Shown: piece after piece, positions 1 through 64,000 of the stretch
Layout of the letters: each line of letters opens with the position of its first letter
Numbering within the stretch: position 1 is the first letter of the stretch
DNA from: Rhodohalobacter sp. SW132
GTDB lineage: Bacteria > Bacteroidota > Rhodothermia > Balneolales > Balneolaceae
Length of the DNA stretch: 64,000 nucleotides
Assembly: GCF_003390325.1 (NCBI RefSeq)
Contig: NZ_QUOK01000001.1
Span: 806,001 to 870,000 of the forward strand
Direction of reading: 5' to 3'
Translations under genes and position numbers: made by a program
The notes under the pieces: model-generated
What the model saw: the letters and a program-made list of their open reading frames with translations, nothing else
Told to the model about the DNA's origin: nothing
Database searches by the model: none

Positions 1-2
1 AT

Positions 3-647
3 ACACGGCTTTTTGGCAACCAACTCCGCGAAGAAGGCTACAAAGGATATTTTGAGCTCGACTTTTTGATTGATCAGGATAACGGGGAGGTCTATCTCGG
101 AGAGCTGAACCCAAGGATAACCGGGGCCAGCTCCATAACCAACCACGCTGTTTTTGCTCTGGCAGATGCCCCTCTTTTCCTCTTTCACCTCCTGGAATGG
201 ATGGATACCCCGTACGAGCTGAATGTAAAATCAATCAACAAAAGATGGGCACAGCCTGAAAATATCGATGACTGGAGCCAGCTTGTAATTAAGCACACCG
301 AAGATACGGTGGAATATATTACGGAAGCACCGCCATCCGGTATCTGGAAGAAGCAGAAAGACGGCACAATTAAATATGACCGAATGGACACTCACCGCCG
401 CGCCGTTGAAAAAGAAAATGAGGCATTTTTTCTTCGAATTACAGGGGAAGGAGATTATCTCTACGAAGGAGCTGATGTGGGAATCCTGGTAATGAGAGGC
501 CGTCTGATGACCGATGATTTCAAACTCACCAAACGGGCCAAGAGCTGGATCACGGCCATACAGGATCAATATAAAACCACGGAACCGGCGAGTACAGAAG
601 CTGAAAAGGAGAAAATCGCTGAGATTGCCGGGTTTAAAATGATGTAG
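3..647 (+). CDS. ATP-grasp domain protein, C-terminal part (5' end outside window)
   Basis: The reading frame is open from the window's first bases, so this is the 3' portion of a longer gene; the internal ATG at 66 is not the real start. The segment around residues GELNPRITGASS matches the end of an ATP-grasp catalytic core, where an Glu and Asn bind magnesium-ATP and a following Arg contacts phosphate. ATP-grasp enzymes ligate a carboxylate to an amine or thiol, or carboxylate biotin. After the core there is a tail of roughly 130 residues ending in a Lys/Glu-rich stretch. The substrate cannot be read from this fragment. It ends in a strong hairpin terminator and is followed about 100 bases later by a C45 acyltransferase-like gene on the same strand. 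Confidence 0.8.
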   Translation, partial: TRLFGNQLREEGYKGYFELDFLIDQDNGEVYLGELNPRITGASSITNHAVFALADAPLFLFHLLEWMDTPYELNVKSINKRWAQPENIDDWSQLVIKHTEDTVEYITEAPPSGIWKKQKDGTIKYDRMDTHRRAVEKENEAFFLRITGEGDYLYEGADVGILVMRGRLMTDDFKLTKRAKSWITAIQDQYKTTEPASTEAEKEKIAEIAGFKMM

Positions 648-660
648 GTTCTTCCCTAAT

Positions 661-693
661 CCTCCAAGGGTCTGAAACCCTTGGAGGGTTTTT
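661..693 (+). terminator. Rho-independent terminator after the ATP-grasp gene
   Basis: A 12-bp perfect stem (CCTCCAAGGGTC-type arm and its complement) with a short TGAA loop is followed by a T run, 13 bases after the stop codon. The same stem core recurs in the terminator at 36855-36888. Confidence 0.85.
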
Positions 694-750
694 ATTAAAT
701 AGATATCCATCAATTGTTTGTAGATTACGATCAAATCATACAGCAGTACT

Positions 751-1740
751 ATGTTAATTAAGATCAAATGTATTGACGAAGATAAACCCGGCAAAAAGTG
801 GGCGAAGGTGTTTAACAGAACCTGGCCCTATTACCGGGCATGGTATCTTCAGGAGGGATTTACCTCCAGGCCGGGATATCTGAGCTGCAAAAATGCGCTG
901 GACGAGTATATGCCGGAATTGTCGCTGATGTACGATCAGATCTGTGAGCTTGCAGGTGGCGGCGACGTGACCTCCCGGTATCTCTCTATGTGGAATCCTC
1001 CCGCTTTTATGAGCGGCTGCACACAAGTAGCATGGACCAAAAACACGCCGGCGCTAATCCGAAATTACGACTACAACCCAAAATGGTTTGAAGGCGTGAT
1101 GCTGAAAAGCAACTGGCTGCAGCCGGTGATGGGCGTCGGTGATTGCAACTGGGGTCTGCTGGATGGAATGAACGGCAGCGGACTGTGCGCATCATTGAAC
1201 TTTGGCGGGCGAAATGTAGTCGGTGAGGGTTTTGGTATTCCGCTGGTGATTCGCTACCTGCTCGAAACTTGTGAAAATGTTGAAGACGCAATAAGAGTAT
1301 TGGAACGAATCCCGGTTCATATGGCCTATAATGTTATGCTTATGGACCGTAATGGTGAATATGCAACTCTTTTCCTGGGTCCCGACCGTAAACCAGGCCT
1401 GATCACAAAGCAGGCGTGCACCAATCACCAGGAAGATATTGAGTGGCCCGAATATGCCAGGCAAACCCAAACCATTGAACGGCAAAAGGCTGCGGAAGAG
1501 TATTTGAATGATAAAAAGATGGACCTGGACTCCATTTGCAGAAAGTTTTTACAGCCGCCACTGCACCAGTTTGATGTTAAAAAATCGTTCGGTACGTTAT
1601 ACAGTGCAGCCTGGTTTCCTGAGACTGGCGAAGCGAAACTGTTTTGGAAAGGAAAAGAGCTCAATCAAAAATTTGAAGAGTTTAACGAACAGCAGATTAC
1701 TGTTCAAATAACCAAACAGGCCGAATCTTTGATTTATTGA
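751..1740 (+). CDS. C45 family autoproteolytic acyltransferase/hydrolase-like protein
   Basis: The 329-residue protein resembles the acyl-CoA:6-aminopenicillanate acyltransferase (AAT, peptidase C45) group of Ntn hydrolases. The expected nucleophile lies in SGCTQVAW (Cys90), followed by the family-typical IRNYDYNP segment. In this fold the Cys becomes the N-terminal nucleophile after self-cleavage, here predicted between Gly89 and Cys90, leaving a ~89-residue propeptide-like part. No signal peptide is visible, so it is probably cytoplasmic. The likely reaction is amide hydrolysis or acyl transfer; the substrate is unknown. It follows an ATP-grasp gene but a terminator lies between them, so co-transcription is not assured. 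Confidence 0.75.
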   Translation: MLIKIKCIDEDKPGKKWAKVFNRTWPYYRAWYLQEGFTSRPGYLSCKNALDEYMPELSLMYDQICELAGGGDVTSRYLSMWNPPAFMSGCTQVAWTKNTPALIRNYDYNPKWFEGVMLKSNWLQPVMGVGDCNWGLLDGMNGSGLCASLNFGGRNVVGEGFGIPLVIRYLLETCENVEDAIRVLERIPVHMAYNVMLMDRNGEYATLFLGPDRKPGLITKQACTNHQEDIEWPEYARQTQTIERQKAAEEYLNDKKMDLDSICRKFLQPPLHQFDVKKSFGTLYSAAWFPETGEAKLFWKGKELNQKFEEFNEQQITVQITKQAESLIY

Positions 1741-2198
1741 TATTTCGGTTACTATTTTTGCTTGAAGTTGAAAATGTAAATTTGATGATAAAAGTCCCCT
1801 CTCGAGAGGGTGTGAGGAAATACTTAATCAAAGATATCGGCCATTTATTTTTACCACGAAGACGCAAAGCCACGAGGGTACACGAAGTATAAAAAGATCA
1901 AATTACTAACCTTCGTGATTCTTCGTGTCATCGTGACTTCGTGGCCAAATAGAAGGAGTTTTTTAAATACTTGTTGATTTATTTTCTCACAGCCTTTAGA
2001 AAAGGGCATCTCTTTTATCCCGCACCAGCTGATGTTTTTCCAGTCCCGACTATTGGGGCGAGAATGAGGGGGATGTCCATCAGCAGCGACTAAAATCTTT
2101 GGACTTGGCTCATACAAAAGAGTCCATCCTTTGAATCCCTCAGAAAGCAGCGAAAGACCAAGAAAACTAACTCAACCATTTAAACCCAAATACACGCC
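1741..2198. other. 458-bp intergenic region without a recognisable gene
   Basis: It contains a perfect palindrome CCCTCTCGAGAGGG near 1798-1811 and the long imperfect inverted repeat at 1854-1944 described separately. The open frames here read through the repeat and have no recognisable domain. The rest shows nothing clear apart from the leader of the aldehyde dehydrogenase gene. Confidence 0.6.
1854..1944. repeat. Imperfect inverted repeat, two 34-base arms (CCACGAAG type)
   Basis: The left arm at 1854-1887 begins CCACGAAGACGCAAAG and the right arm at 1911-1944 ends GTGACTTCGTGG; the right arm's complement matches the left at most positions. A 23-base AT-rich centre separates them. Each arm is itself built from shorter CACGAAG-like motifs. 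This type of motif is common between genes in many bacteria and has no established function known to me. Confidence 0.7.
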
Positions 2199-3563
2199 AT
2201 GGAATTCAAAAGCACCAATCCCCACAACGGCAAAGAAATAGCAACCTACAAAGAGCATACTGAAAAGGAAGTAAATGCGATTCTTGAGAAGTCGAAGGTA
2301 GCGTTTGAAACCTGGAGAGAAGTCCCGATTAAAGAGCGATGCAAGCTGCTGGTTAATGCCGCGGGCGTACTCAGAAACAATGTGGATACATATGCTGAAA
2401 CCATGACCCTGGAAATGGGCAAACCGATCAGCGAGGCAAAAGGAGAGATAGAGAAATGTGCTTGGGTGTGCGAGTTTTATGCTGAAAACGCTGAACGTTT
2501 TTTGGCCGATGAGATTATTAAAACGGATGCTTCGGAGAGTTTTGTCAGTCACGATCCTATTGGAACCGTACTGGCTATAATGCCGTGGAATTTCCCTTAC
2601 TGGCAGGTGTTCCGTTTCGCCGCGCCAACTCTTGCCGCAGGAAATACTGCTCTGCTGAAACATGCCTCTAACGTATTTGGATGCGCCACGCATATTGAAG
2701 AGATACTCCTGGAAGCCGGTTTTCCGGATGGCGTTTTTCAAAACCTGTTTATCCATCACGATAAATCAGAGAGCATTATTTCAAACGATATTGTAAAAGC
2801 GTTGACACTCACCGGAAGTGAGCGGGCCGGTAAATCAGTGGGTGCGCTTGCCGGGAAGTACCTGAAGAAATCAGTTCTGGAACTTGGCGGCAGCAACGCT
2901 TTTATCGTTCTGGAAGATGCAGATATGGATCAGGCCGTAAAAACCGGCATCAAAGCCCGGATGATGAACAGCGGACAGAGCTGCATCGCGGCTAAAAGAT
3001 TCATCCTGGTGGGTGATGCGTACGACAAATTTCTGCCCGCTTTTATTGATGGCGTGAAGGATATCAAAAAAGGAGAACCGACAGATGATTCCACAGAAAT
3101 CGGACCGCTTGCACGGAAAGACCTGGCGGATGAGGTTCATAAACAGGTTCAAAAGTCAGTTGACCAGGGAGCAAAAATTGAAACCGGCGGAAATCAGGAG
3201 AATGCTTTCTATGAGCCTACGGTACTGACCGGTGTAAAGCCGGGTATGCCGGCGTTTGATGAAGAAACCTTCGGCCCGGTCGCCGCTATTATCCGCGCCG
3301 AAGATGAGGATGAAGCATTGGAACTGGCGGCGAATTCCCAGTACGGCCTGGGGGTATCCCTCTTTACATCAGATATCGAAAACGCCCGCAGGCATATCGG
3401 AAGGGCACCTGACGGCGCATTTTTTATCAATGAACTGGTCAAATCCGATCCGCGACTGCCGTTCGGAGGCACCGGCAAATCGGGATATGGCCGGGAACTC
3501 TCCCGCGAAGGCATTCACGAGTTTGTGAATAAGAAGACGGTTTATATCAAATCAAACAAATAA
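2199..3563 (+). CDS. NAD(P)-dependent succinate-semialdehyde dehydrogenase
   Basis: The 454-residue protein is a full-length aldehyde dehydrogenase of the GabD/YneI-like short branch. The PWNFPYWQ motif of the cofactor-binding face, the general base Glu228 in LELGGSN and the catalytic Cys262 in [10 protein letters not shown] are all present, as is [10 protein letters not shown] near residue 355. It should oxidise succinate semialdehyde to succinate in the cytoplasm, linking GABA breakdown to the TCA cycle; family members also act on related aldehydes. It stands alone, with no transaminase next to it, and its end is close to the convergent DUF411 gene. Confidence 0.9.
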
Positions 3564-3596
3564 CCCATTTCATGTAATCCAGGAATGCGGATTGTA

Positions 3597-4103
3597 TCAG
3601 TTGTGAACGGCATAAACACTCATATTTTCCGCATCATCAAATAAAATCACCTGGTATTCGCGATCCACGGGCTGATCCATTCCGGGAGCATTTGCCGGCA
3701 TCCCTGGCGCTGAAATACCGATCGCATCTGGCCGTTCAGCGAGCATTCGCCGGATATCTTCCACCGGAACGTGGCCTTCAACCACGTAGCCGTCAACAAT
3801 TGCAGTGTGGCATGATCGGAGCCTCGGGGGAATATTCATCTCGTTTTTTATGCTGTGCGGGTCATCAAGCAGTTCATCTTTCACAGTCACCCCGTTTTTC
3901 TCAAGGTAATCTGCCCAGCGCACGCAGCACATGCATCCCTCCCCATGGTACATGGTGAGTGTAATTTCACCGTCATATAATTCCGTTTCAATTGTTTCCG
4001 TATCCTGCGAACTATTCGTATCACCGGAAAACATGTAGCTCCAGAATACAAAGCTGACCAAAATTAATGCAGCGGCAAATATATAAAATGACTTGTTTTT
4101 CAT
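3597..4103 (-). CDS. DUF411 domain protein, putative envelope copper-binding protein
   Basis: An uncleaved or signal-like hydrophobic segment covers residues 5-24, so the rest is predicted outside the inner membrane. The DUF411 domain starts around residue 47 with MYHGEGCMCCVRW; the family normally has a CxCC-type cluster here, and this protein has Cys57, Cys59 and Cys60 plus Met58. A second conserved Cys-His pair sits in RSCHTAIVDGYVVEGHVP. DUF411 proteins are often encoded with copper-resistance genes, and metal binding is an inference from these thiols. The segment after about residue 120 (Met/Pro-rich, PGMPANAPGM) is an extra tail. It converges on the aldehyde dehydrogenase gene. Confidence 0.8.
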   Translation of the reverse strand: MKNKSFYIFAAALILVSFVFWSYMFSGDTNSSQDTETIETELYDGEITLTMYHGEGCMCCVRWADYLEKNGVTVKDELLDDPHSIKNEMNIPPRLRSCHTAIVDGYVVEGHVPVEDIRRMLAERPDAIGISAPGMPANAPGMDQPVDREYQVILFDDAENMSVYAVHN

Positions 4104-4691
4104 AATCTCATTGAATTGGGTTAATTCATCAAAATAAGGGGAATTCGTTAGATTTATGTGAATTCCTGAAAAAAGAAATGTCTTTTAAAACAACGAAACG
4201 CTTTAGAATCAATTCTTCGTATACATCATATACATCTTAAAACTGAAAATTGTATTTCAACATAGTACTCATTAGAAGTGAAGCTTAAAATACAGTGTAC
4301 GTGAAAAGAAATGGGTGCTGATTCTGTTTTCATACCCCCATAACTTTTTGGCTTATGAGGAGTGTATGTTAGGTTTTGGAGTATCCCACTTTTATCTATT
4401 TCAGAGAAATTTTCGACAATCCTATACAAGATTCAAAAGGGCTTTGCAAAACCAGGGATTTTATCATAGTTCAAGACCAGAGTGGAATCGGAACCGGAGC
4501 GTATGTACAATACGTGAGGATTTCGATTCCACGATAACGCCGAAATTTGACGAAAGCACAGTTTTGCAAAGCCCTCTTCAATTAAAGAAACAATTTATAA
4601 TCATTCCTATATAAAAGGTTGTTGAATGAAAAACAAGACAGAACCGTTAAGGTAAACTAAACTAATCATTAATAATCAAACGGGAGCTAAA
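4104..4691. other. 588-bp intergenic region holding a MITE-like element
   Basis: Apart from the inverted-repeat element at 4438-4575, I see only AT-rich sequence and the leader of the dodecin gene. The frames open through it have no recognisable protein and cross the element. Confidence 0.6.
4438..4575. mobile_element. 138-bp MITE-like element with perfect 15-bp terminal inverted repeats
   Basis: The left end at 4438-4452 reads AGGGCTTTGCAAAAC and the right end at 4561-4575 is its exact reverse complement. Inside there is a second, nested dyad: GGAATCG near 4482 pairs with CGATTCC near 4524 around CGTATGTACAATACG. There is no coding capacity. TTCAA occurs one base outside each end (4432-4436 and 4577-4581), which would fit a 5-bp target duplication if the element is one base longer at each side. 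It is probably a non-autonomous derivative of an insertion sequence; the parent family is not identified. Confidence 0.65.
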
Positions 4692-4895
4692 ATGGCAATT
4701 ACAAAAGTAATAGAAGTGATAGCAAGTTCAGAGAAAAGTTTTGACGATGCGACAAATAATGTCCTTAAAGAGGCGTCAAAATCGGTAAATAATATCGAAT
4801 CGATCTACATTAAAGAGATGAATGCAAATGTAGAAAATAACAAAATCGTATCGTATGGTGTGAATGCAAAAGTTTCATTTAAAGTGAGCAAATGA
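4692..4895 (+). CDS. Dodecin family flavin-binding protein
   Basis: The 67-residue protein has the length and pattern of dodecin: a beta strand, one amphipathic helix (residues about 15-30, SFDDATNNVLKEASKSV) and two more strands ending in a Lys-rich tip. Dodecins assemble as hollow dodecamers that store or buffer riboflavin, FMN or lumichrome in the cytoplasm. The usual flavin-stacking Trp in the second strand seems to be replaced by an Ile/Tyr stretch (ESIYIKEM), so binding specificity may differ from the archaeal type. A GGGAG ribosome-binding site lies just upstream and a terminator follows at once, so it is a single-gene unit. Confidence 0.88.
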   Translation: MAITKVIEVIASSEKSFDDATNNVLKEASKSVNNIESIYIKEMNANVENNKIVSYGVNAKVSFKVSK

Positions 4896-4935
4896 TTTGT
4901 GTTCTTCATCTAAATAGAAAGCTTTAAAATTTCCA

Positions 4936-4963
4936 GGCTCGGTGAGTTCTCACCGGGCTTTTT
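4936..4963 (+). terminator. Rho-independent terminator after dodecin
   Basis: CGGTGA and TCACCG form a stem extended by GGCT/GGGCT bases around a GTTC loop, followed by five Ts. It separates dodecin from the RNase J gene that begins 18 bases later. Confidence 0.75.
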
Positions 4964-4981
4964 AATTTAAAAAGAGATTTT

Positions 4982-6295
4982 ATGAAGATATATACAATTG
5001 GAGGGTACAACGAAGTTGGAAAAAACATGACCGCCATTGAGGTCAGGGATGAAATCGTCATCCTCGATATGGGATACGATATGGAAGAGCTGATTGACAT
5101 GGAAAGCGAGGCTGAATCATCCGCTACGAAAAATTTGATCCACTCCGGAGTAATACCCAATGATAAAGAGATTTACCAACAGCGCGAGAAAGTAAAAGGG
5201 ATTATTATTGGCCATGGCCACCTCGATCATGTTGGCGCCGTAGCTAAAATGGCCGGCTCGTATAATTGCCCGATTTTTGCCTCACCCTATACAATGAAGA
5301 TCGTGGAAGAACAGATCAGGCAGGACGACAAGGGTGTAAAAAACGAAAGAGTTGTGCTGATGCCGGGAAACATTCACAATCTTACCTCGAACTTTGCCAT
5401 TGAGTTTGTGAAAGTAACCCATTCAATTCCCGATACCATGCTAACTATTCTCCATACACCGGAGGGACGAGTTGCATACGGTCTCGATTTCCGGATCGAC
5501 AGAAAACCTGTTTTGGGCGAGACAGTTGACTTTGACCGTCTGAATGAACTTGGCAGCGAGGGTGTAAAAGTTTTGATTGGAGATTCCACCCGTGCAGGTG
5601 ATCAGGGGACAAGCTCCACCGAATCGGCTGTAAAAGAGCAGCTGTCCTATACACTCGATCAAATCTATGGGGAGCAGTCAGCCGTTGTGGTTACTACGTT
5701 TTCATCTCACATCGAACGGCTTAAAAGTATTCTGGAGGCAAATGCCGGACGGCGGAAGGTTGCCTTTATTGGCCGGTCATTAAAAGATTACACTCTGCCC
5801 GCCCGCGATCTCGGGTATATAGATTTAAAGAATGTTAAAATGGCCAGCTATCGCGATGAGGTGAATGATCTGTTTGAGAAAATTACCGAAAACAGGGAAA
5901 ATTGGCTGATTGTGTGTACCGGCAATCAGGGAGAAAGCCGGTCTGTTCTCGAAAAACTTTCAAATGATCGTTATGAGTTTCGTCTTCAGGCCGGAGACCA
6001 TGTTGTGTTCTCTACCTCAACCATTCCAACGCTGATTAACATGGCTGATCGGTACAGGCTGGAACGTAACTTGAAAAACAAAAAGGTAACGCTGCACATG
6101 GATATTCACGCATCAGGCCACGGGCACCGTGAGGATCTGCGTCTTCTAATACAGACACTTAAGCCGGAGATCATGATACCTGCTCACGGAGATATCCAGA
6201 AGCTTGCTGAGCACGCCACAATTGCGCAGGAAGAGGGGTACATTTTAAATCAAAATCTCTTTATATGTGAAAACGGAAACGTTCTTGAGTTTTAG
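4982..6295 (+). CDS. Ribonuclease J-type beta-CASP metallo-beta-lactamase nuclease (short form)
   Basis: At 437 residues this is close to archaeal RNase J, lacking the C-terminal domain of the ~555-residue Bacillus enzyme. The zinc-binding motif HGHLDH is at residues 78-83, further metal ligands are in VTHSIPDT and YGLDFRID, and the beta-CASP end motifs include HASGHGH and the C-terminal PAHGD. Such enzymes are 5'-3' exo- and endoribonucleases acting in RNA decay and processing. The start is supported by the dense MKIYTIGGYNEVGKN strand that opens the fold. It follows the dodecin terminator and converges on a lipoprotein gene. Endonuclease-only activity or DNA action cannot be excluded. Confidence 0.88.
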   Translation: MKIYTIGGYNEVGKNMTAIEVRDEIVILDMGYDMEELIDMESEAESSATKNLIHSGVIPNDKEIYQQREKVKGIIIGHGHLDHVGAVAKMAGSYNCPIFASPYTMKIVEEQIRQDDKGVKNERVVLMPGNIHNLTSNFAIEFVKVTHSIPDTMLTILHTPEGRVAYGLDFRIDRKPVLGETVDFDRLNELGSEGVKVLIGDSTRAGDQGTSSTESAVKEQLSYTLDQIYGEQSAVVVTTFSSHIERLKSILEANAGRRKVAFIGRSLKDYTLPARDLGYIDLKNVKMASYRDEVNDLFEKITENRENWLIVCTGNQGESRSVLEKLSNDRYEFRLQAGDHVVFSTSTIPTLINMADRYRLERNLKNKKVTLHMDIHASGHGHREDLRLLIQTLKPEIMIPAHGDIQKLAEHATIAQEEGYILNQNLFICENGNVLEF

Positions 6296-6319
6296 TGAGG
6301 TAAGAATCAGCTTCCAAAT

Positions 6320-6904
6320 CTAATCTTGAATACACCGTACGTTAAAACCATAATCTTTTTGGACCCGCCGCTGCCGGGTTTCATCACTCATGTTATAAAT
6401 AGCCAGGTTCCAGGCTGATTCCGCCGGACCTGCAGTTTCATCCATTTCTGTTTCTGTCCCTGACCAATACACACCCACGTTCCCCACCTCCTCAAAGGAT
6501 TCTTCTGTTGATCTGTAACCGCCTAATGCCAGTCCTAAATGTTCGCTTGATTTAAGTGCAGCCCCTGCATGTTCAATTCCACCAAGGTTATCAACCATCG
6601 TAGAGTTTTCCTGGTGAGTAGGTAAGCGCCAGCCATTGGGACAAGAATTAACTGCTGAATTCCAGTTGTACAACCTGCCAAATTCATCCGCATGTGCAGA
6701 GCTGTTTTCATAGCTCCAGCTACCATCGGATGCGAAATTCAGATTTTCTCCCATCCAGACCTGATTCCCATATTCGAAAAGTTGGTATGTTTTACCATCT
6801 CTTTCATCAGTAAAAGCAGTCATCTCATCATCCTTACTGCATGAGATGTTTATAACTGCCATAAAGAGAATAGAAAATACCAGTGTTGATTTAATCTTTT
6901 CCAT
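6320..6904 (-). CDS. FISUMP-domain lipoprotein
   Basis: The N-terminus has a lipoprotein signal peptide ending in the lipobox INISC, so the mature protein is predicted to be lipidated and facing the envelope or surface. The remaining ~170 residues are one Fibrobacter succinogenes major paralogous domain: DGKTYQLFEYGNQVWMGENL, then GRLYNWNSAV and CPNGWRLPT, ending with FNVRCIQD. Two cysteines, in CPNGWRLP and VRCIQ, are typical of the domain. FISUMP proteins are abundant secreted proteins of Bacteroidota relatives; their role is not established and surface attachment is a guess. The gene stands alone between convergent RNase J and a DoxX-like gene. Confidence 0.85.
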   Translation of the reverse strand: MEKIKSTLVFSILFMAVINISCSKDDEMTAFTDERDGKTYQLFEYGNQVWMGENLNFASDGSWSYENSSAHADEFGRLYNWNSAVNSCPNGWRLPTHQENSTMVDNLGGIEHAGAALKSSEHLGLALGGYRSTEESFEEVGNVGVYWSGTETEMDETAGPAESAWNLAIYNMSDETRQRRVQKDYGFNVRCIQD

Positions 6905-7182
6905 AGAAACTGTGTTGAGTCAGCGCTCAATTGTCTTTTATTATGGATGGGCGGCGTGCCTTGTGGAAATGAAGTTCTAATGTGATTCATAGCCACGCGG
7001 CCCCTTTACTCATTAAAGGCTTTATCATTCTGCCCCCTGGGATCCGGGAAATCAAACATTTATCCGGAATAATCGGTTGACACGACAGCAGCCTTTGTTC
7101 TCTATAAAATCTACATGAGATTTGATAAAAAGCAAGTCCCGGGTATTTTCCCGCCTATTACATACACTAAAAAGCAGCCTCT

Positions 7183-7614
7183 CTATTTCACGGAAAATCC
7201 CCTGTCGATACCGAAGTAGTCGTAACGGGTGTTAAAGAGCAAAAAGCCTACGGCGATCACGTAGAGAAGGATATTGGCAACGGTGCCGTAACTCTGCTGA
7301 AGAAGCTGACCAAAGGTAAGGGATGCCAGCAAAATTCCCATCGTAAGCAGCGCCCAGCGGGTTTTCCAGCCGAGGACAAGGAGAACGCCAATAACCAGTT
7401 CAGTCAGTACAACCACAAACCCGAAGATGTAGACGAACGGACCGGGCAGAAAGGTGTCGGCAAAACCGTCTGCCATTCCGGAAGCAAATTCATTGATTTC
7501 GGGGAGCCGAACCAGGCTTCGTCCCAGCATATTAATACCGAGAACAAAACGGAGGATGGCAAATCCCATTCGGCGGTCAAGAGTTGTGGCAGAATCTGGT
7601 TGAGTAAGTTTCAT
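7183..7614 (-). CDS. DoxX-like integral membrane protein
   Basis: The 143-residue protein has four predicted membrane helices (around residues 17-33, 60-82, 85-105 and 112-130), the architecture of the DoxX/DoxD-like family. Relatives are small quinone-associated or redox-related membrane proteins, but most are uncharacterised. No catalytic motif can be pointed to. The nearest neighbours are a beta-CASP nuclease gene on the same strand, with a ~106-bp gap, and a lipoprotein; neither hints at a role. Confidence 0.7.
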   Translation of the reverse strand: MKLTQPDSATTLDRRMGFAILRFVLGINMLGRSLVRLPEINEFASGMADGFADTFLPGPFVYIFGFVVVLTELVIGVLLVLGWKTRWALLTMGILLASLTFGQLLQQSYGTVANILLYVIAVGFLLFNTRYDYFGIDRGFSVK

Positions 7615-7720
7615 AAAAGTTTAGAACTTTGGTTGGGTTGTTCTTTGTTGCCAGATAAACGTAGTAAATGTAATAAAAAAAAGATGTTAATTATCGTCAC
7701 AAATCCCGAACCTCCAATAA

Positions 7721-9097
7721 TCAGACTTCTAATTCTTCAATTTCAAAAAGGTTGGGAGTCTTTACATCCCAGCCGTACGTATTCGTGAGTATGGTTTTTA
7801 AAGCACGGCGAGCTTCCTGTTCACCGTGTACCAGGTAGACGGCCTGCGGTCTGTTTTTGAGCCCTGATACCCATTCTGTCAACTCCTGCTGATCAGCGTG
7901 GCCCGAGAGGCCCTGAAGCATTTCAATCTTCGCATTCACACGATGCATCTTTCCAAAAAATTTAATCTCTTTAGCTCCATCCAGAAGTTGTCGTCCCCGT
8001 GTTCCCTCTGCCTGGTAACCCGCAAGCAGCACTGTGGTCTCCTGTTTTTTGAGATAGACTTTCAGATAGCTGAGTACACGTCCGCCGGTTACCATACCGC
8101 TTCCGGCGATGATGATTTTCGGCTCCGGGTTTTCAATGATCTCCCAGGTTTCGCGGTAGGATTGTACCATATGAATCCTGCGGGAGATCTCCATGCAGGT
8201 ATCTTCATCCAGTTTATGCCAGTCGTGATATTTTCTGAACACAGAATAGGCATCAATCCCCATCGGACTATCTAGTATAACGGGAAGTGAACCGGGAAGC
8301 TTTCCTTCTTTGTGTAGCCGCCATATCAGGTAAATCAACAGCTGGGCCCGCTCCACAGCAAAGCTTGGAATGATTAGTGTGCCGTTTTTTCGAACCGTTT
8401 CTTCAATGATACTCAGTAGTTTTTCAGAAACACTGTTTTCTGAATGGAGCCGATCACCGTAGGTGCTTTCCAAGACAAGAACATCTGCTTTGTCCGGTTT
8501 TTTGGGATCAAACAGCAGCGGGTCAGCAGATCTGCCCACATCACCCGAAAAAACAATTCGCTTACCTGATATCTCAAGCTCAATAAATGTGGCACCAATT
8601 ATGTGGCCGCTATATTGAAACCTGATGTTGATTTGGTCATCAATTGTAATCCATTCACCTTCCGGTTTTGGCCGGAACAGGGGAAGTGTCTTCTCCACAT
8701 CAAGAAGATTATACAGAGGTTTGGCCGGTTTGTGTTTTGTAAAGCCATCTTTGTTGGCCCGTTCAGCATCCTCCTCCTGAATTTTGGCGCTGTCGTGCAG
8801 GATGATTTCAGCAATGTTCAGCGTAGGCGCAGTAACCCAAACCGGTCCTCTGAAACCCATGTTTACCAGACGTGGAAGAAAGCCGATGTGATCTGCGTGC
8901 CCGTGTGTCAGCAGCACGATGTCGATGTCGGCAGCATTCACCGGAAGCTGCTGCCAGTTCAGCTCGCGAAGCTCTTTAATGCCCTGAAACATACCGCAGT
9001 CGATCAGGATTTTTTTGTTAGGCAGTTCAAGCAGGTATTTGGAACCGGTAACCGTTCCGGAAGCACCGAGGAAATGGATGTTTGCTGAAAAACTCAT
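7721..9097 (-). CDS. Beta-CASP/RMMBL metallo-beta-lactamase nuclease (CPSF-like)
   Basis: The 458-residue protein has the full set of a bacterial CPSF73/Ysh1-like enzyme: zinc motif HGHADH at residues 65-70, VFSGDVG for the next ligand, the beta-CASP ESTYGDR region, SGMVTGGRVLSYL, and an RMMBL part with GLSGHADQ and LVHGE. Such proteins are predicted to cut or trim RNA, exo- or endonucleolytically. Its ATG overlaps the stop of the upstream ATP-cone/restriction-endonuclease gene by four bases (ATGA), so the two are translationally coupled. It is a different lineage from the RNase J at 4982-6295. Confidence 0.88.
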   Translation of the reverse strand: MSFSANIHFLGASGTVTGSKYLLELPNKKILIDCGMFQGIKELRELNWQQLPVNAADIDIVLLTHGHADHIGFLPRLVNMGFRGPVWVTAPTLNIAEIILHDSAKIQEEDAERANKDGFTKHKPAKPLYNLLDVEKTLPLFRPKPEGEWITIDDQINIRFQYSGHIIGATFIELEISGKRIVFSGDVGRSADPLLFDPKKPDKADVLVLESTYGDRLHSENSVSEKLLSIIEETVRKNGTLIIPSFAVERAQLLIYLIWRLHKEGKLPGSLPVILDSPMGIDAYSVFRKYHDWHKLDEDTCMEISRRIHMVQSYRETWEIIENPEPKIIIAGSGMVTGGRVLSYLKVYLKKQETTVLLAGYQAEGTRGRQLLDGAKEIKFFGKMHRVNAKIEMLQGLSGHADQQELTEWVSGLKNRPQAVYLVHGEQEARRALKTILTNTYGWDVKTPNLFEIEELEV

Positions 9098-9945
9098 GAA
9101 TTGTTGGAATGGGATTTGCAGATTGCCCGGGCTTCTTTTATGACCCGATTTGCCTTACGCTGGTCGATACCGATCTCTTTCAGTGCATTCTTGTTTTCAT
9201 AAAGCTGTACTGTAAGTACAATCCCTTTTTCCGTTAGCTGTTCTTTATCAGTTTTGGTGAGCGTAGAGAGGCATGTGATCGGGTGCAGATTTAGCCGGCC
9301 AATAACATCCTTGAGTCCATTATCTTTTGGATAATCCCAACTTAAAAGATTTAACCCGATGCATTTTCCATAATCGAGGGCGTCTTGTGTGAACCGAGTG
9401 TTTGTGACCACATAACCTGTATGCTTTTTCCCGGCGTGACCCGGCTGCCGGGTCCAGTTATTTTTTACATCAAGAAATCTCGATTGTATATACAATGGAA
9501 CTTGAACGTTACAGCTGTTCTCCTTCTTGTTGTGGAATTTGCACTCCACCATGTAGTAGTGATCGTCCTTTATAGCTATCACATCAATTTCGTGGGTAAC
9601 ACAATCGCCCTGAACTTTTACGCCCACTTCTGTTTTATACCCAATCCTGTTGAGTATTTCAGCCACAAAGCATTCAAAAGGGAAGCCGGTCGGGCCCAGT
9701 TCCAGGATGGCCTCTTTTAGTTTATAGCGGCCTGCTACGCGCTGTGATTCGGCTCTGAGTTGCCGGAATGCTTCACGGTAGATTTTCCGTGTACTGATAC
9801 CTTCAAACAAATGATTACTTACCGATTTTGTGATCATATCAATCAGATCATCGGATGCACCGGCGCCTTTAAGAGATTTACGAAGTTTGGATTCATCAAA
9901 CAGTTCCTGTTCGCCGGATGCTTTGGTTACATGAATTTGAGGCAT
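9094..9945 (-). CDS. ATP-cone domain fused to Mrr-like restriction endonuclease
   Basis: Residues 1-85 fit an ATP-cone, the nucleotide-sensing domain known from ribonucleotide reductase and NrdR: VTKASGEQELFDESKLRKSL, then a helical part. Residues about 86-210 fit a PD-(D/E)xK nuclease of the restriction-endonuclease/Mrr kind, with a helix around Glu91, Asp121 in HEIDVIAI and the ExK pair Glu134/Lys136 in VECKFH. The last ~50 residues look helix-hairpin-helix-like (LKEIGIDQRKANRVI). I infer a DNA nuclease whose activity may depend on ATP or dATP level. It is first in a two-gene operon with a beta-CASP nuclease. Confidence 0.82.
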   Translation of the reverse strand: MPQIHVTKASGEQELFDESKLRKSLKGAGASDDLIDMITKSVSNHLFEGISTRKIYREAFRQLRAESQRVAGRYKLKEAILELGPTGFPFECFVAEILNRIGYKTEVGVKVQGDCVTHEIDVIAIKDDHYYMVECKFHNKKENSCNVQVPLYIQSRFLDVKNNWTRQPGHAGKKHTGYVVTNTRFTQDALDYGKCIGLNLLSWDYPKDNGLKDVIGRLNLHPITCLSTLTKTDKEQLTEKGIVLTVQLYENKNALKEIGIDQRKANRVIKEARAICKSHSNNS

Positions 9946-10279
9946 AAACGAATGTGTTTGGTGAAGGATTATCCAAATAAAGAGAAATAATTAGTGTCAA
10001 GTCAATTTTGATTTGTCGGGTGAAGGAAATAGTCTCATCCGCTGACTTCACGTCATCGGCTGAGTGGATTGGGCAAAATATTACTCTGTCAGCTTATGTA
10101 ATGGATAATGTAAGGGCCGGACAATTCACCGGATGAAGTGAATTCATCCGGTGAAGATTTGCGCCAAATATTCCCGTCGATACATCAATGACACGGCCTT
10201 AGTGAAATGACAACAATCGGCATATGGAACAACGGCTTCGCAATAAAAAAGAAACTACTTTCCGTAATTGGAATGATCC
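9946..10279. other. 334-bp intergenic region dominated by a two-hairpin repeat
   Basis: Most of it is repeat copy A at 9993-10197. The remainder before the convergent YdjM-type gene shows nothing recognisable. The open frame at 10207 is antisense to that gene and is rejected. Confidence 0.6.
9993..10197 (+). repeat. Two-hairpin intergenic repeat, copy A (uninterrupted)
   Basis: It starts AGTGTCAAGTCAATTTTGAT, then a hairpin (CTCATCCGCTGAC paired with GTCATCGGCTGAG, imperfect), a core with ATTACTCTGTCAGCTTATG, and a strong hairpin CACCGGATGA/TCATCCGGTG at 10127-10153, ending near ATCAATGACACGGC. Copies with clear base-level similarity lie at 51746-51915 (same order) and 16421-16790 (reversed and interrupted). 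It encodes nothing and is probably a REP- or MITE-like mobile repeat. Confidence 0.75.
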
Positions 10280-11410
10280 CTATCGTACAGTTCGCACAAC
10301 TAACTCATCATCCAGTTCAACAACAGTCATACCAATGCCCACCGCCATTTCCTGATCGGGTTGAACATAGCGAAGATCGCGGACAATTACTTTCCATCCG
10401 TCATCTAACTGCTCCACCTCATAGGCCGGAAAACGCATCCAGTTGCGAAACCCGCGGACATCAGGTGAGTTCAGGGCCGCTTCCACAATTGAGTCAGGTG
10501 CCTCAATGGAAATCGGATCACCGATACGTTCAAAACTCTCCGGACGCAGCCAGTTCATTCTAAACCTGAAATAATGGGTATCCGAAGCCGCAACTCCTGT
10601 CCGGAGAAGGGCGCGTGCCGGAAGCGGGTTTGCCATCACCTGTTTGATGTCTGCCCCGTCTTCGTTTAGCTGGGCACGGGCGTGTGAGGCGGTCATTTTC
10701 GACCCGGCAATCATGAAAGCAATGTAAAACAACAATAGCGCCAGAAGCGTAAATGCAATGGGCTGTGTGGCTCCCCGATGCCGGCCCGACCAGCGGAGAA
10801 TGATAATTGCGGAGAGGCCAATCAGCCAGATCCCTTTCAGGAAAAATGGAACCACTTCAGCTGTGGTAATCAGGGCCGTAACAGCCGTGCCAAGCAGAAT
10901 CCATCCGCTGATGCCAAACCACGATTCTGATCTCGCCAGAACCACACCTGCACCCGCAAGCAGCCAGAACCACGGGTCAATGATAAAGAGGGTATCACCG
11001 TAGAACCATGTACCACTGAAAGGCATGAGCAGGCGTACGCCATACGTGTTTAGCAAATCCAGAAGCGGGTGACTCCAAACGCCGAGAAATGCAATACCCA
11101 GAAGCTTTAAAGGGCGCATTTGCGGACCTTCTCGCATGCGGTTTTTTCGTCGCATTCGCATTCCGATTAAGCGATCAATACCAATCATGATACCGGTCAA
11201 TAGAAAGGGCCAGATCATCAGGGCCAGGATTCCGTGGGTCCATCCCCTGCGAAACCACAGAGCATAATCTTCACTGACAAACATCGCTAAGGCATCGATA
11301 TCAGGAATGTTCGCCCCAATAATTAATGTGGCCGTTGCAAGCGCAGTTTTTCGCTTGAGTCCGGCTTCGGCCATCGTAGCACCAAAAAGTGTATGCGCAA
11401 GTGGGTCCAT
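10280..11410 (-). CDS. YdjM-type membrane-bound metal-dependent hydrolase
   Basis: The protein starts MDPLAHTLFGATMAEAGL and continues with NIPDIDAL, the typical metal-site layout of the YdjM/LexA-regulated inner-membrane hydrolase family (His5, Asp residues near 35, and a later WSHPLLDLLNTYG motif). About eight hydrophobic segments lie within residues 20-240; the last ~130 residues are soluble and polar. The reaction is unknown; phospholipase-C-like metal chemistry is often suggested for the family. No LexA box is evident upstream. A second family member begins at 63903. Confidence 0.85.
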   Translation of the reverse strand: MDPLAHTLFGATMAEAGLKRKTALATATLIIGANIPDIDALAMFVSEDYALWFRRGWTHGILALMIWPFLLTGIMIGIDRLIGMRMRRKNRMREGPQMRPLKLLGIAFLGVWSHPLLDLLNTYGVRLLMPFSGTWFYGDTLFIIDPWFWLLAGAGVVLARSESWFGISGWILLGTAVTALITTAEVVPFFLKGIWLIGLSAIIILRWSGRHRGATQPIAFTLLALLLFYIAFMIAGSKMTASHARAQLNEDGADIKQVMANPLPARALLRTGVAASDTHYFRFRMNWLRPESFERIGDPISIEAPDSIVEAALNSPDVRGFRNWMRFPAYEVEQLDDGWKVIVRDLRYVQPDQEMAVGIGMTVVELDDELVVRTVR

Positions 11411-11682
11411 GAATGCAGATATTGACGATGTTGATTAAATGAATATCAGGAAAATAGAGAGTAGCATCTGATTGCCTGTATAACCTTATTATAAAGAACA
11501 GACGGATGATACCAATAGAAGTCGGTTTTAAAAAAATTAGAACTGTATTCAGCTCAGGAGAGAATCAAATATCTGTGTTATCCATGTCGATTTGTGTAAG
11601 TTCGGGTTATTATTTCGCAGGCATGTAACTCAAGCTCCATTTTTAATCTGCTAAGACCTAATTCACCACCAAAAAACGGCAC

Positions 11683-12930
11683 ATGAGCCAACCGTTTCCA
11701 AAAAAAGAAACACCACTTTTCAAAGAGCTGATGATATGGCTGCTGATCGCCACCGGTCTTGCGCTGATCAACTGGTTTTTTTACCAACAGCCTTATCCTG
11801 AAGAGCCGGGCAGCAGCCTCAACCTTCTGATCGTTCATCTTGCCTACAGCTATTTTGTCTTTTTACATATTCTTGTCCTGATAGCCGTTTTCCGAATGTT
11901 GTTTTGGAAGCGCATCAAATCAGCAAACCGAATCATACAGGAAGCAACCGGCCTTGTTTTCGCATTCATTGGATTTTCGTTAGGCTTGTTTAATATGCAG
12001 TGGTTCGCGGATTATGCACATAGCTTACTGTTTCCCGATCAAAGCATCCAGTTTACTGTTTCCGACTCTTTGATCTATTGGCTGGGAACTTTTGTCGCCA
12101 TCGGGATTATTGGCATTTTCGCAGTCTCATATTACACAATGCGTTTAAACCTGAAAGAGAGTTACCGAATACACCTCGAGCGGGAGCGGCTGCGCGGAGA
12201 GCTGGAAACTGCCCGTGAAATGCAGATGGGAATCATGCCATCAATAGCACCTATCATTTCCGGAATTGACATCGCAGGGATCTGCCTGCCGGCCACTGAG
12301 GTTGGCGGTGATTACTTCGACTATTTTCCTGAAAACGGAAGTCATCACGAACTCGGCTTCACTGTAGCGGATGTAAGCGGAAAGGGGATGAAAGCGGCTA
12401 TGACGGCGGTCATGGTCAGCGGGATGCTGCATGCCGAGGCGGCACGGGGACTTAAGTCGGACGAAATGCTCACCCGGATTAATGTGCCTCTCTACAAAAA
12501 AAGCGATCGCAGAATGTTTACAGCCCTTCTCTTCGGGATTCTGAATATGAAGAAAATGCAGTTCACCTTCACAAATGCCGGTCAATTACCCCCGCTTCTT
12601 TTGCGTGACGGTACAATCACTGAACTGAAAGCGGAGGGTCCCCGCCTGCCGGTTGGGATTACGAGTCAGGTAAATTACACCAGCGAATCCATTCAGTTGA
12701 AGCCGGGAGACCGTCTCTTGATTTACACCGACGGCATTAACGAAGCGATGAACCAACACCGGGAGCAATTTGGCGATCCCCGTCTTCGTGATACCTTTTC
12801 TGAAACAGAAGAGATTAAATCTGCTGAAGAAGCGATAGCATTCATCCGTTCAAAGGTTAATCAATTTGCCGGCAGTGAACCTCAGCATGATGATTTAACC
12901 ATGGTGTATATACAAATTTCAGAGGGCTGA
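11683..12930 (+). CDS. Membrane PP2C (SpoIIE/RsbU-like) serine phosphatase
   Basis: Four hydrophobic segments occupy residues about 17-160 (around 17-31, 45-70, 84-104 and 130-155), followed by a coiled linker ERERLRGELETAREMQMGIMPS, a hallmark of RsbU-type phosphatases, and the SpoIIE catalytic domain. Metal-binding motifs are EVGGDYFDYF, VADVSGKGMKAAM, LIYTDGINEAMN and HDDLTMV. Such enzymes dephosphorylate anti-anti-sigma factors and so switch stress or signalling responses; the membrane part may sense an envelope signal. No sigma-factor or anti-sigma genes are adjacent, so the partner is unknown. It is divergent from the YdjM-type gene. Confidence 0.9.
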   Translation: MSQPFPKKETPLFKELMIWLLIATGLALINWFFYQQPYPEEPGSSLNLLIVHLAYSYFVFLHILVLIAVFRMLFWKRIKSANRIIQEATGLVFAFIGFSLGLFNMQWFADYAHSLLFPDQSIQFTVSDSLIYWLGTFVAIGIIGIFAVSYYTMRLNLKESYRIHLERERLRGELETAREMQMGIMPSIAPIISGIDIAGICLPATEVGGDYFDYFPENGSHHELGFTVADVSGKGMKAAMTAVMVSGMLHAEAARGLKSDEMLTRINVPLYKKSDRRMFTALLFGILNMKKMQFTFTNAGQLPPLLLRDGTITELKAEGPRLPVGITSQVNYTSESIQLKPGDRLLIYTDGINEAMNQHREQFGDPRLRDTFSETEEIKSAEEAIAFIRSKVNQFAGSEPQHDDLTMVYIQISEG

Positions 12931-12985
12931 AGATTGATTTATGCAGAGCAAGTAACTAAAAACACAGTCAGGTTTTAGATTTAAT

Positions 12986-13453
12986 CTACATGTCACGCAT
13001 CATCTGCATGCAATTCATTTGCTTTCCCATCACAGGGGATTGTTCCATCATTACACGCATCTGTTCGCGGTCAAATTCTTCGTTTTCCATCATGGCCAGC
13101 ATTTGCTGCATATGAGTTTTCATCTGTTCTCTTTGTTCCGGATCATTCATCATCGTCTCCACCCGGTCGAGCATCATGTCGTGATTCTCGTTCATCATGG
13201 ATGAGTGCATTTGGTTCATAAACTCGTGACGCATTTCTGTATCTTCCGCCATTTGCCTCATCATCTCCTGCCGGTGTTCACGATTCTGCATCATTTGAGT
13301 CGTCATTGCCTGACGCTGCTCCGGATTATTCATCATCTGACCCACTTGTTGATTATCCATCATGTGGTCGCGTTCTTCATCCTGCGAGTGATTACACTGT
13401 GCAAGAATAAAAGGGAGGCTCAGTAGTAGCATAAACAGCACTGTCTTTTTCAT
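12986..13453 (-). CDS. Methionine-rich lipoprotein, putative copper/silver binder
   Basis: The signal peptide ends in LAQC (Cys20), predicting a lipoprotein exported from the cytoplasm. The 135-residue mature part contains 33 Met by my count, many as MM or MxxM pairs, with scattered His and very many Gln/Glu/Arg. The segment MMNNPEQRQAM recurs as MMNDPEQREQM, so it is built from approximate repeats of ~40 residues. Such sequences bind Cu(I)/Ag(I) in other envelope proteins. Placement next to DUF302 and a CPH-type ATPase supports this, but the family is not named here. Confidence 0.75.
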   Translation of the reverse strand: MKKTVLFMLLLSLPFILAQCNHSQDEERDHMMDNQQVGQMMNNPEQRQAMTTQMMQNREHRQEMMRQMAEDTEMRHEFMNQMHSSMMNENHDMMLDRVETMMNDPEQREQMKTHMQQMLAMMENEEFDREQMRVMMEQSPVMGKQMNCMQMMRDM

Positions 13454-13565
13454 AGTATTTCTCCTGTTATTGATTGATGTAATGGTATAATAAATTCATT
13501 AAAGTCCACTTCGCGCAGACTGTGTAAAAGAATAGTGAAAAGACTTTTTCACATGAACAGAATTT

Positions 13566-13952
13566 TCAGATGTTATTAATCACTTTTTTAAGCAGGTCGC
13601 GAACCTGAGTCGCAATCTCTGTCAATTCCTTATTGTCAACGGCCTGCATGGAGGCGCTGGGATCAACCGCAGAAACTTCAACCGTACCATCATCATGCTC
13701 TTCCACGATAACGTTGCACGGCAGCATTGCTCCGATTTTGTCCTCTTTTTGCAGCGCCTGATAGGCCATGCCGGGATTACACGCTCCGAGAATTCTGTAC
13801 TTTTTAAAATCGACATCCAGTTTTTTCTTCAGAGTTTCTTTTACGTCGATTTCAGTCAGAATTCCGAACCCTTCTTTTTTCAGTTCAGCAGTTGCTTTTT
13901 CGATCGCTTCATCGAAAGTACCTTGATAAATGGTTGAAATGTAGTAATTCAT
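13566..13952 (-). CDS. DUF302 domain protein
   Basis: The 128-residue protein contains a full DUF302 domain: MNYYISTIYQGTFDEAIEKATAELKKEGFGILTEID-like start and the later family segment YRILGACNPGMAYQAL, with a conserved Cys then LPCNVIV. No signal peptide is visible. DUF302 proteins have no agreed function; they are often near heavy-metal transport genes, as here between a Met-rich lipoprotein and a CopB-like ATPase. The two Cys (ACNP and LPCN) could bind metal, which is inference. Confidence 0.85.
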   Translation of the reverse strand: MNYYISTIYQGTFDEAIEKATAELKKEGFGILTEIDVKETLKKKLDVDFKKYRILGACNPGMAYQALQKEDKIGAMLPCNVIVEEHDDGTVEVSAVDPSASMQAVDNKELTEIATQVRDLLKKVINNI

Positions 13953-14189
13953 AATTTCGTTTTTTTACTTGGTTATACCCGTTATAATTAAGAATTGAAC
14001 ACGGGTTGAGAATCTATTGCGGGTACTGCGCAGCTAATAAAGGTGCCCTTTCTTTTGAAAAGATGAGGAACACATTTACTTTAAAATATTACACATATCA
14101 CTGATTCGGCCTGATTCAGTTTATTCTAATAATATTTCTCACCCTACAGATCCGGTCGGCACAGGCCGTGCTCCGGACGAGGAGGTTGT

Positions 14190-16214
14190 TCAATCCCCCA
14201 TCTTCAACAGCCGTGCGTTAATCGCCACTATCACCGTACTGGCCGACATCAGTACCGCTCCAACGGCCGGACTCAGAATTACGCCCCAGGTGTACAACAC
14301 ACCGGCAGCCAGCGGAATCGCTATCACGTTGTAGCCGGTTGCCCAGGCGAGGTTCTGCACCATCTTGCTGTAAGTGGCTTTGGAGAGCTTGATCAGGTTC
14401 ACCACATCTTCCGGATTGTTTTTTACCAACACTACATCACCGGTTTCGACGGCTACATCCGATCCCGCGCCGATGGCGATTCCAATATCAGCCTGTGCCA
14501 GTGCGGGGGCGTCATTTACGCCGTCGCCAGTCATTGCAACCAGTTTGCCCTGGCCCTGCACCTCTTTCACTTTGTCGGCCTTTTCATCGGGCAGCACTTC
14601 GGCAAACACCTGATCGATATCCAGTTCTTTGGCTACATATTCGGCGGTCTGCTGATTGTCGCCTGTCAGCATCACCACCTCGAGTCCCATCTCGTGAAGT
14701 TTCTTGATGGCGTTTCTGGAGGTTTCACGAATTTTATCTCCCAGTGCAATCGCACCGCATAGTTCATCATCAACCACCACAAACACCACGGTTTTTCCCT
14801 GAGAGGAGATATCCTCTACTTGCTCTTTCGGATAGTCGAAGTCGTTTTCGCGTACAAATCCGGGGCTAACCACCTTCACCGCTTTGCCATCCACTTTTCC
14901 TTCGATTCCTTTCCCGGTAATGGAGTTGAATTCATCCGGCTCCTGAACGCCTTCTCCTGCTTTCTCCAGAATGCCTTTCGCGATCGGGTGCTCGGAGTTG
15001 GTTTCGAGTGAGGCAGCGTACTTCAAGATTTCATCATCACTAAACTTATCGTTAAAGTTCAGAATATCGGTTACGGTGAACGTTCCTTCGGTGAGGGTTC
15101 CGGTCTTATCAAAAATAACCGCCTGCAGTTTGCGGGCCTGCTCAAAGGCCACGCGGTTGCGGATCAAAAAGCCATTGGTTGCAGCCAGGCTGGTGGAGAC
15201 CGACACCACGAGTGGAATAGCCAGCCCGAGGGCGTGTGGACAGGCGATGATCATCACCGTTACCGTCCGGTTCATGGTGAAGCTGAGATCCTGCCCGGTG
15301 AACAGAGACCAGGCCATAAACGTAAGGGCACCGGCTGTCAGGGCAACGATCGTGAGCCAGAATGCGGCGCGGTTGGCCAGATCCTGGGTTTTCGATTTGC
15401 TATCCTGCGCCTGACGGACAAGATTCATCACCTGTGAGAGGAAGGAGTCATCCCCGGTCTTATTGATCTCGATCGTGAGTGATCCCTCGCCATTCACCGC
15501 CCCGCCGATCACTTCATCATCTGTGGATTTGGACACCGGTTTCGATTCACCGGTCAGCATCGCCTCGTTTACGCTTGATTCGCCTTTGACGACCACCCCA
15601 TCAGCCGGAATTTTCTCCCCCGGTTTGATGAGCACTTTGTCCCCTTTTTGAAGGTCTTCAAGCGGAACTTCTTCCGTTGAGCCGTCCTCATTAACCCTGT
15701 GCGCCTTGCCGGGCAGCAGTTCAGCCAATTTTTCCAATGCGGCGGAGGCGCTCATCACCGAACGCATCTCCACCCAGTGGCCCAGCAGCATAATGCCGAC
15801 CAGTGTGGAGAGCTCCCAGTAGAGCAGGTGTCCGTCGAACCCGAACACCACAGCCGTGCTGTATACATAAGCAACGGTAATGGCCAGGGCGATCAGTGTC
15901 ATCATGCCCGGCTGCTTCTTTTTCAGCTCATCAATCAGCCCGGAGAGAAACGGCCATCCGCCAAAGAAATAGACAACGGAGGAGAGGGCGGCAAGGATCC
16001 AGGTGTCGCCGGTGAAGCGCCACTCCACATTCAGGAACTCCTGGATCATTGGCGAAAGCGCAAGAATAGGGATCGTCAGCCCGAGCACCCACCAGAACCG
16101 CCATTTAAAATCTTCTACCATCATTTTGTGATGTTCATGATGGGAGTGGCCGGAGTGCTCCTCATGATTGTGATGTTCGTCGTGGCTGTGGTCGTGATGA
16201 TTGTGATTTTCCAT
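14190..16214 (-). CDS. copB: CopB-type heavy-metal-translocating P1B ATPase
   Basis: The 674-residue protein begins with a very His-rich tail (residues 3-30), then has P1B-type membrane helices, the intramembrane motif CPH at 325-327, the phosphorylated Asp369 in DKTGTLTEG and TGDGVNDAPAL in the hinge. A CPH rather than CPC motif marks the CopB branch, which exports Cu(I)/Cu(II) or Ag(I) from the cytoplasm; the His tail may hold metal. It probably forms a functional group with the DUF302 and Met-rich lipoprotein genes on the same strand, though gaps of ~110-240 bp allow separate promoters. Silver versus copper specificity cannot be told. Confidence 0.92.
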   Translation of the reverse strand: MENHNHHDHSHDEHHNHEEHSGHSHHEHHKMMVEDFKWRFWWVLGLTIPILALSPMIQEFLNVEWRFTGDTWILAALSSVVYFFGGWPFLSGLIDELKKKQPGMMTLIALAITVAYVYSTAVVFGFDGHLLYWELSTLVGIMLLGHWVEMRSVMSASAALEKLAELLPGKAHRVNEDGSTEEVPLEDLQKGDKVLIKPGEKIPADGVVVKGESSVNEAMLTGESKPVSKSTDDEVIGGAVNGEGSLTIEINKTGDDSFLSQVMNLVRQAQDSKSKTQDLANRAAFWLTIVALTAGALTFMAWSLFTGQDLSFTMNRTVTVMIIACPHALGLAIPLVVSVSTSLAATNGFLIRNRVAFEQARKLQAVIFDKTGTLTEGTFTVTDILNFNDKFSDDEILKYAASLETNSEHPIAKGILEKAGEGVQEPDEFNSITGKGIEGKVDGKAVKVVSPGFVRENDFDYPKEQVEDISSQGKTVVFVVVDDELCGAIALGDKIRETSRNAIKKLHEMGLEVVMLTGDNQQTAEYVAKELDIDQVFAEVLPDEKADKVKEVQGQGKLVAMTGDGVNDAPALAQADIGIAIGAGSDVAVETGDVVLVKNNPEDVVNLIKLSKATYSKMVQNLAWATGYNVIAIPLAAGVLYTWGVILSPAVGAVLMSASTVIVAINARLLKMGD

Positions 16215-16420
16215 GGCTCAATCCTCTGATTTTCAGGTTATGCCTTAACTTAATGGAATACATCAACTTTGGCGTTATCGCATCTATCGCTTTTTGTGTA
16301 GAATTTTTGGATCCCCGAAGAATCAATTGACATTATCAATCAAAAAGAATTACTCACATACATCACGCAAAATGAAAAGAAAACAGATTTACATGTCAGT
16401 CTGAACGTTATAAAAAAACT
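16215..16420. other. Non-coding DNA upstream of the CopB-like gene
   Basis: This stretch is the first part of a 600-bp gap between copB and nhaC-like genes. It holds the leader and presumably the promoter of copB; I see no clear operator such as a CsoR or CueR dyad. The rest of the gap is repeat copy C. Confidence 0.4.
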
Positions 16421-16790
16421 CACCGGATGAATTCGCTTCATCCGGTGAGTTGCCCTGACTTTACATTATCCAGTGCATAATCTTATAGAACCTGAGTTCG
16501 ATTCTTAAATATGACGGATATTATAAATTCAGTCCAACAAGGGCGTCATCTCGCACTTGATGCGTGATCTGCTGTCCTTAACAAAGGCAGGAGATGCCGG
16601 ATCTAAGTCCGGCATGACATAATTGTTGACGAATTAGTTTAACTAACGCCCTTGTTGGACTGATTTTGCCATTTTTTAATCGAACTCAGGTTATAGAATA
16701 ATTTCTTACCCCTATCAACTCATCCAATGACGCGAAGTCAGCGGATGAGGGTATTTCATTAACCCGACAAATCAAAATTGACTTGACACT
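16421..16790 (-). repeat. Two-hairpin intergenic repeat, copy C, reversed and split by an insertion
   Basis: The strong hairpin CACCGGATGAATTCGCTTCA... lies at 16421-16447, the weaker one (CTCATCCAATGAC/GTCAGCGGATGAG) near 16720-16749, and the far end ATCAAAATTGACTTGACACT at 16771-16790, all in reverse order relative to copy A. Between the two hairpins the alignment to copies A and B is broken by 208 bp, exactly the element and its target duplication at 16489-16696. Removing those 208 bp restores the normal spacing. Confidence 0.8.
16489..16692. mobile_element. 204-bp MITE-like insertion with nested inverted repeats and ATAG duplication
   Basis: Outer inverted repeats AACCTGAGTTCGATT (16489-16503) and its exact complement (16678-16692) are flanked by ATAG on both sides (16485-16488 and 16693-16696), a likely target duplication of 4 or 5 bp. 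A second 18-bp inverted repeat lies inside: TCAGTCCAACAAGGGCGT at 16529-16546 and its complement at 16646-16663. The centre contains GCCGGATCTAAGTCCGGC, a small palindrome. There is no protein-coding capacity, so mobilisation would need a transposase elsewhere. Confidence 0.75.
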
Positions 16791-16814
16791 GGATTTTCCC
16801 ATTCAGACAATTCT

Positions 16815-18374
16815 CTATACAAAAACAATTACCATTAAAGCATAACTGATCATCGCCAGAACTCCGGCCAGGATGGCAAGGGGAAACTGGGTGGTGACGT
16901 GATCCATCAGGTCGCAGCCGGTGGCCAGGGAGCTGAGGATGGTGGTATCGGAAATGGGCGAGCACTGATCCCCAAAAACAGCGCCACCAATTGTGGCTGA
17001 GAAGCAGAGTGTAAGGAAAAACGGATCGGGAACCACGGCCCAGGCCAGCGGAACAGCTACGGGAAAGACCACGGCGTACGTCCCCCAGGAAGTCCCGGTG
17101 GAGAATGCTATAATCATACATAAAACCATCAAAATACCTGGCAGCGCCATCGGAGCTACCACATCACCTACAAGATCTACCACGTAAGCGGCCGTCCCCA
17201 CCGCATCGGCTACCTCTTTCAGCGATACGGCAAGAGCCAGTATAATCGCCCCGATGGTAACTCCTTTACAGCCGTCAATAAACCCGTCGATCGCCTCCTG
17301 GAGCCTCATTCCCTTGGCTATGGCAATTCCCAGCCCTGCAAGAACGGCAAGAACAAATGCTTCAGCGATTAGCAGTGTGGGGCTATCTGTCTGTCCAAGA
17401 ATAACATAGGTATAAACATACGGGATGATGGCTACGCCAAGCAGCGTGCCGATCGGCCCGAAGAAATCGATGAGCCCGGGATTGTAGTCTTTTGGCACTT
17501 TGTTCTGTGTCAGCTCGTCGGCTGCCATCGGTGTCGCGCCATCGCGGTCGAGCTTACCGGTCTCGCGGGAACGTTTCATGGCTGCCCGCATTTTTTTGCC
17601 CGGCACCCAGGGAAGCCATTCCCACGCAAAAAAGAGCGTGATGAGAATGGCGAAGATCGCGTAAAAATTGAACAGGATGGCGGAAATGAAAAAAGCAACG
17701 CCATCAAGTTGCGTTTCAAAAAGCGGCAGTGTGCCGATCACCAGCCCGCCCACATAAAAAGGCCATACGTTAAACGGGATAATCGTAGCAGCCGGTGACG
17801 CCGTGGAGTCAACCATGTAGGCCAGCTCTTCGTGAGAAACATTGTGTTTGTCTGCAACCGGGCGAACGGTAGCGCCGGTCAGCACGGTACTGATGGTGCC
17901 GCCCTGGTGAAAGATTAGCCCCATCATCCAGGTAAAAAATTTCGCTGATTTCGGTCCGCTTACAATCAGGTTACTGGCCCATGCTGCAAACTTCTCAGCA
18001 CCACCTGTTCGGGTCCATATCCCGATCAACCCGCCGAGTGCCCAGAGGTAGACCAGCAAAATCATCGCAAAACTTTCGGTTCCGATCGAGGGGATCAAAA
18101 AAGCTTCTACCACATTAACGTTGCCGGCAATCACTCCGCCCAGACAAATCCCGATAAAGAGTGCACTCACCACCTCTCGCGTCCAGAATGCAAGCACAAT
18201 GGCCACCAGCGGAGGCATGATACTCCAGATGCCGTAGTGATCATCCCGCTGGGGAAAATCTCCGGCAAAGTAGATTCCCGCAATCACGAGAGCTAAAAAT
18301 CCGCCAAAGTAAATTTTTCTGCGGGTTTTGGGATCACCGAAAGTTCTGGAGATGTAGCCGGACTGTTCGTTCAT
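16815..18374 (-). CDS. Na+/H+ antiporter NhaC family protein
   Basis: The protein has about 12 hydrophobic segments and conserved NhaC-type patches such as WTREVVSALFIGICLGG near the start, HQGGTISTVLTGA in the middle and CSPISDTTILSS near the end. It should exchange sodium for protons across the inner membrane, fitting a saline habitat. I chose ATG at 18374 (MNEQSGYISRTF); an in-frame TTG at 18425 would add 17 residues but is a weak start. It diverges from the cupredoxin gene. Some relatives transport organic ions, so the substrate is family-level inference. Confidence 0.88.
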   Translation of the reverse strand: MNEQSGYISRTFGDPKTRRKIYFGGFLALVIAGIYFAGDFPQRDDHYGIWSIMPPLVAIVLAFWTREVVSALFIGICLGGVIAGNVNVVEAFLIPSIGTESFAMILLVYLWALGGLIGIWTRTGGAEKFAAWASNLIVSGPKSAKFFTWMMGLIFHQGGTISTVLTGATVRPVADKHNVSHEELAYMVDSTASPAATIIPFNVWPFYVGGLVIGTLPLFETQLDGVAFFISAILFNFYAIFAILITLFFAWEWLPWVPGKKMRAAMKRSRETGKLDRDGATPMAADELTQNKVPKDYNPGLIDFFGPIGTLLGVAIIPYVYTYVILGQTDSPTLLIAEAFVLAVLAGLGIAIAKGMRLQEAIDGFIDGCKGVTIGAIILALAVSLKEVADAVGTAAYVVDLVGDVVAPMALPGILMVLCMIIAFSTGTSWGTYAVVFPVAVPLAWAVVPDPFFLTLCFSATIGGAVFGDQCSPISDTTILSSLATGCDLMDHVTTQFPLAILAGVLAMISYALMVIVFV

Positions 18375-18449
18375 GTAAACCGATGTCTTATAATTTGATT
18401 TCGTGGAAGATACGAGTTGTGGCAATTAATCAAAGTACGGACGTGAAGT

Positions 18450-18490
18450 GGATCGGGCAGAGAATAATTTTTAAAAATATCGCCCGATCC
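18450..18490. promoter_or_regulatory. Dyad GGATCGGGC...GCCCGATCC between divergent genes
   Basis: Perfect 9-bp arms at 18450-18458 and 18482-18490 enclose a 23-base AT-rich loop, in the 186-bp gap between the nhaC-like gene and the cupredoxin gene. It could be an operator, an RNA hairpin or another repeat. Confidence 0.35.
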
Positions 18491-18560
18491 AATCCGCGGG
18501 GAGATTTACATCGTATGAATGAGCAGAGTCTAATTTAACCGCAAAAAATTCAAACGACGT

Positions 18561-19034
18561 ATGTCATTACAAAATAAACTCAAACTACCCTGCCTGTTTT
18601 TCATCGCAATGATCGTATCCTGTTCTGATACTACCAGCTCATCAGAATCTTCTGAACCCGTTCGCGAAACAACCATCACAATGGAAAATATGGGCGCATC
18701 GGCTTTTGTTTTTATTGGGATTGACGGGTCCGGTGCAAATGCAAATCTACAGAAAGAAAACGCTGAAATTGAACTTCGTGTGGGGGATCGGTTTACATTT
18801 GAAAATATGGCTGATGCATCCAGGCATCCTCTCGATTTCAGAAATAATGATGACGAAAAACTATTCGGTCAAAGCAATTCTTCAGGACTTTTTGATGATA
18901 TCGACGAGATTGACCTTGAAATGAATGGAAATGCCATCACATTTACACTATCGCCGGATCTTGCTTCAGTACTGAATGATTATATCTGCTCCTTTCACCC
19001 CGGAATGCGCGGTAATATACGTATGAACAATTAA
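18561..19034 (+). CDS. Cupredoxin-like lipoprotein
   Basis: A signal peptide ends in the lipobox IVSC (Cys21), followed by a Ser/Glu-rich linker and a ~120-residue plastocyanin/azurin-type domain. The four type-1 copper ligands can be placed: His89 in SRHPLDF, then Cys143, His146 and Met149 in YICSFHPGMRG. Cupredoxins carry single electrons or hold copper at the envelope. It lies downstream of a possible shared dyad and just before the tandem SOD/CHRD-like lipoprotein gene on the same strand, in a region with other metal genes. Confidence 0.85.
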   Translation: MSLQNKLKLPCLFFIAMIVSCSDTTSSSESSEPVRETTITMENMGASAFVFIGIDGSGANANLQKENAEIELRVGDRFTFENMADASRHPLDFRNNDDEKLFGQSNSSGLFDDIDEIDLEMNGNAITFTLSPDLASVLNDYICSFHPGMRGNIRMNN

Positions 19035-19203
19035 TCAGCATATCCTCTTGATGAACAATTCAGATCCCGTCATCAATTAAAAATAAAAAATAAAAAATCC
19101 AATCCGATCTGGAAATCACTTCGTACCTCTTTCTGACGGCCGGTTATCAAACCACTTTCACCGGTTCAAAATTTCTATCAATCACTAACTAAATCTGGTA
19201 ATT

Positions 19204-20685
19204 ATGTTAACCATTCAAAAATTATTTTCAACCCCTACTCTTCTGCTGGCGATTGCTGCCACCGTTCTGTTTACAGCCTGCAGCGACGATTCGCCCGTAG
19301 CACCCGATGATGGTGAGCTCCGAACTGAAACCTACACCTACGCTTTCAATGAAGGCCAGGCGCTGGGTGATAACGAAACGGCTTACAGAGGTGAACATGT
19401 CAGAAATCTCTCCGCAGAACTTATCATTGAAGAAAGAGAAGACGGTAACGCAAATGTTACTGTCAGATTGAGCAATACCGCAGATGGCGAAACCTATCCT
19501 GTTCATGCCCACGATTCTGCAGATCCCAACACAACGCCTAACGGAACTCCGTACGATGAAACGCCAAATGGCGATGTGTTTGCCGGCGGAATTGACGGCA
19601 ATGGCGGCACGGCAAGCTCTACTAATGAAACCTCAATCTCTTATGACGAGCTGATCAATAGCTACGACGGCTTTTTAGTAGTTCACGACCCGCTGCAGGA
19701 TTTAAGCACCGTAGATCTGACCACCTACCTTGTGCTTGGAGTGTTTGGTCAAAGTCTCAGTGCAGGAGATTCCAGCCTCCGTTCGGAGTCATTCACATAT
19801 GGATTCAATGAAGGCCAGCTGCTTGACAATCCCGATACTGCGTATGATGGCGATGGGGACGGAGATCACGCCAGAAATCTTACCGCAGAGCTGATGATCG
19901 AAGAGCGCGGGGATGGAAATGCGAACGTTACAGTTTCGCTTATGAATACAATCGACGGCACAGACTACGCTGTACATGCTCACGACATGGCTGATCCGTC
20001 CGAAACTCCAAACGGAACTCCGTATAACGAATTACCAAATGGTGATGTATTTGCCGGAATGATTAGCGGAAATGGCGGCACGGCAACCTTGACAAATGAG
20101 ACTGAGATGAGCTATTCCGATCTGCTTGAAGAGTACGAAGCTTTTCTTGTCGTTCACGATCCGACTCAGGAATTGAGCACTGTAGATCTGACCACTTACC
20201 TCGTGCTTGGAATATTTGCCGAATCCCTCGATGAAGCGGAACCCAACCTGAGATCTGCAACCTTTATGTACGACTTCAACGAAGGTCAGCTTTTGGATGA
20301 TTCGGATACTGCCTATGAAGGTGATCATCAGCGAAACCTGGCTGCAACAATCGAGCTGAATGAGCAGATTGACGGAACCACGGAGTTCATGGTAACACTC
20401 ACTAATACCGTTGATGGCGAAACCTACGCTGTTCACAGTCATGATGCAGCCGATCCGAACGAAACACCAAACGGAACCCCCTACGACGAAACGCCAAACG
20501 GTGATGTATTTGCCGGCGGAGTTGAAGGAACCGGCGGAGAAGCAATGGGAAGCAACATGTCACCCATGTCCTTCAATCAGCTTACCCGGGAGTACGACGG
20601 ATTTTTTGTAGTCCATGATCCGCTTCAGGAAATAAGCACGGTTGATTTAACAACCTATCTCATACTTGGAGTAACTGCCCGGTAA
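19204..20685 (+). CDS. Lipoprotein with three tandem SOD/CHRD-like domains
   Basis: The signal peptide ends in TAC (Cys26). The rest is three ~150-residue copies at residues about 39-184, 192-342 and 349-493. Each has FNEGQ, an RNL strand, V-H-x-H-D-x-A-D-P, a TPNGTPY loop, GDVFAG, and FxVVHDPxQ followed by STVDLTTYL. The HxH pairs are His101/103, 258/260 and 411/413 and the later His 161, 318 and 471. The HxH and VVH patterns resemble the copper ligands of Cu,Zn superoxide dismutase and CHRD domains; homology is an inference. It may bind copper, dismutate superoxide, or only keep the fold. A terminator follows. Confidence 0.75.
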   Translation: MLTIQKLFSTPTLLLAIAATVLFTACSDDSPVAPDDGELRTETYTYAFNEGQALGDNETAYRGEHVRNLSAELIIEEREDGNANVTVRLSNTADGETYPVHAHDSADPNTTPNGTPYDETPNGDVFAGGIDGNGGTASSTNETSISYDELINSYDGFLVVHDPLQDLSTVDLTTYLVLGVFGQSLSAGDSSLRSESFTYGFNEGQLLDNPDTAYDGDGDGDHARNLTAELMIEERGDGNANVTVSLMNTIDGTDYAVHAHDMADPSETPNGTPYNELPNGDVFAGMISGNGGTATLTNETEMSYSDLLEEYEAFLVVHDPTQELSTVDLTTYLVLGIFAESLDEAEPNLRSATFMYDFNEGQLLDDSDTAYEGDHQRNLAATIELNEQIDGTTEFMVTLTNTVDGETYAVHSHDAADPNETPNGTPYDETPNGDVFAGGVEGTGGEAMGSNMSPMSFNQLTREYDGFFVVHDPLQEISTVDLTTYLILGVTAR

Positions 20686-20717
20686 CACACAATATCCATA
20701 CCCTCAGTGATTACAGA

Positions 20718-20746
20718 AAGCCGCGTTTGACCACGCGGCTTTTTTT
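20718..20746 (+). terminator. Rho-independent terminator after the triple-domain lipoprotein
   Basis: GCCGCG and CGCGGC arms, extended by AA/TT, enclose TTTGACCA-type loop bases and are followed by a run of seven Ts. Confidence 0.85.
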
Positions 20747-20782
20747 GTGTCTATGTCATTTCTGCAGATAACCCTCCATTCG

Positions 20783-21241
20783 CGGATCGGCGATCCGCAG
20801 TACGTAGCCCGGATCGCTGATCCGGGAAGGCAATGTATCTGGCACAACCACAATTTCATCCATCAAAGCCAGCAGCAATAATACCGGGGCGGATTTATGT
20901 TACGGGTTCGAATTTGAGTTTTCGTAGCGGATCGGCGGTCCGCAGTACGTAACCCGGATCGCTGATCCAGGAGGGCGATGCATCTGGCAAAACCACAATC
21001 CCAACCATCAAATCCGGCAGCAATCATACCGGGGCGGATTTATGTTTCGAGTTCTGTTTTTGGGTTTACGTGGCGGATCGGCGATCCGCAGTACGTTACC
21101 CGGATCGCTGATCCGGGAGGGCGATGCATCTGGCACAACCACAATTCCAACCGTCAAAGCCGGCAACAATGATACCAGGTCGGATTTATGTCACGAGTTC
21201 GAGTTTGAGTTTACGTGGCGGATCGGCGATCCGCGGTACGT
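20783..21241. repeat. Tandem array of 145-146-bp units, 3.2 copies
   Basis: Units begin CGGATCGGC at 20783, 20928, 21074 and 21219, giving periods of 145, 146 and 145 bp. Each unit carries two small palindromes, CGGATCGGCGATCCG and CCCGGATCGCTGATCCGGG, then a segment with GGCACAACCACAA and a variable end GTTCGAGTTTGAG. The fourth copy is cut off after about 23 bases, inside the methyltransferase gene. The array fills the gap between that gene and the terminator at 20718-20746. Confidence 0.85.
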
Positions 21242-21868
21242 GGCCTCAACGTAAAAGAATTTCCAGAAGCGGAACGACCAGTGTGCTTCTGAGCTGATGT
21301 CAAAACCACTCCCCGTAAGCAACGTTTTCAATTCAGACAGCGACCGGGTATTGATGTTTTCCGGCGAAAGCAGGGAAATAATCTTGTTTGGCAGATGGAA
21401 CCACCCTTCCCGGTTCCAATCGAGGATTTTTACTGTGCCTTCAGGCTTTAGGACGGTTCGCATCGATTCTGTTACAAGGTGCTGATCTGTATAATAATGA
21501 AAGGAATTCAGGCAGGTGATGTGATCAAAACGGTTCTTTTCAAAGGGTAATTTTTCAGCCGGGTGACTGGTAAATGCAACATGGTTAAACTTCTTCAGCC
21601 TTTTTTTTGCAATCTGCAGCATTCCATCTGACGGATCATTCAGAGTAATTTTCACATCTGGAAATTTCAGGAGTATTTGTTCTGCAAGTATTCCTGTTCC
21701 GCCACTTATGTCCAGAATATGATCACCCGGACTAAAATTCAGCCGATCCATAAATTTATCATGCGTATGCTTCAGGTAGGCAGAATAGCCTTTATCATAT
21801 TTTTTTGATAACCGATCATAATGACCTACCGTTTTTTGAATGTTTTTATCTGATGAGTCAGCCATCAC
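21191..21868 (-). CDS. Class I SAM-dependent methyltransferase
   Basis: The 225-residue protein has a Rossmann-type motif I ILDISGGTGILAEQ near residue 50, a motif II acidic strand VKITLNDPSDGML, and a C-terminal part typical of small-molecule methyltransferases of the UbiE/Methyltransf_11 kind. The substrate is unknown. It lies 14 bases after the PAS histidine-kinase gene on the same strand, so the two are probably one operon. The last 16 residues (TYRGSPIRHVNSNSNS) and the stop codon come from the tandem 145-bp repeat, so its original end seems to have been replaced. Confidence 0.85.
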   Translation of the reverse strand: MMADSSDKNIQKTVGHYDRLSKKYDKGYSAYLKHTHDKFMDRLNFSPGDHILDISGGTGILAEQILLKFPDVKITLNDPSDGMLQIAKKRLKKFNHVAFTSHPAEKLPFEKNRFDHITCLNSFHYYTDQHLVTESMRTVLKPEGTVKILDWNREGWFHLPNKIISLLSPENINTRSLSELKTLLTGSGFDISSEAHWSFRFWKFFYVEATYRGSPIRHVNSNSNS

Positions 21869-21882
21869 CTCTCAATTTACAA

Positions 21883-24879
21883 TTATCGAATAAAAGAACT
21901 TCCGCTTCCTTTGGCGTCCGTAATCGAAAATTTCAGTGTAAAGAGTGTGCCTTCACTGCTTGATGAGTACGTTTTTTTACCTTTAAGTTGTTCGGTAAGC
22001 AGGTCAATCAGCTGAAGCCCCATCGAGCCGCCATCGATTCGATCAAAGTTTTCCGGAAGTCCGATACCATCGTCCTCTATCTGTAAAGTCACATTATCGC
22101 CGTTTTTTTGGAGTATAATCGTAATTTTACCGGTTTTACGGCCTTTATACCCATGTTTTAAAATATTTGTGATAATTTCATTCACAATCAGCGAACACGG
22201 TAATCCCTGGTTAATACTCAGTTCCACCTCTTCCAGTTGAAATATCAGTGAGATATCCACATCAAACTGCATGGTATTTACAATACTGTTTACCAGCCGC
22301 TCTAATCCTTCGGCAAACCTTAGCCGGGAAAAACTGTTCGATTTGTAGAGCTGTTCATGAATTGCGGCGATCGATTTGATCCGCATCACATTACTCATGA
22401 GCTGATTATTCAGTTCCGGGTCACTGCTGTTCATCGCCTGGATTTCCATCAGGCTTGAGACAACTGCCAGGTTATTTTTCACCCTGTGATGAACTTCCGC
22501 CAGTAGAGTTTCTTTCTCTTTGAGTGAGTCAAGAATATTTTTCTCCTGTATTTTCTGTTCGCTGATGTCTCTTCCAATAAATACCCAGTGTGTATATTTT
22601 CCATCCCGATCCTGTACCGGTACACTGGATGAGAACAGCCAGAACGGGTCCCCATTTTTTCTATAGTTTATAATTTCGATATCTGATGTTTCATACCGTC
22701 TCATTGACTCCCGAAGCTCCTCAATTTTTAGCTGATCCGTCTTCGGGCCATTCAAAAATCCGAGTGTGCTGCCCACAACTTCATCCTCAGGATAGCCGGT
22801 CATTTCTGTAAACGCCTGGTTAACATACAATACTTTGCGGCCGGGCAGATCATTGGGCTCCGCTTCCGTAATCACAACAGACTCATTGGTGTTGGTAATC
22901 ACCGATTCCATCAGTTTAAGCTGTTCCTGTTCTTTCACTCTGCTAGTTACATCCTGCATCGCGCCGATCATCCGCTGCGGTTCGCCTTCATCATCTTTAA
23001 TCAGAAATGCACGGTCGTAGATATGTTTAAAACTTCCATCAGCCGTGCGAAACCGGTATTCCATCTGGAATCTGTTTTTTCGATAGGCGATGGCGCTGCG
23101 CAGCTGCTGACTGACGTGAATTAAATCATCCGGATGAATTTTATCCCGCCACCAGGAGGCCATATTGCTTACTTCGGCCATATCATACCCGAACATCGAA
23201 TGGATATTATCATTGTAGATCATCTGATCACCTGAAAGCTCAAAATCCCAGATGGTATCACTGGTTGCACGTGATACAATTTCATAGCGGTCGACCGTAT
23301 TTTTGAGCTTTTCGTTTGCCGAGAGCATACTCTCTTCAAAGTATTTACGGTCGGATATATCTACCATCATTACGGTGTTCAAAATATCACCGCTGTTATC
23401 CTGGAAAACGACAGATGAAAATTCGCAGGGAATACGCGTACCGTTTTTATGGATACCATACAACTCCCCTTTCGTACGGCCCTTAGCATCTCTCTCTTCA
23501 AGCTTATCTTTCAGCCCCGGACTTTTCGGATCGATAAACCCCTGCCGGCCAATTTCCCGAAATTCATCAACCGTATATCCAAACAGAGTACACGCCATTG
23601 GATTTGCCTCCAGTATGGTACCATCCGGACGTGAAACGAAAAATGCTACCAGTGAATTTTCAAAGATCGAACGATATTTTTCCCGCTCTGCAAGTTTTGC
23701 CAGCTCTTCTCGCTTTCGATCGGTTATATCGATCATAATTCCGCGCAATTTCGACGGTTTACCGTCTTCGTGAATCACGGTCACTACATCTTTCAGCCAA
23801 ACATATTCCCCTGAGGCTGACCTCATCCTGTATTCAAAATCGTGGTTTCTCCCCTCCTTGGACTCGCTTTTACAATACGACACCACATGATCCACTTCAT
23901 TGGGATGAATATGATTTTGCCAGAACTCCGGATCTGCAAGCCACTCTTCGGGCGAATAACCAAGAATTTCTTTTGATTGCGGGCTCACATAGCTGAAGAG
24001 AAAGGTTTCGGCATCTGCTTCCCAAGAAATTCCGTCCAGGGTTTGAATAAGCGATTGATACAGCTCTTCCGTCTGGTTAAGCCTCTGTTTTATCGCAACT
24101 TGTTCGGTGATTTCCCTGAAATTGTCCACAATCCCGTTAATATCGGGATCGTGCAGCATATTGGTGATGGTTCCGGTAAACCAGCGCCAGCTGCCATCTT
24201 TGTGTTTCATTCGGGCGGGAGTTACCTCAATCGGTTTGCCGGGATGCTCCATACATAGTTGCAGTTCCTCACCAACGTGCTGCATGTCATCTGGATGAAT
24301 CGAATTCATCATATCGAGGCCGAGCGCCTCCTTCTGCGTGTACCCGAGAATTTTTTCTACTGTGGGGGAAACGTAGCTGGGTTTTCCTTCCGGCGAAAGA
24401 ATAAAGAGCACATCGTTTCCGCGTTCCACAAGAGCACGAAACCGGGCTTCATTTTTTCGCATATCCTGCTGGGTCTGTCCGGATATCTCCCGAACGGTTT
24501 GCAGAATAAATTCTACGTTGTTTTCTTCATCAAAAATCGGTGTATGATGTGGATGATAATAGTTCTTTTGGAAGGTCCCGCTCTCTTTATCAAAAAGATC
24601 GTAGCGCTGTATCGATACTGAATTAGGCTCACCGGTCCGGATTACCTCATCCAGAAGTTTTTTGAGATTTTCTGCACTGTTATATTCATCATCAGCCGGA
24701 TTATCCGGGAAGATGTCAAAGTGACGGTGCCCGATCAATTCTTCGCGGCTTTTGCCTGAAAGTTGGATAAACGCCTCGTTCGCATCCGCTATTTCAAAAT
24801 CCGGACTGTTCGCACGGATAAGAACTGCCGGCTGGGGCAACGATTGAAATATTGAGAGATAAGGATTTTCTTTTCCCAT
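21883..24879 (-). CDS. Six-PAS soluble sensor histidine kinase, HisKA_2 type
   Basis: The 998-residue protein has no clear membrane segment. Six PAS domains span residues about 8-135, 145-260, 275-390, 403-512, 535-650 and 657-778; the second, third and fifth have PAC-like tails ending in ITEQ, ITDRK and VTSR. A HisKA_2 dimerisation domain follows with the phosphoacceptor region EVHHRVKNNL (His798), then a HATPase with VNEIITNILKHG and EDDGIGLP. The sixth PAS resembles LOV domains (GSTLGFLNGPKTD) but has Leu706 where LOV has the photoactive Cys. No response regulator is adjacent, so it is an orphan; a methyltransferase gene follows. Confidence 0.9.
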   Translation of the reverse strand: MGKENPYLSIFQSLPQPAVLIRANSPDFEIADANEAFIQLSGKSREELIGHRHFDIFPDNPADDEYNSAENLKKLLDEVIRTGEPNSVSIQRYDLFDKESGTFQKNYYHPHHTPIFDEENNVEFILQTVREISGQTQQDMRKNEARFRALVERGNDVLFILSPEGKPSYVSPTVEKILGYTQKEALGLDMMNSIHPDDMQHVGEELQLCMEHPGKPIEVTPARMKHKDGSWRWFTGTITNMLHDPDINGIVDNFREITEQVAIKQRLNQTEELYQSLIQTLDGISWEADAETFLFSYVSPQSKEILGYSPEEWLADPEFWQNHIHPNEVDHVVSYCKSESKEGRNHDFEYRMRSASGEYVWLKDVVTVIHEDGKPSKLRGIMIDITDRKREELAKLAEREKYRSIFENSLVAFFVSRPDGTILEANPMACTLFGYTVDEFREIGRQGFIDPKSPGLKDKLEERDAKGRTKGELYGIHKNGTRIPCEFSSVVFQDNSGDILNTVMMVDISDRKYFEESMLSANEKLKNTVDRYEIVSRATSDTIWDFELSGDQMIYNDNIHSMFGYDMAEVSNMASWWRDKIHPDDLIHVSQQLRSAIAYRKNRFQMEYRFRTADGSFKHIYDRAFLIKDDEGEPQRMIGAMQDVTSRVKEQEQLKLMESVITNTNESVVITEAEPNDLPGRKVLYVNQAFTEMTGYPEDEVVGSTLGFLNGPKTDQLKIEELRESMRRYETSDIEIINYRKNGDPFWLFSSSVPVQDRDGKYTHWVFIGRDISEQKIQEKNILDSLKEKETLLAEVHHRVKNNLAVVSSLMEIQAMNSSDPELNNQLMSNVMRIKSIAAIHEQLYKSNSFSRLRFAEGLERLVNSIVNTMQFDVDISLIFQLEEVELSINQGLPCSLIVNEIITNILKHGYKGRKTGKITIILQKNGDNVTLQIEDDGIGLPENFDRIDGGSMGLQLIDLLTEQLKGKKTYSSSSEGTLFTLKFSITDAKGSGSSFIR

Positions 24880-25217
24880 ATTCGATTTCTGAGAGCTCCT
24901 TTAGACTTTCATATTTTTAATAACCAGATTGGAAAACGATCACATATCGTCCGTCATTTCCCCAATAACGCGTAATTTCGCTTCAACTACAACGTATGTC
25001 CTTATGTTCTCAGGTATCCTTAGTTACCCCGACTTACTTGTTCACACAGACACCTGAAAATTATGTACCTTTAATGGCTGATATTTATCACCTTATCGGC
25101 ACACACTCCCATCTCATTAACAATTATACATGCAGATCTTACAACCCCGGAGATAATTTCGATATCTTTATGTTTACCTTTCTTCGATCCTAATTTTAAC
25201 ATTTAAGAGAACACCTG
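24880..25217. other. 338-bp divergent intergenic region
   Basis: It separates the divergent histidine-kinase and glycosylase genes and should contain both promoters. A 65-codon frame at 24996-25193 has no recognisable domain, signal or Shine-Dalgarno and is probably not a gene. I find no clear repeat. Confidence 0.5.
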
Positions 25218-26162
25218 ATGTCATCCTGGACCCTGAAATCCACACCGCCGCACGACTGGTTTATCTGCCTCGATATCGATCCCTATTTTGATCACGAGCA
25301 TGAGCCGGTGAAGATTTTTGAAGAGGGATTTACCCGCCCGCTGCCGCTGAAAGAGCGTGATGTGGTAGTGACCATCTTTTTTAACGGTGATCCTGAAAAC
25401 CCGGAGTTCCATATTGAATCGCCGGAAGATCTGTCGAAAGAGGAGGTTTCACAGGCAAACGAAACGCTGGCCCGAATTTTAGGCACCGGTCTGGATCTGC
25501 GTCCGCTTTATGAAAAGGCTGAAAATGACCCTGTACTCGGACCAAAACTGACGGAGTATTACGGATTGAAACGGATGTCGCGCGGAACACTGCTGGAAGA
25601 TATTATCTACCGCATTGTGCAGATGCAGCTCTCTCACAAACCCACAGCCAAAAAGATGGCGTTTAAAATGCGCGAAGCGTACGGCACACACCTGACCCAC
25701 AACGACAAAACCCTTCCCGCCTGGCCGCGCCCGTTTCAGCTGGCCAAAGCCGATCCCGCACAGATTCGTAAAATGGGTCCTACGCTGCGAAAAGGCGAAT
25801 ACCTTGTGGGCCTTGCACAGGATATTCTCGCCGGCGAAGTGAGTATGGAGTGGCTTGATAAAGAGGCGAGCCCACAGGAGTTTTTCGATACCATCTCGAA
25901 AGTCAGAGGCGTGGGCCCCACCTCAGCCCAGGACCTGATGCTCTTCCGCGAACGGACCGATGCCGTGTTTCCGAGCAACATCAAAAAAGGCGAAGAGAAA
26001 GGCCTTCGCAAATGGATCATCATGAGCTACGGCGGTGATCCGGCTAATACATCAGAAAAACAGTTCCGGGAGATGATTTCAACCTGGAAAGGTTACGAAG
26101 CTGCCGCTATTGAATTTCTATTTGTGGATTATATGATTGGGCGGAAGAAGAGGAGTAGTTAA
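25218..26162 (+). CDS. HhH-GPD family DNA glycosylase-like protein (AlkA/OGG branch)
   Basis: The 314-residue length and order fit AlkA-like glycosylases: an N-terminal mixed domain to about residue 105, then an all-helical part with the hairpin RGVGPTSAQDLML at about 230-242. The enzymes remove alkylated or oxidised bases from DNA in base-excision repair. In AlkA the hairpin is followed by a catalytic Asp in a D-L-G-L-R-type segment; here the corresponding stretch is EEKGLRKW (from about residue 259), so the Asp seems replaced by Glu or shifted by a small insertion. Activity is therefore uncertain. A promoter presumably lies in the divergent gap. Confidence 0.75.
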   Translation: MSSWTLKSTPPHDWFICLDIDPYFDHEHEPVKIFEEGFTRPLPLKERDVVVTIFFNGDPENPEFHIESPEDLSKEEVSQANETLARILGTGLDLRPLYEKAENDPVLGPKLTEYYGLKRMSRGTLLEDIIYRIVQMQLSHKPTAKKMAFKMREAYGTHLTHNDKTLPAWPRPFQLAKADPAQIRKMGPTLRKGEYLVGLAQDILAGEVSMEWLDKEASPQEFFDTISKVRGVGPTSAQDLMLFRERTDAVFPSNIKKGEEKGLRKWIIMSYGGDPANTSEKQFREMISTWKGYEAAAIEFLFVDYMIGRKKRSS

Positions 26163-26433
26163 ACAGATGAATAGATGAACAGATGAACAGATGAATGTCG
26201 AACTGTTGAAATTTATGAAACAGATTCTACTTTCTCGGTTCGTTAGTTTTTTCCCTGCGGGATTTTTCTGTGGACCTGAATAAATAACCATTCACTTCCA
26301 CTCAACAATTCAACTTCGCACGTAGTGCGAAACTCAACAGCATGCGCAGCATGCCCCCTCAACAGTTTAACCCAAAACAGTTCCTTGCTCGGAAATTCAT
26401 CGGATGAAAAAGACAATCATCCGATGAAGACAC
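26163..26433. other. Non-coding DNA with short repeats after the glycosylase gene
   Basis: The region holds about four copies of an 8-base unit GATGAACA (26166-26196), two small palindromes (TTCGCACGTAGTGCGAA and GCATGCGCAGCATGC near 26305-26355) and an imperfect hairpin TCATCGGATGA/TCATCCGATGA near 26398-26428. The last resembles the CACCGGATGA hairpin of the three-copy repeat. No gene is seen. Confidence 0.6.
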
Positions 26434-26474
26434 AAAAAAAACCCCGCCCTGCTTTCACAGAACGGGGTTTTTTG
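26434..26474. terminator. Bidirectional terminator between glycosylase and groEL genes
   Basis: AACCCCG and CGGGGTT arms around a 17-base loop carry an A run on one side and a T run on the other, so it can end transcription from both convergent genes. Confidence 0.8.
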
Positions 26475-26517
26475 ATTTCATTCGGCTGATGCCAAATGGG
26501 TCAGTTTAAGCGGTGAT

Positions 26518-28188
26518 TTACATCATTCCGCCCATGCCTCCCATTCCGCCCATGCCGCCGGGCATTCCACCGCCGGGCATGCCGCCACCGTTGTCGTCAT
26601 CATCATTCTTTGATGGTTTCTCAACAACAACTGCTTCGGTTGTCAGCATGAGGCTGGCAACAGATGCCGCATTTTCAAGTGCGGAGCGTGTAACTTTGGT
26701 TGGGTCGATTACGCCTGCTTTAATCAGGTCTTCGTAGACACCGGTTCTGGCGTTGTAGCCAAATCCATCTTTGCCTTCGAGTACTTTCTGTACTACAATC
26801 GATCCTTCAACGCCGGCATTGTTAGAGAGTGCGCGAAGCGGTGCTTCGAGTGCACGTTTCACAATGTCGAAGCCTACTTTCTCATCTGCAATATCAGACT
26901 TCAGCTTGTCGAACACTTTCAGTGTTCTGAGGTAAGCCACGCCGCCGCCGGGAACAATTCCCTCTTCAACAGCAGCACGTGTTGCGTTCAATGCATCTTC
27001 CACACGGGCTTTCTTCTCTTTCATTTCTACTTCAGAAGCAGCGCCAATATAGAGCACGGCAACACCGCCACTCAGTTTAGCAAGACGCTCCTGCAGTTTT
27101 TCACGATCATAATCAGAATCGGTATTCTCAATTTGAGATTTGATCTGGTTGATGCGTGCTTTGATATCATCATTCTTGCCTTTACCGCCAACAATAGTAG
27201 AATCATCTTTTGTGATGTTCAGTCTGTCAGCCTGGCCAAGGAAATCAAGCGTTGCGTTTTCAAGCTTGTAGCCACGCTCTTCGCTGATTACGGTACCGCC
27301 TGTCAGAATTGCGATATCTTCGAGCATCGCTTTTCTGCGGTCGCCAAAGCCGGGAGCTTTAACTGCAGCTACTTTCAGTGATCCGCGCAGTTTGTTCACT
27401 ACGAGAGTTGCCAGCGCTTCGCCTTCAATATCTTCTGCGATAATGAGGAGAGGCTTGCCGGTTTGAATCACTTTCTCAAGAATAGGAAGCAGATCCTTCA
27501 TGTTCGTGATCTTCTTGTCGAAAATCAGGATGTATGGATCTTCCATTTCGGTCGTCATCGTTTCGCTGTTTGTCACGAAGTACGGTGACAGGTAACCGCG
27601 ATCGAACTGCATACCTTCTACAGTTTCGAGATAGGTTTCGGTTCCTTTGGCTTCTTCAACGGTAATCACACCATCTTTACCCACTTTTTCCATCGCTTGT
27701 GCAATGAAAGAACCGATCTCTTCGTCGCCATTGGCGGAAATCGTTCCAACCTGCTTGATGCTGTCGAGGCTGTCGCCTACAGGCTTGCTGAGGTTCTGAA
27801 GCTCTTTCACAACTTCAACAACTGCCTTGTCAATGCCTCTTTTGAGGTCCATTGGATTGGCACCGGCAGTCACGTTTTTCAGGCCGGTCTGGATGATAGA
27901 CTGCGCAAGTACGGTTGCTGTAGTTGTTCCGTCACCAGCATTATCGTTGGTTTTGGAAGCCACTTCACGCACCATCTGTGCGCCCATATTTTCTACTCTG
28001 TCGGAGAGTTCAATCTCCTTGGCTACTGTAACACCATCTTTGGTTACGGTTGGCGCACCAAAAGACTTCTCAATAACAACATTACGTCCGCGTGGGCCTA
28101 ATGTAACTTTTACTGCGTTTGCAAGCTTATCAACGCCGCGCTTCAGCGCGTCGCGTGCATCCGCATCATAATGAACTAATTTACTCAT
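26518..28188 (-). CDS. groL: Chaperonin GroEL (Hsp60)
   Basis: A full-length 556-residue group I chaperonin. ATP-binding residues are in [11 protein letters not shown] and [11 protein letters not shown] near residues 30 and 85-95, and the C-terminus is the usual flexible Gly-Met tail ([11 protein letters not shown]...). It forms the double-ring folding cage with GroES. It lies 60 bases downstream of groES, so the two are an operon. No CIRCE element (TTAGCACTC-type dyad) is visible upstream of groES, so HrcA control is not supported by sequence. Confidence 0.99.
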
Positions 28189-28248
28189 ATCTTTAACTGA
28201 TTTAGTTAGTGTTTAAAATTGTGTCGTTCAGAATCTTGATATTTTTTG

Positions 28249-28536
28249 TTACGAGACAATTCCGAGGATGTCGGATTCTCTCATAATCAGGTACTCTTCA
28301 CCTTCCAGTGTTACTTCGGTTCCTGAATACTTTCCGTAAAGGATCTCATCTCCTTCTTTTACGGTGATGTCAACTTTGGTGCCATTTTCAACTTTTCCGG
28401 GTCCCGCAGCAACTACAGTTCCTCTTTGTGGTTTCTCTTTTGCTGTATCGGGAATAATGATTCCGGAACTGGTTTTTTCTTCAGCTTCTATCGGGCGTAC
28501 AAGCACGCGATCGCTTAAAGGTTTAATATTCGCCAT
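28249..28536 (-). CDS. groES: Co-chaperonin GroES (Hsp10)
   Basis: A 95-residue GroES with the mobile loop in [18 protein letters not shown] and the dome strand [14 protein letters not shown]. It caps GroEL rings. A good Shine-Dalgarno AAGGAGT lies 7 bases before the ATG, consistent with strong expression; groEL follows. Confidence 0.99.
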
Positions 28537-28570
28537 TGGTATGACTCCTTATGATTTGAGTTAATGGTTA

Positions 28571-28600
28571 TTTATAAAGTCTTGCGCGCATTTAATTCAA
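28571..28600 (-). promoter_or_regulatory. Possible sigma-70-like promoter for groES-groEL
   Basis: On the minus strand TTGAAT (28600-28595) and TATAAA (28576-28571) are separated by 18 bases and lie ~35 bases before the groES start. Bacteroidota-like organisms often use other promoter consensus, so this is weak. Confidence 0.3.
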
Positions 28601-28714
28601 AAAGCGCTTGCTTAGGTAAGTCATTTCGCAACATCCGTACCAAACTGATTGTTTGTGGCAAAGAGGCGATCAAAATCTCTTTATGGCAAAATAGAGGGGC
28701 GTTTTGGCCTGATT

Positions 28715-29509
28715 TTATGCCATTCCCGGCTCAAAGGTGCCAAGTTGTTCAAGACGGGCTGTCAACTTTTCATACATGGCAGGAGCCAGCGCCTCGGCAC
28801 GCAGGTTAAAATCAAATTCATCGGCCGGCAGTTCTGTATTTAGCCGCTTAAGGGCATTGCTCAGTTTTTTTCTGCGCTGGTTGAACGCCATCCGAACCAC
28901 TGTTTTCAGATGATCGTCGCTGCAGGCAAGGCTGGGTTTGTTGAACCGAAGCTGAACAACGGCGCTCATTACATTTGGCGGAGGGGAAAAAACCTGCGGC
29001 GGCACATCAAACAATATTTCAGGTGTACACATCAGCTGTGTCTGAACGCTGAGAATCCCGTACGTTTTATTTTTCGGCTCGGCCACAATTCGCTCGGCCA
29101 CTTCTTTCTGCATCATCAGTGTTGCGGTTTCGAGGTGCGAACGATAATGGAGCAGTGAAAAGAGAATCTGGCTGGTAATGTAATAGGGCAGGTTCCCAAT
29201 TACATGAACAGGCCGGGTATTGTCAGACAAGACATCCGACCAGTCTACTTTCAGAATATCATTTTTGATGATATGCAGATCTGGCAGGGTTTGCTGCAGA
29301 TGCTCCACCATCACCGGGTCGATCTCAATTGCGGTCAGATTTGGATACACTTCAACCAGCTGCTCCGTAAGCGCGCCGTCGCCTGGACCAATCTCCACAA
29401 CCCGATCTTCCGGCTCTGCAGGAATGGAACCGGCGATTTTTGAAATCATATGTTTATCGCGTAAAAAATGCTGACCAAGGCTCTTCTTTTTACGGGGTTG
29501 ATGATTCAT
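28715..29509 (-). CDS. rsmA: 16S rRNA dimethyladenosine transferase RsmA (KsgA)
   Basis: The 264-residue enzyme has motif I VVEIGPGDGALTEQL and the N6-adenine signature NLPYYITSQILF. It dimethylates two adjacent adenines in the 3' terminal helix of 16S rRNA during 30S assembly. Its start is supported by the family's opening KKSLGQHFLRD. It is upstream of groES on the same strand with a ~180-bp gap, so it is a separate unit. Confidence 0.97.
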   Translation of the reverse strand: MNHQPRKKKSLGQHFLRDKHMISKIAGSIPAEPEDRVVEIGPGDGALTEQLVEVYPNLTAIEIDPVMVEHLQQTLPDLHIIKNDILKVDWSDVLSDNTRPVHVIGNLPYYITSQILFSLLHYRSHLETATLMMQKEVAERIVAEPKNKTYGILSVQTQLMCTPEILFDVPPQVFSPPPNVMSAVVQLRFNKPSLACSDDHLKTVVRMAFNQRRKKLSNALKRLNTELPADEFDFNLRAEALAPAMYEKLTARLEQLGTFEPGMA

Positions 29510-29755
29510 GAGCTGAGTTTAGGTAGAGAATTATTTTTTTGATAGTTTATCCGGTTCTGTCTCAAAGGTACGAAGTCTGCAAGTATCACAAAGAGTTTGT
29601 TGCAAATTATCTCTGAATGTGATTGCCACTTATTTTGATCTAAAATTCTCCTATTTTCCACCCCACACTTGCAACTCAACCCTTTTTATGTAGTTTACAG
29701 GGTTGTTTTCTATCAGAAACAAAATCTTCACTAACCGACCGCATTACCCAGCCTC

Positions 29756-30970
29756 ATGGAACTTAATCCACTTGATACAGAGCAGATCGGAATTCAGACG
29801 CTTGAAAAAAGCCTCATGAAATCTTCAACCAGCCGGTCGCTGAAAATTGGACTTCCAAAAGAGATCTCAAATGATGAACGGCGGGTTTCGCTCACTCCCG
29901 GGGGCGTATCCACCTTGGTGGCCAACGGTCATGATGTATGGATCGAAAAAAACGCGGGAATTGACGCCCACTTCTCCGACCAGGAATACGCTGATGCCGG
30001 CGCTGAAATTTCGTACAGCGCGGAAGAGCTATTCAGCCAGTCTGATCTTATAGCCAAAGTGGCTCCTCCCACAATGAACGAGCAGGAGTGGATGAAACCA
30101 AATCAAATCCTGGTTTCTGCCCTGCATCTGGGTCACACTCGATATGAATTCCTGAAAAACCTGATCGAAAAAGGTGTATGTGCGATCGGGTACGAATTTA
30201 TAAAAGGAAAAGATAATGAATTCCCGATCGTGCGGATGATGCATGAAATAACCGGATCGATGGCGGTTCAGATTTCCACTCACTACCTGGAAAACAACAG
30301 CGACGGGCAGGGAATTATGCTTGGCGGAATATCGGGCGTGCCCCCGGCAACCGTTGTGATTCTGGGCGCCGGAATTACGGGCGAATATGCTGCGCGAACA
30401 GCTCTCGGCTACGGTGCACAGGTTTTTGTGATGGACAATGACCTCGCAGCGCTTCGCCGGCTCGAAAATGCTCTCGATCGACGGATTGTTACCGCAACGG
30501 CCAATCACCACTATCTCACCAAAGCGATGGGATTTGCCGATGTTGTGATCGGTGCTGCAATGACCGAAGGAGACCGTGCACCGTGCTGGGTTACGGAAGA
30601 AATGGTTCAGAAAATGAAACCGGGAAGCGTGGTTGTCGATGCAGTAATAGACCAGGGCGGATGCATCTCAACGAGCGAGCCAACTACACATTCAAACCCC
30701 GTGTTTACAAAGTATGATGTAATTCACTACTGCGTGCCGAACATACCATCAAATGTAGCGCGAACCGCAACCTACGCACTAAACAATGTTTTGGTGCCGT
30801 ACGTACTGGAACTCGGATCCGCGGCCACCATACATGAATGTCTCTGGCACCATTCTGCTCTCCGTAACGGCACTTATATTTACAAAAAACATCTCACCAA
30901 AAAATCACTCGCCAAACTTTTTGATATCCCCTACCGCGAAATCGATATGCTGATCGCTTCACAAATTTAA
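29756..30970 (+). CDS. ald: Alanine dehydrogenase
   Basis: The 404-residue protein has the PNT/alanine dehydrogenase fold: KIGLPKEISNDERRVSLTPGGV opening, active-site segment VSALHLGHT, then the Rossmann domain VVILGAGITGEYAAR, and VVDAVIDQGGC in the C-terminal part. It interconverts alanine with pyruvate and ammonia using NAD. About 35 extra residues precede the usual start, as in other Bacteroidota homologues; the inner Met at 21 could also be used. The apbE gene follows 16 bases after the stop, so they are probably co-transcribed. Confidence 0.93.
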   Translation: MELNPLDTEQIGIQTLEKSLMKSSTSRSLKIGLPKEISNDERRVSLTPGGVSTLVANGHDVWIEKNAGIDAHFSDQEYADAGAEISYSAEELFSQSDLIAKVAPPTMNEQEWMKPNQILVSALHLGHTRYEFLKNLIEKGVCAIGYEFIKGKDNEFPIVRMMHEITGSMAVQISTHYLENNSDGQGIMLGGISGVPPATVVILGAGITGEYAARTALGYGAQVFVMDNDLAALRRLENALDRRIVTATANHHYLTKAMGFADVVIGAAMTEGDRAPCWVTEEMVQKMKPGSVVVDAVIDQGGCISTSEPTTHSNPVFTKYDVIHYCVPNIPSNVARTATYALNNVLVPYVLELGSAATIHECLWHHSALRNGTYIYKKHLTKKSLAKLFDIPYREIDMLIASQI

Positions 30971-30986
30971 AGCGGCAACCATCGCT

Positions 30987-32024
30987 ATGTTCAAAAATCT
31001 TTATTCGCTTCCAGCTTATTTATCGACAACCGTTTTCCTTCTTTTTCTCTTTCCTGCATTAACCCTGTCGCAGGATCTGCAGCGATACGATTTTCAATCC
31101 CGCCATATGGGTTCTCAGGTTCAGATTATGCTCTATTCTGCATCGGAAGAAGAAGCTGAAAACGCGGCGAATTCTGCGTTTGACCGTATTGAAGAGATCA
31201 ATCAGAGCATGAGTGATTATATTGATGAGAGTGAGCTAAACCGGCTATCGCGATTGTCGGGTTCAGGAGAGTGGATGGAAATCAGCCCCTCTTTTTTTGA
31301 TGTATTGAAAATGTCGGTGTGGATATCCCGTAAAACCGACGGGCTGTTTGATGTAACGATCGGCCCGATGACGCATACCTGGCGATACATTCGCAGGCTG
31401 CCTGATCCGGAACTTCCTGACAAAGACGAAATCAAATCAATGCAAAAACGGGTTGGGTTTCACCACATCGAACTGGATGAAGAAAATTTATCGGCTCGTC
31501 TGATGGCTGACAATATGCAGCTCGATTTTGGCGGCATTGCCAAAGGTTATGCAGCGGAAGAAGCGGTTCGTGTGATCAACTCTTATGGAATCCATTCCGT
31601 ATTGGTGGATGCCGGCGGAGATATCAGCGCTGGAGATCCACCGCCCGGACGCTCCGCCTGGGATGTTGCCGTCCCAAAGGGCGGGATCAGCGAAACATCC
31701 GATTACATAACTCTGAGTCTGTCAGGCAAAACCCTCACCACGTCCGGCGATATGTACCAGTTTATGGAAATTGACGGCACACGCTACTCCCACATTATCA
31801 ATCCAAAAACCGGGATCGGGTCTGCTGATCAGATTCAAGCTACGGTTATATCATCCAACGGAATGTATGCTGATGCGTTCGCTTCGGTACTTACCATGAT
31901 GGCCCCGGAAGATGGAATTGAGCTGATTGAAAAATTTGAAGAAACAGAAGCGATTCTCTTTATGGAAGAGAATGGTGAGATCCGGGAGTGGCGCACATCG
32001 GGGATTTCTGAAATTTTGAAATAA
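30987..32024 (+). CDS. apbE: FAD:protein FMN transferase ApbE
   Basis: A signal peptide (about residues 1-28) is followed by the ApbE fold: MGSQVQIMLYS, KTDGLFDVTIGP, LDFGGIAKGYAAEEAV and VDAGGDISAGD, then TSGDMYQF and HIINPKTG. It attaches FMN to Thr/Ser of envelope proteins such as NqrB/NqrC or RnfG. No such target gene is in the window. A hairpin without a T run follows the stop. Confidence 0.95.
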   Translation: MFKNLYSLPAYLSTTVFLLFLFPALTLSQDLQRYDFQSRHMGSQVQIMLYSASEEEAENAANSAFDRIEEINQSMSDYIDESELNRLSRLSGSGEWMEISPSFFDVLKMSVWISRKTDGLFDVTIGPMTHTWRYIRRLPDPELPDKDEIKSMQKRVGFHHIELDEENLSARLMADNMQLDFGGIAKGYAAEEAVRVINSYGIHSVLVDAGGDISAGDPPPGRSAWDVAVPKGGISETSDYITLSLSGKTLTTSGDMYQFMEIDGTRYSHIINPKTGIGSADQIQATVISSNGMYADAFASVLTMMAPEDGIELIEKFEETEAILFMEENGEIREWRTSGISEILK

Positions 32025-32026
32025 AC

Positions 32027-32051
32027 TACCTCGCTGCAAGCAGACGAGGTA
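32027..32051 (+). terminator. Possible hairpin terminator after apbE
   Basis: TACCTCG and CGAGGTA arms, with an inner CTG/CAG pair, form a near-perfect stem right after the stop codon, but no T run follows closely. Confidence 0.4.
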
Positions 32052-32101
32052 TCAACTTAAAACCCATTACTTTTTTTCAATATGGAGTTTATTCAGGAGT
32101 G

Positions 32102-32248
32102 CCCCCCCCCTTCCCCCGCAGGGATTCCTTCGGAAGAAGGGGGCAATGGGGGATGATATTTTGTGCTTATGCATCAAGTTTTGAACCATGCACGATTAGG
32201 ATGATCATCCCCCTGCTCACTCCGTTCGCTCTCCCCCTTCGAAGGGGG
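32102..32248. repeat. C-rich inverted repeat element (~147 bp)
   Basis: Both ends contain CCCCCTTC.../...GAAGGGGG hairpins, and the left segment GGGGGATGAT is matched by ATCATCCCCC on the right. It begins with a run of nine Cs, a spot prone to length error. A related hairpin lies at 39958-40009. No gene is seen between apbE and the oxidoreductase. Confidence 0.6.
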
Positions 32249-32312
32249 ACTCAATCACGAGCCTTTGCAATTCTTTTCACATTTCCGGTGTTTAGTTTTA
32301 CAACTCTCTAAT

Positions 32313-33650
32313 CTAATGAGGACGACTCACGCCGGGCACCGGAACAGGATAATATCCGTTCTCATCCGGAAGTACGGGTGGTTCCATATCCCATGCTACA
32401 TAATCCGGCATCAGCTGCGCATCGGAATTCATCGCCTCCTCCCATGTTATCATTTGGCCGGAATACGTGGCCATTCGTCCCATGATTGCCGCAAGCGTTG
32501 TTTTCGCCCCGTAATCAATATCATCAATAACCTCTCCGCTGCGAATGGCAGCAAATAGCTCATCATGCTCCTGCTGGTACGGGTTCGGATCATTCATTCC
32601 GTCATGGTCGAAGTGTACGGTTCCGTCTCTGCCGCGGATCTCCGCCCGGTTGTTAAAATCCACATAGATATTGGACCGGGTTCCCTGAAAGTTTTCTGCC
32701 ACTCTTGAAAACGTATTCTGCTGATGACGGCATTGTGCTGAAATCACGGCACCACCGGGATATGTATACTCTACGAAGTGGTGATCGAAAATCTGGCCAA
32801 ATTTTTTGTCGGTTCTTACTTCGCGGCCGCCCATCCCCTGTGCGGTTTCGGGATATTCACCGATATACCAGTTAGCCACATCAATATTGTGGATATTCTG
32901 CTCAAGGATATGATCTCCGGCCAGCCATGTGAAGTAAAACCAGTTTCTGACCTGGTATTCAACTTCGCCCATGTCGGCTTCCCGCTCACGAACCCACACG
33001 CCGCCATCATTCCAGTAAACCTGACCGGAAACAATATCACCCGCGATTCCATCCTGAAGCCGCTTGTACGTTTCCCGGTAATTGTTCTGATATCTGCGCT
33101 GCAAACCAAGCACCATGTTCAGATTCTTTTCCCTCGCCTCTTTTGCCGCCTCAAGAACGCGCCGTACTCCCGGAGCATCGGTTGCCACCGGCTTTTCGAT
33201 GAACATATGTTTGCCTGCTTTTACAGCTTCTTCAAAGTGTGCCGGCCTGAACCCTGGAGGGGCAGTTAAAATGACAACATCAGCCAGTGCGGTTGCTTCT
33301 TTGTAGGAATCAAAGCCTGTGAATTTATGCTCTTCGGGAACATCCAGGCGGCCGGTTTCAAGGTGATGCTGAGAAAGTGCATCATAACATTGGTCAATCC
33401 GATCTCTGAACAGATCCGCGAGTGCCACGATTTTCACTCCTGGATCCGCATTCAGTGCCTGATTTGCAGCCCCGGTTCCCCTTCCTCCGCACCCGATAAC
33501 CGCAACTTTAAGCGTGTCATTACCGGCTGCGTATGCCGAAACACCCACTGGTAAACTGCCGAGCAGAAGCCCGCCGCCAGCAAACAGTGATGTCTTTTTT
33601 ACAAAGTCTTTTCTTGAAATATTGGTGCTCCAAAGGTTTTTATTTTCCAT
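32313..33650 (-). CDS. Gfo/Idh/MocA family oxidoreductase with Tat-like signal
   Basis: The first ~35 residues have a Tat-like signal (SRKDFVKKTSLFAGGGLLLGSL), so it is probably exported folded, as in many Bacteroidota members. The NAD(P)-binding core starts LKVAVIGCGGRGTGAAN, then EKPVATDAPG and the C-terminal substrate domain with VYWNDGG. Family enzymes oxidise or reduce sugars, inositols and their derivatives. The substrate is unknown. It is followed in the transcription order by nothing on the same strand; upstream is a SUMF1-like gene 28 bases away, so they form an operon. Confidence 0.9.
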   Translation of the reverse strand: MENKNLWSTNISRKDFVKKTSLFAGGGLLLGSLPVGVSAYAAGNDTLKVAVIGCGGRGTGAANQALNADPGVKIVALADLFRDRIDQCYDALSQHHLETGRLDVPEEHKFTGFDSYKEATALADVVILTAPPGFRPAHFEEAVKAGKHMFIEKPVATDAPGVRRVLEAAKEAREKNLNMVLGLQRRYQNNYRETYKRLQDGIAGDIVSGQVYWNDGGVWVREREADMGEVEYQVRNWFYFTWLAGDHILEQNIHNIDVANWYIGEYPETAQGMGGREVRTDKKFGQIFDHHFVEYTYPGGAVISAQCRHQQNTFSRVAENFQGTRSNIYVDFNNRAEIRGRDGTVHFDHDGMNDPNPYQQEHDELFAAIRSGEVIDDIDYGAKTTLAAIMGRMATYSGQMITWEEAMNSDAQLMPDYVAWDMEPPVLPDENGYYPVPVPGVSRPH

Positions 33651-33678
33651 ATGCTTGATTGTTTTTTAGTTGTAATAT

Positions 33679-34827
33679 TTAATAATAATCCTGAATCGCA
33701 TCAATCCAGTATCTCTCCATCTCTTCAACCGATTCCGGCTGGTCTTTTGGCTTTACGACTCTGAACCCGATGAAAGGAGCATTAGTATGCCACCACAAAC
33801 TTTTAGGGAGCTGTGGATCATTCATTTTCCACCTCGGGTTGGATGCACGCCGGTTCAGACAGCTCGCCGCTTCAGCGCCATCTGTCCACGATCCGCCTCT
33901 TGCAGCCCGCGGATAGAGTTCATCAGGAATAAACAATGGGTTGATTGCGGGGTCTCCCTCAAGCCGGTCAAAATAATCATCATGGTATTGATCTGTTGTC
34001 CATTCAGCCACGTTGCCCAACATATTATAGATACCAAATGCATTTGGCTCTTTACTGTCAACTTTGCCGTAACTCCTGTTGCTGTTCCCCCTGTGTATGG
34101 CGTAATTATCGAGATTCTCGGGTGGCTGATACGCTTCATTATCTCCTGCACGGCAGGCATACTCCCATTCAGCTTCCGTTGGCAGCCTGTAGAATTCTCC
34201 CGTTTTTACGGTAAGCCATTTTGTGAACATTACTGCCGCATAGTGCGTCATGTTGATTGCAGGATATCCGTCAGCTCCCATTCCAAGCGTTAAATCCCCG
34301 TAAGCAGGTGATGGAGTGGAGATCACGTCTGCGGGAATATCCGCTTCTCTCAGCACTTCAAGTACATCGTCTGTCAATGTTGGAGAGGAAATAGCATCAG
34401 CATCTATATCCACACCATAAAAAACCTGATAGAGCTCTCTTCGGATATTCTCAATTGATTCGTTTGCAAACAGATTGTACTGATTCCATGTAATTTCGTA
34501 TTTGCTCATCCAGAATGGATCAACCTGTACGGAATACCCATCTTCTTGCTCGCCAGCCCCCATCAAAAATGTACCGCCGGGAACCGGTACCAGCTCAATA
34601 GATTCTGACTCCCCAGGTATGCTCTTCGTTACAGGTGTGAATTCTTCAGATGAAGTAACTGAATCAGACATCCCGTCAGAATCAGTTTGTACAGAATCAG
34701 CTGGCGTTTGATTTGAAACAGTAGCACACGAGAGAAAAATTACCGTTAAGAGAACAGTAAGATGAATGGATTTCCCACGGAAAGAAAAAAATGATACAAG
34801 TGTTCTAAGGGAGATTATTGTTTTCAT
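33679..34827 (-). CDS. SUMF1/EgtB/PvdO-type lipoprotein (formylglycine-enzyme-like fold)
   Basis: A signal region near the N-terminus with FLSCATVSN predicts a lipoprotein. From residue ~75 the FGE-sulfatase fold is clear: VPVPGGTFLMGAGE, SKYEITWNQYNLFAN, RLPTEAEWEYACR, GNVAEWTTD, RAARGGSW and GFRVVKP. The two copper-binding cysteines of true formylglycine-generating enzymes are absent from the expected C-terminal stretch, where only one Cys (SCLNRRAS) occurs. Sulfatase activation is thus unlikely; relatives such as gliding lipoproteins GldJ/GldK use the fold structurally. It sits upstream of the exported oxidoreductase. Confidence 0.82.
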   Translation of the reverse strand: MKTIISLRTLVSFFSFRGKSIHLTVLLTVIFLSCATVSNQTPADSVQTDSDGMSDSVTSSEEFTPVTKSIPGESESIELVPVPGGTFLMGAGEQEDGYSVQVDPFWMSKYEITWNQYNLFANESIENIRRELYQVFYGVDIDADAISSPTLTDDVLEVLREADIPADVISTPSPAYGDLTLGMGADGYPAINMTHYAAVMFTKWLTVKTGEFYRLPTEAEWEYACRAGDNEAYQPPENLDNYAIHRGNSNRSYGKVDSKEPNAFGIYNMLGNVAEWTTDQYHDDYFDRLEGDPAINPLFIPDELYPRAARGGSWTDGAEAASCLNRRASNPRWKMNDPQLPKSLWWHTNAPFIGFRVVKPKDQPESVEEMERYWIDAIQDYY

Positions 34828-35095
34828 AATTGTACAACCCTTTACGTTTATTCAAGCACAGCTATTTTACCGGCAATCTCTTGATTAACCTGTTTCTATC
34901 AAGATAAATTTTTAGAGTGAATATTTTATTAAGGCGGGTATGAATTCTCTGAAATAATCTTCACTGAATTCGAGAATCGGGTTTCTCCCCCACTGGAATT
35001 CAAAATGAAATATTTGTATCGATACTCACTCTCTTAAAGACAGTAGATTAGATTGATAGGATAGAACAGTTTCATGAATTAAATCGCAGATGACC

Positions 35096-35743
35096 TTATT
35101 CATCAACGCTGACTGCAGAGGACACTCTGTTTTTGATCAGTTCTCCATCTTCATCCCACTCTCTGTAGAGACCTGCATGCGGATTATTTTCAAAATGTGA
35201 TTCGGCTTTTAATTCGCCGTTCATATACCACGTCCGGGCTATCCCCTGCTCTCCGTCATCTTTTAGAAGTATTTCCATTCGGAGCTGACCATCTTCATAC
35301 CAGGTTCTCGTGAAATAAGGATTGCTCGCGACTACCGGGGTTCCGTTTTCATGCCAGACATGGAATTCCGTTTGATTGTTGTAGTTCCCTTCATACACAA
35401 CCATCATCTGCGGCTTCCCATCCGGCCAGTATTGCGTATGATAATACAATCCATCAGCTATAGAATAATCGGCATACAGAGTACCATCCTTCAGCCGGAT
35501 CACTCCATCCGTAATCAAACCGTCAGAAAATGTCAGGTCGGCACGCAGATTACCATTTCTATAGTTCCTTGACCGTTTACCGTTTATCTTTTTGCCGTCA
35601 CTATCTATATAGATTCCTTCATCCTCGGAAAGATTAATTTCCGGAAATATATCAACCAGCTGAACTCTGTCCCGTTCCTCTGAAAAAATGCTGCAGGAGG
35701 AAAACAGCATCAATAAAAAAAGTATATAGATTGAACCTTTCAC
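35096..35743 (-). CDS. YwqK/MORN-repeat-like lipoprotein
   Basis: The signal peptide ends in SSC, giving a lipoprotein. The remaining ~195 residues contain four or five MORN-like units (YRNGNLRADLTF, YWPDGKPQMMVVY, WYEDGQLRMEILL, WYMNGELKAESHF, EWDEDGELIKN). Database annotation calls such proteins YwqK family antitoxins, but nothing here suggests a toxin partner. A role at the envelope surface is likely. The start is GTG. Confidence 0.72.
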   Translation of the reverse strand: MKGSIYILFLLMLFSSCSIFSEERDRVQLVDIFPEINLSEDEGIYIDSDGKKINGKRSRNYRNGNLRADLTFSDGLITDGVIRLKDGTLYADYSIADGLYYHTQYWPDGKPQMMVVYEGNYNNQTEFHVWHENGTPVVASNPYFTRTWYEDGQLRMEILLKDDGEQGIARTWYMNGELKAESHFENNPHAGLYREWDEDGELIKNRVSSAVSVDE

Positions 35744-35853
35744 GATGGCTCCCTGTTTTTTTCTCTTTACTATACTATAACTATCGGTCAGAATATCAGG
35801 ATCTTAACCATCTGCCTGTTTTTCCATAGAAACGATTATAACCATGTTTACAA

Positions 35854-36693
35854 ATGAGCTATAAAATTGCAGCTGTAACCGGTGCAAATTCAGGGATTGG
35901 AAAAATCACATCACAAGCACTTCTGAATGAAGGATATCGCGTGGTAATGATTTGCCGAAACCTTGATAAAGCGGAGACGGCCAGAAAAGAAATTATTGAG
36001 AAAACCGGCAATGACCGTGCCGATATTTTGATTTGTGATTTGAGTGAGATGAGCCAGATTCGTGAAACTGCAGCCAAAATCAGGCAAAGGTACGACAGGC
36101 TCGACCGCCTTGTGAACAACGCCGGATTTCTGCCGGATGATAAGCGAAAGGAGAGTCCGGACGGCATCGAGCTGACGGTTGCAGTAAACCACCTCGGCTA
36201 TTTTCTGCTGACCCGCGAGCTGATGCCGCTGCTGGAGAAGACGCCACAATCGAGAATCATGAATGTGGCTTCTGAGGCTCATCGCTATGGTGAGTTTGAT
36301 CCGAAAAATATCCAGCTTACGGAAAGGTACTCCGCCTCAAAAGCGTATGGAAACTCCAAGCTTTTCAACATTATGTTTACGCATCACCTGAATAAAAAGT
36401 TGGAGGGTAAGGATATCACAACTTACAGCCTGCATCCCGGCGTGGTGAACACCAACTTCGCTGCTGAATCGGATTCCTGGTTCGCAAAGCTATTCAATCT
36501 CGGCCGGTTTTTCATGAAATCCCCGGAACAGGGCGCTCAAACGACGATATACCTCTGCACGGAGCCGGGAATTGAGAATCTTTCGGGCCGATATTTCAAC
36601 AACTCAAAGCCCGCAAAACCGCAAAAAGATGTTGCCTTGGATGATGAGGCGTGTAAGAGATTGTGGAAGATGAGTGAGGAGATGGTTGGGTAA
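35854..36693 (+). CDS. Short-chain dehydrogenase/reductase (retinol-dehydrogenase-like)
   Basis: The 279-residue enzyme has the NAD(P)-binding TGANSGIGK, the NNAG motif, and the catalytic Tyr-Lys pair in YSASKAYGNSK (Tyr at about residue 156) with the preceding Ser in VASEAH. It resembles WW-domain oxidoreductase or retinol dehydrogenase-like SDRs. The substrate is not predictable. It stands alone and ends in a bidirectional terminator shared with the next gene. Confidence 0.88.
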   Translation: MSYKIAAVTGANSGIGKITSQALLNEGYRVVMICRNLDKAETARKEIIEKTGNDRADILICDLSEMSQIRETAAKIRQRYDRLDRLVNNAGFLPDDKRKESPDGIELTVAVNHLGYFLLTRELMPLLEKTPQSRIMNVASEAHRYGEFDPKNIQLTERYSASKAYGNSKLFNIMFTHHLNKKLEGKDITTYSLHPGVVNTNFAAESDSWFAKLFNLGRFFMKSPEQGAQTTIYLCTEPGIENLSGRYFNNSKPAKPQKDVALDDEACKRLWKMSEEMVG

Positions 36694-36854
36694 TTTGTTG
36701 CAAACAATGGATTAACAACTATCAAAATAAACCATAGTGAAGAATCCTTTGATTTGACGATCTGCACACCCATCGGAACCTATTTCAAAACTTCAATGAG
36801 ATCATCACCGAGGGTGTATTTATTGTCCTTCCAAACCCGGGGCGATGCCCCGAG

Positions 36855-36888
36855 AGACCTCCAAGGTTTTTAAAACCTTGGAGGTCTT
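36855..36888. terminator. Bidirectional terminator between SDR and spermidine-synthase-like genes
   Basis: AGACCTCCAAGGTTTT pairs with AAAACCTTGGAGGTCT around a 2-base loop; A and T runs at the centre and ends allow use from both sides. Shares its core with the terminator at 661. Confidence 0.75.
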
Positions 36889-36894
36889 ATTAAA

Positions 36895-39357
36895 TCAACT
36901 TTCCAACTTCCAAAAATAACTCGTCACACCCGCCATACCATAAAACAGCAGTCCCAGCAGAATGACGTTGGTGAACCCGAATGACATCGAGAGGATGATC
37001 GCCAGCGGGGCGGCGGCTACAGAAGCGAAGCCATCCACCCCCCACGCCCAGGGAATCAGGCTGCCGTCCGATTTTTCGAGAATGTGTACGCCGCTGGGAA
37101 ACATCCACCCAAAAAAGAATGAGACCGGCATCAGCAGCAGTATGGTAATGAGAAACCTCCAGGCCGTACCCGCCCCGATAAAAAGCTGAAGCAGCGGATC
37201 GACGGTCAGCAGGTAGATCAGCGTAATACCGATGATGGAACCCGCGGCGATCCGCATTCTCCGGCCCGGCTCCATCCCCAGCTTTTTCTGCACACCGCTC
37301 CCGATACCCGAAAAGACCAGGATCGACGACAAGATCGCGGCCACACTGAAAATCGGATCACCCAGGAAGAGGGTGAAGGTCTGGATGAAGGTCATTTCGA
37401 TAAACATAAATCCGGTGCCGATGCAAAAAAAGTAGATGAGTGTGGGCAGCTTGTTATTTGTGCCTTTGTAGTATTTTCTACGAAACAGTAACGGAGCAAT
37501 AATCAGCAGAAAGCCGACTATCGAAAGCTGCAGAAACGTAATGACCAGGATCACATACCCGAGCTCCAGCCGCTGAAACCACTGATCGCCGTAGGTTTCC
37601 AGGAACCGGTCGAGCGAGCTCCATTTGAAGAAATCCTGGAAATAGGGGCTGTCGTCTGTGGAGGACCGAACCTGATAGGCCCAGTCGTCGTAAAATGCAT
37701 CCGCATCATCAAACAGTATCCGGTTAATGGCGTGATGAATGTACGAGTAGTTCGTTTCGTCGGGGCCATCAATGATGTTGATTTGATCGATCTCTTCGCT
37801 GACAATTCCGGGATAAAACTCACGATCGAGCTGTAGTTGACGCGCTTCCTCAACAAAACGCTCCACGCGTTCCGGCGTGATTGGGCTTTTGGTGAGCAGC
37901 GTGTTTGCCGCCAGGTAGTTGCGGCTGATAAAAAGATGCTCTTCAGGCCGGTCACTGCTGAAATTCAGAACGGCATCGCGGAATATAGAAAAGATCTTGA
38001 GGTTGTCTCTCGGAGGGGACTGAATCTCGCGTGTGATGCTGATCATTCCATCCGGACTCAGCCGGTCGCGCGCCCGGGCGATCGATTCAACGGTGAGCAG
38101 GTAATCCTCGCTGAGCCCCTGGAGCCCGCCGCTGCCTGTGGTCAGCACTTCGCCCTGCACAAGCTGGATCAGATCAAAAGTTTGATCGGTCTGTTCCAGA
38201 AAAAGCCTCGGGTTTTGTGCGATCACCTCTACCTGTTCATCCCGGTAGATCGAGCCTCCCAGATCAGCAAGATCGTTTTCGATTAGATCCACAAGCTGCG
38301 GATTGTTCTGAACCACCGTGATTCTTTCGGCTCCCATCCGTTTTGCCATCCAGACGTTCACTCCGCCAGTTTCACCGAGCAGCAGTACATGCGGATCATC
38401 CAGCAGGCGATAGGGAAGCGACTGCGGGGTGAAATCCATGATAGCGGCTTCTTCGGGATCATCAATTGAGAAAATCGCGCCGGTAAGCTGACCGTCCAGC
38501 ATCAGAGCAAGCTGATCAGGCGGCGTAGTTGTTGCCATTGCGCCGGCAAACAGGGTATGATGAAATGTAGGTGAGGCGTAAACATTGATCTGTCCGCGCG
38601 GTCCAAAACGTTCCTGAATCTGCTCGGCATCACCCTGCCGTTCAAGCTGTTGGAAATGGGCAAGAGCTTTGTATTGATCGATCGAGTGCGGAGGCGCAAT
38701 CAAAACGGCTGCAAGCGTTGCAACCGCGCCAATCGATCCGATGATGACATCCCGCGCGTGATTTTTTCCGGGTTCGAATCGAACGGAGAGCCAAAAGCAG
38801 ACCATCGACAAAAACGCCACCGGGGTGATCATTACCGGAAGTTTAAACGCGGGCACGAGAAACATCAGCCCGATGGCAAACACACCGCCGGCACCACTCC
38901 CAATCAGGTTGGCCGCGTAGAGCTCCGGCACCTCCCGCTTGAAATAGGAGATCATAAACCCAACGATGGTACCGCCAAAAAAGAACGGAATAAACAGAAG
39001 CACATTATAGGTAACCAGCAGCATGATCTGCTCACCGCTATGGAGCAGGTACTGCGTATCGAGCGGCAGGGATTGGGTGATCCAATAAGTGATGGGAATG
39101 GAGAGGGTAAATCCCAGGAAAAAGAGTAGGTTCCAGAGTTCGAACCGGGATTTCAGTTTGTCATAAAACAGCGCCAGGAATGTACCGCTTGCGCCAAACC
39201 CGAGCAGGGCCGTGCTGATAATCAAATAGGAAAAATGGTAGTAATGCGTAACCGACATCGCCCGCATAATCATCAGCTGCAGCGCAATAATCGCAACCGA
39301 TACAAAGAAGACCGATGCGGCGGACCAGTAGTTGTAAAAGGGTTGGCTGTTTTTCAT
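36895..39357 (-). CDS. Membrane-fused spermidine-synthase-like protein
   Basis: The 820-residue protein has about seven hydrophobic segments in residues 10-225, a soluble middle of ~300 residues, and more hydrophobic segments from ~590 to the end. The middle resembles the Rossmann core of polyamine synthases: HVLLLGETGGVNVWMAKRMG, then VVQNNPQLVDLIE and the segment LTTGSGGLQGLSEDYLL. The acidic residue after motif I and the Asp pair used by true spermidine synthases are not evident; in their place are Gln and uncharged residues. It is probably an inner-membrane protein of unknown role. The terminator at 36855 lies just beyond the stop. Confidence 0.75.
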   Translation of the reverse strand: MKNSQPFYNYWSAASVFFVSVAIIALQLMIMRAMSVTHYYHFSYLIISTALLGFGASGTFLALFYDKLKSRFELWNLLFFLGFTLSIPITYWITQSLPLDTQYLLHSGEQIMLLVTYNVLLFIPFFFGGTIVGFMISYFKREVPELYAANLIGSGAGGVFAIGLMFLVPAFKLPVMITPVAFLSMVCFWLSVRFEPGKNHARDVIIGSIGAVATLAAVLIAPPHSIDQYKALAHFQQLERQGDAEQIQERFGPRGQINVYASPTFHHTLFAGAMATTTPPDQLALMLDGQLTGAIFSIDDPEEAAIMDFTPQSLPYRLLDDPHVLLLGETGGVNVWMAKRMGAERITVVQNNPQLVDLIENDLADLGGSIYRDEQVEVIAQNPRLFLEQTDQTFDLIQLVQGEVLTTGSGGLQGLSEDYLLTVESIARARDRLSPDGMISITREIQSPPRDNLKIFSIFRDAVLNFSSDRPEEHLFISRNYLAANTLLTKSPITPERVERFVEEARQLQLDREFYPGIVSEEIDQINIIDGPDETNYSYIHHAINRILFDDADAFYDDWAYQVRSSTDDSPYFQDFFKWSSLDRFLETYGDQWFQRLELGYVILVITFLQLSIVGFLLIIAPLLFRRKYYKGTNNKLPTLIYFFCIGTGFMFIEMTFIQTFTLFLGDPIFSVAAILSSILVFSGIGSGVQKKLGMEPGRRMRIAAGSIIGITLIYLLTVDPLLQLFIGAGTAWRFLITILLLMPVSFFFGWMFPSGVHILEKSDGSLIPWAWGVDGFASVAAAPLAIILSMSFGFTNVILLGLLFYGMAGVTSYFWKLES

Positions 39358-39457
39358 TCTTGTAAAATAGAATCAACTACAGTATATAACGTTATGAATA
39401 CGATTTTGAAAATTTTGGTTGGACAGGTAATTTTATTGAGATTTAACGGATGATGCT

Positions 39458-39664
39458 ATGAGTACAAAAGAGCTATTTAATGAAGCAATGAAGCTAAAGC
39501 CAAAGGAACGTGCTTTGCTGGTAGAAAACCTTATTAAAAGTCTTGACCAGCCGGATAAAGAGCTGGATGAAATATGGGCGGATGAATCAGAAAGAAGACT
39601 CCGGGCATATAGAGAAGGGGAACTCGAGGGAGTACCAATGGATGATATTTTTAAGGAATCGTGA
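39458..39664 (+). CDS. Addiction-module antitoxin (PF09720-like)
   Basis: The 68-residue protein has the pattern of unstable antitoxins of the small ParE/RelE systems: an N-terminal MSTKELFNEAMKLKPKERALLVENL helix pair, a Trp-containing IWADES motif, and a tail EGVPMDDIF. It should bind and silence the toxin and probably represses its own operon. The toxin start overlaps its stop by four bases. Confidence 0.88.
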   Translation: MSTKELFNEAMKLKPKERALLVENLIKSLDQPDKELDEIWADESERRLRAYREGELEGVPMDDIFKES

Positions 39665-39951
39665 AGCAAGTTAGGTTCTCAAAATTCGCAGTATTAGAGC
39701 TTTATGACGCTGTAGATTACTATAATCAAGAGTATCCCGGGCTGGGAGACAGGTTTAAAATTGAAATCAAAAAAGCTGCCGAAAGAATTTCTGAGTATCC
39801 CACATCTTGGTCTGTTGAAAAAGGAGACGTCAGAAAATATCTAATGCACAAATTCCCTTACAAACTATTGTATTCGATAGAAGAAGATCATCTGTTCATT
39901 ATCGCAATTGCCCATCAGCACCGCAGACCTGATTATTGGGTTGATAGATAA
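39661..39951 (+). CDS. ParE/RelE-type toxin
   Basis: The 96-residue protein has the ParE fold pattern: FSKFAVLELYDAVDYYNQE helix pair, a middle VRKYLMHKFPYKLLYSIE strand, and the C-terminal IAHQHRRPDYW typical of the superfamily. It starts at GTG overlapping the antitoxin stop (GTGA). ParE members poison DNA gyrase while RelE cut mRNA; the target is not known here. Confidence 0.9.
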   Translation: MKQVRFSKFAVLELYDAVDYYNQEYPGLGDRFKIEIKKAAERISEYPTSWSVEKGDVRKYLMHKFPYKLLYSIEEDHLFIIAIAHQHRRPDYWVDR

Positions 39952-39957
39952 ATAATT

Positions 39958-40009
39958 ATCCCCCCTTCCTTGTCACGCTGCTTTTCGTGACAGGGAAGGG
40001 GTCGGGGGA
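39958..40009. repeat. C-rich hairpin between convergent genes
   Basis: CCTTCCTTGTCACG and CGTGACAGGGAAGG pair (13 of 14) around a TGCTTTT loop, flanked by CCCCC/GGGGG. It could also terminate both transcripts. It is related to the element at 32102-32248. Confidence 0.55.
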
Positions 40010-40013
40010 TGGG

Positions 40014-40832
40014 TCAATCCTGCGCCTCGCCCGTCATCGGCACAAACCGCACCGGCAGCATCCGTTCCGTGCGAACTTGTCCGTCTTCTGTCTTGGTCAC
40101 TTTCATAAGAGTTTGCGTCTGGTAGGGACTCCCGATGGGGATCGCCATAATTCCACCCGGTTTGAGCTGATCCATAAGGGGTGAGGGAATATGTCCCGGC
40201 GCGGCCGTTACAATGATTTTATCGAATGGAGCGTGCTCTTCCCAGCCGTAATAGCCATCGCCGACTTTAGTTTCGATGGTATGATATCCCAGCTCTTCAT
40301 ATCGATTTGCCGAGAGCTCACCAAGCGGTTCGATAATTTCAATTGAGAAAACGTGCGGCGTAAGTTCTGACAGTACCGCTGCGTGATAACCGCTGCCCGT
40401 TCCGATTTCCAATACTTTATCGCCCGGCTCGATCTCCAGCATCTCCGACATGTAAGCTACAATATATGGCTGAGAAATGGTTTGTCCGTGGCCAATGGGA
40501 AGCGGGTTGTTTTGATACGCTTGCCGCTCCTGACTCTCATCAACAAACCGGTGGCGTGGTACATTACGCATCGCTTCAATGACGGCTTCATCCCGAATAT
40601 CCTGCCCGATGATTCCGGCCTGAACAAGGTTGTTCCGCTCCTCTTCATACTCAGAAAACCGGGGGCGATCCCACTCTACGGTATCTGCCTTGGTATACGT
40701 GATTGAAATCTCCGTGTATATCGCAGACTTGGCAGCTTCATCTCCTGACGGGCCTGATGCCAGTGATATAGAACTTATTCCAAAGGCTAAACTGATCAGC
40801 AAAAAAGCAATGTTTTTCATAACTGCATCCAT
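40014..40832 (-). CDS. pcm: Secreted protein-L-isoaspartate O-methyltransferase
   Basis: The PIMT domain starts around residue 55 and has the family motifs: VEAMRNVPRHRFVD, GHGQTISQPYIVAYM and motif I VLEIGTGSGYHAAVL, then DGYYGWEEHAPFDKIIVTAAPG. It methylates damaged isoaspartyl residues for repair. Unusually, the first 30 residues are a signal-peptide-like hydrophobic stretch (MKNIAFLLISLAFGISSISLA), so the enzyme is predicted to be exported although SAM is cytoplasmic. Start may be the second Met, four residues in. Confidence 0.88.
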   Translation of the reverse strand: MDAVMKNIAFLLISLAFGISSISLASGPSGDEAAKSAIYTEISITYTKADTVEWDRPRFSEYEEERNNLVQAGIIGQDIRDEAVIEAMRNVPRHRFVDESQERQAYQNNPLPIGHGQTISQPYIVAYMSEMLEIEPGDKVLEIGTGSGYHAAVLSELTPHVFSIEIIEPLGELSANRYEELGYHTIETKVGDGYYGWEEHAPFDKIIVTAAPGHIPSPLMDQLKPGGIMAIPIGSPYQTQTLMKVTKTEDGQVRTERMLPVRFVPMTGEAQD

Positions 40833-40893
40833 AAATCTTGATGTGTATTAATCAGATGATTAAACCATGTAACGAGATAAATCAGCTGATCTT

Positions 40894-41367
40894 TCATTTA
40901 ATCAGCATCTTCTCCATAAACAACGTCCGGGGATCTCCCTCAGAAAATCCAAATCGCTCGTAAAGATTCTTCGCCCTGTTATCTTCCCGTACTTCAAGCG
41001 TGACCTTACAGCATTTCTCTTCCTTCGCCCTTCGTTCAATTGCTCCCAGCAGGGCCTCACCGATTCCATTTCCGCGATATTTGGCCCTTACAACAAGGTC
41101 GTGTACGTTCAGTACTTTGGACGCATAAAACGTTGAAAATCCAAATACACAATTGGCAATACCAGCCGGCTCATCGTCCATAAACGCGACGAAATGAATG
41201 GAGTTCTTGAATTCTTTTAATTTCTTTATCAGAGATGATTTCACATCATCAGGCAAAGGGTGCCCCATCCCCATCGGATCTCTCGCATATTCATCGGTGA
41301 TTATCAAAATCGCCTGGCAGTGGGTTTCATTATCCAGGTCGGCTGTTTTAATGGTAAGTTTTTTCAT
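40894..41367 (-). CDS. GNAT family N-acetyltransferase
   Basis: The protein has the GNAT fold with the acetyl-CoA-binding stretch VVRAKYRGNGIGEALLGAIE and the C-terminal LYERFGFSEGDP motif. It should transfer acetyl from acetyl-CoA to an amine; substrate unknown. I chose the ATG at 41367 (MKKLTIKT); an in-frame TTG at 41409 would add 14 residues. Confidence 0.88.
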   Translation of the reverse strand: MKKLTIKTADLDNETHCQAILIITDEYARDPMGMGHPLPDDVKSSLIKKLKEFKNSIHFVAFMDDEPAGIANCVFGFSTFYASKVLNVHDLVVRAKYRGNGIGEALLGAIERRAKEEKCCKVTLEVREDNRAKNLYERFGFSEGDPRTLFMEKMLIK

Positions 41368-41606
41368 GGTTACTTGTACTTTAATGCCATTTTTAAAGAA
41401 ATATGTCAAATTGCCGAAAAAAAAGTATTGCGCTTAACTTCCCGGTGCTCAATTAGCGGCGGTATTCTATGAAAGAACACACTTCATAAGGCATTGTTAA
41501 TGTTCGGCAATCCAGCTATTTATAAACAACATAAAATTACAGAACGGAACAAACAGATACATATTCCGGTACCTGATTTTTTTAGTTAATCACAGATTCA
41601 TCCAGT

Positions 41607-42392
41607 ATGAAATTTATTGGTTACAGTTTTCTTTCCACATTTATTGCCATTTTTGTATTCATAAGCTGTAATGATCAGACTACCGGTACAGATTCGGATA
41701 CTAACGGCGATTCGGGAAATGGCCCCCACCCTTCGCAGTTTAATCACACACTATCGCCGGGTAGCTCAAACGAGGCGTTTATTACCGACACTGATTTTGA
41801 TCAGCTTATCGTTGAGGTTCAATATATGCCGGGTTCAGCACCAACAAATGGATCTCTGGATAACCTGAAAGAGTTCCTTGAAACACATCTCGATAAAGCA
41901 TCTGTTATTCTCCTCGATCCCGTTGAGATTCCATCCGGAGGACAGGATGCCTATTCGGCCGAAGATGTGAGAGACCTTGAAAAACAGCATCGTGAACAGT
42001 TTACTGATGGATCAACACTGGCATCCTACGCAATTTTTCTTGACGGGGAATTCAGTACAAGGAATGTGCTTGGCATCGCCTACTATAATACATCAACTGC
42101 CTATTTTGCTGAAACAATTCACAGGATAAGCGGAGGGATAGGGCAGCCGTCACGTTCAGCGATTGAATCCACTGTTTTCAATCATGAATACGGCCACCTG
42201 ATGGGGCTGGTTAACAATGGAACTGATATGCAGCACGATCACCATGATAGTGATAACGGTGCGCATTGCACGGTAGAAGAGTGCCTGATGTATTTCAGCG
42301 TGAACACCACCGATTTCTTTGCGAATCTTTTTGGTGGTTCCGTGCCGGAATTGGATGAATTTTGTGTAGCGGATATTAATGCGCTTAAATAA
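41607..42392 (+). CDS. Metzincin-like zinc metalloprotease lipoprotein
   Basis: A lipobox FISC (Cys21) predicts a lipoprotein. After a Thr/Asp/Gly-rich linker and a ~130-residue part, the zinc motif HEYGHLMG (His193, Glu194, His197) is followed by a His/Asp-rich insertion (to about 219) and then HCTVEECLMYFS, which resembles the Cys-Cys and Met-turn region of archaemetzincins (HCxxxxCxMxFS). A further Cys is at 253. The third zinc ligand is not at the usual spacing; His220 is a candidate. It is probably a surface protease similar to Bacteroidota 'membrane metalloproteases'. Confidence 0.72.
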   Translation: MKFIGYSFLSTFIAIFVFISCNDQTTGTDSDTNGDSGNGPHPSQFNHTLSPGSSNEAFITDTDFDQLIVEVQYMPGSAPTNGSLDNLKEFLETHLDKASVILLDPVEIPSGGQDAYSAEDVRDLEKQHREQFTDGSTLASYAIFLDGEFSTRNVLGIAYYNTSTAYFAETIHRISGGIGQPSRSAIESTVFNHEYGHLMGLVNNGTDMQHDHHDSDNGAHCTVEECLMYFSVNTTDFFANLFGGSVPELDEFCVADINALK

Positions 42393-42407
42393 TCCGGTAT
42401 AAGTTTT

Positions 42408-44027
42408 TTAATCCTGCTTGTATTTATGCAGATTCTCTGCCCCTACTTTCTCCTCGGCCTGGCTGAGGGCGTAGGCGCTTTCGAAGAGGACAATCGGGTT
42501 TTCATCCATATCCCGCGTGATATGGGTGGAGTAGCTGTTTTCCAGTTTAGCGGCGACTTCATCCGCATTTTTGTTAGACAGCCATCTTGCCGCATGATAT
42601 GATACACCCTGCTGATGGAGTTCCACGCCATATTCAGCACTCATCCTGTGTTCCACAACTTCAAACTGCAGCGCGCCAACCGTTCCGAGCAAAAGTTCGT
42701 TACCCACACCATTCGGTACTTCAAAAACGTGCACCACACCCTCTTCCGCAAGCTGTTTCAACCCTTCCCGAAGCTGTTTTCTTTTGAACGGATCCTTGGT
42801 GGATACCTTCATAAAATGTTCCGGAGTAAAGAGAGGTATGACGTTAAAGTTCACGGGTTCATCAGCGTGAATCGTAGAACCAATTTTGAAAAAACCGGGA
42901 TTGAACAGGGAAACAATATCCCCGGGATAGGCTTCGTCCATGATATGTCGCTCATCCCCCATTAGGGTGTGGGGTGTTGACATCTTAATCTTTTTTCCTG
43001 TACCTGTGTGGGTGACTTCAAGTCCGCGTTCAAAACGCCCGGAAGTAACCCTGATAAAAGCAGCGCAGTCTCTGTGATCGGGATTCATATTAGCCTGAAG
43101 CTTGAAGATAAACCCGCTGAACGGCTGTTCAATCTTCCGCGGAGTACCGGTTTCATCTTCATATTGCTGCGGGGTAGGTGCCAGCTTTTCGAAATAGTTC
43201 AAAAATACATCAAGCCCGAAATTGTGCAGGGCTGATCCAAAAAATACCGGCGATGCTTTCCCAATTTTAAAAGCATCCCGATCCATACTGCTGAACATAT
43301 CTTCAATCAGCAAGATTTCTTCTTCTACCTCTGCCTTTTCTGATTCGGACAGAGTGCACTTTGCGAGGCCTTCTTCAAGGTTATAAATTTCAGTTTTTGC
43401 TTTCTTTGCTCCATGCTCTTCCTTCACATAAAGATGCATCTCTTTTCCAATCAGGTCATAAATTCCCTGAAATTTCTGTCCATAACCAACCGGCCAGCTT
43501 GCGGGGATTGCCTCAATACCGAGCTTGTTTTCTATATTACTCAATATTTCGAGCGGCTCCATCCCGGGACGATCGCACTTATTCACAAACGTAATAACGG
43601 GCACCTGACGCAATTTGCAGACCTCAAATAGTTTTTCAGTCTGGTCCTCGACACCTTTCGCAACGTCAATCACCATCAGGCCGGAATCAGCTGCTACCAG
43701 TGTTCGTAATGTATCCTCAGAAAAATCTTTGTGACCGGGTGTATCAAGCAGATTGTACCGGATTCCATCTTTTTCAAAACGCAATACGGAAGATGTAACA
43801 GAAATCCCCCTCTCTTTCTCGATAGACATCCAATCAGATGCAGCATGCCGGGTTGCTTTACGCTGACGGATAGAACCCGCCTCGTGTATGGCCCCGCCAT
43901 ATAGTAGTAGCTTTTCTGTTAATGTAGTTTTACCGGCATCAGGGTGGGAAATAATAGCGAAGGTTCTGCGCTGCTTTGCCTCGCCAACAATCTGATCTGC
44001 AATGGTTGCTGTTTCTGCTTTAGCCAT
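42408..44027 (-). CDS. prfC: Peptide chain release factor 3
   Basis: The 539-residue GTPase has the RF3 G domain: AIISHPDAGKTTLTEKLL (P-loop), DTPGHKDFSEDT (G3), FVNKCDRPG (G4), then beta-barrel domains. It recycles RF1/RF2 from the ribosome after stop-codon release. The start is supported by the first residues before the P-loop. It is a single gene. Confidence 0.98.
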   Translation of the reverse strand: MAKAETATIADQIVGEAKQRRTFAIISHPDAGKTTLTEKLLLYGGAIHEAGSIRQRKATRHAASDWMSIEKERGISVTSSVLRFEKDGIRYNLLDTPGHKDFSEDTLRTLVAADSGLMVIDVAKGVEDQTEKLFEVCKLRQVPVITFVNKCDRPGMEPLEILSNIENKLGIEAIPASWPVGYGQKFQGIYDLIGKEMHLYVKEEHGAKKAKTEIYNLEEGLAKCTLSESEKAEVEEEILLIEDMFSSMDRDAFKIGKASPVFFGSALHNFGLDVFLNYFEKLAPTPQQYEDETGTPRKIEQPFSGFIFKLQANMNPDHRDCAAFIRVTSGRFERGLEVTHTGTGKKIKMSTPHTLMGDERHIMDEAYPGDIVSLFNPGFFKIGSTIHADEPVNFNVIPLFTPEHFMKVSTKDPFKRKQLREGLKQLAEEGVVHVFEVPNGVGNELLLGTVGALQFEVVEHRMSAEYGVELHQQGVSYHAARWLSNKNADEVAAKLENSYSTHITRDMDENPIVLFESAYALSQAEEKVGAENLHKYKQD

Positions 44028-44292
44028 GATAATATCTTAAAAATGTTAAGCCTTCAATATACGTTTTTTTCATGGATATTTCACCAATAGCGTAATGGTC
44101 CGGCAACCCCGCCAAATAACCTGTATTATTTTTTGATATAATAACTGTTTAATAGCAAAACTGATTTCATATAAATAAAATTGGATTATTTCGGAACAAT
44201 ATCTCAAATAAACCCTTTATAGTAAGTGAACAATGTGCGTGAACAGCGCTTTGCAATTATAATTACTACAAATCCCAACAGAATAGATCATT

Positions 44293-44712
44293 ATGAAAAC
44301 TTTGAAGAAAGCTTCCTCGGTATTTTCAATTTTCGCCCTCATGTTTGCTTTTGCATTTACAGCAAATATTGCTCAAGCGCAGGACGGGAACGTAGTTGAT
44401 GTTATTAATTCAAGTGACGATCATACCATTTTTGCTTCTTTGCTTGAAGAGTCAAACCTTGATGATGCTATTTCAGATCAAGGCCCCTTTACAATTATTG
44501 CACCCAATGATGAAGCTTTTGAAGCGATGGGAGAAGAACTGGACCAGTTGAGAGCCGACCCTGATATGCTTCAAAATATGTTGATTGGACATCTTTTCCA
44601 GGGTGAAAACACTGCAGAGGATGTAGAACCTGCACTTGGCGTGGAGATTATCGAAGGTGATATTCCCGCTTCCAATGGATTAGTGCATGTGACAAATGAA
44701 GTGCTGAATTAA
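44293..44712 (+). CDS. Secreted fasciclin (FAS1) domain protein
   Basis: A signal peptide ending in AQAQ precedes a ~105-residue FAS1 domain. Motifs are FASLLEESNLDDAI, GPFTIIAPNDEAFEAM and LIGHLFQGENTAED. FAS1 domains mediate adhesion or surface interactions. The protein is shorter than the usual ~135-residue domain, and the C-terminal strand ends right after LVHVTNEVLN, so it may be a minimal copy. A terminator follows. Confidence 0.88.
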   Translation: MKTLKKASSVFSIFALMFAFAFTANIAQAQDGNVVDVINSSDDHTIFASLLEESNLDDAISDQGPFTIIAPNDEAFEAMGEELDQLRADPDMLQNMLIGHLFQGENTAEDVEPALGVEIIEGDIPASNGLVHVTNEVLN

Positions 44713-44736
44713 ATAGCCTTCATCATTAAATTTGAG

Positions 44737-44774
44737 AAAGTCGCTCCCGGTCTATTCCGGGGCGGCTTTTTTTT
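44737..44774 (+). terminator. Rho-independent terminator after the fasciclin gene
   Basis: GTCGCTCCCGG and CCGGGGCGGC form a stem with G-U pairs around TCTATT, followed by nine Ts. It sits just beyond the stop and before the convergent DUF72 gene. Confidence 0.75.
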
Positions 44775-44792
44775 ATGTCTGGATTTATTGGA

Positions 44793-45659
44793 TCAAAACA
44801 ATCCAAGTTGCTCGTTTTGTCGTTCCTTCGGAAATTTTTGCAACGGCTCTAACTCCACAAACCCTGAAAGCAGCCTGTGAAATTCCTTAGCAATCGCGGG
44901 TGCATGCAGAGTATCCGGCGCATGAATAAATATATATGGATGAAGCCCGTCATTAATCCAGTCCGCAGTGATTATCGCCCACTCTTTCAGCCAGGTCTCA
45001 TTATTTAACACATCGTTTGCGCCAACATAACGCACAAACGGTCGGGAGCTGCTTGCATCAAACCGAACCGGTGTTTTTGGTTTTTTCTTCTGTGCCTCCC
45101 TGATGCTCTCATCACCTCCCTGAATAGAGTGCAGTTTTCGAGTATCGAATGTAACACGATCTATTGAGTTGGCTTTTAGAAGTTCAAACAGCCGCCGCTC
45201 TTTATCTCCTTTATCGTAAAAATCTTCGTGCCTCACTTCAACTGCATATTTTAAGTGAGGGGGTAAAAATTCACATAACGCCTCAAGTTTCGAAAATTCT
45301 TTAAATGAAAATTGCGAACTCAGCTGGATGTGGAAAGGCCCGAGTTTGCCCCGAATGGGTTCAAACAGCTCCAGAAATTCCATGACATCCTGCTCCACTC
45401 CGCTCAGCCTTTTGTAGTGTGTGATACCCTGTGGAAACTTGAAGCAGAATTTAAAGCCATCCGGCACCTGGGAAGCCCACTTCAATACGGTTTCTTCTTC
45501 GGGCACCCGATAGAATGTTGTATTTCCTTCCACGCTGTTAAAAACAGAGGAATATTGTTTTAAAAACTGGCTCTGGGCGACATCATCCGTATAAAAAGTG
45601 CCTTTCCACTCTTTCAAACCCCACTGTGTGAGCCCCAGGTGATATTTAGTTATTGCCAT
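44793..45659 (-). CDS. DUF72 (YecE-like) protein
   Basis: The 288-residue protein fits DUF72: LGLTQWGLKEWKGTFYTD, EGNTTFYRVPEEETVLKWASQVP, FKFCFKFPQGITHYKRL and AVEVRHEDFY, with the later PVRF and RYVG segments. It has a TIM-barrel fold; no catalytic function is established. Nothing about the neighbours hints at a role. Confidence 0.9.
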   Translation of the reverse strand: MAITKYHLGLTQWGLKEWKGTFYTDDVAQSQFLKQYSSVFNSVEGNTTFYRVPEEETVLKWASQVPDGFKFCFKFPQGITHYKRLSGVEQDVMEFLELFEPIRGKLGPFHIQLSSQFSFKEFSKLEALCEFLPPHLKYAVEVRHEDFYDKGDKERRLFELLKANSIDRVTFDTRKLHSIQGGDESIREAQKKKPKTPVRFDASSSRPFVRYVGANDVLNNETWLKEWAIITADWINDGLHPYIFIHAPDTLHAPAIAKEFHRLLSGFVELEPLQKFPKERQNEQLGLF

Positions 45660-46136
45660 AATCTGCCTCGTTTAGGGATTTTGCCCGTCATTTTATAAGA
45701 GATCTGTTTTATTTAATTACATAATTAAATTCAATACCGTCCAAAACATTCAGAAAATTCATCAAATATCTTCGTTTATGTTCATTCGGAATAGATATTT
45801 TTATAGATCGAAAATCGATCCCCTGCTTTTTTATCGCAGAGTTATGAGGATGAATTCGCTGAATCCCGAAGATTTTCTGTGTATATCTGCGCATTTTTGC
45901 GGTAAACTCAACGATAATCTGCGAAAAGAAGAACAGATCGTATTCAGGGTTTCAAACTTCTTTCAAATTCATATATCGTTTTGGACAGTTGTGATTTAAG
46001 TTTTCTCTTCATACAAAACCATCCGTTTGTATTCATCATTTCTACTTCTATATTTCACGCTGCTTCAGATTAATATACAATCTGATCATAACATTCGCCC
46101 GTTCAGGACTGATCCACAAAATTCGCCGGTACACCA
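45660..46136. other. 477-bp intergenic region without a supported gene
   Basis: Short frames on both strands at 45709-45999 contain direct-repeat-like segments (TCTGCG, ATCTGTGTATATCTGCG) but no recognisable protein, and I do not call them. The symporter's leader is at the right end. Confidence 0.5.
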
Positions 46137-47849
46137 ATGCCTTTTAGTTCACTCGATTATCTCGTTATTATTGCCTACATCCTCCTGATGGTCGTGGTGG
46201 GTTACTACTCGCAAAAGCGTGGACAGAAAACACTTCAGGACTATTTTACCGGCGGGAAAAACCTGCCCTGGTGGCTGATTGGAATATCAATGGTTGCCAC
46301 CACATTCGCTGCTGATACTCCGCTGGCCGTTACCGGTATTATTGCCAGCGACGGAATTGCCGGCAACTGGATCTGGTGGAACTTCATGTTTTCCGGCCTC
46401 ATCACGGTTTTTCTATATGCAAAGTTGTGGAAACGTGCCGATGTGATTACCGATGTTGAGTTTATTTCCATCCGGTACTCCGGAAAACCGGCCCGTATTT
46501 TACGTGGCTTTCGATCGCTTTACCTTGCATTCCCGATCAACTGCATCATCCTTGGGTGGGTTACGGTTGGAATGGCCAAAATCCTGACTGTCTTGACCGG
46601 CGCCGGCCAATGGGAAATTATTCTTGGAATGTACCTGCTGATCGGGATTTATATCGCTTTTTCCGGAATTTGGGGTGTGATTATCACGGATTTCATCCAG
46701 TTTATCATTGCCATGGGCGGCTCTATTCTGCTCGCTTATTATGCTGTCAGCCACATCGGCGGACTCGATCAGCTTCAGGCGGAGCTTACCAGTCTCTTCG
46801 GCAGCGATCACTCCATGCTCTCCATCAACCCGCTTACCAGTCCCGATATTGCCATTGCAACAGCTCTGGTTTGGGTTGGAATGATGTGGTGGGCTTCATG
46901 GTATCCGGGTTCGGAACCCGGCGGCGGAGGATACATTGCCCAGCGGATGTTCTCTGCCAAAGATGAAAAAAATGCAGTAGGCGGAACACTTCTTTTCAAT
47001 GTTGCACACTTTGCGCTCCGTCCCTGGCCGTGGATTTTGGTTGCACTTGTTGCAATGGTTGTATATCCCAACCTGAATGATCCCGAAACCGGCTACCCGC
47101 TGCTGATGCTCAAACTGCTGCCCTCCGGCCTTCTTGGACTTTTGGCCGTTGCTTTTCTGGCGGCATTTGTATCCACCGTTTCCACACACCTTAACTGGGG
47201 AGCGTCCTACGTAGTGAACGATTTTTATAAACCCTTTCTGAAACCGGAAGAGCAATTTGAATCAGAGGAGCAGGCACAAAAACACTACGTTCGTGTTTCA
47301 CGGTGGACCACCATGCTGATGATGGTAGCGGCCGTGGGTGTATCCCTTCTGTTTGATACGGTACGGGGCGGATGGGAGGCCATTCTCTCTATTGGTGCGG
47401 GAACCGGCCTTGTATACATGCTCCGGTGGTTCTGGTGGCGGATCAATGCCTGGAGTGAAATATCCGCAATGGCTGCTGCCGCTACAGGGTTTGCCTTAAC
47501 CAAGCTCCTGGGATATGATGATTTTGCCCAGCAAATGATCTTCACAACTATTTTTGCAACAGTGGTTTGGATAACCGTCACATTTTTAACCAAACCGGAT
47601 GATGAAGTTACGCTTCAAAAATTCTTCGATCGGGTGAAACCCGGCGGGCCGGGCTGGAAACGGTTTATGACTCGCGGCGAAGCCACCTACTCGCTATTGC
47701 CGGGTATCGGTTTTGCAGCTGTAAGTGCCGTTTCTATCATTGCACTGCTATTTGGAATGGGGCAAATCTTTTTCGAGTCAATGGCGCTCGGTCTGGGCTG
47801 TTTTGTGGCAGGAATTGGCGGTATCTGGTACGTAGTACAAAAGATTTAA
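46137..47849 (+). CDS. Sodium:solute symporter (SSS family)
   Basis: The 570-residue protein has 13 or so hydrophobic segments and SSS hallmarks: DYFTGGKNLPWWLIGISMVATTFAADTP near the start and the segment WIWWNFMFSGLI. It should use the sodium gradient to take up a small solute (sugar, amino acid or osmolyte). The substrate is unknown. It converges with MarR, overlapping by four bases at its 3' end. Confidence 0.92.
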   Translation: MPFSSLDYLVIIAYILLMVVVGYYSQKRGQKTLQDYFTGGKNLPWWLIGISMVATTFAADTPLAVTGIIASDGIAGNWIWWNFMFSGLITVFLYAKLWKRADVITDVEFISIRYSGKPARILRGFRSLYLAFPINCIILGWVTVGMAKILTVLTGAGQWEIILGMYLLIGIYIAFSGIWGVIITDFIQFIIAMGGSILLAYYAVSHIGGLDQLQAELTSLFGSDHSMLSINPLTSPDIAIATALVWVGMMWWASWYPGSEPGGGGYIAQRMFSAKDEKNAVGGTLLFNVAHFALRPWPWILVALVAMVVYPNLNDPETGYPLLMLKLLPSGLLGLLAVAFLAAFVSTVSTHLNWGASYVVNDFYKPFLKPEEQFESEEQAQKHYVRVSRWTTMLMMVAAVGVSLLFDTVRGGWEAILSIGAGTGLVYMLRWFWWRINAWSEISAMAAAATGFALTKLLGYDDFAQQMIFTTIFATVVWITVTFLTKPDDEVTLQKFFDRVKPGGPGWKRFMTRGEATYSLLPGIGFAAVSAVSIIALLFGMGQIFFESMALGLGCFVAGIGGIWYVVQKI

Positions 47850-48271
47850 TCCGCCTGTTCAGATGATTTTTCGGTAAGAACCCTGTTACCAAATTCAAGA
47901 AGTTTACCCACCGTATCCATAAATTTTTCGCCAAATCTCTCTTTTAACTCATTCACGGTTTCAGCGTAAACAACCGACATTTTATCTGATCTTTCAACCC
48001 CTTTATCGGTTAGCTTTACGGCTACTTCCCGGCCGGTACGCTCTTTTTCTACAAGATTTTGCTTTGCCAGTTTTTCAATAAAACGTGTGATGGTTGATGG
48101 AGCAAGAGAAAGATTTTCGGCAAGTTGCTTTTGAGTCTGTCCGCCTCCTCTCTTCAGCAGTAGAATCAGCTCAACATACGATGTTGCCATCCCGAACTCA
48201 CTCAGTTTTTCATCAAAATATGCGGTCAGATTTCTCGAAAATGTGTTGGCTTCACTGTGGAAAGTATTCAT
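47846..48271 (-). CDS. MarR family transcriptional regulator
   Basis: The 141-residue protein has the winged-helix pattern of MarR: GMATSYVELILLLKRGGGQTQKQLAENLSLAPSTITRFIEKLAKQNLVEKERTGRE. It binds DNA as a dimer, often controlling efflux or stress genes. Its target is unknown; it converges on the symporter gene and diverges from scpA with a ~120-bp gap. Confidence 0.88.
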   Translation of the reverse strand: MNTFHSEANTFSRNLTAYFDEKLSEFGMATSYVELILLLKRGGGQTQKQLAENLSLAPSTITRFIEKLAKQNLVEKERTGREVAVKLTDKGVERSDKMSVVYAETVNELKERFGEKFMDTVGKLLEFGNRVLTEKSSEQAD

Positions 48272-48389
48272 GAGAGTTACAATAGGTTATTGTATATACA
48301 AGTTTAATAAGCAAAAGAAATGGGAATTAGTCAATTCTGTTTCCATTTGGGGATTCAAATCCCGATCTTCATGAAACCTATTTGTAACT

Positions 48390-49160
48390 ATGTATAAAGT
48401 TCAGCTTAAAAATTTCGAGGGACCGCTCGACCTCCTGCTCTTTTTTATCAAGCGGGACGAGCTTAACATCTACGACATCCCTATCTCACACATCACCCGG
48501 GAATTTCTCGAATACATCCGGATCATGGAAGAGCTCGACCTCGAAGTTGCCAGCGAGTTTATCTATATGGCCAGCCTGCTTATGTCCATCAAAGCAAGGA
48601 TGATGCTTCCCCAGGAAAATGAGGAGGATGAAGAGCTGGATGAACACGACCCCAGGTATGAACTGGTTCAAAAACTGCTTGAATACAAGCGGTATAAGGA
48701 GATGGCCGAAAAACTCACCATTATTGATGAGGAGACCCGTCAAAAATATTTTCGCGGTTATAAAGACGGTGACACTGTTGAAGCACAGGCATCCGGCGAA
48801 GCGTTGAAGGATGTAACCATTTTTGATCTGATGAGCGCCTTTCGGAACGTCCTCAGCGACATCAAAAAACAGAACGTTTACCACCGGGTTGAAAAGGTAG
48901 AAACCACTATAGAAGAGCAGAGCGAATATGTTCAGGACCTGTTGCGGGAACGTGGCAAAACATCCTTTCGCACGATTTGTACAGAAGTGGGCAAGCGTAT
49001 CCTGATTGTTGTTATTTTTCTGGCCGTTTTAGAACTTCTCAAAGAGCAGCAGATTAACCTGTTTGTTGAAGATGATCCAACTGATTTTTATATAGACCTG
49101 AAACCTGTGGAAGAGATTATTGGCTCTGACACCCAAAATGAAAATGTATCATATGAATAA
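48390..49160 (+). CDS. scpA: Segregation and condensation protein A
   Basis: The 256-residue kleisin starts YKVQLKNFEGPLDLLLFFIKRDELNIYDIPI, the N-terminal SMC-binding helix signature, and ends with a winged-helix-like part. With SMC and ScpB it organises chromosomes in the cytoplasm. scpB is not adjacent, the next gene being an M28 peptidase whose start overlaps the end of scpA by eight bases. Confidence 0.95.
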   Translation: MYKVQLKNFEGPLDLLLFFIKRDELNIYDIPISHITREFLEYIRIMEELDLEVASEFIYMASLLMSIKARMMLPQENEEDEELDEHDPRYELVQKLLEYKRYKEMAEKLTIIDEETRQKYFRGYKDGDTVEAQASGEALKDVTIFDLMSAFRNVLSDIKKQNVYHRVEKVETTIEEQSEYVQDLLRERGKTSFRTICTEVGKRILIVVIFLAVLELLKEQQINLFVEDDPTDFYIDLKPVEEIIGSDTQNENVSYE

Positions 49161-50859
49161 TAAGCGGTTCACACTATCAATACTCATTATCTTATTCATC
49201 TTACATGGATGTGCCGGCACCGGTGAGCTTCAGGAGGCGGATGAACATACCTTAGACGATTTTATTTCGTATTCAGAAACCATCACACCGGATTACCTGC
49301 GATCCCACCTCGAAGTTATTGCACACGATTCCCTCCAGGGCAGGGATACAGGAACAGAAGGTGAGCGAGCAGCTGCCCGGTACATCATAGATCAGTATGA
49401 ACGGCTTGGAATAGCGACCAAAGGAACCAATGGAACCTACCTTCAGCCATTTATGCTGAATGCTGAACGAACAGACAGCCTGGTCTACGAAGTTTTTCAG
49501 GTAGAAAATTCGGATACGCTGGTTCACACCCGATCCGTGGTTGCCAACAACTCTCCGGGGGATTTTATACGGTTGTTTGGCGGAGCAAGTCCCTTGAAAG
49601 GTGAAATTATTTTTGGCGGCTTTGGCGTAGACGATACTTTAAGAGGCGTAAATCACCTGAACCCGGAACTTATGATGGATAAATGGGTGCTGATTTTTGC
49701 CGATTTCCCAACCGTTGTAGCTGGCGACACGCTCATCAATCCCGCTATAACCAATAATCAAAGAGTTGGCAATCTTTTCGGAGAAGTCGATGCAGGCGGT
49801 GTTCTTGTGGTTTCTGCGAGTGAAAGCAGCCAGTTCAAGGAAGCTGCTGATTTAAATTCACGTCTGATCGATCAGCCTAACAACATGCGCCTTCAGTATC
49901 TCGACGACTCATCTGCGCAGGGAGGCTTTCCAAAATCTTACACCCAGGTAAGTCCTGAACTTGCAGTTGAAATACTGGGGTTGAACTCAACCAGGGAGCT
50001 GTTCACTTTGCGCAAACAGATTGCTGATAACATCACGGAATTTGAACCTGAAGCCACCGGCTACCACCTGGAGTATATTCCCTACGACGGAACCGTTGAA
50101 ATTAAGTCAAATAATGTAATCGCCTACATCGAAGGGAGCGACCCCTCCCTGAAAGATGAAGCTATAGTTTTGCTGGCGCATTACGACCATATCGGCCTTT
50201 CCATGCCGGATGCCCGGGGGGATATTATCAACAACGGAGCTGATGATAACGGCAGCGGAACTGTTGCACTGCTTGCGGTTGCCGAAGCTCTGCAAAATGC
50301 TAAAAATGACGGGTTCGGGCTCGACAGAAGCGTGCTGTTTCTGCATGTAAGTGCCGAAGAGAAAGGACTTCTCGGCTCACGATACTACTCTGATCACCCG
50401 GTGATTCCCATTGATCAGACCGTTACGGCATTTAACGCTGATATGATCGGCAGAAGCGACCCGGAGAATATTGAAGCCGGCACAACCGATTACGTCTATC
50501 TGATAGGCGGCGAGATCATCTCCTCTGAACTGGACAGCCTGGTGACGGTTTCGAATGAAAAGTCAACCAATATGCGGCTGGACCGAAAGTATAACGACCT
50601 GACAGACTCAAATCAGTTCTACCGAAGAAGCGACCACTGGAACTTCGGCCGCCTGAATGTGCCGTTTGTCTTTTTCTTTACCGGCGTACATGAGGATTAC
50701 CATGCCCCCGGTGACGAGGTAGACAAAATTGAATTTGATAAATATTCCCGAATTGTGCAGCTTATCTATGCTTCAACGGTAAATGTTGCCAATTATGAAA
50801 AGCGTCCCGAAGTGGACAATGAAGAGTTTTTAAACATTACGCGGCAAATGCCGCGATAA
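49153..50859 (+). CDS. M28 family zinc peptidase lipoprotein
   Basis: I chose the ATG at 49153 because it starts the signal peptide directly (MNNKRFTLSILIILFILHGC); an upstream frame to 49120 would add 11 residues within scpA. After the lipobox HGC, a PA-like insert spans about residues 130-240, and the M28 zinc sites follow: AHYDHIGL, NNGADDNGSGTVALL, SAEEKGLLGSR and the late HEDYHAPGDEVD. Such enzymes remove N-terminal amino acids or dipeptides from exported peptides. It overlaps scpA by eight bases and is followed at once by a TIM-barrel isomerase-like gene. Confidence 0.9.
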   Translation: MNNKRFTLSILIILFILHGCAGTGELQEADEHTLDDFISYSETITPDYLRSHLEVIAHDSLQGRDTGTEGERAAARYIIDQYERLGIATKGTNGTYLQPFMLNAERTDSLVYEVFQVENSDTLVHTRSVVANNSPGDFIRLFGGASPLKGEIIFGGFGVDDTLRGVNHLNPELMMDKWVLIFADFPTVVAGDTLINPAITNNQRVGNLFGEVDAGGVLVVSASESSQFKEAADLNSRLIDQPNNMRLQYLDDSSAQGGFPKSYTQVSPELAVEILGLNSTRELFTLRKQIADNITEFEPEATGYHLEYIPYDGTVEIKSNNVIAYIEGSDPSLKDEAIVLLAHYDHIGLSMPDARGDIINNGADDNGSGTVALLAVAEALQNAKNDGFGLDRSVLFLHVSAEEKGLLGSRYYSDHPVIPIDQTVTAFNADMIGRSDPENIEAGTTDYVYLIGGEIISSELDSLVTVSNEKSTNMRLDRKYNDLTDSNQFYRRSDHWNFGRLNVPFVFFFTGVHEDYHAPGDEVDKIEFDKYSRIVQLIYASTVNVANYEKRPEVDNEEFLNITRQMPR

Positions 50860-50874
50860 CGCAAATCCGGTTTA

Positions 50875-51744
50875 ATGAAACAGCTACTTCTCTTTTGTTT
50901 GATTGCTATCCTGGCACCGCTCTCTATCCCGGAGCGGTCGTCAGCTCAAACGAGCCAGGAAGGGAGCTCCCTTCTGCCAGATCCCGGTGTGGTATCCTAC
51001 ACCTTCAGAAATCAATTCTCTGAAGATGTGCCCGGAACCCTGGATATGATTCAGGAAATGGGGTTTACTAACATCGAATTCTCAGCGCTGTTTGGCAAAT
51101 CTGCTGAGGAGATCCGGATGCTGCTGGATGCACGCGATATGATATGCACCTCGTACGGTGTAGGGTACGACCGGCTAATGGATGAACCCGAAGAAGTTGC
51201 TGCTGAAGCCGAAATTCTTGGCGCTGAATTTGTCCGGGTTGCCTGGATCCCCCACAGCGCCCCTTTCGATATCGATGATGCTAAACGGGCTATAAGTGAA
51301 TTTGAGTCAGCCGGAAAAATATTGCGCGAAAAAGGAATCCGGCTCAATTATCACAATCATGGGTATGAATTTCGCCCATACGAAGACGGTACTCTTTTCG
51401 ATTATATGGTTCAGAACAGCAATCCCGATTACCTGAATTTTGAACTCGATACATTTTGGGTTGCCCACCCCGGCCACGATCCTGTGGAACTTTTAAAAAC
51501 CTACCCGGATCGATTCAATCTTGTACATCTCAAAGATCTGGCGAAAGATGCAGAGCATGACTATTCCGGCCGTGCTCCTTCGCATTATGATGTACCTCTG
51601 GGAACCGGACAGATTGACTTTCATTCCTTCCTGATTGCCGCCGAAAACTCTGCCATCGAGCATTTCTACATCGAAGATGAGACGGAAGATGTAGTGAACC
51701 GTGTTCCGAAAAGCCGGGAGTATATTATTGGGTTAAGCAAATAG
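50875..51744 (+). CDS. Secreted sugar phosphate isomerase/epimerase-like TIM barrel
   Basis: A signal peptide (about residues 1-24, ending ERSSAQ) is followed by an AP-endonuclease-2/xylose-isomerase-like TIM barrel: PGVVSYTFRNQF, MGFTNIEFSALF, the metal-site strand LNYHNHGYEFRPY, and NFELDTFWVAHPGHDP and LVHLKDL. Members isomerise or epimerise sugars or act on inositol, and the exported form is typical for Bacteroidota. The start gives 16 bases from the M28 gene, so they are an operon. Substrate unknown. Confidence 0.88.
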   Translation: MKQLLLFCLIAILAPLSIPERSSAQTSQEGSSLLPDPGVVSYTFRNQFSEDVPGTLDMIQEMGFTNIEFSALFGKSAEEIRMLLDARDMICTSYGVGYDRLMDEPEEVAAEAEILGAEFVRVAWIPHSAPFDIDDAKRAISEFESAGKILREKGIRLNYHNHGYEFRPYEDGTLFDYMVQNSNPDYLNFELDTFWVAHPGHDPVELLKTYPDRFNLVHLKDLAKDAEHDYSGRAPSHYDVPLGTGQIDFHSFLIAAENSAIEHFYIEDETEDVVNRVPKSREYIIGLSK

Positions 51745-52141
51745 CCTCATCCGCTGACTTCCCGTCATTGGATGAGTAGATAGGGCAAGATATTACTCTG
51801 TCAGCTTATGCAAATGGATAATGTAAAGGCCGGACAATTCACCGGATGGAGCGAATTCATCCGTTGAAAATTTGCACCAAACATGCCCGTCGATTCATCA
51901 ATGACACGACAGTAGCTCTGTTTTTCACAGATTATCGCTTACATATCGTGGATAAATATTGACACGCCCTGAATGGATAGAATATTATCTGCGAAAACAG
52001 CGGATTCATCAGCGAATCTCTGCGTGAATAAACAAATGGCAGCAACACAGTTAATCTGCTCTCCTTATTCGAATCCCGACTTTTTTCATGGAACTGGGGT
52101 CTGATTTATCACCAGCCTCAATCATACTTCTTCCCTTTTAG
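51745..52141. other. 397-bp intergenic region holding repeat copy B
   Basis: It contains the repeat at 51746-51915, then a short run of direct-repeat-like words (ATCTGCGAAAACAGCGGATTC, GCGAATCTCTGCGTGAATAA) near 51990-52040 that resemble the words at 45830-45930. No gene or terminator is recognised. Confidence 0.5.
51746..51915 (+). repeat. Two-hairpin intergenic repeat, copy B (uninterrupted)
   Basis: It starts two bases after the isomerase stop. The left hairpin is CTCATCCGCTGAC/GTCATTGGATGAG; the core ATTACTCTGTCAGCTTATG matches copy A; the right hairpin CACCGGATGGAGCGAATTCA is slightly degenerate, and the end ATCAATGACACGAC matches copy A. Confidence 0.75.
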
Positions 52142-55100
52142 CTATCTTCCCTGCAGAATAAACGCTGCCCAGTTCACCGGATCGGCCATATGCGGCCTGC
52201 TGATCAGGTTCAGTTTTGCCTGCCTGAGTGCTTCATTGTAGCTGTATCCGTTGCGGATATGATCATAAAAATCGATCATCAGGTAGGCGGTCGGCTGATC
52301 ATTTACTTTCCACATGGATACCATAAGATTGGAAGCGCCCGCGTAGATAAAAGCCCTTGTAAAGCCGATCAGCCCTTCTCCCCGAAATGTAGTGCCGAGC
52401 CCGGTTTCGCACGCTCCCAGAACAACAAGATCAGCATTAAATTCCATATTGTAGATATCGCCGACGTACGCAATTCCCGCCCCTTCCGCTTCGGGATACA
52501 TCATGATCCCGGAAAATTCAGGATAATCTTCATTTACAAACGCATGAGTGGCAAAGTGTACAAAGTTATAATTTTTCAGATTCACCTGGCTGAATCGGTT
52601 TAAGGTAGCCTCCTCGCCGGCTAAAATTTTTGTTTGCTGAGGACGAAGATACTCCATCCACGTTCTGCGCTCACTGAAAAGCCCGGAAATTGTACTTGTT
52701 TCGTAGTTTGTCAAAAGCAACGGCTCCAGGGTGCTTGCATACTGTACCTCAACCTCATCGCTCTCAGGCCGGATGATTTCGCTGTTAAATGGCGCAACAG
52801 CCAGCAGATTTCGCGGATTTTCCGGCCTTCTCTGCTGCATAATATCTAACATAGTGCCCGACGGAATGTAACTGATTGTGTAATCTTTCAGCAGGTACGG
52901 CATGTTATGATATTCCTGGTGATCCGGCAGATCGGTAAGCAGCACTTCAAACGGCAGATAATGCAATTCCTGGTCGGCCATAATCATCACATTCGTACCG
53001 TTCAAATACGGCTCTACCGGTTCAATAAGTTTTTTATACAAGGTGTGGGATGTATAAATATACTCCTCGGTAGTTCCTTTAGTGATAATATCTCTTGCCC
53101 CTTCGATATATGGGGCAGCATCTTCTGTCATCCCCAGGTCAACCACATGGATCTCTGATTCCGAAATCACCATGGCGTACATGTTTGATAATCCGAGTAC
53201 GTAACTGACTACAGTTTCTCCATCTTGCAGCAGCCCCTGAAGCTGATCTACAGACAAAACCGACTGATCATATTTTAACCTGTAGTATTCGGGATAATCC
53301 TGTTCGAGCTGGCGGGTAAACTTTTCGAGCTCCCTTTTTTTGGTAAACAATGAATCCTGAAGAGCATTAATAAACTCTGAACCGGCATTTCCTTCCGCCT
53401 CCCTTTCATTGAAAATTTGCTGCTGAACCGATGTAATATCGCGGTTTAACTCAGACTCCAGTTTAATAATTTCATCCGGAACTCCGCCAATCGTCATGGC
53501 AGAAATATCCTGTATAAGTTCTAAAGCAACACGAGCCCGGCTTTTTTCTATATAATTGAATATCTCGTTTTTGTACTCAGGATCACCAAGTTCAAAATAT
53601 AGTTCTGCAAGTGTTTCAATTGCTCCAGTATAGATTGAGTAATTATGATCAACAAGCCTGAGTTTTGAGGCTTCATTTTTGTAGGATTGCTGAAGCATGT
53701 CAACCAGCGCTGAAGCCCATTCCAGGGCCCGAAGAGACATTTCGTAATCGTCTCGTTTAAATTCATCAGACCGAGTCCTGTAGAGCAAGGATTTACTTTG
53801 AAGCACTTCCACAATTTTAACCGGATCTCCCATCGGGCGTTCAGTATCAGGCAGGCCGGTAAGAGTGTAATCCCCATATAACATGTTCACTGCTTTTTGA
53901 TACAGCTCCAGCGCCCTGTCATAATTTCCGCTGATTTGGTATGTCTCTCCCTTCAGATAATGTGCATCTGCCATGGTGGGATTGTTCTCCCCCAGGCGAG
54001 CTTCACCAATAGCTATCGCCCGCGTATACTGTTCCCTGGCACGTTCATTTTCATTGGTGTGATAGGCATATAAACGACCAAGAAATAGCTTCGGAGAGAT
54101 CAGGTGGGGGTGATCATCACCGTAAATATTCTTTCGCACGGAAATCGACCTCAGGTAATTCTCTTCTGCAGACTTGTAATCTTCATTTTGAATATGAATT
54201 GAAGCCAGGTTTGAATAGCCGATTGCCGTTTCCATGTGATCCGGTCCGAAATTCTCCTCTTTTACCCGCTGAGCCCGTTCGAGATATTCAGCTGCAAGCT
54301 CATAATTTCCAATAGAATAGTAACAAAGTGCCGCGTTATTCAATATTGCCCCCATCTCTCCGTCATTCGGCCCAAAAATCGACTCAATAATACCGGCCGA
54401 ACGCCCAAAATATTCCGCCGCCTGCCCGAAATCCTGCATCATATAGTAGATCGTCCCGATGTTATTATAGGCTTTGCCCATTTCCAGGTGATCATCTCCA
54501 TGCAGCTCTTTGATAAGATCGATGGATAGCCTGTAATGCTCCATCGCAAGATTATAATCCCCTATGCGTCGATATGAAATTCCCACATTATTATGCGCAT
54601 TAATCAGCAGCCTGCCGGATTCTTCAATATCATCTATTTTTTCGGCTAACGATAAGCTCTTAGTATAATACTCAACCGACTTATTGTAATTTCCGGCTGT
54701 TGATTCAAAGCGTGCAATACCAGAGTAAGCCCGGGCCTCTCCAAGCAGACCGAGTGTGTGATCGTTTATCATACTCTGCAGTTCCTTCGCCCACTTCTCC
54801 GCCTCCTGAAGGTCTGACATCTGTACGAAGAGAAAAACTTTTTGTCTGATCACCAAAACTTTTTTATCCCACGCATCATCAAAGGTCTCTTCGACAGATG
54901 CGTTCAATTCTGATAAAAGAGTGGAAGCTGTGTCATAATTTCCTTTACTGCGCTCTACAATTGATAAGAATATATGTGACTCAAAGCAGATTTCTTTGTA
55001 TTCAGCCAGGCTACAGTAATCATCGATCAGTGCTGAAAATTTAGTTTGGGCATCCGCATACTCCTGCAGATCATATGCTGCGACCGCAGCATTGAACCTT

Positions 55101-55207
55101 TCATGTACGCTGCTCTGATTTTGAGCAAAAAGCAACGAACCCGAAAGAATTACACCAAATAGGGTTACACTCCAGAGCCGAAGTGCCGAATAGATTATAT
55201 TAACCAC
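52142..55207 (-). CDS. Secreted TPR-CHAT protein
   Basis: A signal peptide (to about residue 30, LLFAQ) precedes ~10 tetratricopeptide repeats (residues 30-470) of the kinesin-light-chain type, e.g. YNNIGTIYYMMQDFGQAAEYF. A linker to ~690 is helical. The CHAT caspase-like domain covers the last ~330 residues with the catalytic dyad His888 in VHFATHAF and Cys933 in VLGACETGLG. The caspase fold and secretion suggest a proteolytic role at the envelope. Start is GTG. It sits alone; no partner gene, effector or nuclease is adjacent. Common in Bacteroidota, function not known to me. Confidence 0.88.
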   Translation of the reverse strand: MVNIIYSALRLWSVTLFGVILSGSLLFAQNQSSVHERFNAAVAAYDLQEYADAQTKFSALIDDYCSLAEYKEICFESHIFLSIVERSKGNYDTASTLLSELNASVEETFDDAWDKKVLVIRQKVFLFVQMSDLQEAEKWAKELQSMINDHTLGLLGEARAYSGIARFESTAGNYNKSVEYYTKSLSLAEKIDDIEESGRLLINAHNNVGISYRRIGDYNLAMEHYRLSIDLIKELHGDDHLEMGKAYNNIGTIYYMMQDFGQAAEYFGRSAGIIESIFGPNDGEMGAILNNAALCYYSIGNYELAAEYLERAQRVKEENFGPDHMETAIGYSNLASIHIQNEDYKSAEENYLRSISVRKNIYGDDHPHLISPKLFLGRLYAYHTNENERAREQYTRAIAIGEARLGENNPTMADAHYLKGETYQISGNYDRALELYQKAVNMLYGDYTLTGLPDTERPMGDPVKIVEVLQSKSLLYRTRSDEFKRDDYEMSLRALEWASALVDMLQQSYKNEASKLRLVDHNYSIYTGAIETLAELYFELGDPEYKNEIFNYIEKSRARVALELIQDISAMTIGGVPDEIIKLESELNRDITSVQQQIFNEREAEGNAGSEFINALQDSLFTKKRELEKFTRQLEQDYPEYYRLKYDQSVLSVDQLQGLLQDGETVVSYVLGLSNMYAMVISESEIHVVDLGMTEDAAPYIEGARDIITKGTTEEYIYTSHTLYKKLIEPVEPYLNGTNVMIMADQELHYLPFEVLLTDLPDHQEYHNMPYLLKDYTISYIPSGTMLDIMQQRRPENPRNLLAVAPFNSEIIRPESDEVEVQYASTLEPLLLTNYETSTISGLFSERRTWMEYLRPQQTKILAGEEATLNRFSQVNLKNYNFVHFATHAFVNEDYPEFSGIMMYPEAEGAGIAYVGDIYNMEFNADLVVLGACETGLGTTFRGEGLIGFTRAFIYAGASNLMVSMWKVNDQPTAYLMIDFYDHIRNGYSYNEALRQAKLNLISRPHMADPVNWAAFILQGR

Positions 55208-55271
55208 GTTTCAATCCTTTAATTGAAGCGTATTTTAACGAACAGGTGCCAATTTGAAAAATTAAATTAAA

Positions 55272-56225
55272 TTATTTTCCAAAAAGGGCGTTTACAAATG
55301 TGGTTTTTTCGAATATCTGCAAGTCTTCAATTCCTTCTCCCACACCGATATACTTCACCGGGACTTTCAGTTCATTAGAAATCCCGATTACGATCCCACC
55401 CTTGGCAGTGCCATCGAGCTTGGTTAATATCAGGCCGGTTACATCCACAACTTCCGTAAATGCGTTTGCCTGCTGCATAGCATTCTGACCAGTTGATGCA
55501 TCCAGCACAAGCAGAATTTCGTGCGGAGCGCCGTCCACTACCTTACCCATTACCCGTTTGATTTTACCAAGCTCGTTCATCAGGGATTTTTTGTTGTGCA
55601 GGCGGCCGGCGGTATCTATAAACGCGATATCCGCATTTTTTGCAACTGCTGAAGAAACCGTATCGAAAGCGACTGCGGCAGGATCGGCATTTTGTCCCTG
55701 GTGGATAAGCGGAACTCCTGCCCTTTCACTCCAGATCTCAAGCTGATCCACAGCAGCAGCCCTGAAGGTATCAGCGGCTCCAAGCATTACGTTTTTTCCT
55801 GCCCGCTTATAGAGATAAGCCAGTTTGCCGATGCTGGTGGTTTTCCCAACGCCGTTCACGCCCACTACCAATACAATGTGAGGTTTCTGTTCAAATTCTG
55901 CATTGAACTCCGCAGGCCTGTCGGAACTATTTTCAATCAGCAAATTTGCAATTTCTTCTCTCAGAATTTTTTGCAGATCTCCCTGGGTAATGAATTTATC
56001 GCGCGCTACACGATCCTCGATACGGTTGATGATTTCGATAGTAGTTTTCACCCCAACATCGGATGTAATCAAAATATCCTCGAGTTCATCAAGCGTGGCG
56101 GCATCTACTTTATCTTTGCCTACAAATGCTTTCCCCAGCTTCCCAAGCAAACCATCCCTGCTTTTTTCAACCCCCTGTTCGAGTTTTTCCTCTTTTTTGA
56201 GCCCTAATTTTTCAAAAATTCCCAT
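55272..56225 (-). CDS. ftsY: Signal recognition particle receptor FtsY
   Basis: The 317-residue GTPase has the SRP-type NG domain: GVNGVGKTTSIGKLA (P-loop), DTFRAAAVDQL, DTAGRLHNKKSLM and TKLDGTAKGG. The long acidic A domain of E. coli FtsY is absent; a short Lys/Glu-rich N-terminal lead remains. It docks ribosome-SRP complexes at the membrane. It lies 16 bases after the CDP-alcohol phosphatidyltransferase gene, forming an operon. Confidence 0.97.
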   Translation of the reverse strand: MGIFEKLGLKKEEKLEQGVEKSRDGLLGKLGKAFVGKDKVDAATLDELEDILITSDVGVKTTIEIINRIEDRVARDKFITQGDLQKILREEIANLLIENSSDRPAEFNAEFEQKPHIVLVVGVNGVGKTTSIGKLAYLYKRAGKNVMLGAADTFRAAAVDQLEIWSERAGVPLIHQGQNADPAAVAFDTVSSAVAKNADIAFIDTAGRLHNKKSLMNELGKIKRVMGKVVDGAPHEILLVLDASTGQNAMQQANAFTEVVDVTGLILTKLDGTAKGGIVIGISNELKVPVKYIGVGEGIEDLQIFEKTTFVNALFGK

Positions 56226-56241
56226 AATTATTTACAAATGA

Positions 56242-56832
56242 TTAGTTAAAATCAGCACCGTCCAAAATCAATTTATATCGGTAAAAATAGTGAACAAACG
56301 ATATAGCCATCATAATTAATGAAACGATCATTAATATACTATGAATTGTTGTCGCCTCCCGGAAGAAGAATACAGCAATCCAGTAGAGAGCCAGAACGTT
56401 TACGGATATTTTACCGGACATCGTAGACATTGCCACTTTCCCACGTTTCGATTTAATGTATCCGGAACCTATCATAATCAGCACATCCCGCACCACGCCT
56501 ATTGCAAAAAACCAGAGCGGAATCCAGCCGAGCCAGACCGTATAGAAAAACAGAAAAAATGCCATCACTTTATCTGCAACGGGATCAAGGATTTTACCAA
56601 GCTCACTAATTTCATTTCTCAGCCGGGCAACAAGTCCGTCAAGGTAATCCGATATTGCACCGTAAAAAATCAACAACGTTACGATTAACGAAATTTCTCT
56701 GTTATTTTCGTAATGAAGATAAATTATTGGTATCGTTACAAGTACACGCGATAAAGAAATCAGGTTTGACCAGGTAAAAACATCATTCCTGACCAAGACT
56801 TTTTTCCCATCAACGTTCATCACTTCCTTCAT
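56242..56832 (-). CDS. CDP-alcohol phosphatidyltransferase (PgsA-like)
   Basis: The 196-residue membrane enzyme has the CDP-OH-P motif DYLDGLVAR with G then D-P-V-A-D at the expected spacing (D-x2-D-G-x2-A-R-x8-G-x3-D-x3-D). Four or five hydrophobic segments follow. Such enzymes join CDP-diacylglycerol to an alcohol; phosphatidylglycerophosphate synthase (PgsA) is the most likely. It precedes ftsY in an operon. Confidence 0.88.
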   Translation of the reverse strand: MKEVMNVDGKKVLVRNDVFTWSNLISLSRVLVTIPIIYLHYENNREISLIVTLLIFYGAISDYLDGLVARLRNEISELGKILDPVADKVMAFFLFFYTVWLGWIPLWFFAIGVVRDVLIMIGSGYIKSKRGKVAMSTMSGKISVNVLALYWIAVFFFREATTIHSILMIVSLIMMAISFVHYFYRYKLILDGADFN

Positions 56833-56893
56833 GGAGTGAACCGATTATTTAAAATTTATTTAAAAATACACTTTTTACACTCGTAATCTATAG

Positions 56894-57496
56894 ATGAATA
56901 CAGGCAAAACCCACCCTACCACAGACGCTTACGAAAAACTGGCAGAAAAAAAGATCTCATCTCAACAAGTGTTCAACGGACGGCTGCTCCAGGTATATGT
57001 TGATGAAGTTCAGCTTCCTGATAACACAACCTCAACCAGAGACTGGATTAAACATCCCGGCGCAAGTGCCGTTGTTCCCGTATTTGAAGATGGCACAATT
57101 ATGCTTCTGAAACAATTCAGATATCCCCCGCGAAAAGTGTTTATTGAAGTGCCGGCAGGAAAACTTGATGAAGGCGAGCCGCCTGTAGAGACCGCAAAAC
57201 GCGAACTGCTTGAGGAAACCGGTATCCGCTGTTCTTCGATTTCTGATGCCGGATCGTTTTATCCTGCCATCGGTTATGCTGATGAAGAAATTTTCGTATT
57301 TGTAGCCTGGAACCTTACTCTGGAGAACAAAAAAGAGGATGACGATGAGTTTGTGCTTAATCACAGGATTTCTTTTGCCAAAGCGTTGGAAATGATCGCA
57401 ACGGGGGAAATCACAGACGCCAAAACCATCTGCTCTATTTTAAAGGCAAAAATCTGGTGGGAGCAAAACCAGCCGTTTCCGGTCAGTTTTTCCTGA
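56894..57496 (+). CDS. NUDIX hydrolase, ADP-ribose pyrophosphatase-like
   Basis: The 200-residue protein has the NUDIX box GKLDEGEPPVETAKRELLEE followed by TGI, and the flanking SAVVPVFEDGTIMLLKQFRYP of the ADP-ribose pyrophosphatase group. It hydrolyses ADP-ribose or a similar nucleoside diphosphate. It overlaps the end of the convergent 94-residue gene by 14 bases. Confidence 0.9.
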   Translation: MNTGKTHPTTDAYEKLAEKKISSQQVFNGRLLQVYVDEVQLPDNTTSTRDWIKHPGASAVVPVFEDGTIMLLKQFRYPPRKVFIEVPAGKLDEGEPPVETAKRELLEETGIRCSSISDAGSFYPAIGYADEEIFVFVAWNLTLENKKEDDDEFVLNHRISFAKALEMIATGEITDAKTICSILKAKIWWEQNQPFPVSFS

Positions 57497-57767
57497 TTAT
57501 TCCTTCGGCTGCTGCGAGCCGGACCAGCGACTCGTGTATTTGATCGCGATCAACATCCCCGCGGCTGATGAGGGACTCTATTTCATCACCGGTAAACATC
57601 ATCAGGCAGCCGTTCTCTTTCAATACCTGGTCGAAATTCCGGGGATCGCTGAGTTTTAATGATGATACATCAAGGCCGTCCGGGCTCACTGTTGTATCCA
57701 CAAGACAATAGAAAATATCTTCGGGCTCATCGCCAAATTCTATAACTTCAAGTATAGTATTATTCAT
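57483..57767 (-). CDS. Small acidic protein of unknown function
   Basis: The 94-residue protein is not recognised. It is acidic and likely soluble, with a first half of strands (ILEVIEFGDEPEDIFYCLVDT) and a helical end (DQIHESLVRLAAAEGIIRKN). It follows the helix-turn-helix gene after 20 bases on the same strand, so they may be an operon. The last 14 bases overlap the convergent NUDIX gene. Confidence 0.6.
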   Translation of the reverse strand: MNNTILEVIEFGDEPEDIFYCLVDTTVSPDGLDVSSLKLSDPRNFDQVLKENGCLMMFTGDEIESLISRGDVDRDQIHESLVRLAAAEGIIRKN

Positions 57768-57787
57768 TCTCCGTAAAATATTTTGAC

Positions 57788-58186
57788 TTAGGTGTGCCGC
57801 TCTACAAAATCACGGCCTTTGATAATTTCCACGATTTCGTCTGAATCTGTATCCACAATTTTAACCTGAAACAAGCTGATAATTGCCTGACTTTCAAGTG
57901 ATTCCAGGGCTTCATCAACTGTAAAACACTCGTCGGTTTCGCTAACCAGGTCGTTTACTCCCTGCACGATGTACTTAAATTTCCTTTTTTTCGGTTTCGG
58001 CTCATCTTCAGGTTCTTCAAAATAGTTTCGAATAGCTTCTTCCGTAACATACCACTGCACCCCCAGTTTCTTCCCTTTGAGCTTTCCTTCGCGCAGATAA
58101 GCCCGGATGGTCATTTTACTCATTCCAAGCAGCTCATGGAGGTCATCAACCGAGTAGAGTGTTAAAGAACCAATTTTCTTCGGCAT
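57788..58186 (-). CDS. Excisionase/MerR-type helix-turn-helix protein
   Basis: Residues about 8-55 have the HTH_17 pattern: LYSVDDLHELLGMSKMTIRAYLREGKLKGKKLGVQWYVTEEAIRNYF. A linker rich in Lys and Glu (EDEPKPKKRKFK) leads to a ~70-residue alpha/beta C-terminal part with no recognised domain. It probably binds DNA. No recombinase or phage gene is near, so the excisionase name is only by fold. It is probably co-transcribed with the 94-residue gene. Confidence 0.75.
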   Translation of the reverse strand: MPKKIGSLTLYSVDDLHELLGMSKMTIRAYLREGKLKGKKLGVQWYVTEEAIRNYFEEPEDEPKPKKRKFKYIVQGVNDLVSETDECFTVDEALESLESQAIISLFQVKIVDTDSDEIVEIIKGRDFVERHT

Positions 58187-58534
58187 AGTACTGCAGTTAT
58201 CAGTTATAAATTCATTTCCAAGCTATCATTTATCGAATACTTATACAACGGTTCACGATTATCAAATCGTAGCATCACTTAATCTCACTTTTCTGTAATT
58301 CTCTTGTTTGATGTACGCGTTCGCTGCACAAACTACCCTCGATCAGTATACATTTAAAACTCTATTAATAACATAAAAAATGCATATAAGTTATTATTAA
58401 TTTATTATTAGTTATACATCTAAAATTGGTTTTGGATATGTGTGCCCAACACCCCTATCTTGGTAACAATTGATTCAAACAAACCGCTCTCCTCCCTCAA
58501 TCGTTTTTCTACTCTCATCTTCTTTACGAAATCG
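58187..58534. other. 348-bp AT-rich region without a gene
   Basis: Sequence between the HTH gene and YceI, with an AT-rich stretch at 58370-58430 (TTATTATTAATTTATTATTA) and no recognised repeat or frame. Confidence 0.5.
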
Positions 58535-59155
58535 TTATTCCCGATGGATAAAAATAATATGGAATGATAACTCGATTATTTCACCGGTCCGGATAGTTCC
58601 TAAAAGCGCTCTTGGCGGATCGATGCCAAAATTTGTCATATCAATATCCAGGCTCCCCATCGACTCAATCTCATTCTCATTTAGATGGGTAATCTCAGTT
58701 TGAAATGTAACTTCCCGTTCTTCACCTGCAACCGTTAGCATTCCGGCTACATCCGCGAGCTTTCCGTCCTCCAATTCGCCCGTAAACTTCATGGAGTTTT
58801 TGCTGAAGGTTATCTCAGGATTTTCTTCTGCATTCAGCGCATCTCTCAAATCGCGATTCATACGGCTTCTGCCCCCATCAAGCTGACCTGCAGGCACTTC
58901 AACATATAGTCCTTCAATTTCAGACGCCTCCCATCTCTCAACTCCTTCAAGCCAGTGGTCCGGTACCTGAAACTCGACATGAAAATCAGTAACCTCTACA
59001 TCCCAGCTGTGCAGCGTTGATGTGCCCTCGAACATAAGCATGCTCCGTTCACTATCCATTTCAAGAATCTGCGCATTTCCCACGGATATAACCGAAATAC
59101 TTATCAACAGAAGAATAGGGATGATAATTAACCGGTTGTAGATAATTTGCTTCAT
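58535..59155 (-). CDS. YceI family protein
   Basis: I start at the ATG at 59155 (MKQIIYNRLIIIPILLLISIS), which begins a signal peptide; an upstream frame to 59272 would add 39 hydrophilic residues in front. The mature ~180 residues fit the YceI lipocalin-like fold: SMLMFEGTSTLHSWDVEV, then ITFSKNSMKFTGEL and VTFQTEITHLNE, GSLDIDMTNFGIDPPRALLGTIRTG. YceI proteins bind isoprenoids such as ubiquinone-8 in the periplasm. It follows the RND terminator. Confidence 0.9.
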   Translation of the reverse strand: MKQIIYNRLIIIPILLLISISVISVGNAQILEMDSERSMLMFEGTSTLHSWDVEVTDFHVEFQVPDHWLEGVERWEASEIEGLYVEVPAGQLDGGRSRMNRDLRDALNAEENPEITFSKNSMKFTGELEDGKLADVAGMLTVAGEEREVTFQTEITHLNENEIESMGSLDIDMTNFGIDPPRALLGTIRTGEIIELSFHIIFIHRE

Positions 59156-59221
59156 GGCATGCGGTATGAATGAACCTTCACCAATACAATCGTTTCCTGG
59201 CCATTTCCATTCTCTCTGATA

Positions 59222-59270
59222 AGAGAAAAGCCGCTTTGGGTTTGGATTCCAAAGCGACTCTTTTTTACTC
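59222..59270 (-). terminator. Rho-independent terminator after the RND permease
   Basis: On the minus strand GTCGCTTTGG pairs with CCAAAGCGGC around AATCCAAAC, followed by TTTTCTCTT. It separates the efflux operon from YceI. Confidence 0.7.
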
Positions 59271-59294
59271 AAAACGTAAGTTTATCAAGCGGAA

Positions 59295-62200
59295 TTACTG
59301 TGCCGATGCAGGTTCTGGTACAGTATCCCGCGAAGCGATGAATGCCGCTTTTTTCTCGGTGATATATACTTTTATATTATCTGCTGTGATATAGACAACC
59401 GGTATGAGCACCAGTGTGATAAGTGTGGATGCCGCGAGGCCACCGATTACAACCCGTGCTAATGATGCCTGGATCTCCGCGCCGGCACCCCATCCAAACG
59501 ATAACGGAAGCAGACCGAGGATGGTAGTGAGCGTGGTCATTAAAATTGGCCTCAGCCTCAGTTTACCAGACTGAACAACCGCCTCGTACACACTCAGATT
59601 TCGATCCCTTCTCATCAGATTGATGTAATCCACCAGCACAATGGCGTTATTCACCACAATACCGATCAGCATAATCAGCCCCATTACACTCTGCATATTC
59701 ATGGTGGTACCGGTGAGAAGCATCGTTGGAATCACACCAATAATAGCCACAGGCACGGAAAACATCACAATCAGCGGATCGAGGAACCGTTCGAATTGTG
59801 CGGCCATCACCATGTAAATCAAAATAAATGCCATGATGATTGAGATCAGGTAATCCATCTGGGCGCGCTGTTGCTCCTCATACTCCCCGCCGTATACAAT
59901 AGAGAAACCTGTTGGCAGTGAGAGCGTTGCGAGTTCAGACTGGATTGCACTTACAGCCTCCCCAAGCGTAGCTCCGCTTTCCAGGTTCGCGGTGATGTAG
60001 GTTACACGCTGACCGTTTATTTTGTTGATGCTCACCGGTCCGCGTGCCGACTCCTGCTTGATGACGGTTGAAACCGGAACTGTGGCCCCGGTCGCCGTTC
60101 GAACGGATATGTTATCAAGATCAAGAGTACTCATACGATCACTTTCGCGAAGCCGCACCATGATATCGAACTCATCACCGCCATCACGATATACACCCGC
60201 TCGTGTTCCGCCAACATTTGCCTGAATGGCCTGCGCGATATCCCGGCCGGTTAATCCAAGTTCAGCGATTTTTTCACGGTCGAAAACAATATTCTGCTCC
60301 GGACGGCCTTCCTGCCGATCGGATCGTGCACCACGGACAGCAGGAACACGCTCCATTCGGGTTACAATTTCGTCTGCGATTTCCTCAGCTCGTTCAAGGT
60401 CGTGACCCCGCAATTGAACCTGAACCGCTTCTTCCCCTCCGGAACCAAAAATTCTTCTCAGAATCCACAAGCCGGTCTGAGCTCTGACCCGAAACGATCC
60501 ACCCGGAATAGTACCTTCAATTTTATCACGAATCTCATCAGCAAGAGCGTATGTGCTGACGTTCCGTTCACTTTGATCAACCATGGTGAGCTCCACCTGC
60601 GCACGGCCATTCCGTACTTCGGTCGTCATATATTTCACCTGGTCCATCGGGGCAATTGCTTTAACTCGCGTTTTCAGCTCTTCCAGGTATTGATTTGCCA
60701 CGGCGATATTCATGCCGTCCGAAAGGTAGAAATCGATCCGGACCTCATCTGCTTCCGTTTGAGGTGCGAGTTCAGCGGAAATAAATCCCCATCCATACAC
60801 GGCACCACCCAAAAGCAGGGCTGTAACACCAAAAACAATCGCTTTTCGCCGGATTGCGGTTTTCAGAACATCACTATAACGATTCTCCACTTTTGCGAAC
60901 ATTCGCTGAAACCGACCCTTCTCTTTTTCAGTGATCTCACTGTCCGGTTTAATCGACATAAATTTACTGGCAAGCATCGGTACAAGCGTAAGAGCCACGA
61001 AGAGTGAACATATCAGCGCAAACACCACAACAAGTGCCAGTTCCTGGAACAGTGCTCCCGTAATGGTTTGCATAAACACAACCGGCAGAAAAATGACCGA
61101 TGTTGTTAATGTGGAAGCGATAATCGCGCCGGACACTTCACTTGTTCCCTGTAATGCGCTCTCTTTCAAAGATTTTCCATTGCCCCTGATCCGTACAATA
61201 TTTTCGAGAACCACAATGGCGTTGTCAACAATCAGACCCACCCCGAGAGCCAGTCCGCCAAAACTCATCTGGTTCAGCGTAAGACCTGAAAAATAGAGCA
61301 GGCCGAACGTGGCGATGATCGATATGGGAATTGCGAGGGAGATGATAAACGTAGTGGAGCCGTTTCTAAGAAACAGGTATAGCACAAAGATTGCGAGCAG
61401 CCCACCCCAGATGGCCGATTGCTGCACATTATCTATAGAGTTCTGAATAAAATCGCTTTGATTGATTACGATCATCAGGTTCAGATCTTCCCGTTCGGAG
61501 TTGATCCGTTCCAGTTCACGTTCAATCCCGGCAGATACCTCTACCGTATTTGCCCCGGTCTGTTTCCGGATTCCCATCCGGATCATCGGTTCATCGTTGA
61601 TACTCACCAATCGCCCGATATCCTGATAATCATCCACAACATCGGCGACATCACGAACACGAACCGGCTTTCCATCCATCACGGTTATGATGGTCTCGGC
61701 AATCTGTCCCACGTTGGTATACTCGCCCAGCGTTCTCACATAGAGTTCGCTAAATCCGTCACGAACATTCCCGCCCGGAAGTGTATTGTTTTCGGCAACG
61801 ATCGCATTACGCACATCCTGCGCAGTCAAACCGCTTGCGGTCAGGCGATCCCGTTTTAGATCCACACGTATTTCACGGTAGACGCCGCCCCAGACATCAA
61901 TCGCGCCCACGCCCGGAATTTGTTCGAGACGTTTTGATATATCACGCTCCAGGATCCGTGTAAGTTCATCCAGCTGGCGGGTGGATTGTGCTCCCACAAT
62001 GACAATCGGGGAGTCGTTCGGATCAAATTTCCGCACCCTGGGCGGATCGGCCTCTTCGGGTAAACTTCGCCTGACCCGATCCAGCGCCGCCCGAACATCA
62101 TTGGCGGCCTCATCGAGGTTGGTGTTTCTTGAAAAATTAAGATTTACGCGCCCCTGCCCTTCAGATGACGTTGAGGTTACTTCTTCGAGGTTTGCAACAC

Positions 62201-62417
62201 CAGACAGCGCATTTTCGAGCTGATCGGTAATGATGGTTTCGATCTCTTCGGGACCTACATTCGGGTAGTCTACTGAGACGGAAAGCCGGGGGTATTCAAT
62301 TGGCGGCAGAAGATCAACCGGCAGATATCTGAAGCCGGTAATTCCAAGCACAATTACAATCAGGTAGACCATCGCCGTAGCGATGGGACGTTTTACGGAG
62401 GTTTCTGTTATTCCCAT
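59295..62417 (-). CDS. RND efflux transporter permease (HAE1-like)
   Basis: The 1040-residue AcrB-type protein has the duplicated 12-helix plan with two large periplasmic loops. The N-terminus [20 protein letters not shown], the loop [20 protein letters not shown] and the TM4 proton-relay region [20 protein letters not shown] fit; the second Asp of AcrB's DD pair is Asn here, common outside enterobacteria. It pumps drugs or lipids from the periplasm. The adaptor gene lies 9 bases upstream, one operon. No outer-membrane channel gene follows. Confidence 0.96.
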
Positions 62418-62426
62418 TTTATTTCC

Positions 62427-63731
62427 TTACGATTGTGTTGACAGATCTTCGGATGACCGGTTTGCTGCGCGATCATTCATAATATCCCGCAGTAAATCCT
62501 GGGGCTGCATTTGCTGCATGTGCATGATTCGATTCCATGATACAGCCCGGATTCGTGCGCTTTCACTTTCATTATTGATCAGCATGTTCTGCCCAACCGT
62601 AACGACCCAGTCGCCGCTTTGTATCCCGGCCACTCCTGCCGATTCCCGGCCCTGCGCAATCACATCTATCGGCACAAACTCAACAGGCATTGGCTCACTT
62701 AAGGGAGGTGGGTTTGCGCTGTCAACCTGCTCCACCGGCTCCGACTCTGCCCCAAATTGCGGAACGATATAAACACCGGTTTCCCCGGTTCTTGGATGCC
62801 TGTAAATCGCACTCAAGGGAATAATCGTTGCCTGCTCACTTTCTCCGTAAAAAATATCAACGGTAACGAACATCCCCGGCATAAGCAGATCTCGCGTATT
62901 TGAGATATCAATTTCAGCTTCGGTGCTGAATGATCCGGCACCCAAAAAAGGAGAGATTCGGGAAACCGTCCCTTCCAGCATGCGATCGCCCATATATTCT
63001 GACTGCACACGTACGGTCTGCCCCTGGTTGATATAGGTAAGCATTCGCTCGGTGAGGTTCACCGTTATTTTTGCATCGTTCAGGTTTCCTACAATAAACA
63101 TTCGCGTAGTGTTACTTACCTGCATGCCGATATCCGCATTTCGCTGACCTACGGTCCCATCAATTGGAGACCGGATTATCGTTTGGGCCAGTAAATCTTT
63201 TTGTTCTTCTACATTCGATTCAGCCTGCTCAACCTGTGCCCGAACCAATTCATGATTGGCTTCGGCAGACTGTTTTTGCGCCTCCAGCCGTTCCATTTCG
63301 ATCTCACTGCTCAGTTCCCGCTCAGCCAGAATAGTCTGTCGCCGAAGCTGAGATTCCGCTTCATTTAACTCTGCAAGCGCTTGCCGTTCACGTGCCCGGT
63401 TGATCCTCAATTCGGCTTCAGCCTGCCGAAGGCGCTCATTGTATTCGTTATCACGCAGGCGCACAAGAGGATCTCCGCGGTTAACCTGGTCACCATTTTG
63501 CACATAAACCTCTTCTACAGGTGCTGATATTCGGGGATAAATTTCAACCTGCTGCTGCGCCCGAACAGAACCACTCAGCCGTTCTTCAAGCGGCAGCGAG
63601 CCAAACTGTGCCTGAACCGCTTCCACAGATGGAATTGAAAGATTATCCCTTGAATCGGCTTCGTTCTCTCCTGAGCAACCTGCGATAATAAGAGTGGTAA
63701 TAACTGTAGCTGTAGCGAGTATTTTTTTCAT
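62427..63731 (-). CDS. RND efflux periplasmic adaptor lipoprotein
   Basis: A lipobox IAGC predicts lipidation. The membrane-fusion-protein plan is present: ERLSGSVRAQQQVEIYPRISAPVEEVYVQNGDQV, a long coiled coil (about residues 105-190), TIIRSPIDGTVGQRNADIGMQVS and a beta-barrel part. It joins the RND permease to an outer-membrane channel. It is first in the operon; the C-terminal ~70 residues are Met/Gln-rich and unusual. Confidence 0.95.
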   Translation of the reverse strand: MKKILATATVITTLIIAGCSGENEADSRDNLSIPSVEAVQAQFGSLPLEERLSGSVRAQQQVEIYPRISAPVEEVYVQNGDQVNRGDPLVRLRDNEYNERLRQAEAELRINRARERQALAELNEAESQLRRQTILAERELSSEIEMERLEAQKQSAEANHELVRAQVEQAESNVEEQKDLLAQTIIRSPIDGTVGQRNADIGMQVSNTTRMFIVGNLNDAKITVNLTERMLTYINQGQTVRVQSEYMGDRMLEGTVSRISPFLGAGSFSTEAEIDISNTRDLLMPGMFVTVDIFYGESEQATIIPLSAIYRHPRTGETGVYIVPQFGAESEPVEQVDSANPPPLSEPMPVEFVPIDVIAQGRESAGVAGIQSGDWVVTVGQNMLINNESESARIRAVSWNRIMHMQQMQPQDLLRDIMNDRAANRSSEDLSTQS

Positions 63732-63902
63732 AATAAAATAAGTGTCATTTGATCATCAAGATAACGAGTTTATCGGCAGCGTAACGCTCAGCCCTTGTTA
63801 AAGCTTTTAAAACGACGTCAAAACTTTGAAAACAGAATGTTCATATCGGACAACCCCGAACATGATTCTGTTCTCGACACTTTGTAAATAGATAATAAAT
63901 CG

Positions 63903-64000
63903 ATGGACTCTATTACTCAGGCTACCCTGGGCGCTGCCGTTGGAGAAGCTTTGCTTGGAAAAAAAGCAGGGTACCGTGCAGCAGCGTGGGGAGCCGTATT
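63903..64000 (+). CDS. YdjM-type metal-dependent hydrolase, N-terminal part (3' end outside window)
   Basis: The ATG at 63903 opens a frame to the window end, starting MDSITQATLGAAVGEALLGK and KAGYRAAAWGAV, the family's metal-site opening. It is the same family as 10280-11410 (MDPLAHTLFGATMAEAGL), but with Gln in place of His at the fifth or sixth residue region. Divergent from the RND operon. Confidence 0.8.
   Translation, partial: MDSITQATLGAAVGEALLGKKAGYRAAAWGAV

Follow-up and report, generated by a model that had tools for sequence, protein, structure and literature searches.

The 64,000-nucleotide stretch of the Rhodohalobacter sp. SW132 genome analyzed here (the window) encodes a lipoprotein built of three tandem repeats and, immediately upstream on the same strand, a small cupredoxin lipoprotein, with a motif resembling an extracytoplasmic function (ECF) sigma factor promoter in front of each of the two genes (Table 1). 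A previous sequence-only reading of this locus had described the longer product as a surface lipoprotein of three copies of ~150 residues, each retaining a V-H-x-H motif and a later VVH, and this description is confirmed. The protein starts with a signal peptide followed by the lipobox LFTAC, which ends at Cys26, the sole cysteine of the entire chain, and each of the ~150 aa repeats contains V-H-x-H-D (VHAHD, VHAHD, and VHSHD in repeats 1, 2, and 3, contributing H101 and H103, H258 and H260, and H411 and H413, respectively) and VVHDP (H161, H318, and H471). The histidine set was nevertheless incompletely recognized in that reading: the HxH and VVH residues are present, but one more histidine per repeat (H65, H222, and H375) had been overlooked, so that the protein contains exactly 12 histidines, four in each repeat at equivalent places. 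The repeat alignment further shows strong conservation of the loop following HxHD, in which N, D, T, and P are frequent. The mature protein is strongly acidic, with 89 D+E against 12 K+R and a pI of 4.05. Past the end of the repeat gene, positions 20782-21241 comprise three ungapped direct repeats with a ~145-bp period (GCGGATCGGCGATCCGCAGTACG...), the core motif of which occurs four times up to 21240; this region overlaps the 3' end of a methyltransferase gene (21191-21868).

Table 1. Features of the window, in positions counted from its first nucleotide
Feature	Position	Strand	Remarks
DUF411 protein gene (copper-type)	3597-4103	-	
Met-rich small lipoprotein gene (copper-type)	12986-13453	-	
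CopB-like P-type ATPase gene	14190-16214	-	CPH motif, His-rich N-terminus
ECF-type promoter motif, upstream of cupredoxin gene	18490-18515	+	CAATCC-N15-TCGTA
Cupredoxin lipoprotein gene	18561-19034	+	157 aa; type-1 copper ligands H, C, H, M conserved
ECF-type promoter motif, upstream of repeat gene	19100-19125	+	CAATCC-N15-TCGTA
Three-repeat lipoprotein gene (predicted SOD/CHRD fold)	19204-20685	+	493 aa
Repeat 1	19318-19755	+	His 65, 101, 103, 161
Repeat 2	19777-20226	+	His 222, 258, 260, 318
Repeat 3	20245-20682	+	His 375, 411, 413, 471
Intrinsic-terminator-like hairpin 3' of repeat gene	20715-20744	+	12-pair stem, then T run

Relatives of the repeat protein were identified in Balneolaceae, Cyclobacteriaceae (Cyclobacterium and Indibacter), and Rhodothermota (Longimonas), with more distant ones in Fluviicola and Cryomorphaceae genomes, and contain three, two, or, in a single genome, one repeat. 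A search with a profile of 22 repeats detected the protein in 15 of the 92 genomes of the host's family, along with one distant CHRD-type match; across the phylum, it is present in only 10 of 394 genomes, four of these ten being weak or partial matches. All four histidines are invariant in 70 of 70 distinct repeats gathered from the relatives, with the caveat that the collecting pattern demanded HxHD and V[VI]HD, so that only the count for the fourth histidine is unbiased. This residue (H28 in the repeat numbering) is fixed while the adjoining positions vary, and one repeat that lies outside the collecting pattern, the second of L042, still has HAH. In a tree of repeats across species, the first, second, and third repeats fall mostly into position-specific clades, indicating that they are old paralogues, each with its histidines retained, and a recent tandem duplication as the source of the repeats is rejected by the same tree. 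The invariance of the four histidines in these old paralogues supports the proposal, made from the three copies of the window protein, that the conserved histidines are under selection.

Searches of Pfam, NCBIfam, and PDB sequences with the repeat protein returned no direct SOD or CHRD match: none of the 22 repeats scored above the gathering score of the Pfam CHRD family (PF07452), and Sod_Cu (PF00080) gave no match either. Structure prediction and superposition on Cu,Zn-SOD yielded an SOD-like barrel. The AlphaFold (AF2) model of one repeat, computed from a 22-row alignment (pLDDT 93.7, pTM 0.87), is a barrel with eight main strands; all 50 of the 50 PDB matches listed by Foldseek are Cu,Zn-SODs, CCS domain 2, Cu-only SOD5, or other SOD-like structures, with an E-value below 0.001 for only one among these 50. 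VIA-align superposed the model on tomato SOD with Z 8.7 and rmsd 3.9 over 113 residues, and on Mycobacterium tuberculosis SOD with Z 8.5 and rmsd 3.8 over 119 residues. Thus, the repeat is predicted to adopt the Greek-key SOD beta-barrel, which speaks for a shared fold alone. Profile-profile comparison of the repeats with SodC using hhalign was not significant, and that of CHRD with SodC was weak (57%), so that the link to SOD rests on the fold. The same method aligned the repeats with the CHRD repeats of related bacteria, a set that includes Pfam CHRD proteins, at 96.9% (E 2e-10), pairing HxH with HIH and VVHDP with NIHDP. Collectively, the predicted fold and this alignment identify the repeat as a divergent CHRD/SOD barrel, in agreement with the SOD/CHRD-like nature initially suggested, the CHRD kinship being recovered by profile-profile comparison and not by a direct sequence match.

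The repeats share with CHRD domains (PF07452) the tandem arrangement in secreted bacterial proteins and the aligned HIH/VxH motifs, but differ from them in the enlarged first loop carrying the fourth invariant histidine and in falling below Pfam detection; a long conserved loop, HxHD-ADP-TPNGTPY, is absent from the aligned CHRD relatives. Other multirepeat proteins of this kind were encountered as well. Two genomes of the host's phylum encode 646-residue lipoproteins with five CHRD-like repeats containing HIH and VNVH motifs (L025:1468-3408 and L026:1099-3039), which are distant kin of the window protein, and the host genome itself encodes a protein of 782 residues (L063:190-2538; G000:C1:427642-429165) that contains four genuine Pfam CHRD repeats and has a C-terminal tail resembling type IX secretion signals.

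The copper ligands of SOD sit on beta-4 and beta-7. In the repeat model, H64 and H66 are located on the strand spanning residues 60-68, and H124 closes the strand 119-124 (repeat numbering); the strand carrying HxH thus resembles beta-4, and the one ending in VVH resembles beta-7. Judging from these modeled strands and from the CHRD alignment, three SOD copper ligands, of the His46, His48, and His120 types, appear to be kept in each repeat. In each repeat, the two histidines of HxH and that of VVH probably bind a single, accessible mononuclear copper. In the model, the enlarged first loop bearing H28 exits the barrel after strand 1, and because strand 1 of SOD pairs with the strand that begins near Arg143, H28 could be within reach of the copper; the fourth ligand would then perhaps be this extra invariant histidine.

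The partner encoded upstream resembles cupredoxins of the amicyanin/plastocyanin type (PF00127) in its C-x-F-H-P-x-M end motif and a distant histidine, but scores below the Pfam cut-off (Copper-bind, PF00127; E 0.0034; 18.2-18.7 bits, just under the gathering score of 21.2), is a lipoprotein, and has insertions of its own. The ligands H70, C124, H127, and M130 (A5 numbering) are invariant in eight cupredoxin sequences, including a fusion described below, so the intact Cys/His/Met ligands ascribed to this neighbor are maintained beyond the window. The structure model of the cupredoxin, built from four sequences, is poor (pLDDT 73), and the fold search with it was uninformative. The host genome also contains a second cupredoxin-like domain, within a 576-residue open frame (G000:C3:227750-228112), which is present in several relatives too.

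Counting as strong orthologues those with an E-value below 1e-30, the cupredoxin is present in 14 genomes of the host's family, 13 of which also carry the repeat protein (15 carriers; Fisher p = 6e-13, a value that ignores shared ancestry). The cupredoxin is likewise the conserved neighbor of the repeat gene, the two being adjacent in 10 of the 13 co-carrying genomes in co-directional, divergent, or convergent orientation; in the other three, they are on different contigs, so that adjacency is not judgeable. A single 473-residue protein of Longimonas halophila (L017) combines the cupredoxin, its copper ligands intact, with two repeats, and a Rhodothermaceae contig (L016) carries the same repeat-cupredoxin fusion, interrupted by the contig end. 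No recognizable cupredoxin of the window type was found in the examined flanks of the Cyclobacterium, Indibacter, Fluviicola, and Cryomorphaceae relatives. Given that the proximity survives rearrangement and that a fusion exists, a shared function is strongly evidenced. The functional link between the two proteins that had been surmised from their vicinity in the window is hence upheld: the genes co-occur, lie close together whatever their relative orientation, share a promoter motif, and are fused in Longimonas. Mechanistically, the small type-1 copper protein would pass copper or electrons to or from the repeat sites.

The motif common to the upstream regions, CAATCC-N15/16-[TG]CGTA, was found in 21 of 30 regions preceding the two genes versus 0.027 expected from dinucleotide shuffles, although these regions are related and include one duplicated pair, and part of the same set served to derive the motif. 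The strict form CAATCC-N15/16-TCGTA occurs at five sites in the 5.08 Mb host genome, two of which are those of the cupredoxin and repeat genes, and the forward strand ahead of either gene shows no promoter of the sigma-70 type. A third CAATCC-N16-CGTA match in the window, of the CCGTA form (61523-61548, forward strand), is antisense inside an efflux-pump gene and is probably due to chance. The motif also precedes the ECF sigma gene in two relatives (L004 and L005), and the ECF sigma gene of the host, on an unlinked contig (C9), has a one-mismatch site, CAATCT-N15-GCGTA, upstream. Furthermore, the repeat gene has an RskA-type anti-sigma gene at a distance of at most ~2.2 kb in 8 of the 15 carrier genomes (G061, G246, G405, G411, G417, G419, G420, and G429), the sigma/RskA pair thus adjoining it in about half of the carriers, and most genomes carry just one RskA gene in several megabases; the RskA and ECF sigma identities were assigned by Pfam. 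Neither the host genome nor that of its nearest relative has the repeat gene linked to the sigma/RskA pair. In L. halophila, the fusion gene is flanked by a fasciclin gene upstream (L017:6389-6976) and by an RskA-type anti-sigma/ECF sigma pair downstream (L017:9448-11057).

SigK/RskA systems control fasciclin proteins, as in the mpt83-mpt70-dipZ genes of M. tuberculosis, where MPT70 and MPT83 are the fasciclin proteins; RpoE/ChrR of Rhodobacter capsulatus resembles SigK/RskA, and for relatives of the pair, the stimulus is light or photo-oxidative stress (PMC9861118, PMC7074977). The arrangement described here is similar to such regulons in that genes for an ECF sigma factor and an RskA-type anti-sigma adjoin genes for exported proteins, with a fasciclin gene near the Longimonas fusion, but differs in its targets, which are the SOD/CHRD-repeat lipoprotein and the cupredoxin. 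Both genes are probably switched on together by the ECF sigma factor, held by the RskA-type anti-sigma, which would sense envelope stress; the trigger may be redox, light, or copper.

Common inheritance, probable co-regulation, and, in one lineage, fusion with a blue-copper protein point to a two-part device handling copper or electrons and not to an ordinary SOD. That the repeats form a metal site and have the cupredoxin as partner finds good, if inferential, support, and we lean, at slightly better than even confidence, toward an envelope lipoprotein of three SOD/CHRD-fold copper domains that acts with a type-1 copper protein within an envelope-stress regulon of the ECF/RskA type. The three-His copper site predicted for DR_0644 of Deinococcus radiodurans (PMC9823218), described below, is a precedent for such domains. 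The likely location of the two proteins bears on this reading. Surface lipoproteins of Bacteroidetes carry the export signals SDDDD and SDDFE (PMC5080379), to which the first residues of the mature repeat protein, C-S-D-D-S, are similar; the protein may therefore face outwards, which makes the surface exposure suggested earlier plausible. The N-terminus of the mature cupredoxin, CSDTTSSSE, is without an acidic run, and this protein may face the periplasm; the two could thus be on opposite faces of the outer membrane, which counts against the favored explanation, but the existence of the Longimonas fusion indicates that both domains can share one side. Also weighing against the favored explanation are the missing cupredoxin in the examined flanks of the Cyclobacterium, Fluviicola, and Cryomorphaceae relatives, the unlinked sigma/RskA pair of the host and its nearest relative, and the sub-threshold Pfam score and poor model of the cupredoxin. 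In a narrower form, which we put forward only tentatively, each SOD-fold domain would hold a His-only (type-2-like) copper, with the loop-I histidine replacing His63, and would trade electrons with the type-1 cupredoxin, mostly a separate lipoprotein but fused in Longimonas, under the ECF/RskA stress regulon. If true, such a two-part redox device would be the counterpart, built on another scaffold, of the paired type-1 and type-2 coppers in copper nitrite reductases.

Alternatively, the repeats might serve as a copper buffer or store, holding several surface copper ions for tolerance or supply, with the cupredoxin shuttling copper to an exporter or to cuproenzymes. The multiple identical sites and the acidity of the protein fit this possibility, as do the genes for the DUF411 protein and the CopB-type ATPase in the same window. 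However, storage with one likely site per 16 kDa domain would be inefficient, the closest relative (L002) has no copper genes close by, and the common promoter is of the ECF type and not a recognized copper-responsive operator, so we regard this explanation as rather unlikely. For the same reason of their absence near the gene in L002, the DUF411 and CopB-like genes were rejected as forming a general unit with the repeat gene.

Another explanation, which we consider unlikely, is that each repeat is a Cu-only SOD that dismutates superoxide at the cell surface, using a copper bound by three or four histidines, in analogy to the animal Cu-only SOD repeat proteins (CSRPs), with the cupredoxin supplying copper or an extra redox center. 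Its attraction lies in the SOD fold, the three SOD-type copper histidines, and two precedents. DR_0644, from an S-layer complex of Deinococcus radiodurans, has a predicted three-His copper site (His74, His76, and His182) and belongs to a complex with measured SOD activity; like the window repeats, it is an SOD-type domain of the bacterial envelope with HxH and one late histidine, but it is a single domain in the trimeric collar of another complex, and the accessible part of that report describes neither a cupredoxin partner nor a fourth histidine (PMC9823218). CSRPs are repeats of Cu-only SOD domains, which similarly are tandem SOD-fold domains without zinc-ligand histidines, extracellular or at the envelope (PMC13017621). 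These animal proteins, however, have 4-12 domains and a conserved disulfide (PMC13017621), as opposed to one to three domains and no disulfide in the bacterial window family, which also has one bridging histidine fewer and a cupredoxin partner; among the features listed for CSRPs, tandem domains are found in the window protein, and the disulfide and the His63 equivalent are absent.

The reading of the HxH and VVH motifs as a Cu,Zn-SOD copper site is supported only in part. Their histidines lie on matching strands of the model, but they would account for only three of the four copper ligands: no histidine occurs between H103 and H161, or in the corresponding stretch of repeats 2 and 3, that would correspond to the bridging His63 or to the zinc ligands His71 and His80. 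An intrachain disulfide is excluded by the lack of any cysteine besides that of the lipobox, and the repeat alignment contains no invariant basic column equivalent to the active-site Arg143. Because all these elements are absent, an efficient classical SOD is unlikely, and the superoxide dismutation suggested by the sequence-only reading is doubtful. The acidity of the protein would further be unfavorable for the attraction of superoxide, and the host genome already encodes a separate, normal SodC (C8:212986-213372). Finally, the protein might be a metal-free structural or adhesive surface component built on the CHRD/SOD barrel, in which the histidines would have structural roles or mediate protein contacts. 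This would be in line with the chordin CHRD domains, which adopt the SOD fold, contain no metal, and are ligands of glycosaminoglycans (PMC13382577), and with the highly conserved loop after HxHD, but is very improbable given that three of the conserved histidines appear to be those of the SOD copper site, retained in all three old paralogues, and that the type-1 copper ligands of the partner persist in the fusion.

The family of the window protein thus represents a CHRD/SOD-fold variant distinguished by its histidine set, its partner, and a probable regulon. A literature search, with most subscription papers outside its reach, found no named bacterial family joining a cupredoxin with SOD/CHRD repeats, and the role of bacterial CHRD-fold proteins is seldom treated in the literature found. 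Published work presents tandem repeats of Cu-only SOD domains as a lineage of animal proteins (PMC13017621); the window family places SOD/CHRD-fold repeats with a conserved, nonclassical set of histidines in bacteria and offers a concrete partner, the cupredoxin, and a candidate regulator, the ECF sigma/RskA pair. With the partner named, copper binding by the repeats and the trade of copper or electrons with the blue-copper protein are directly testable.
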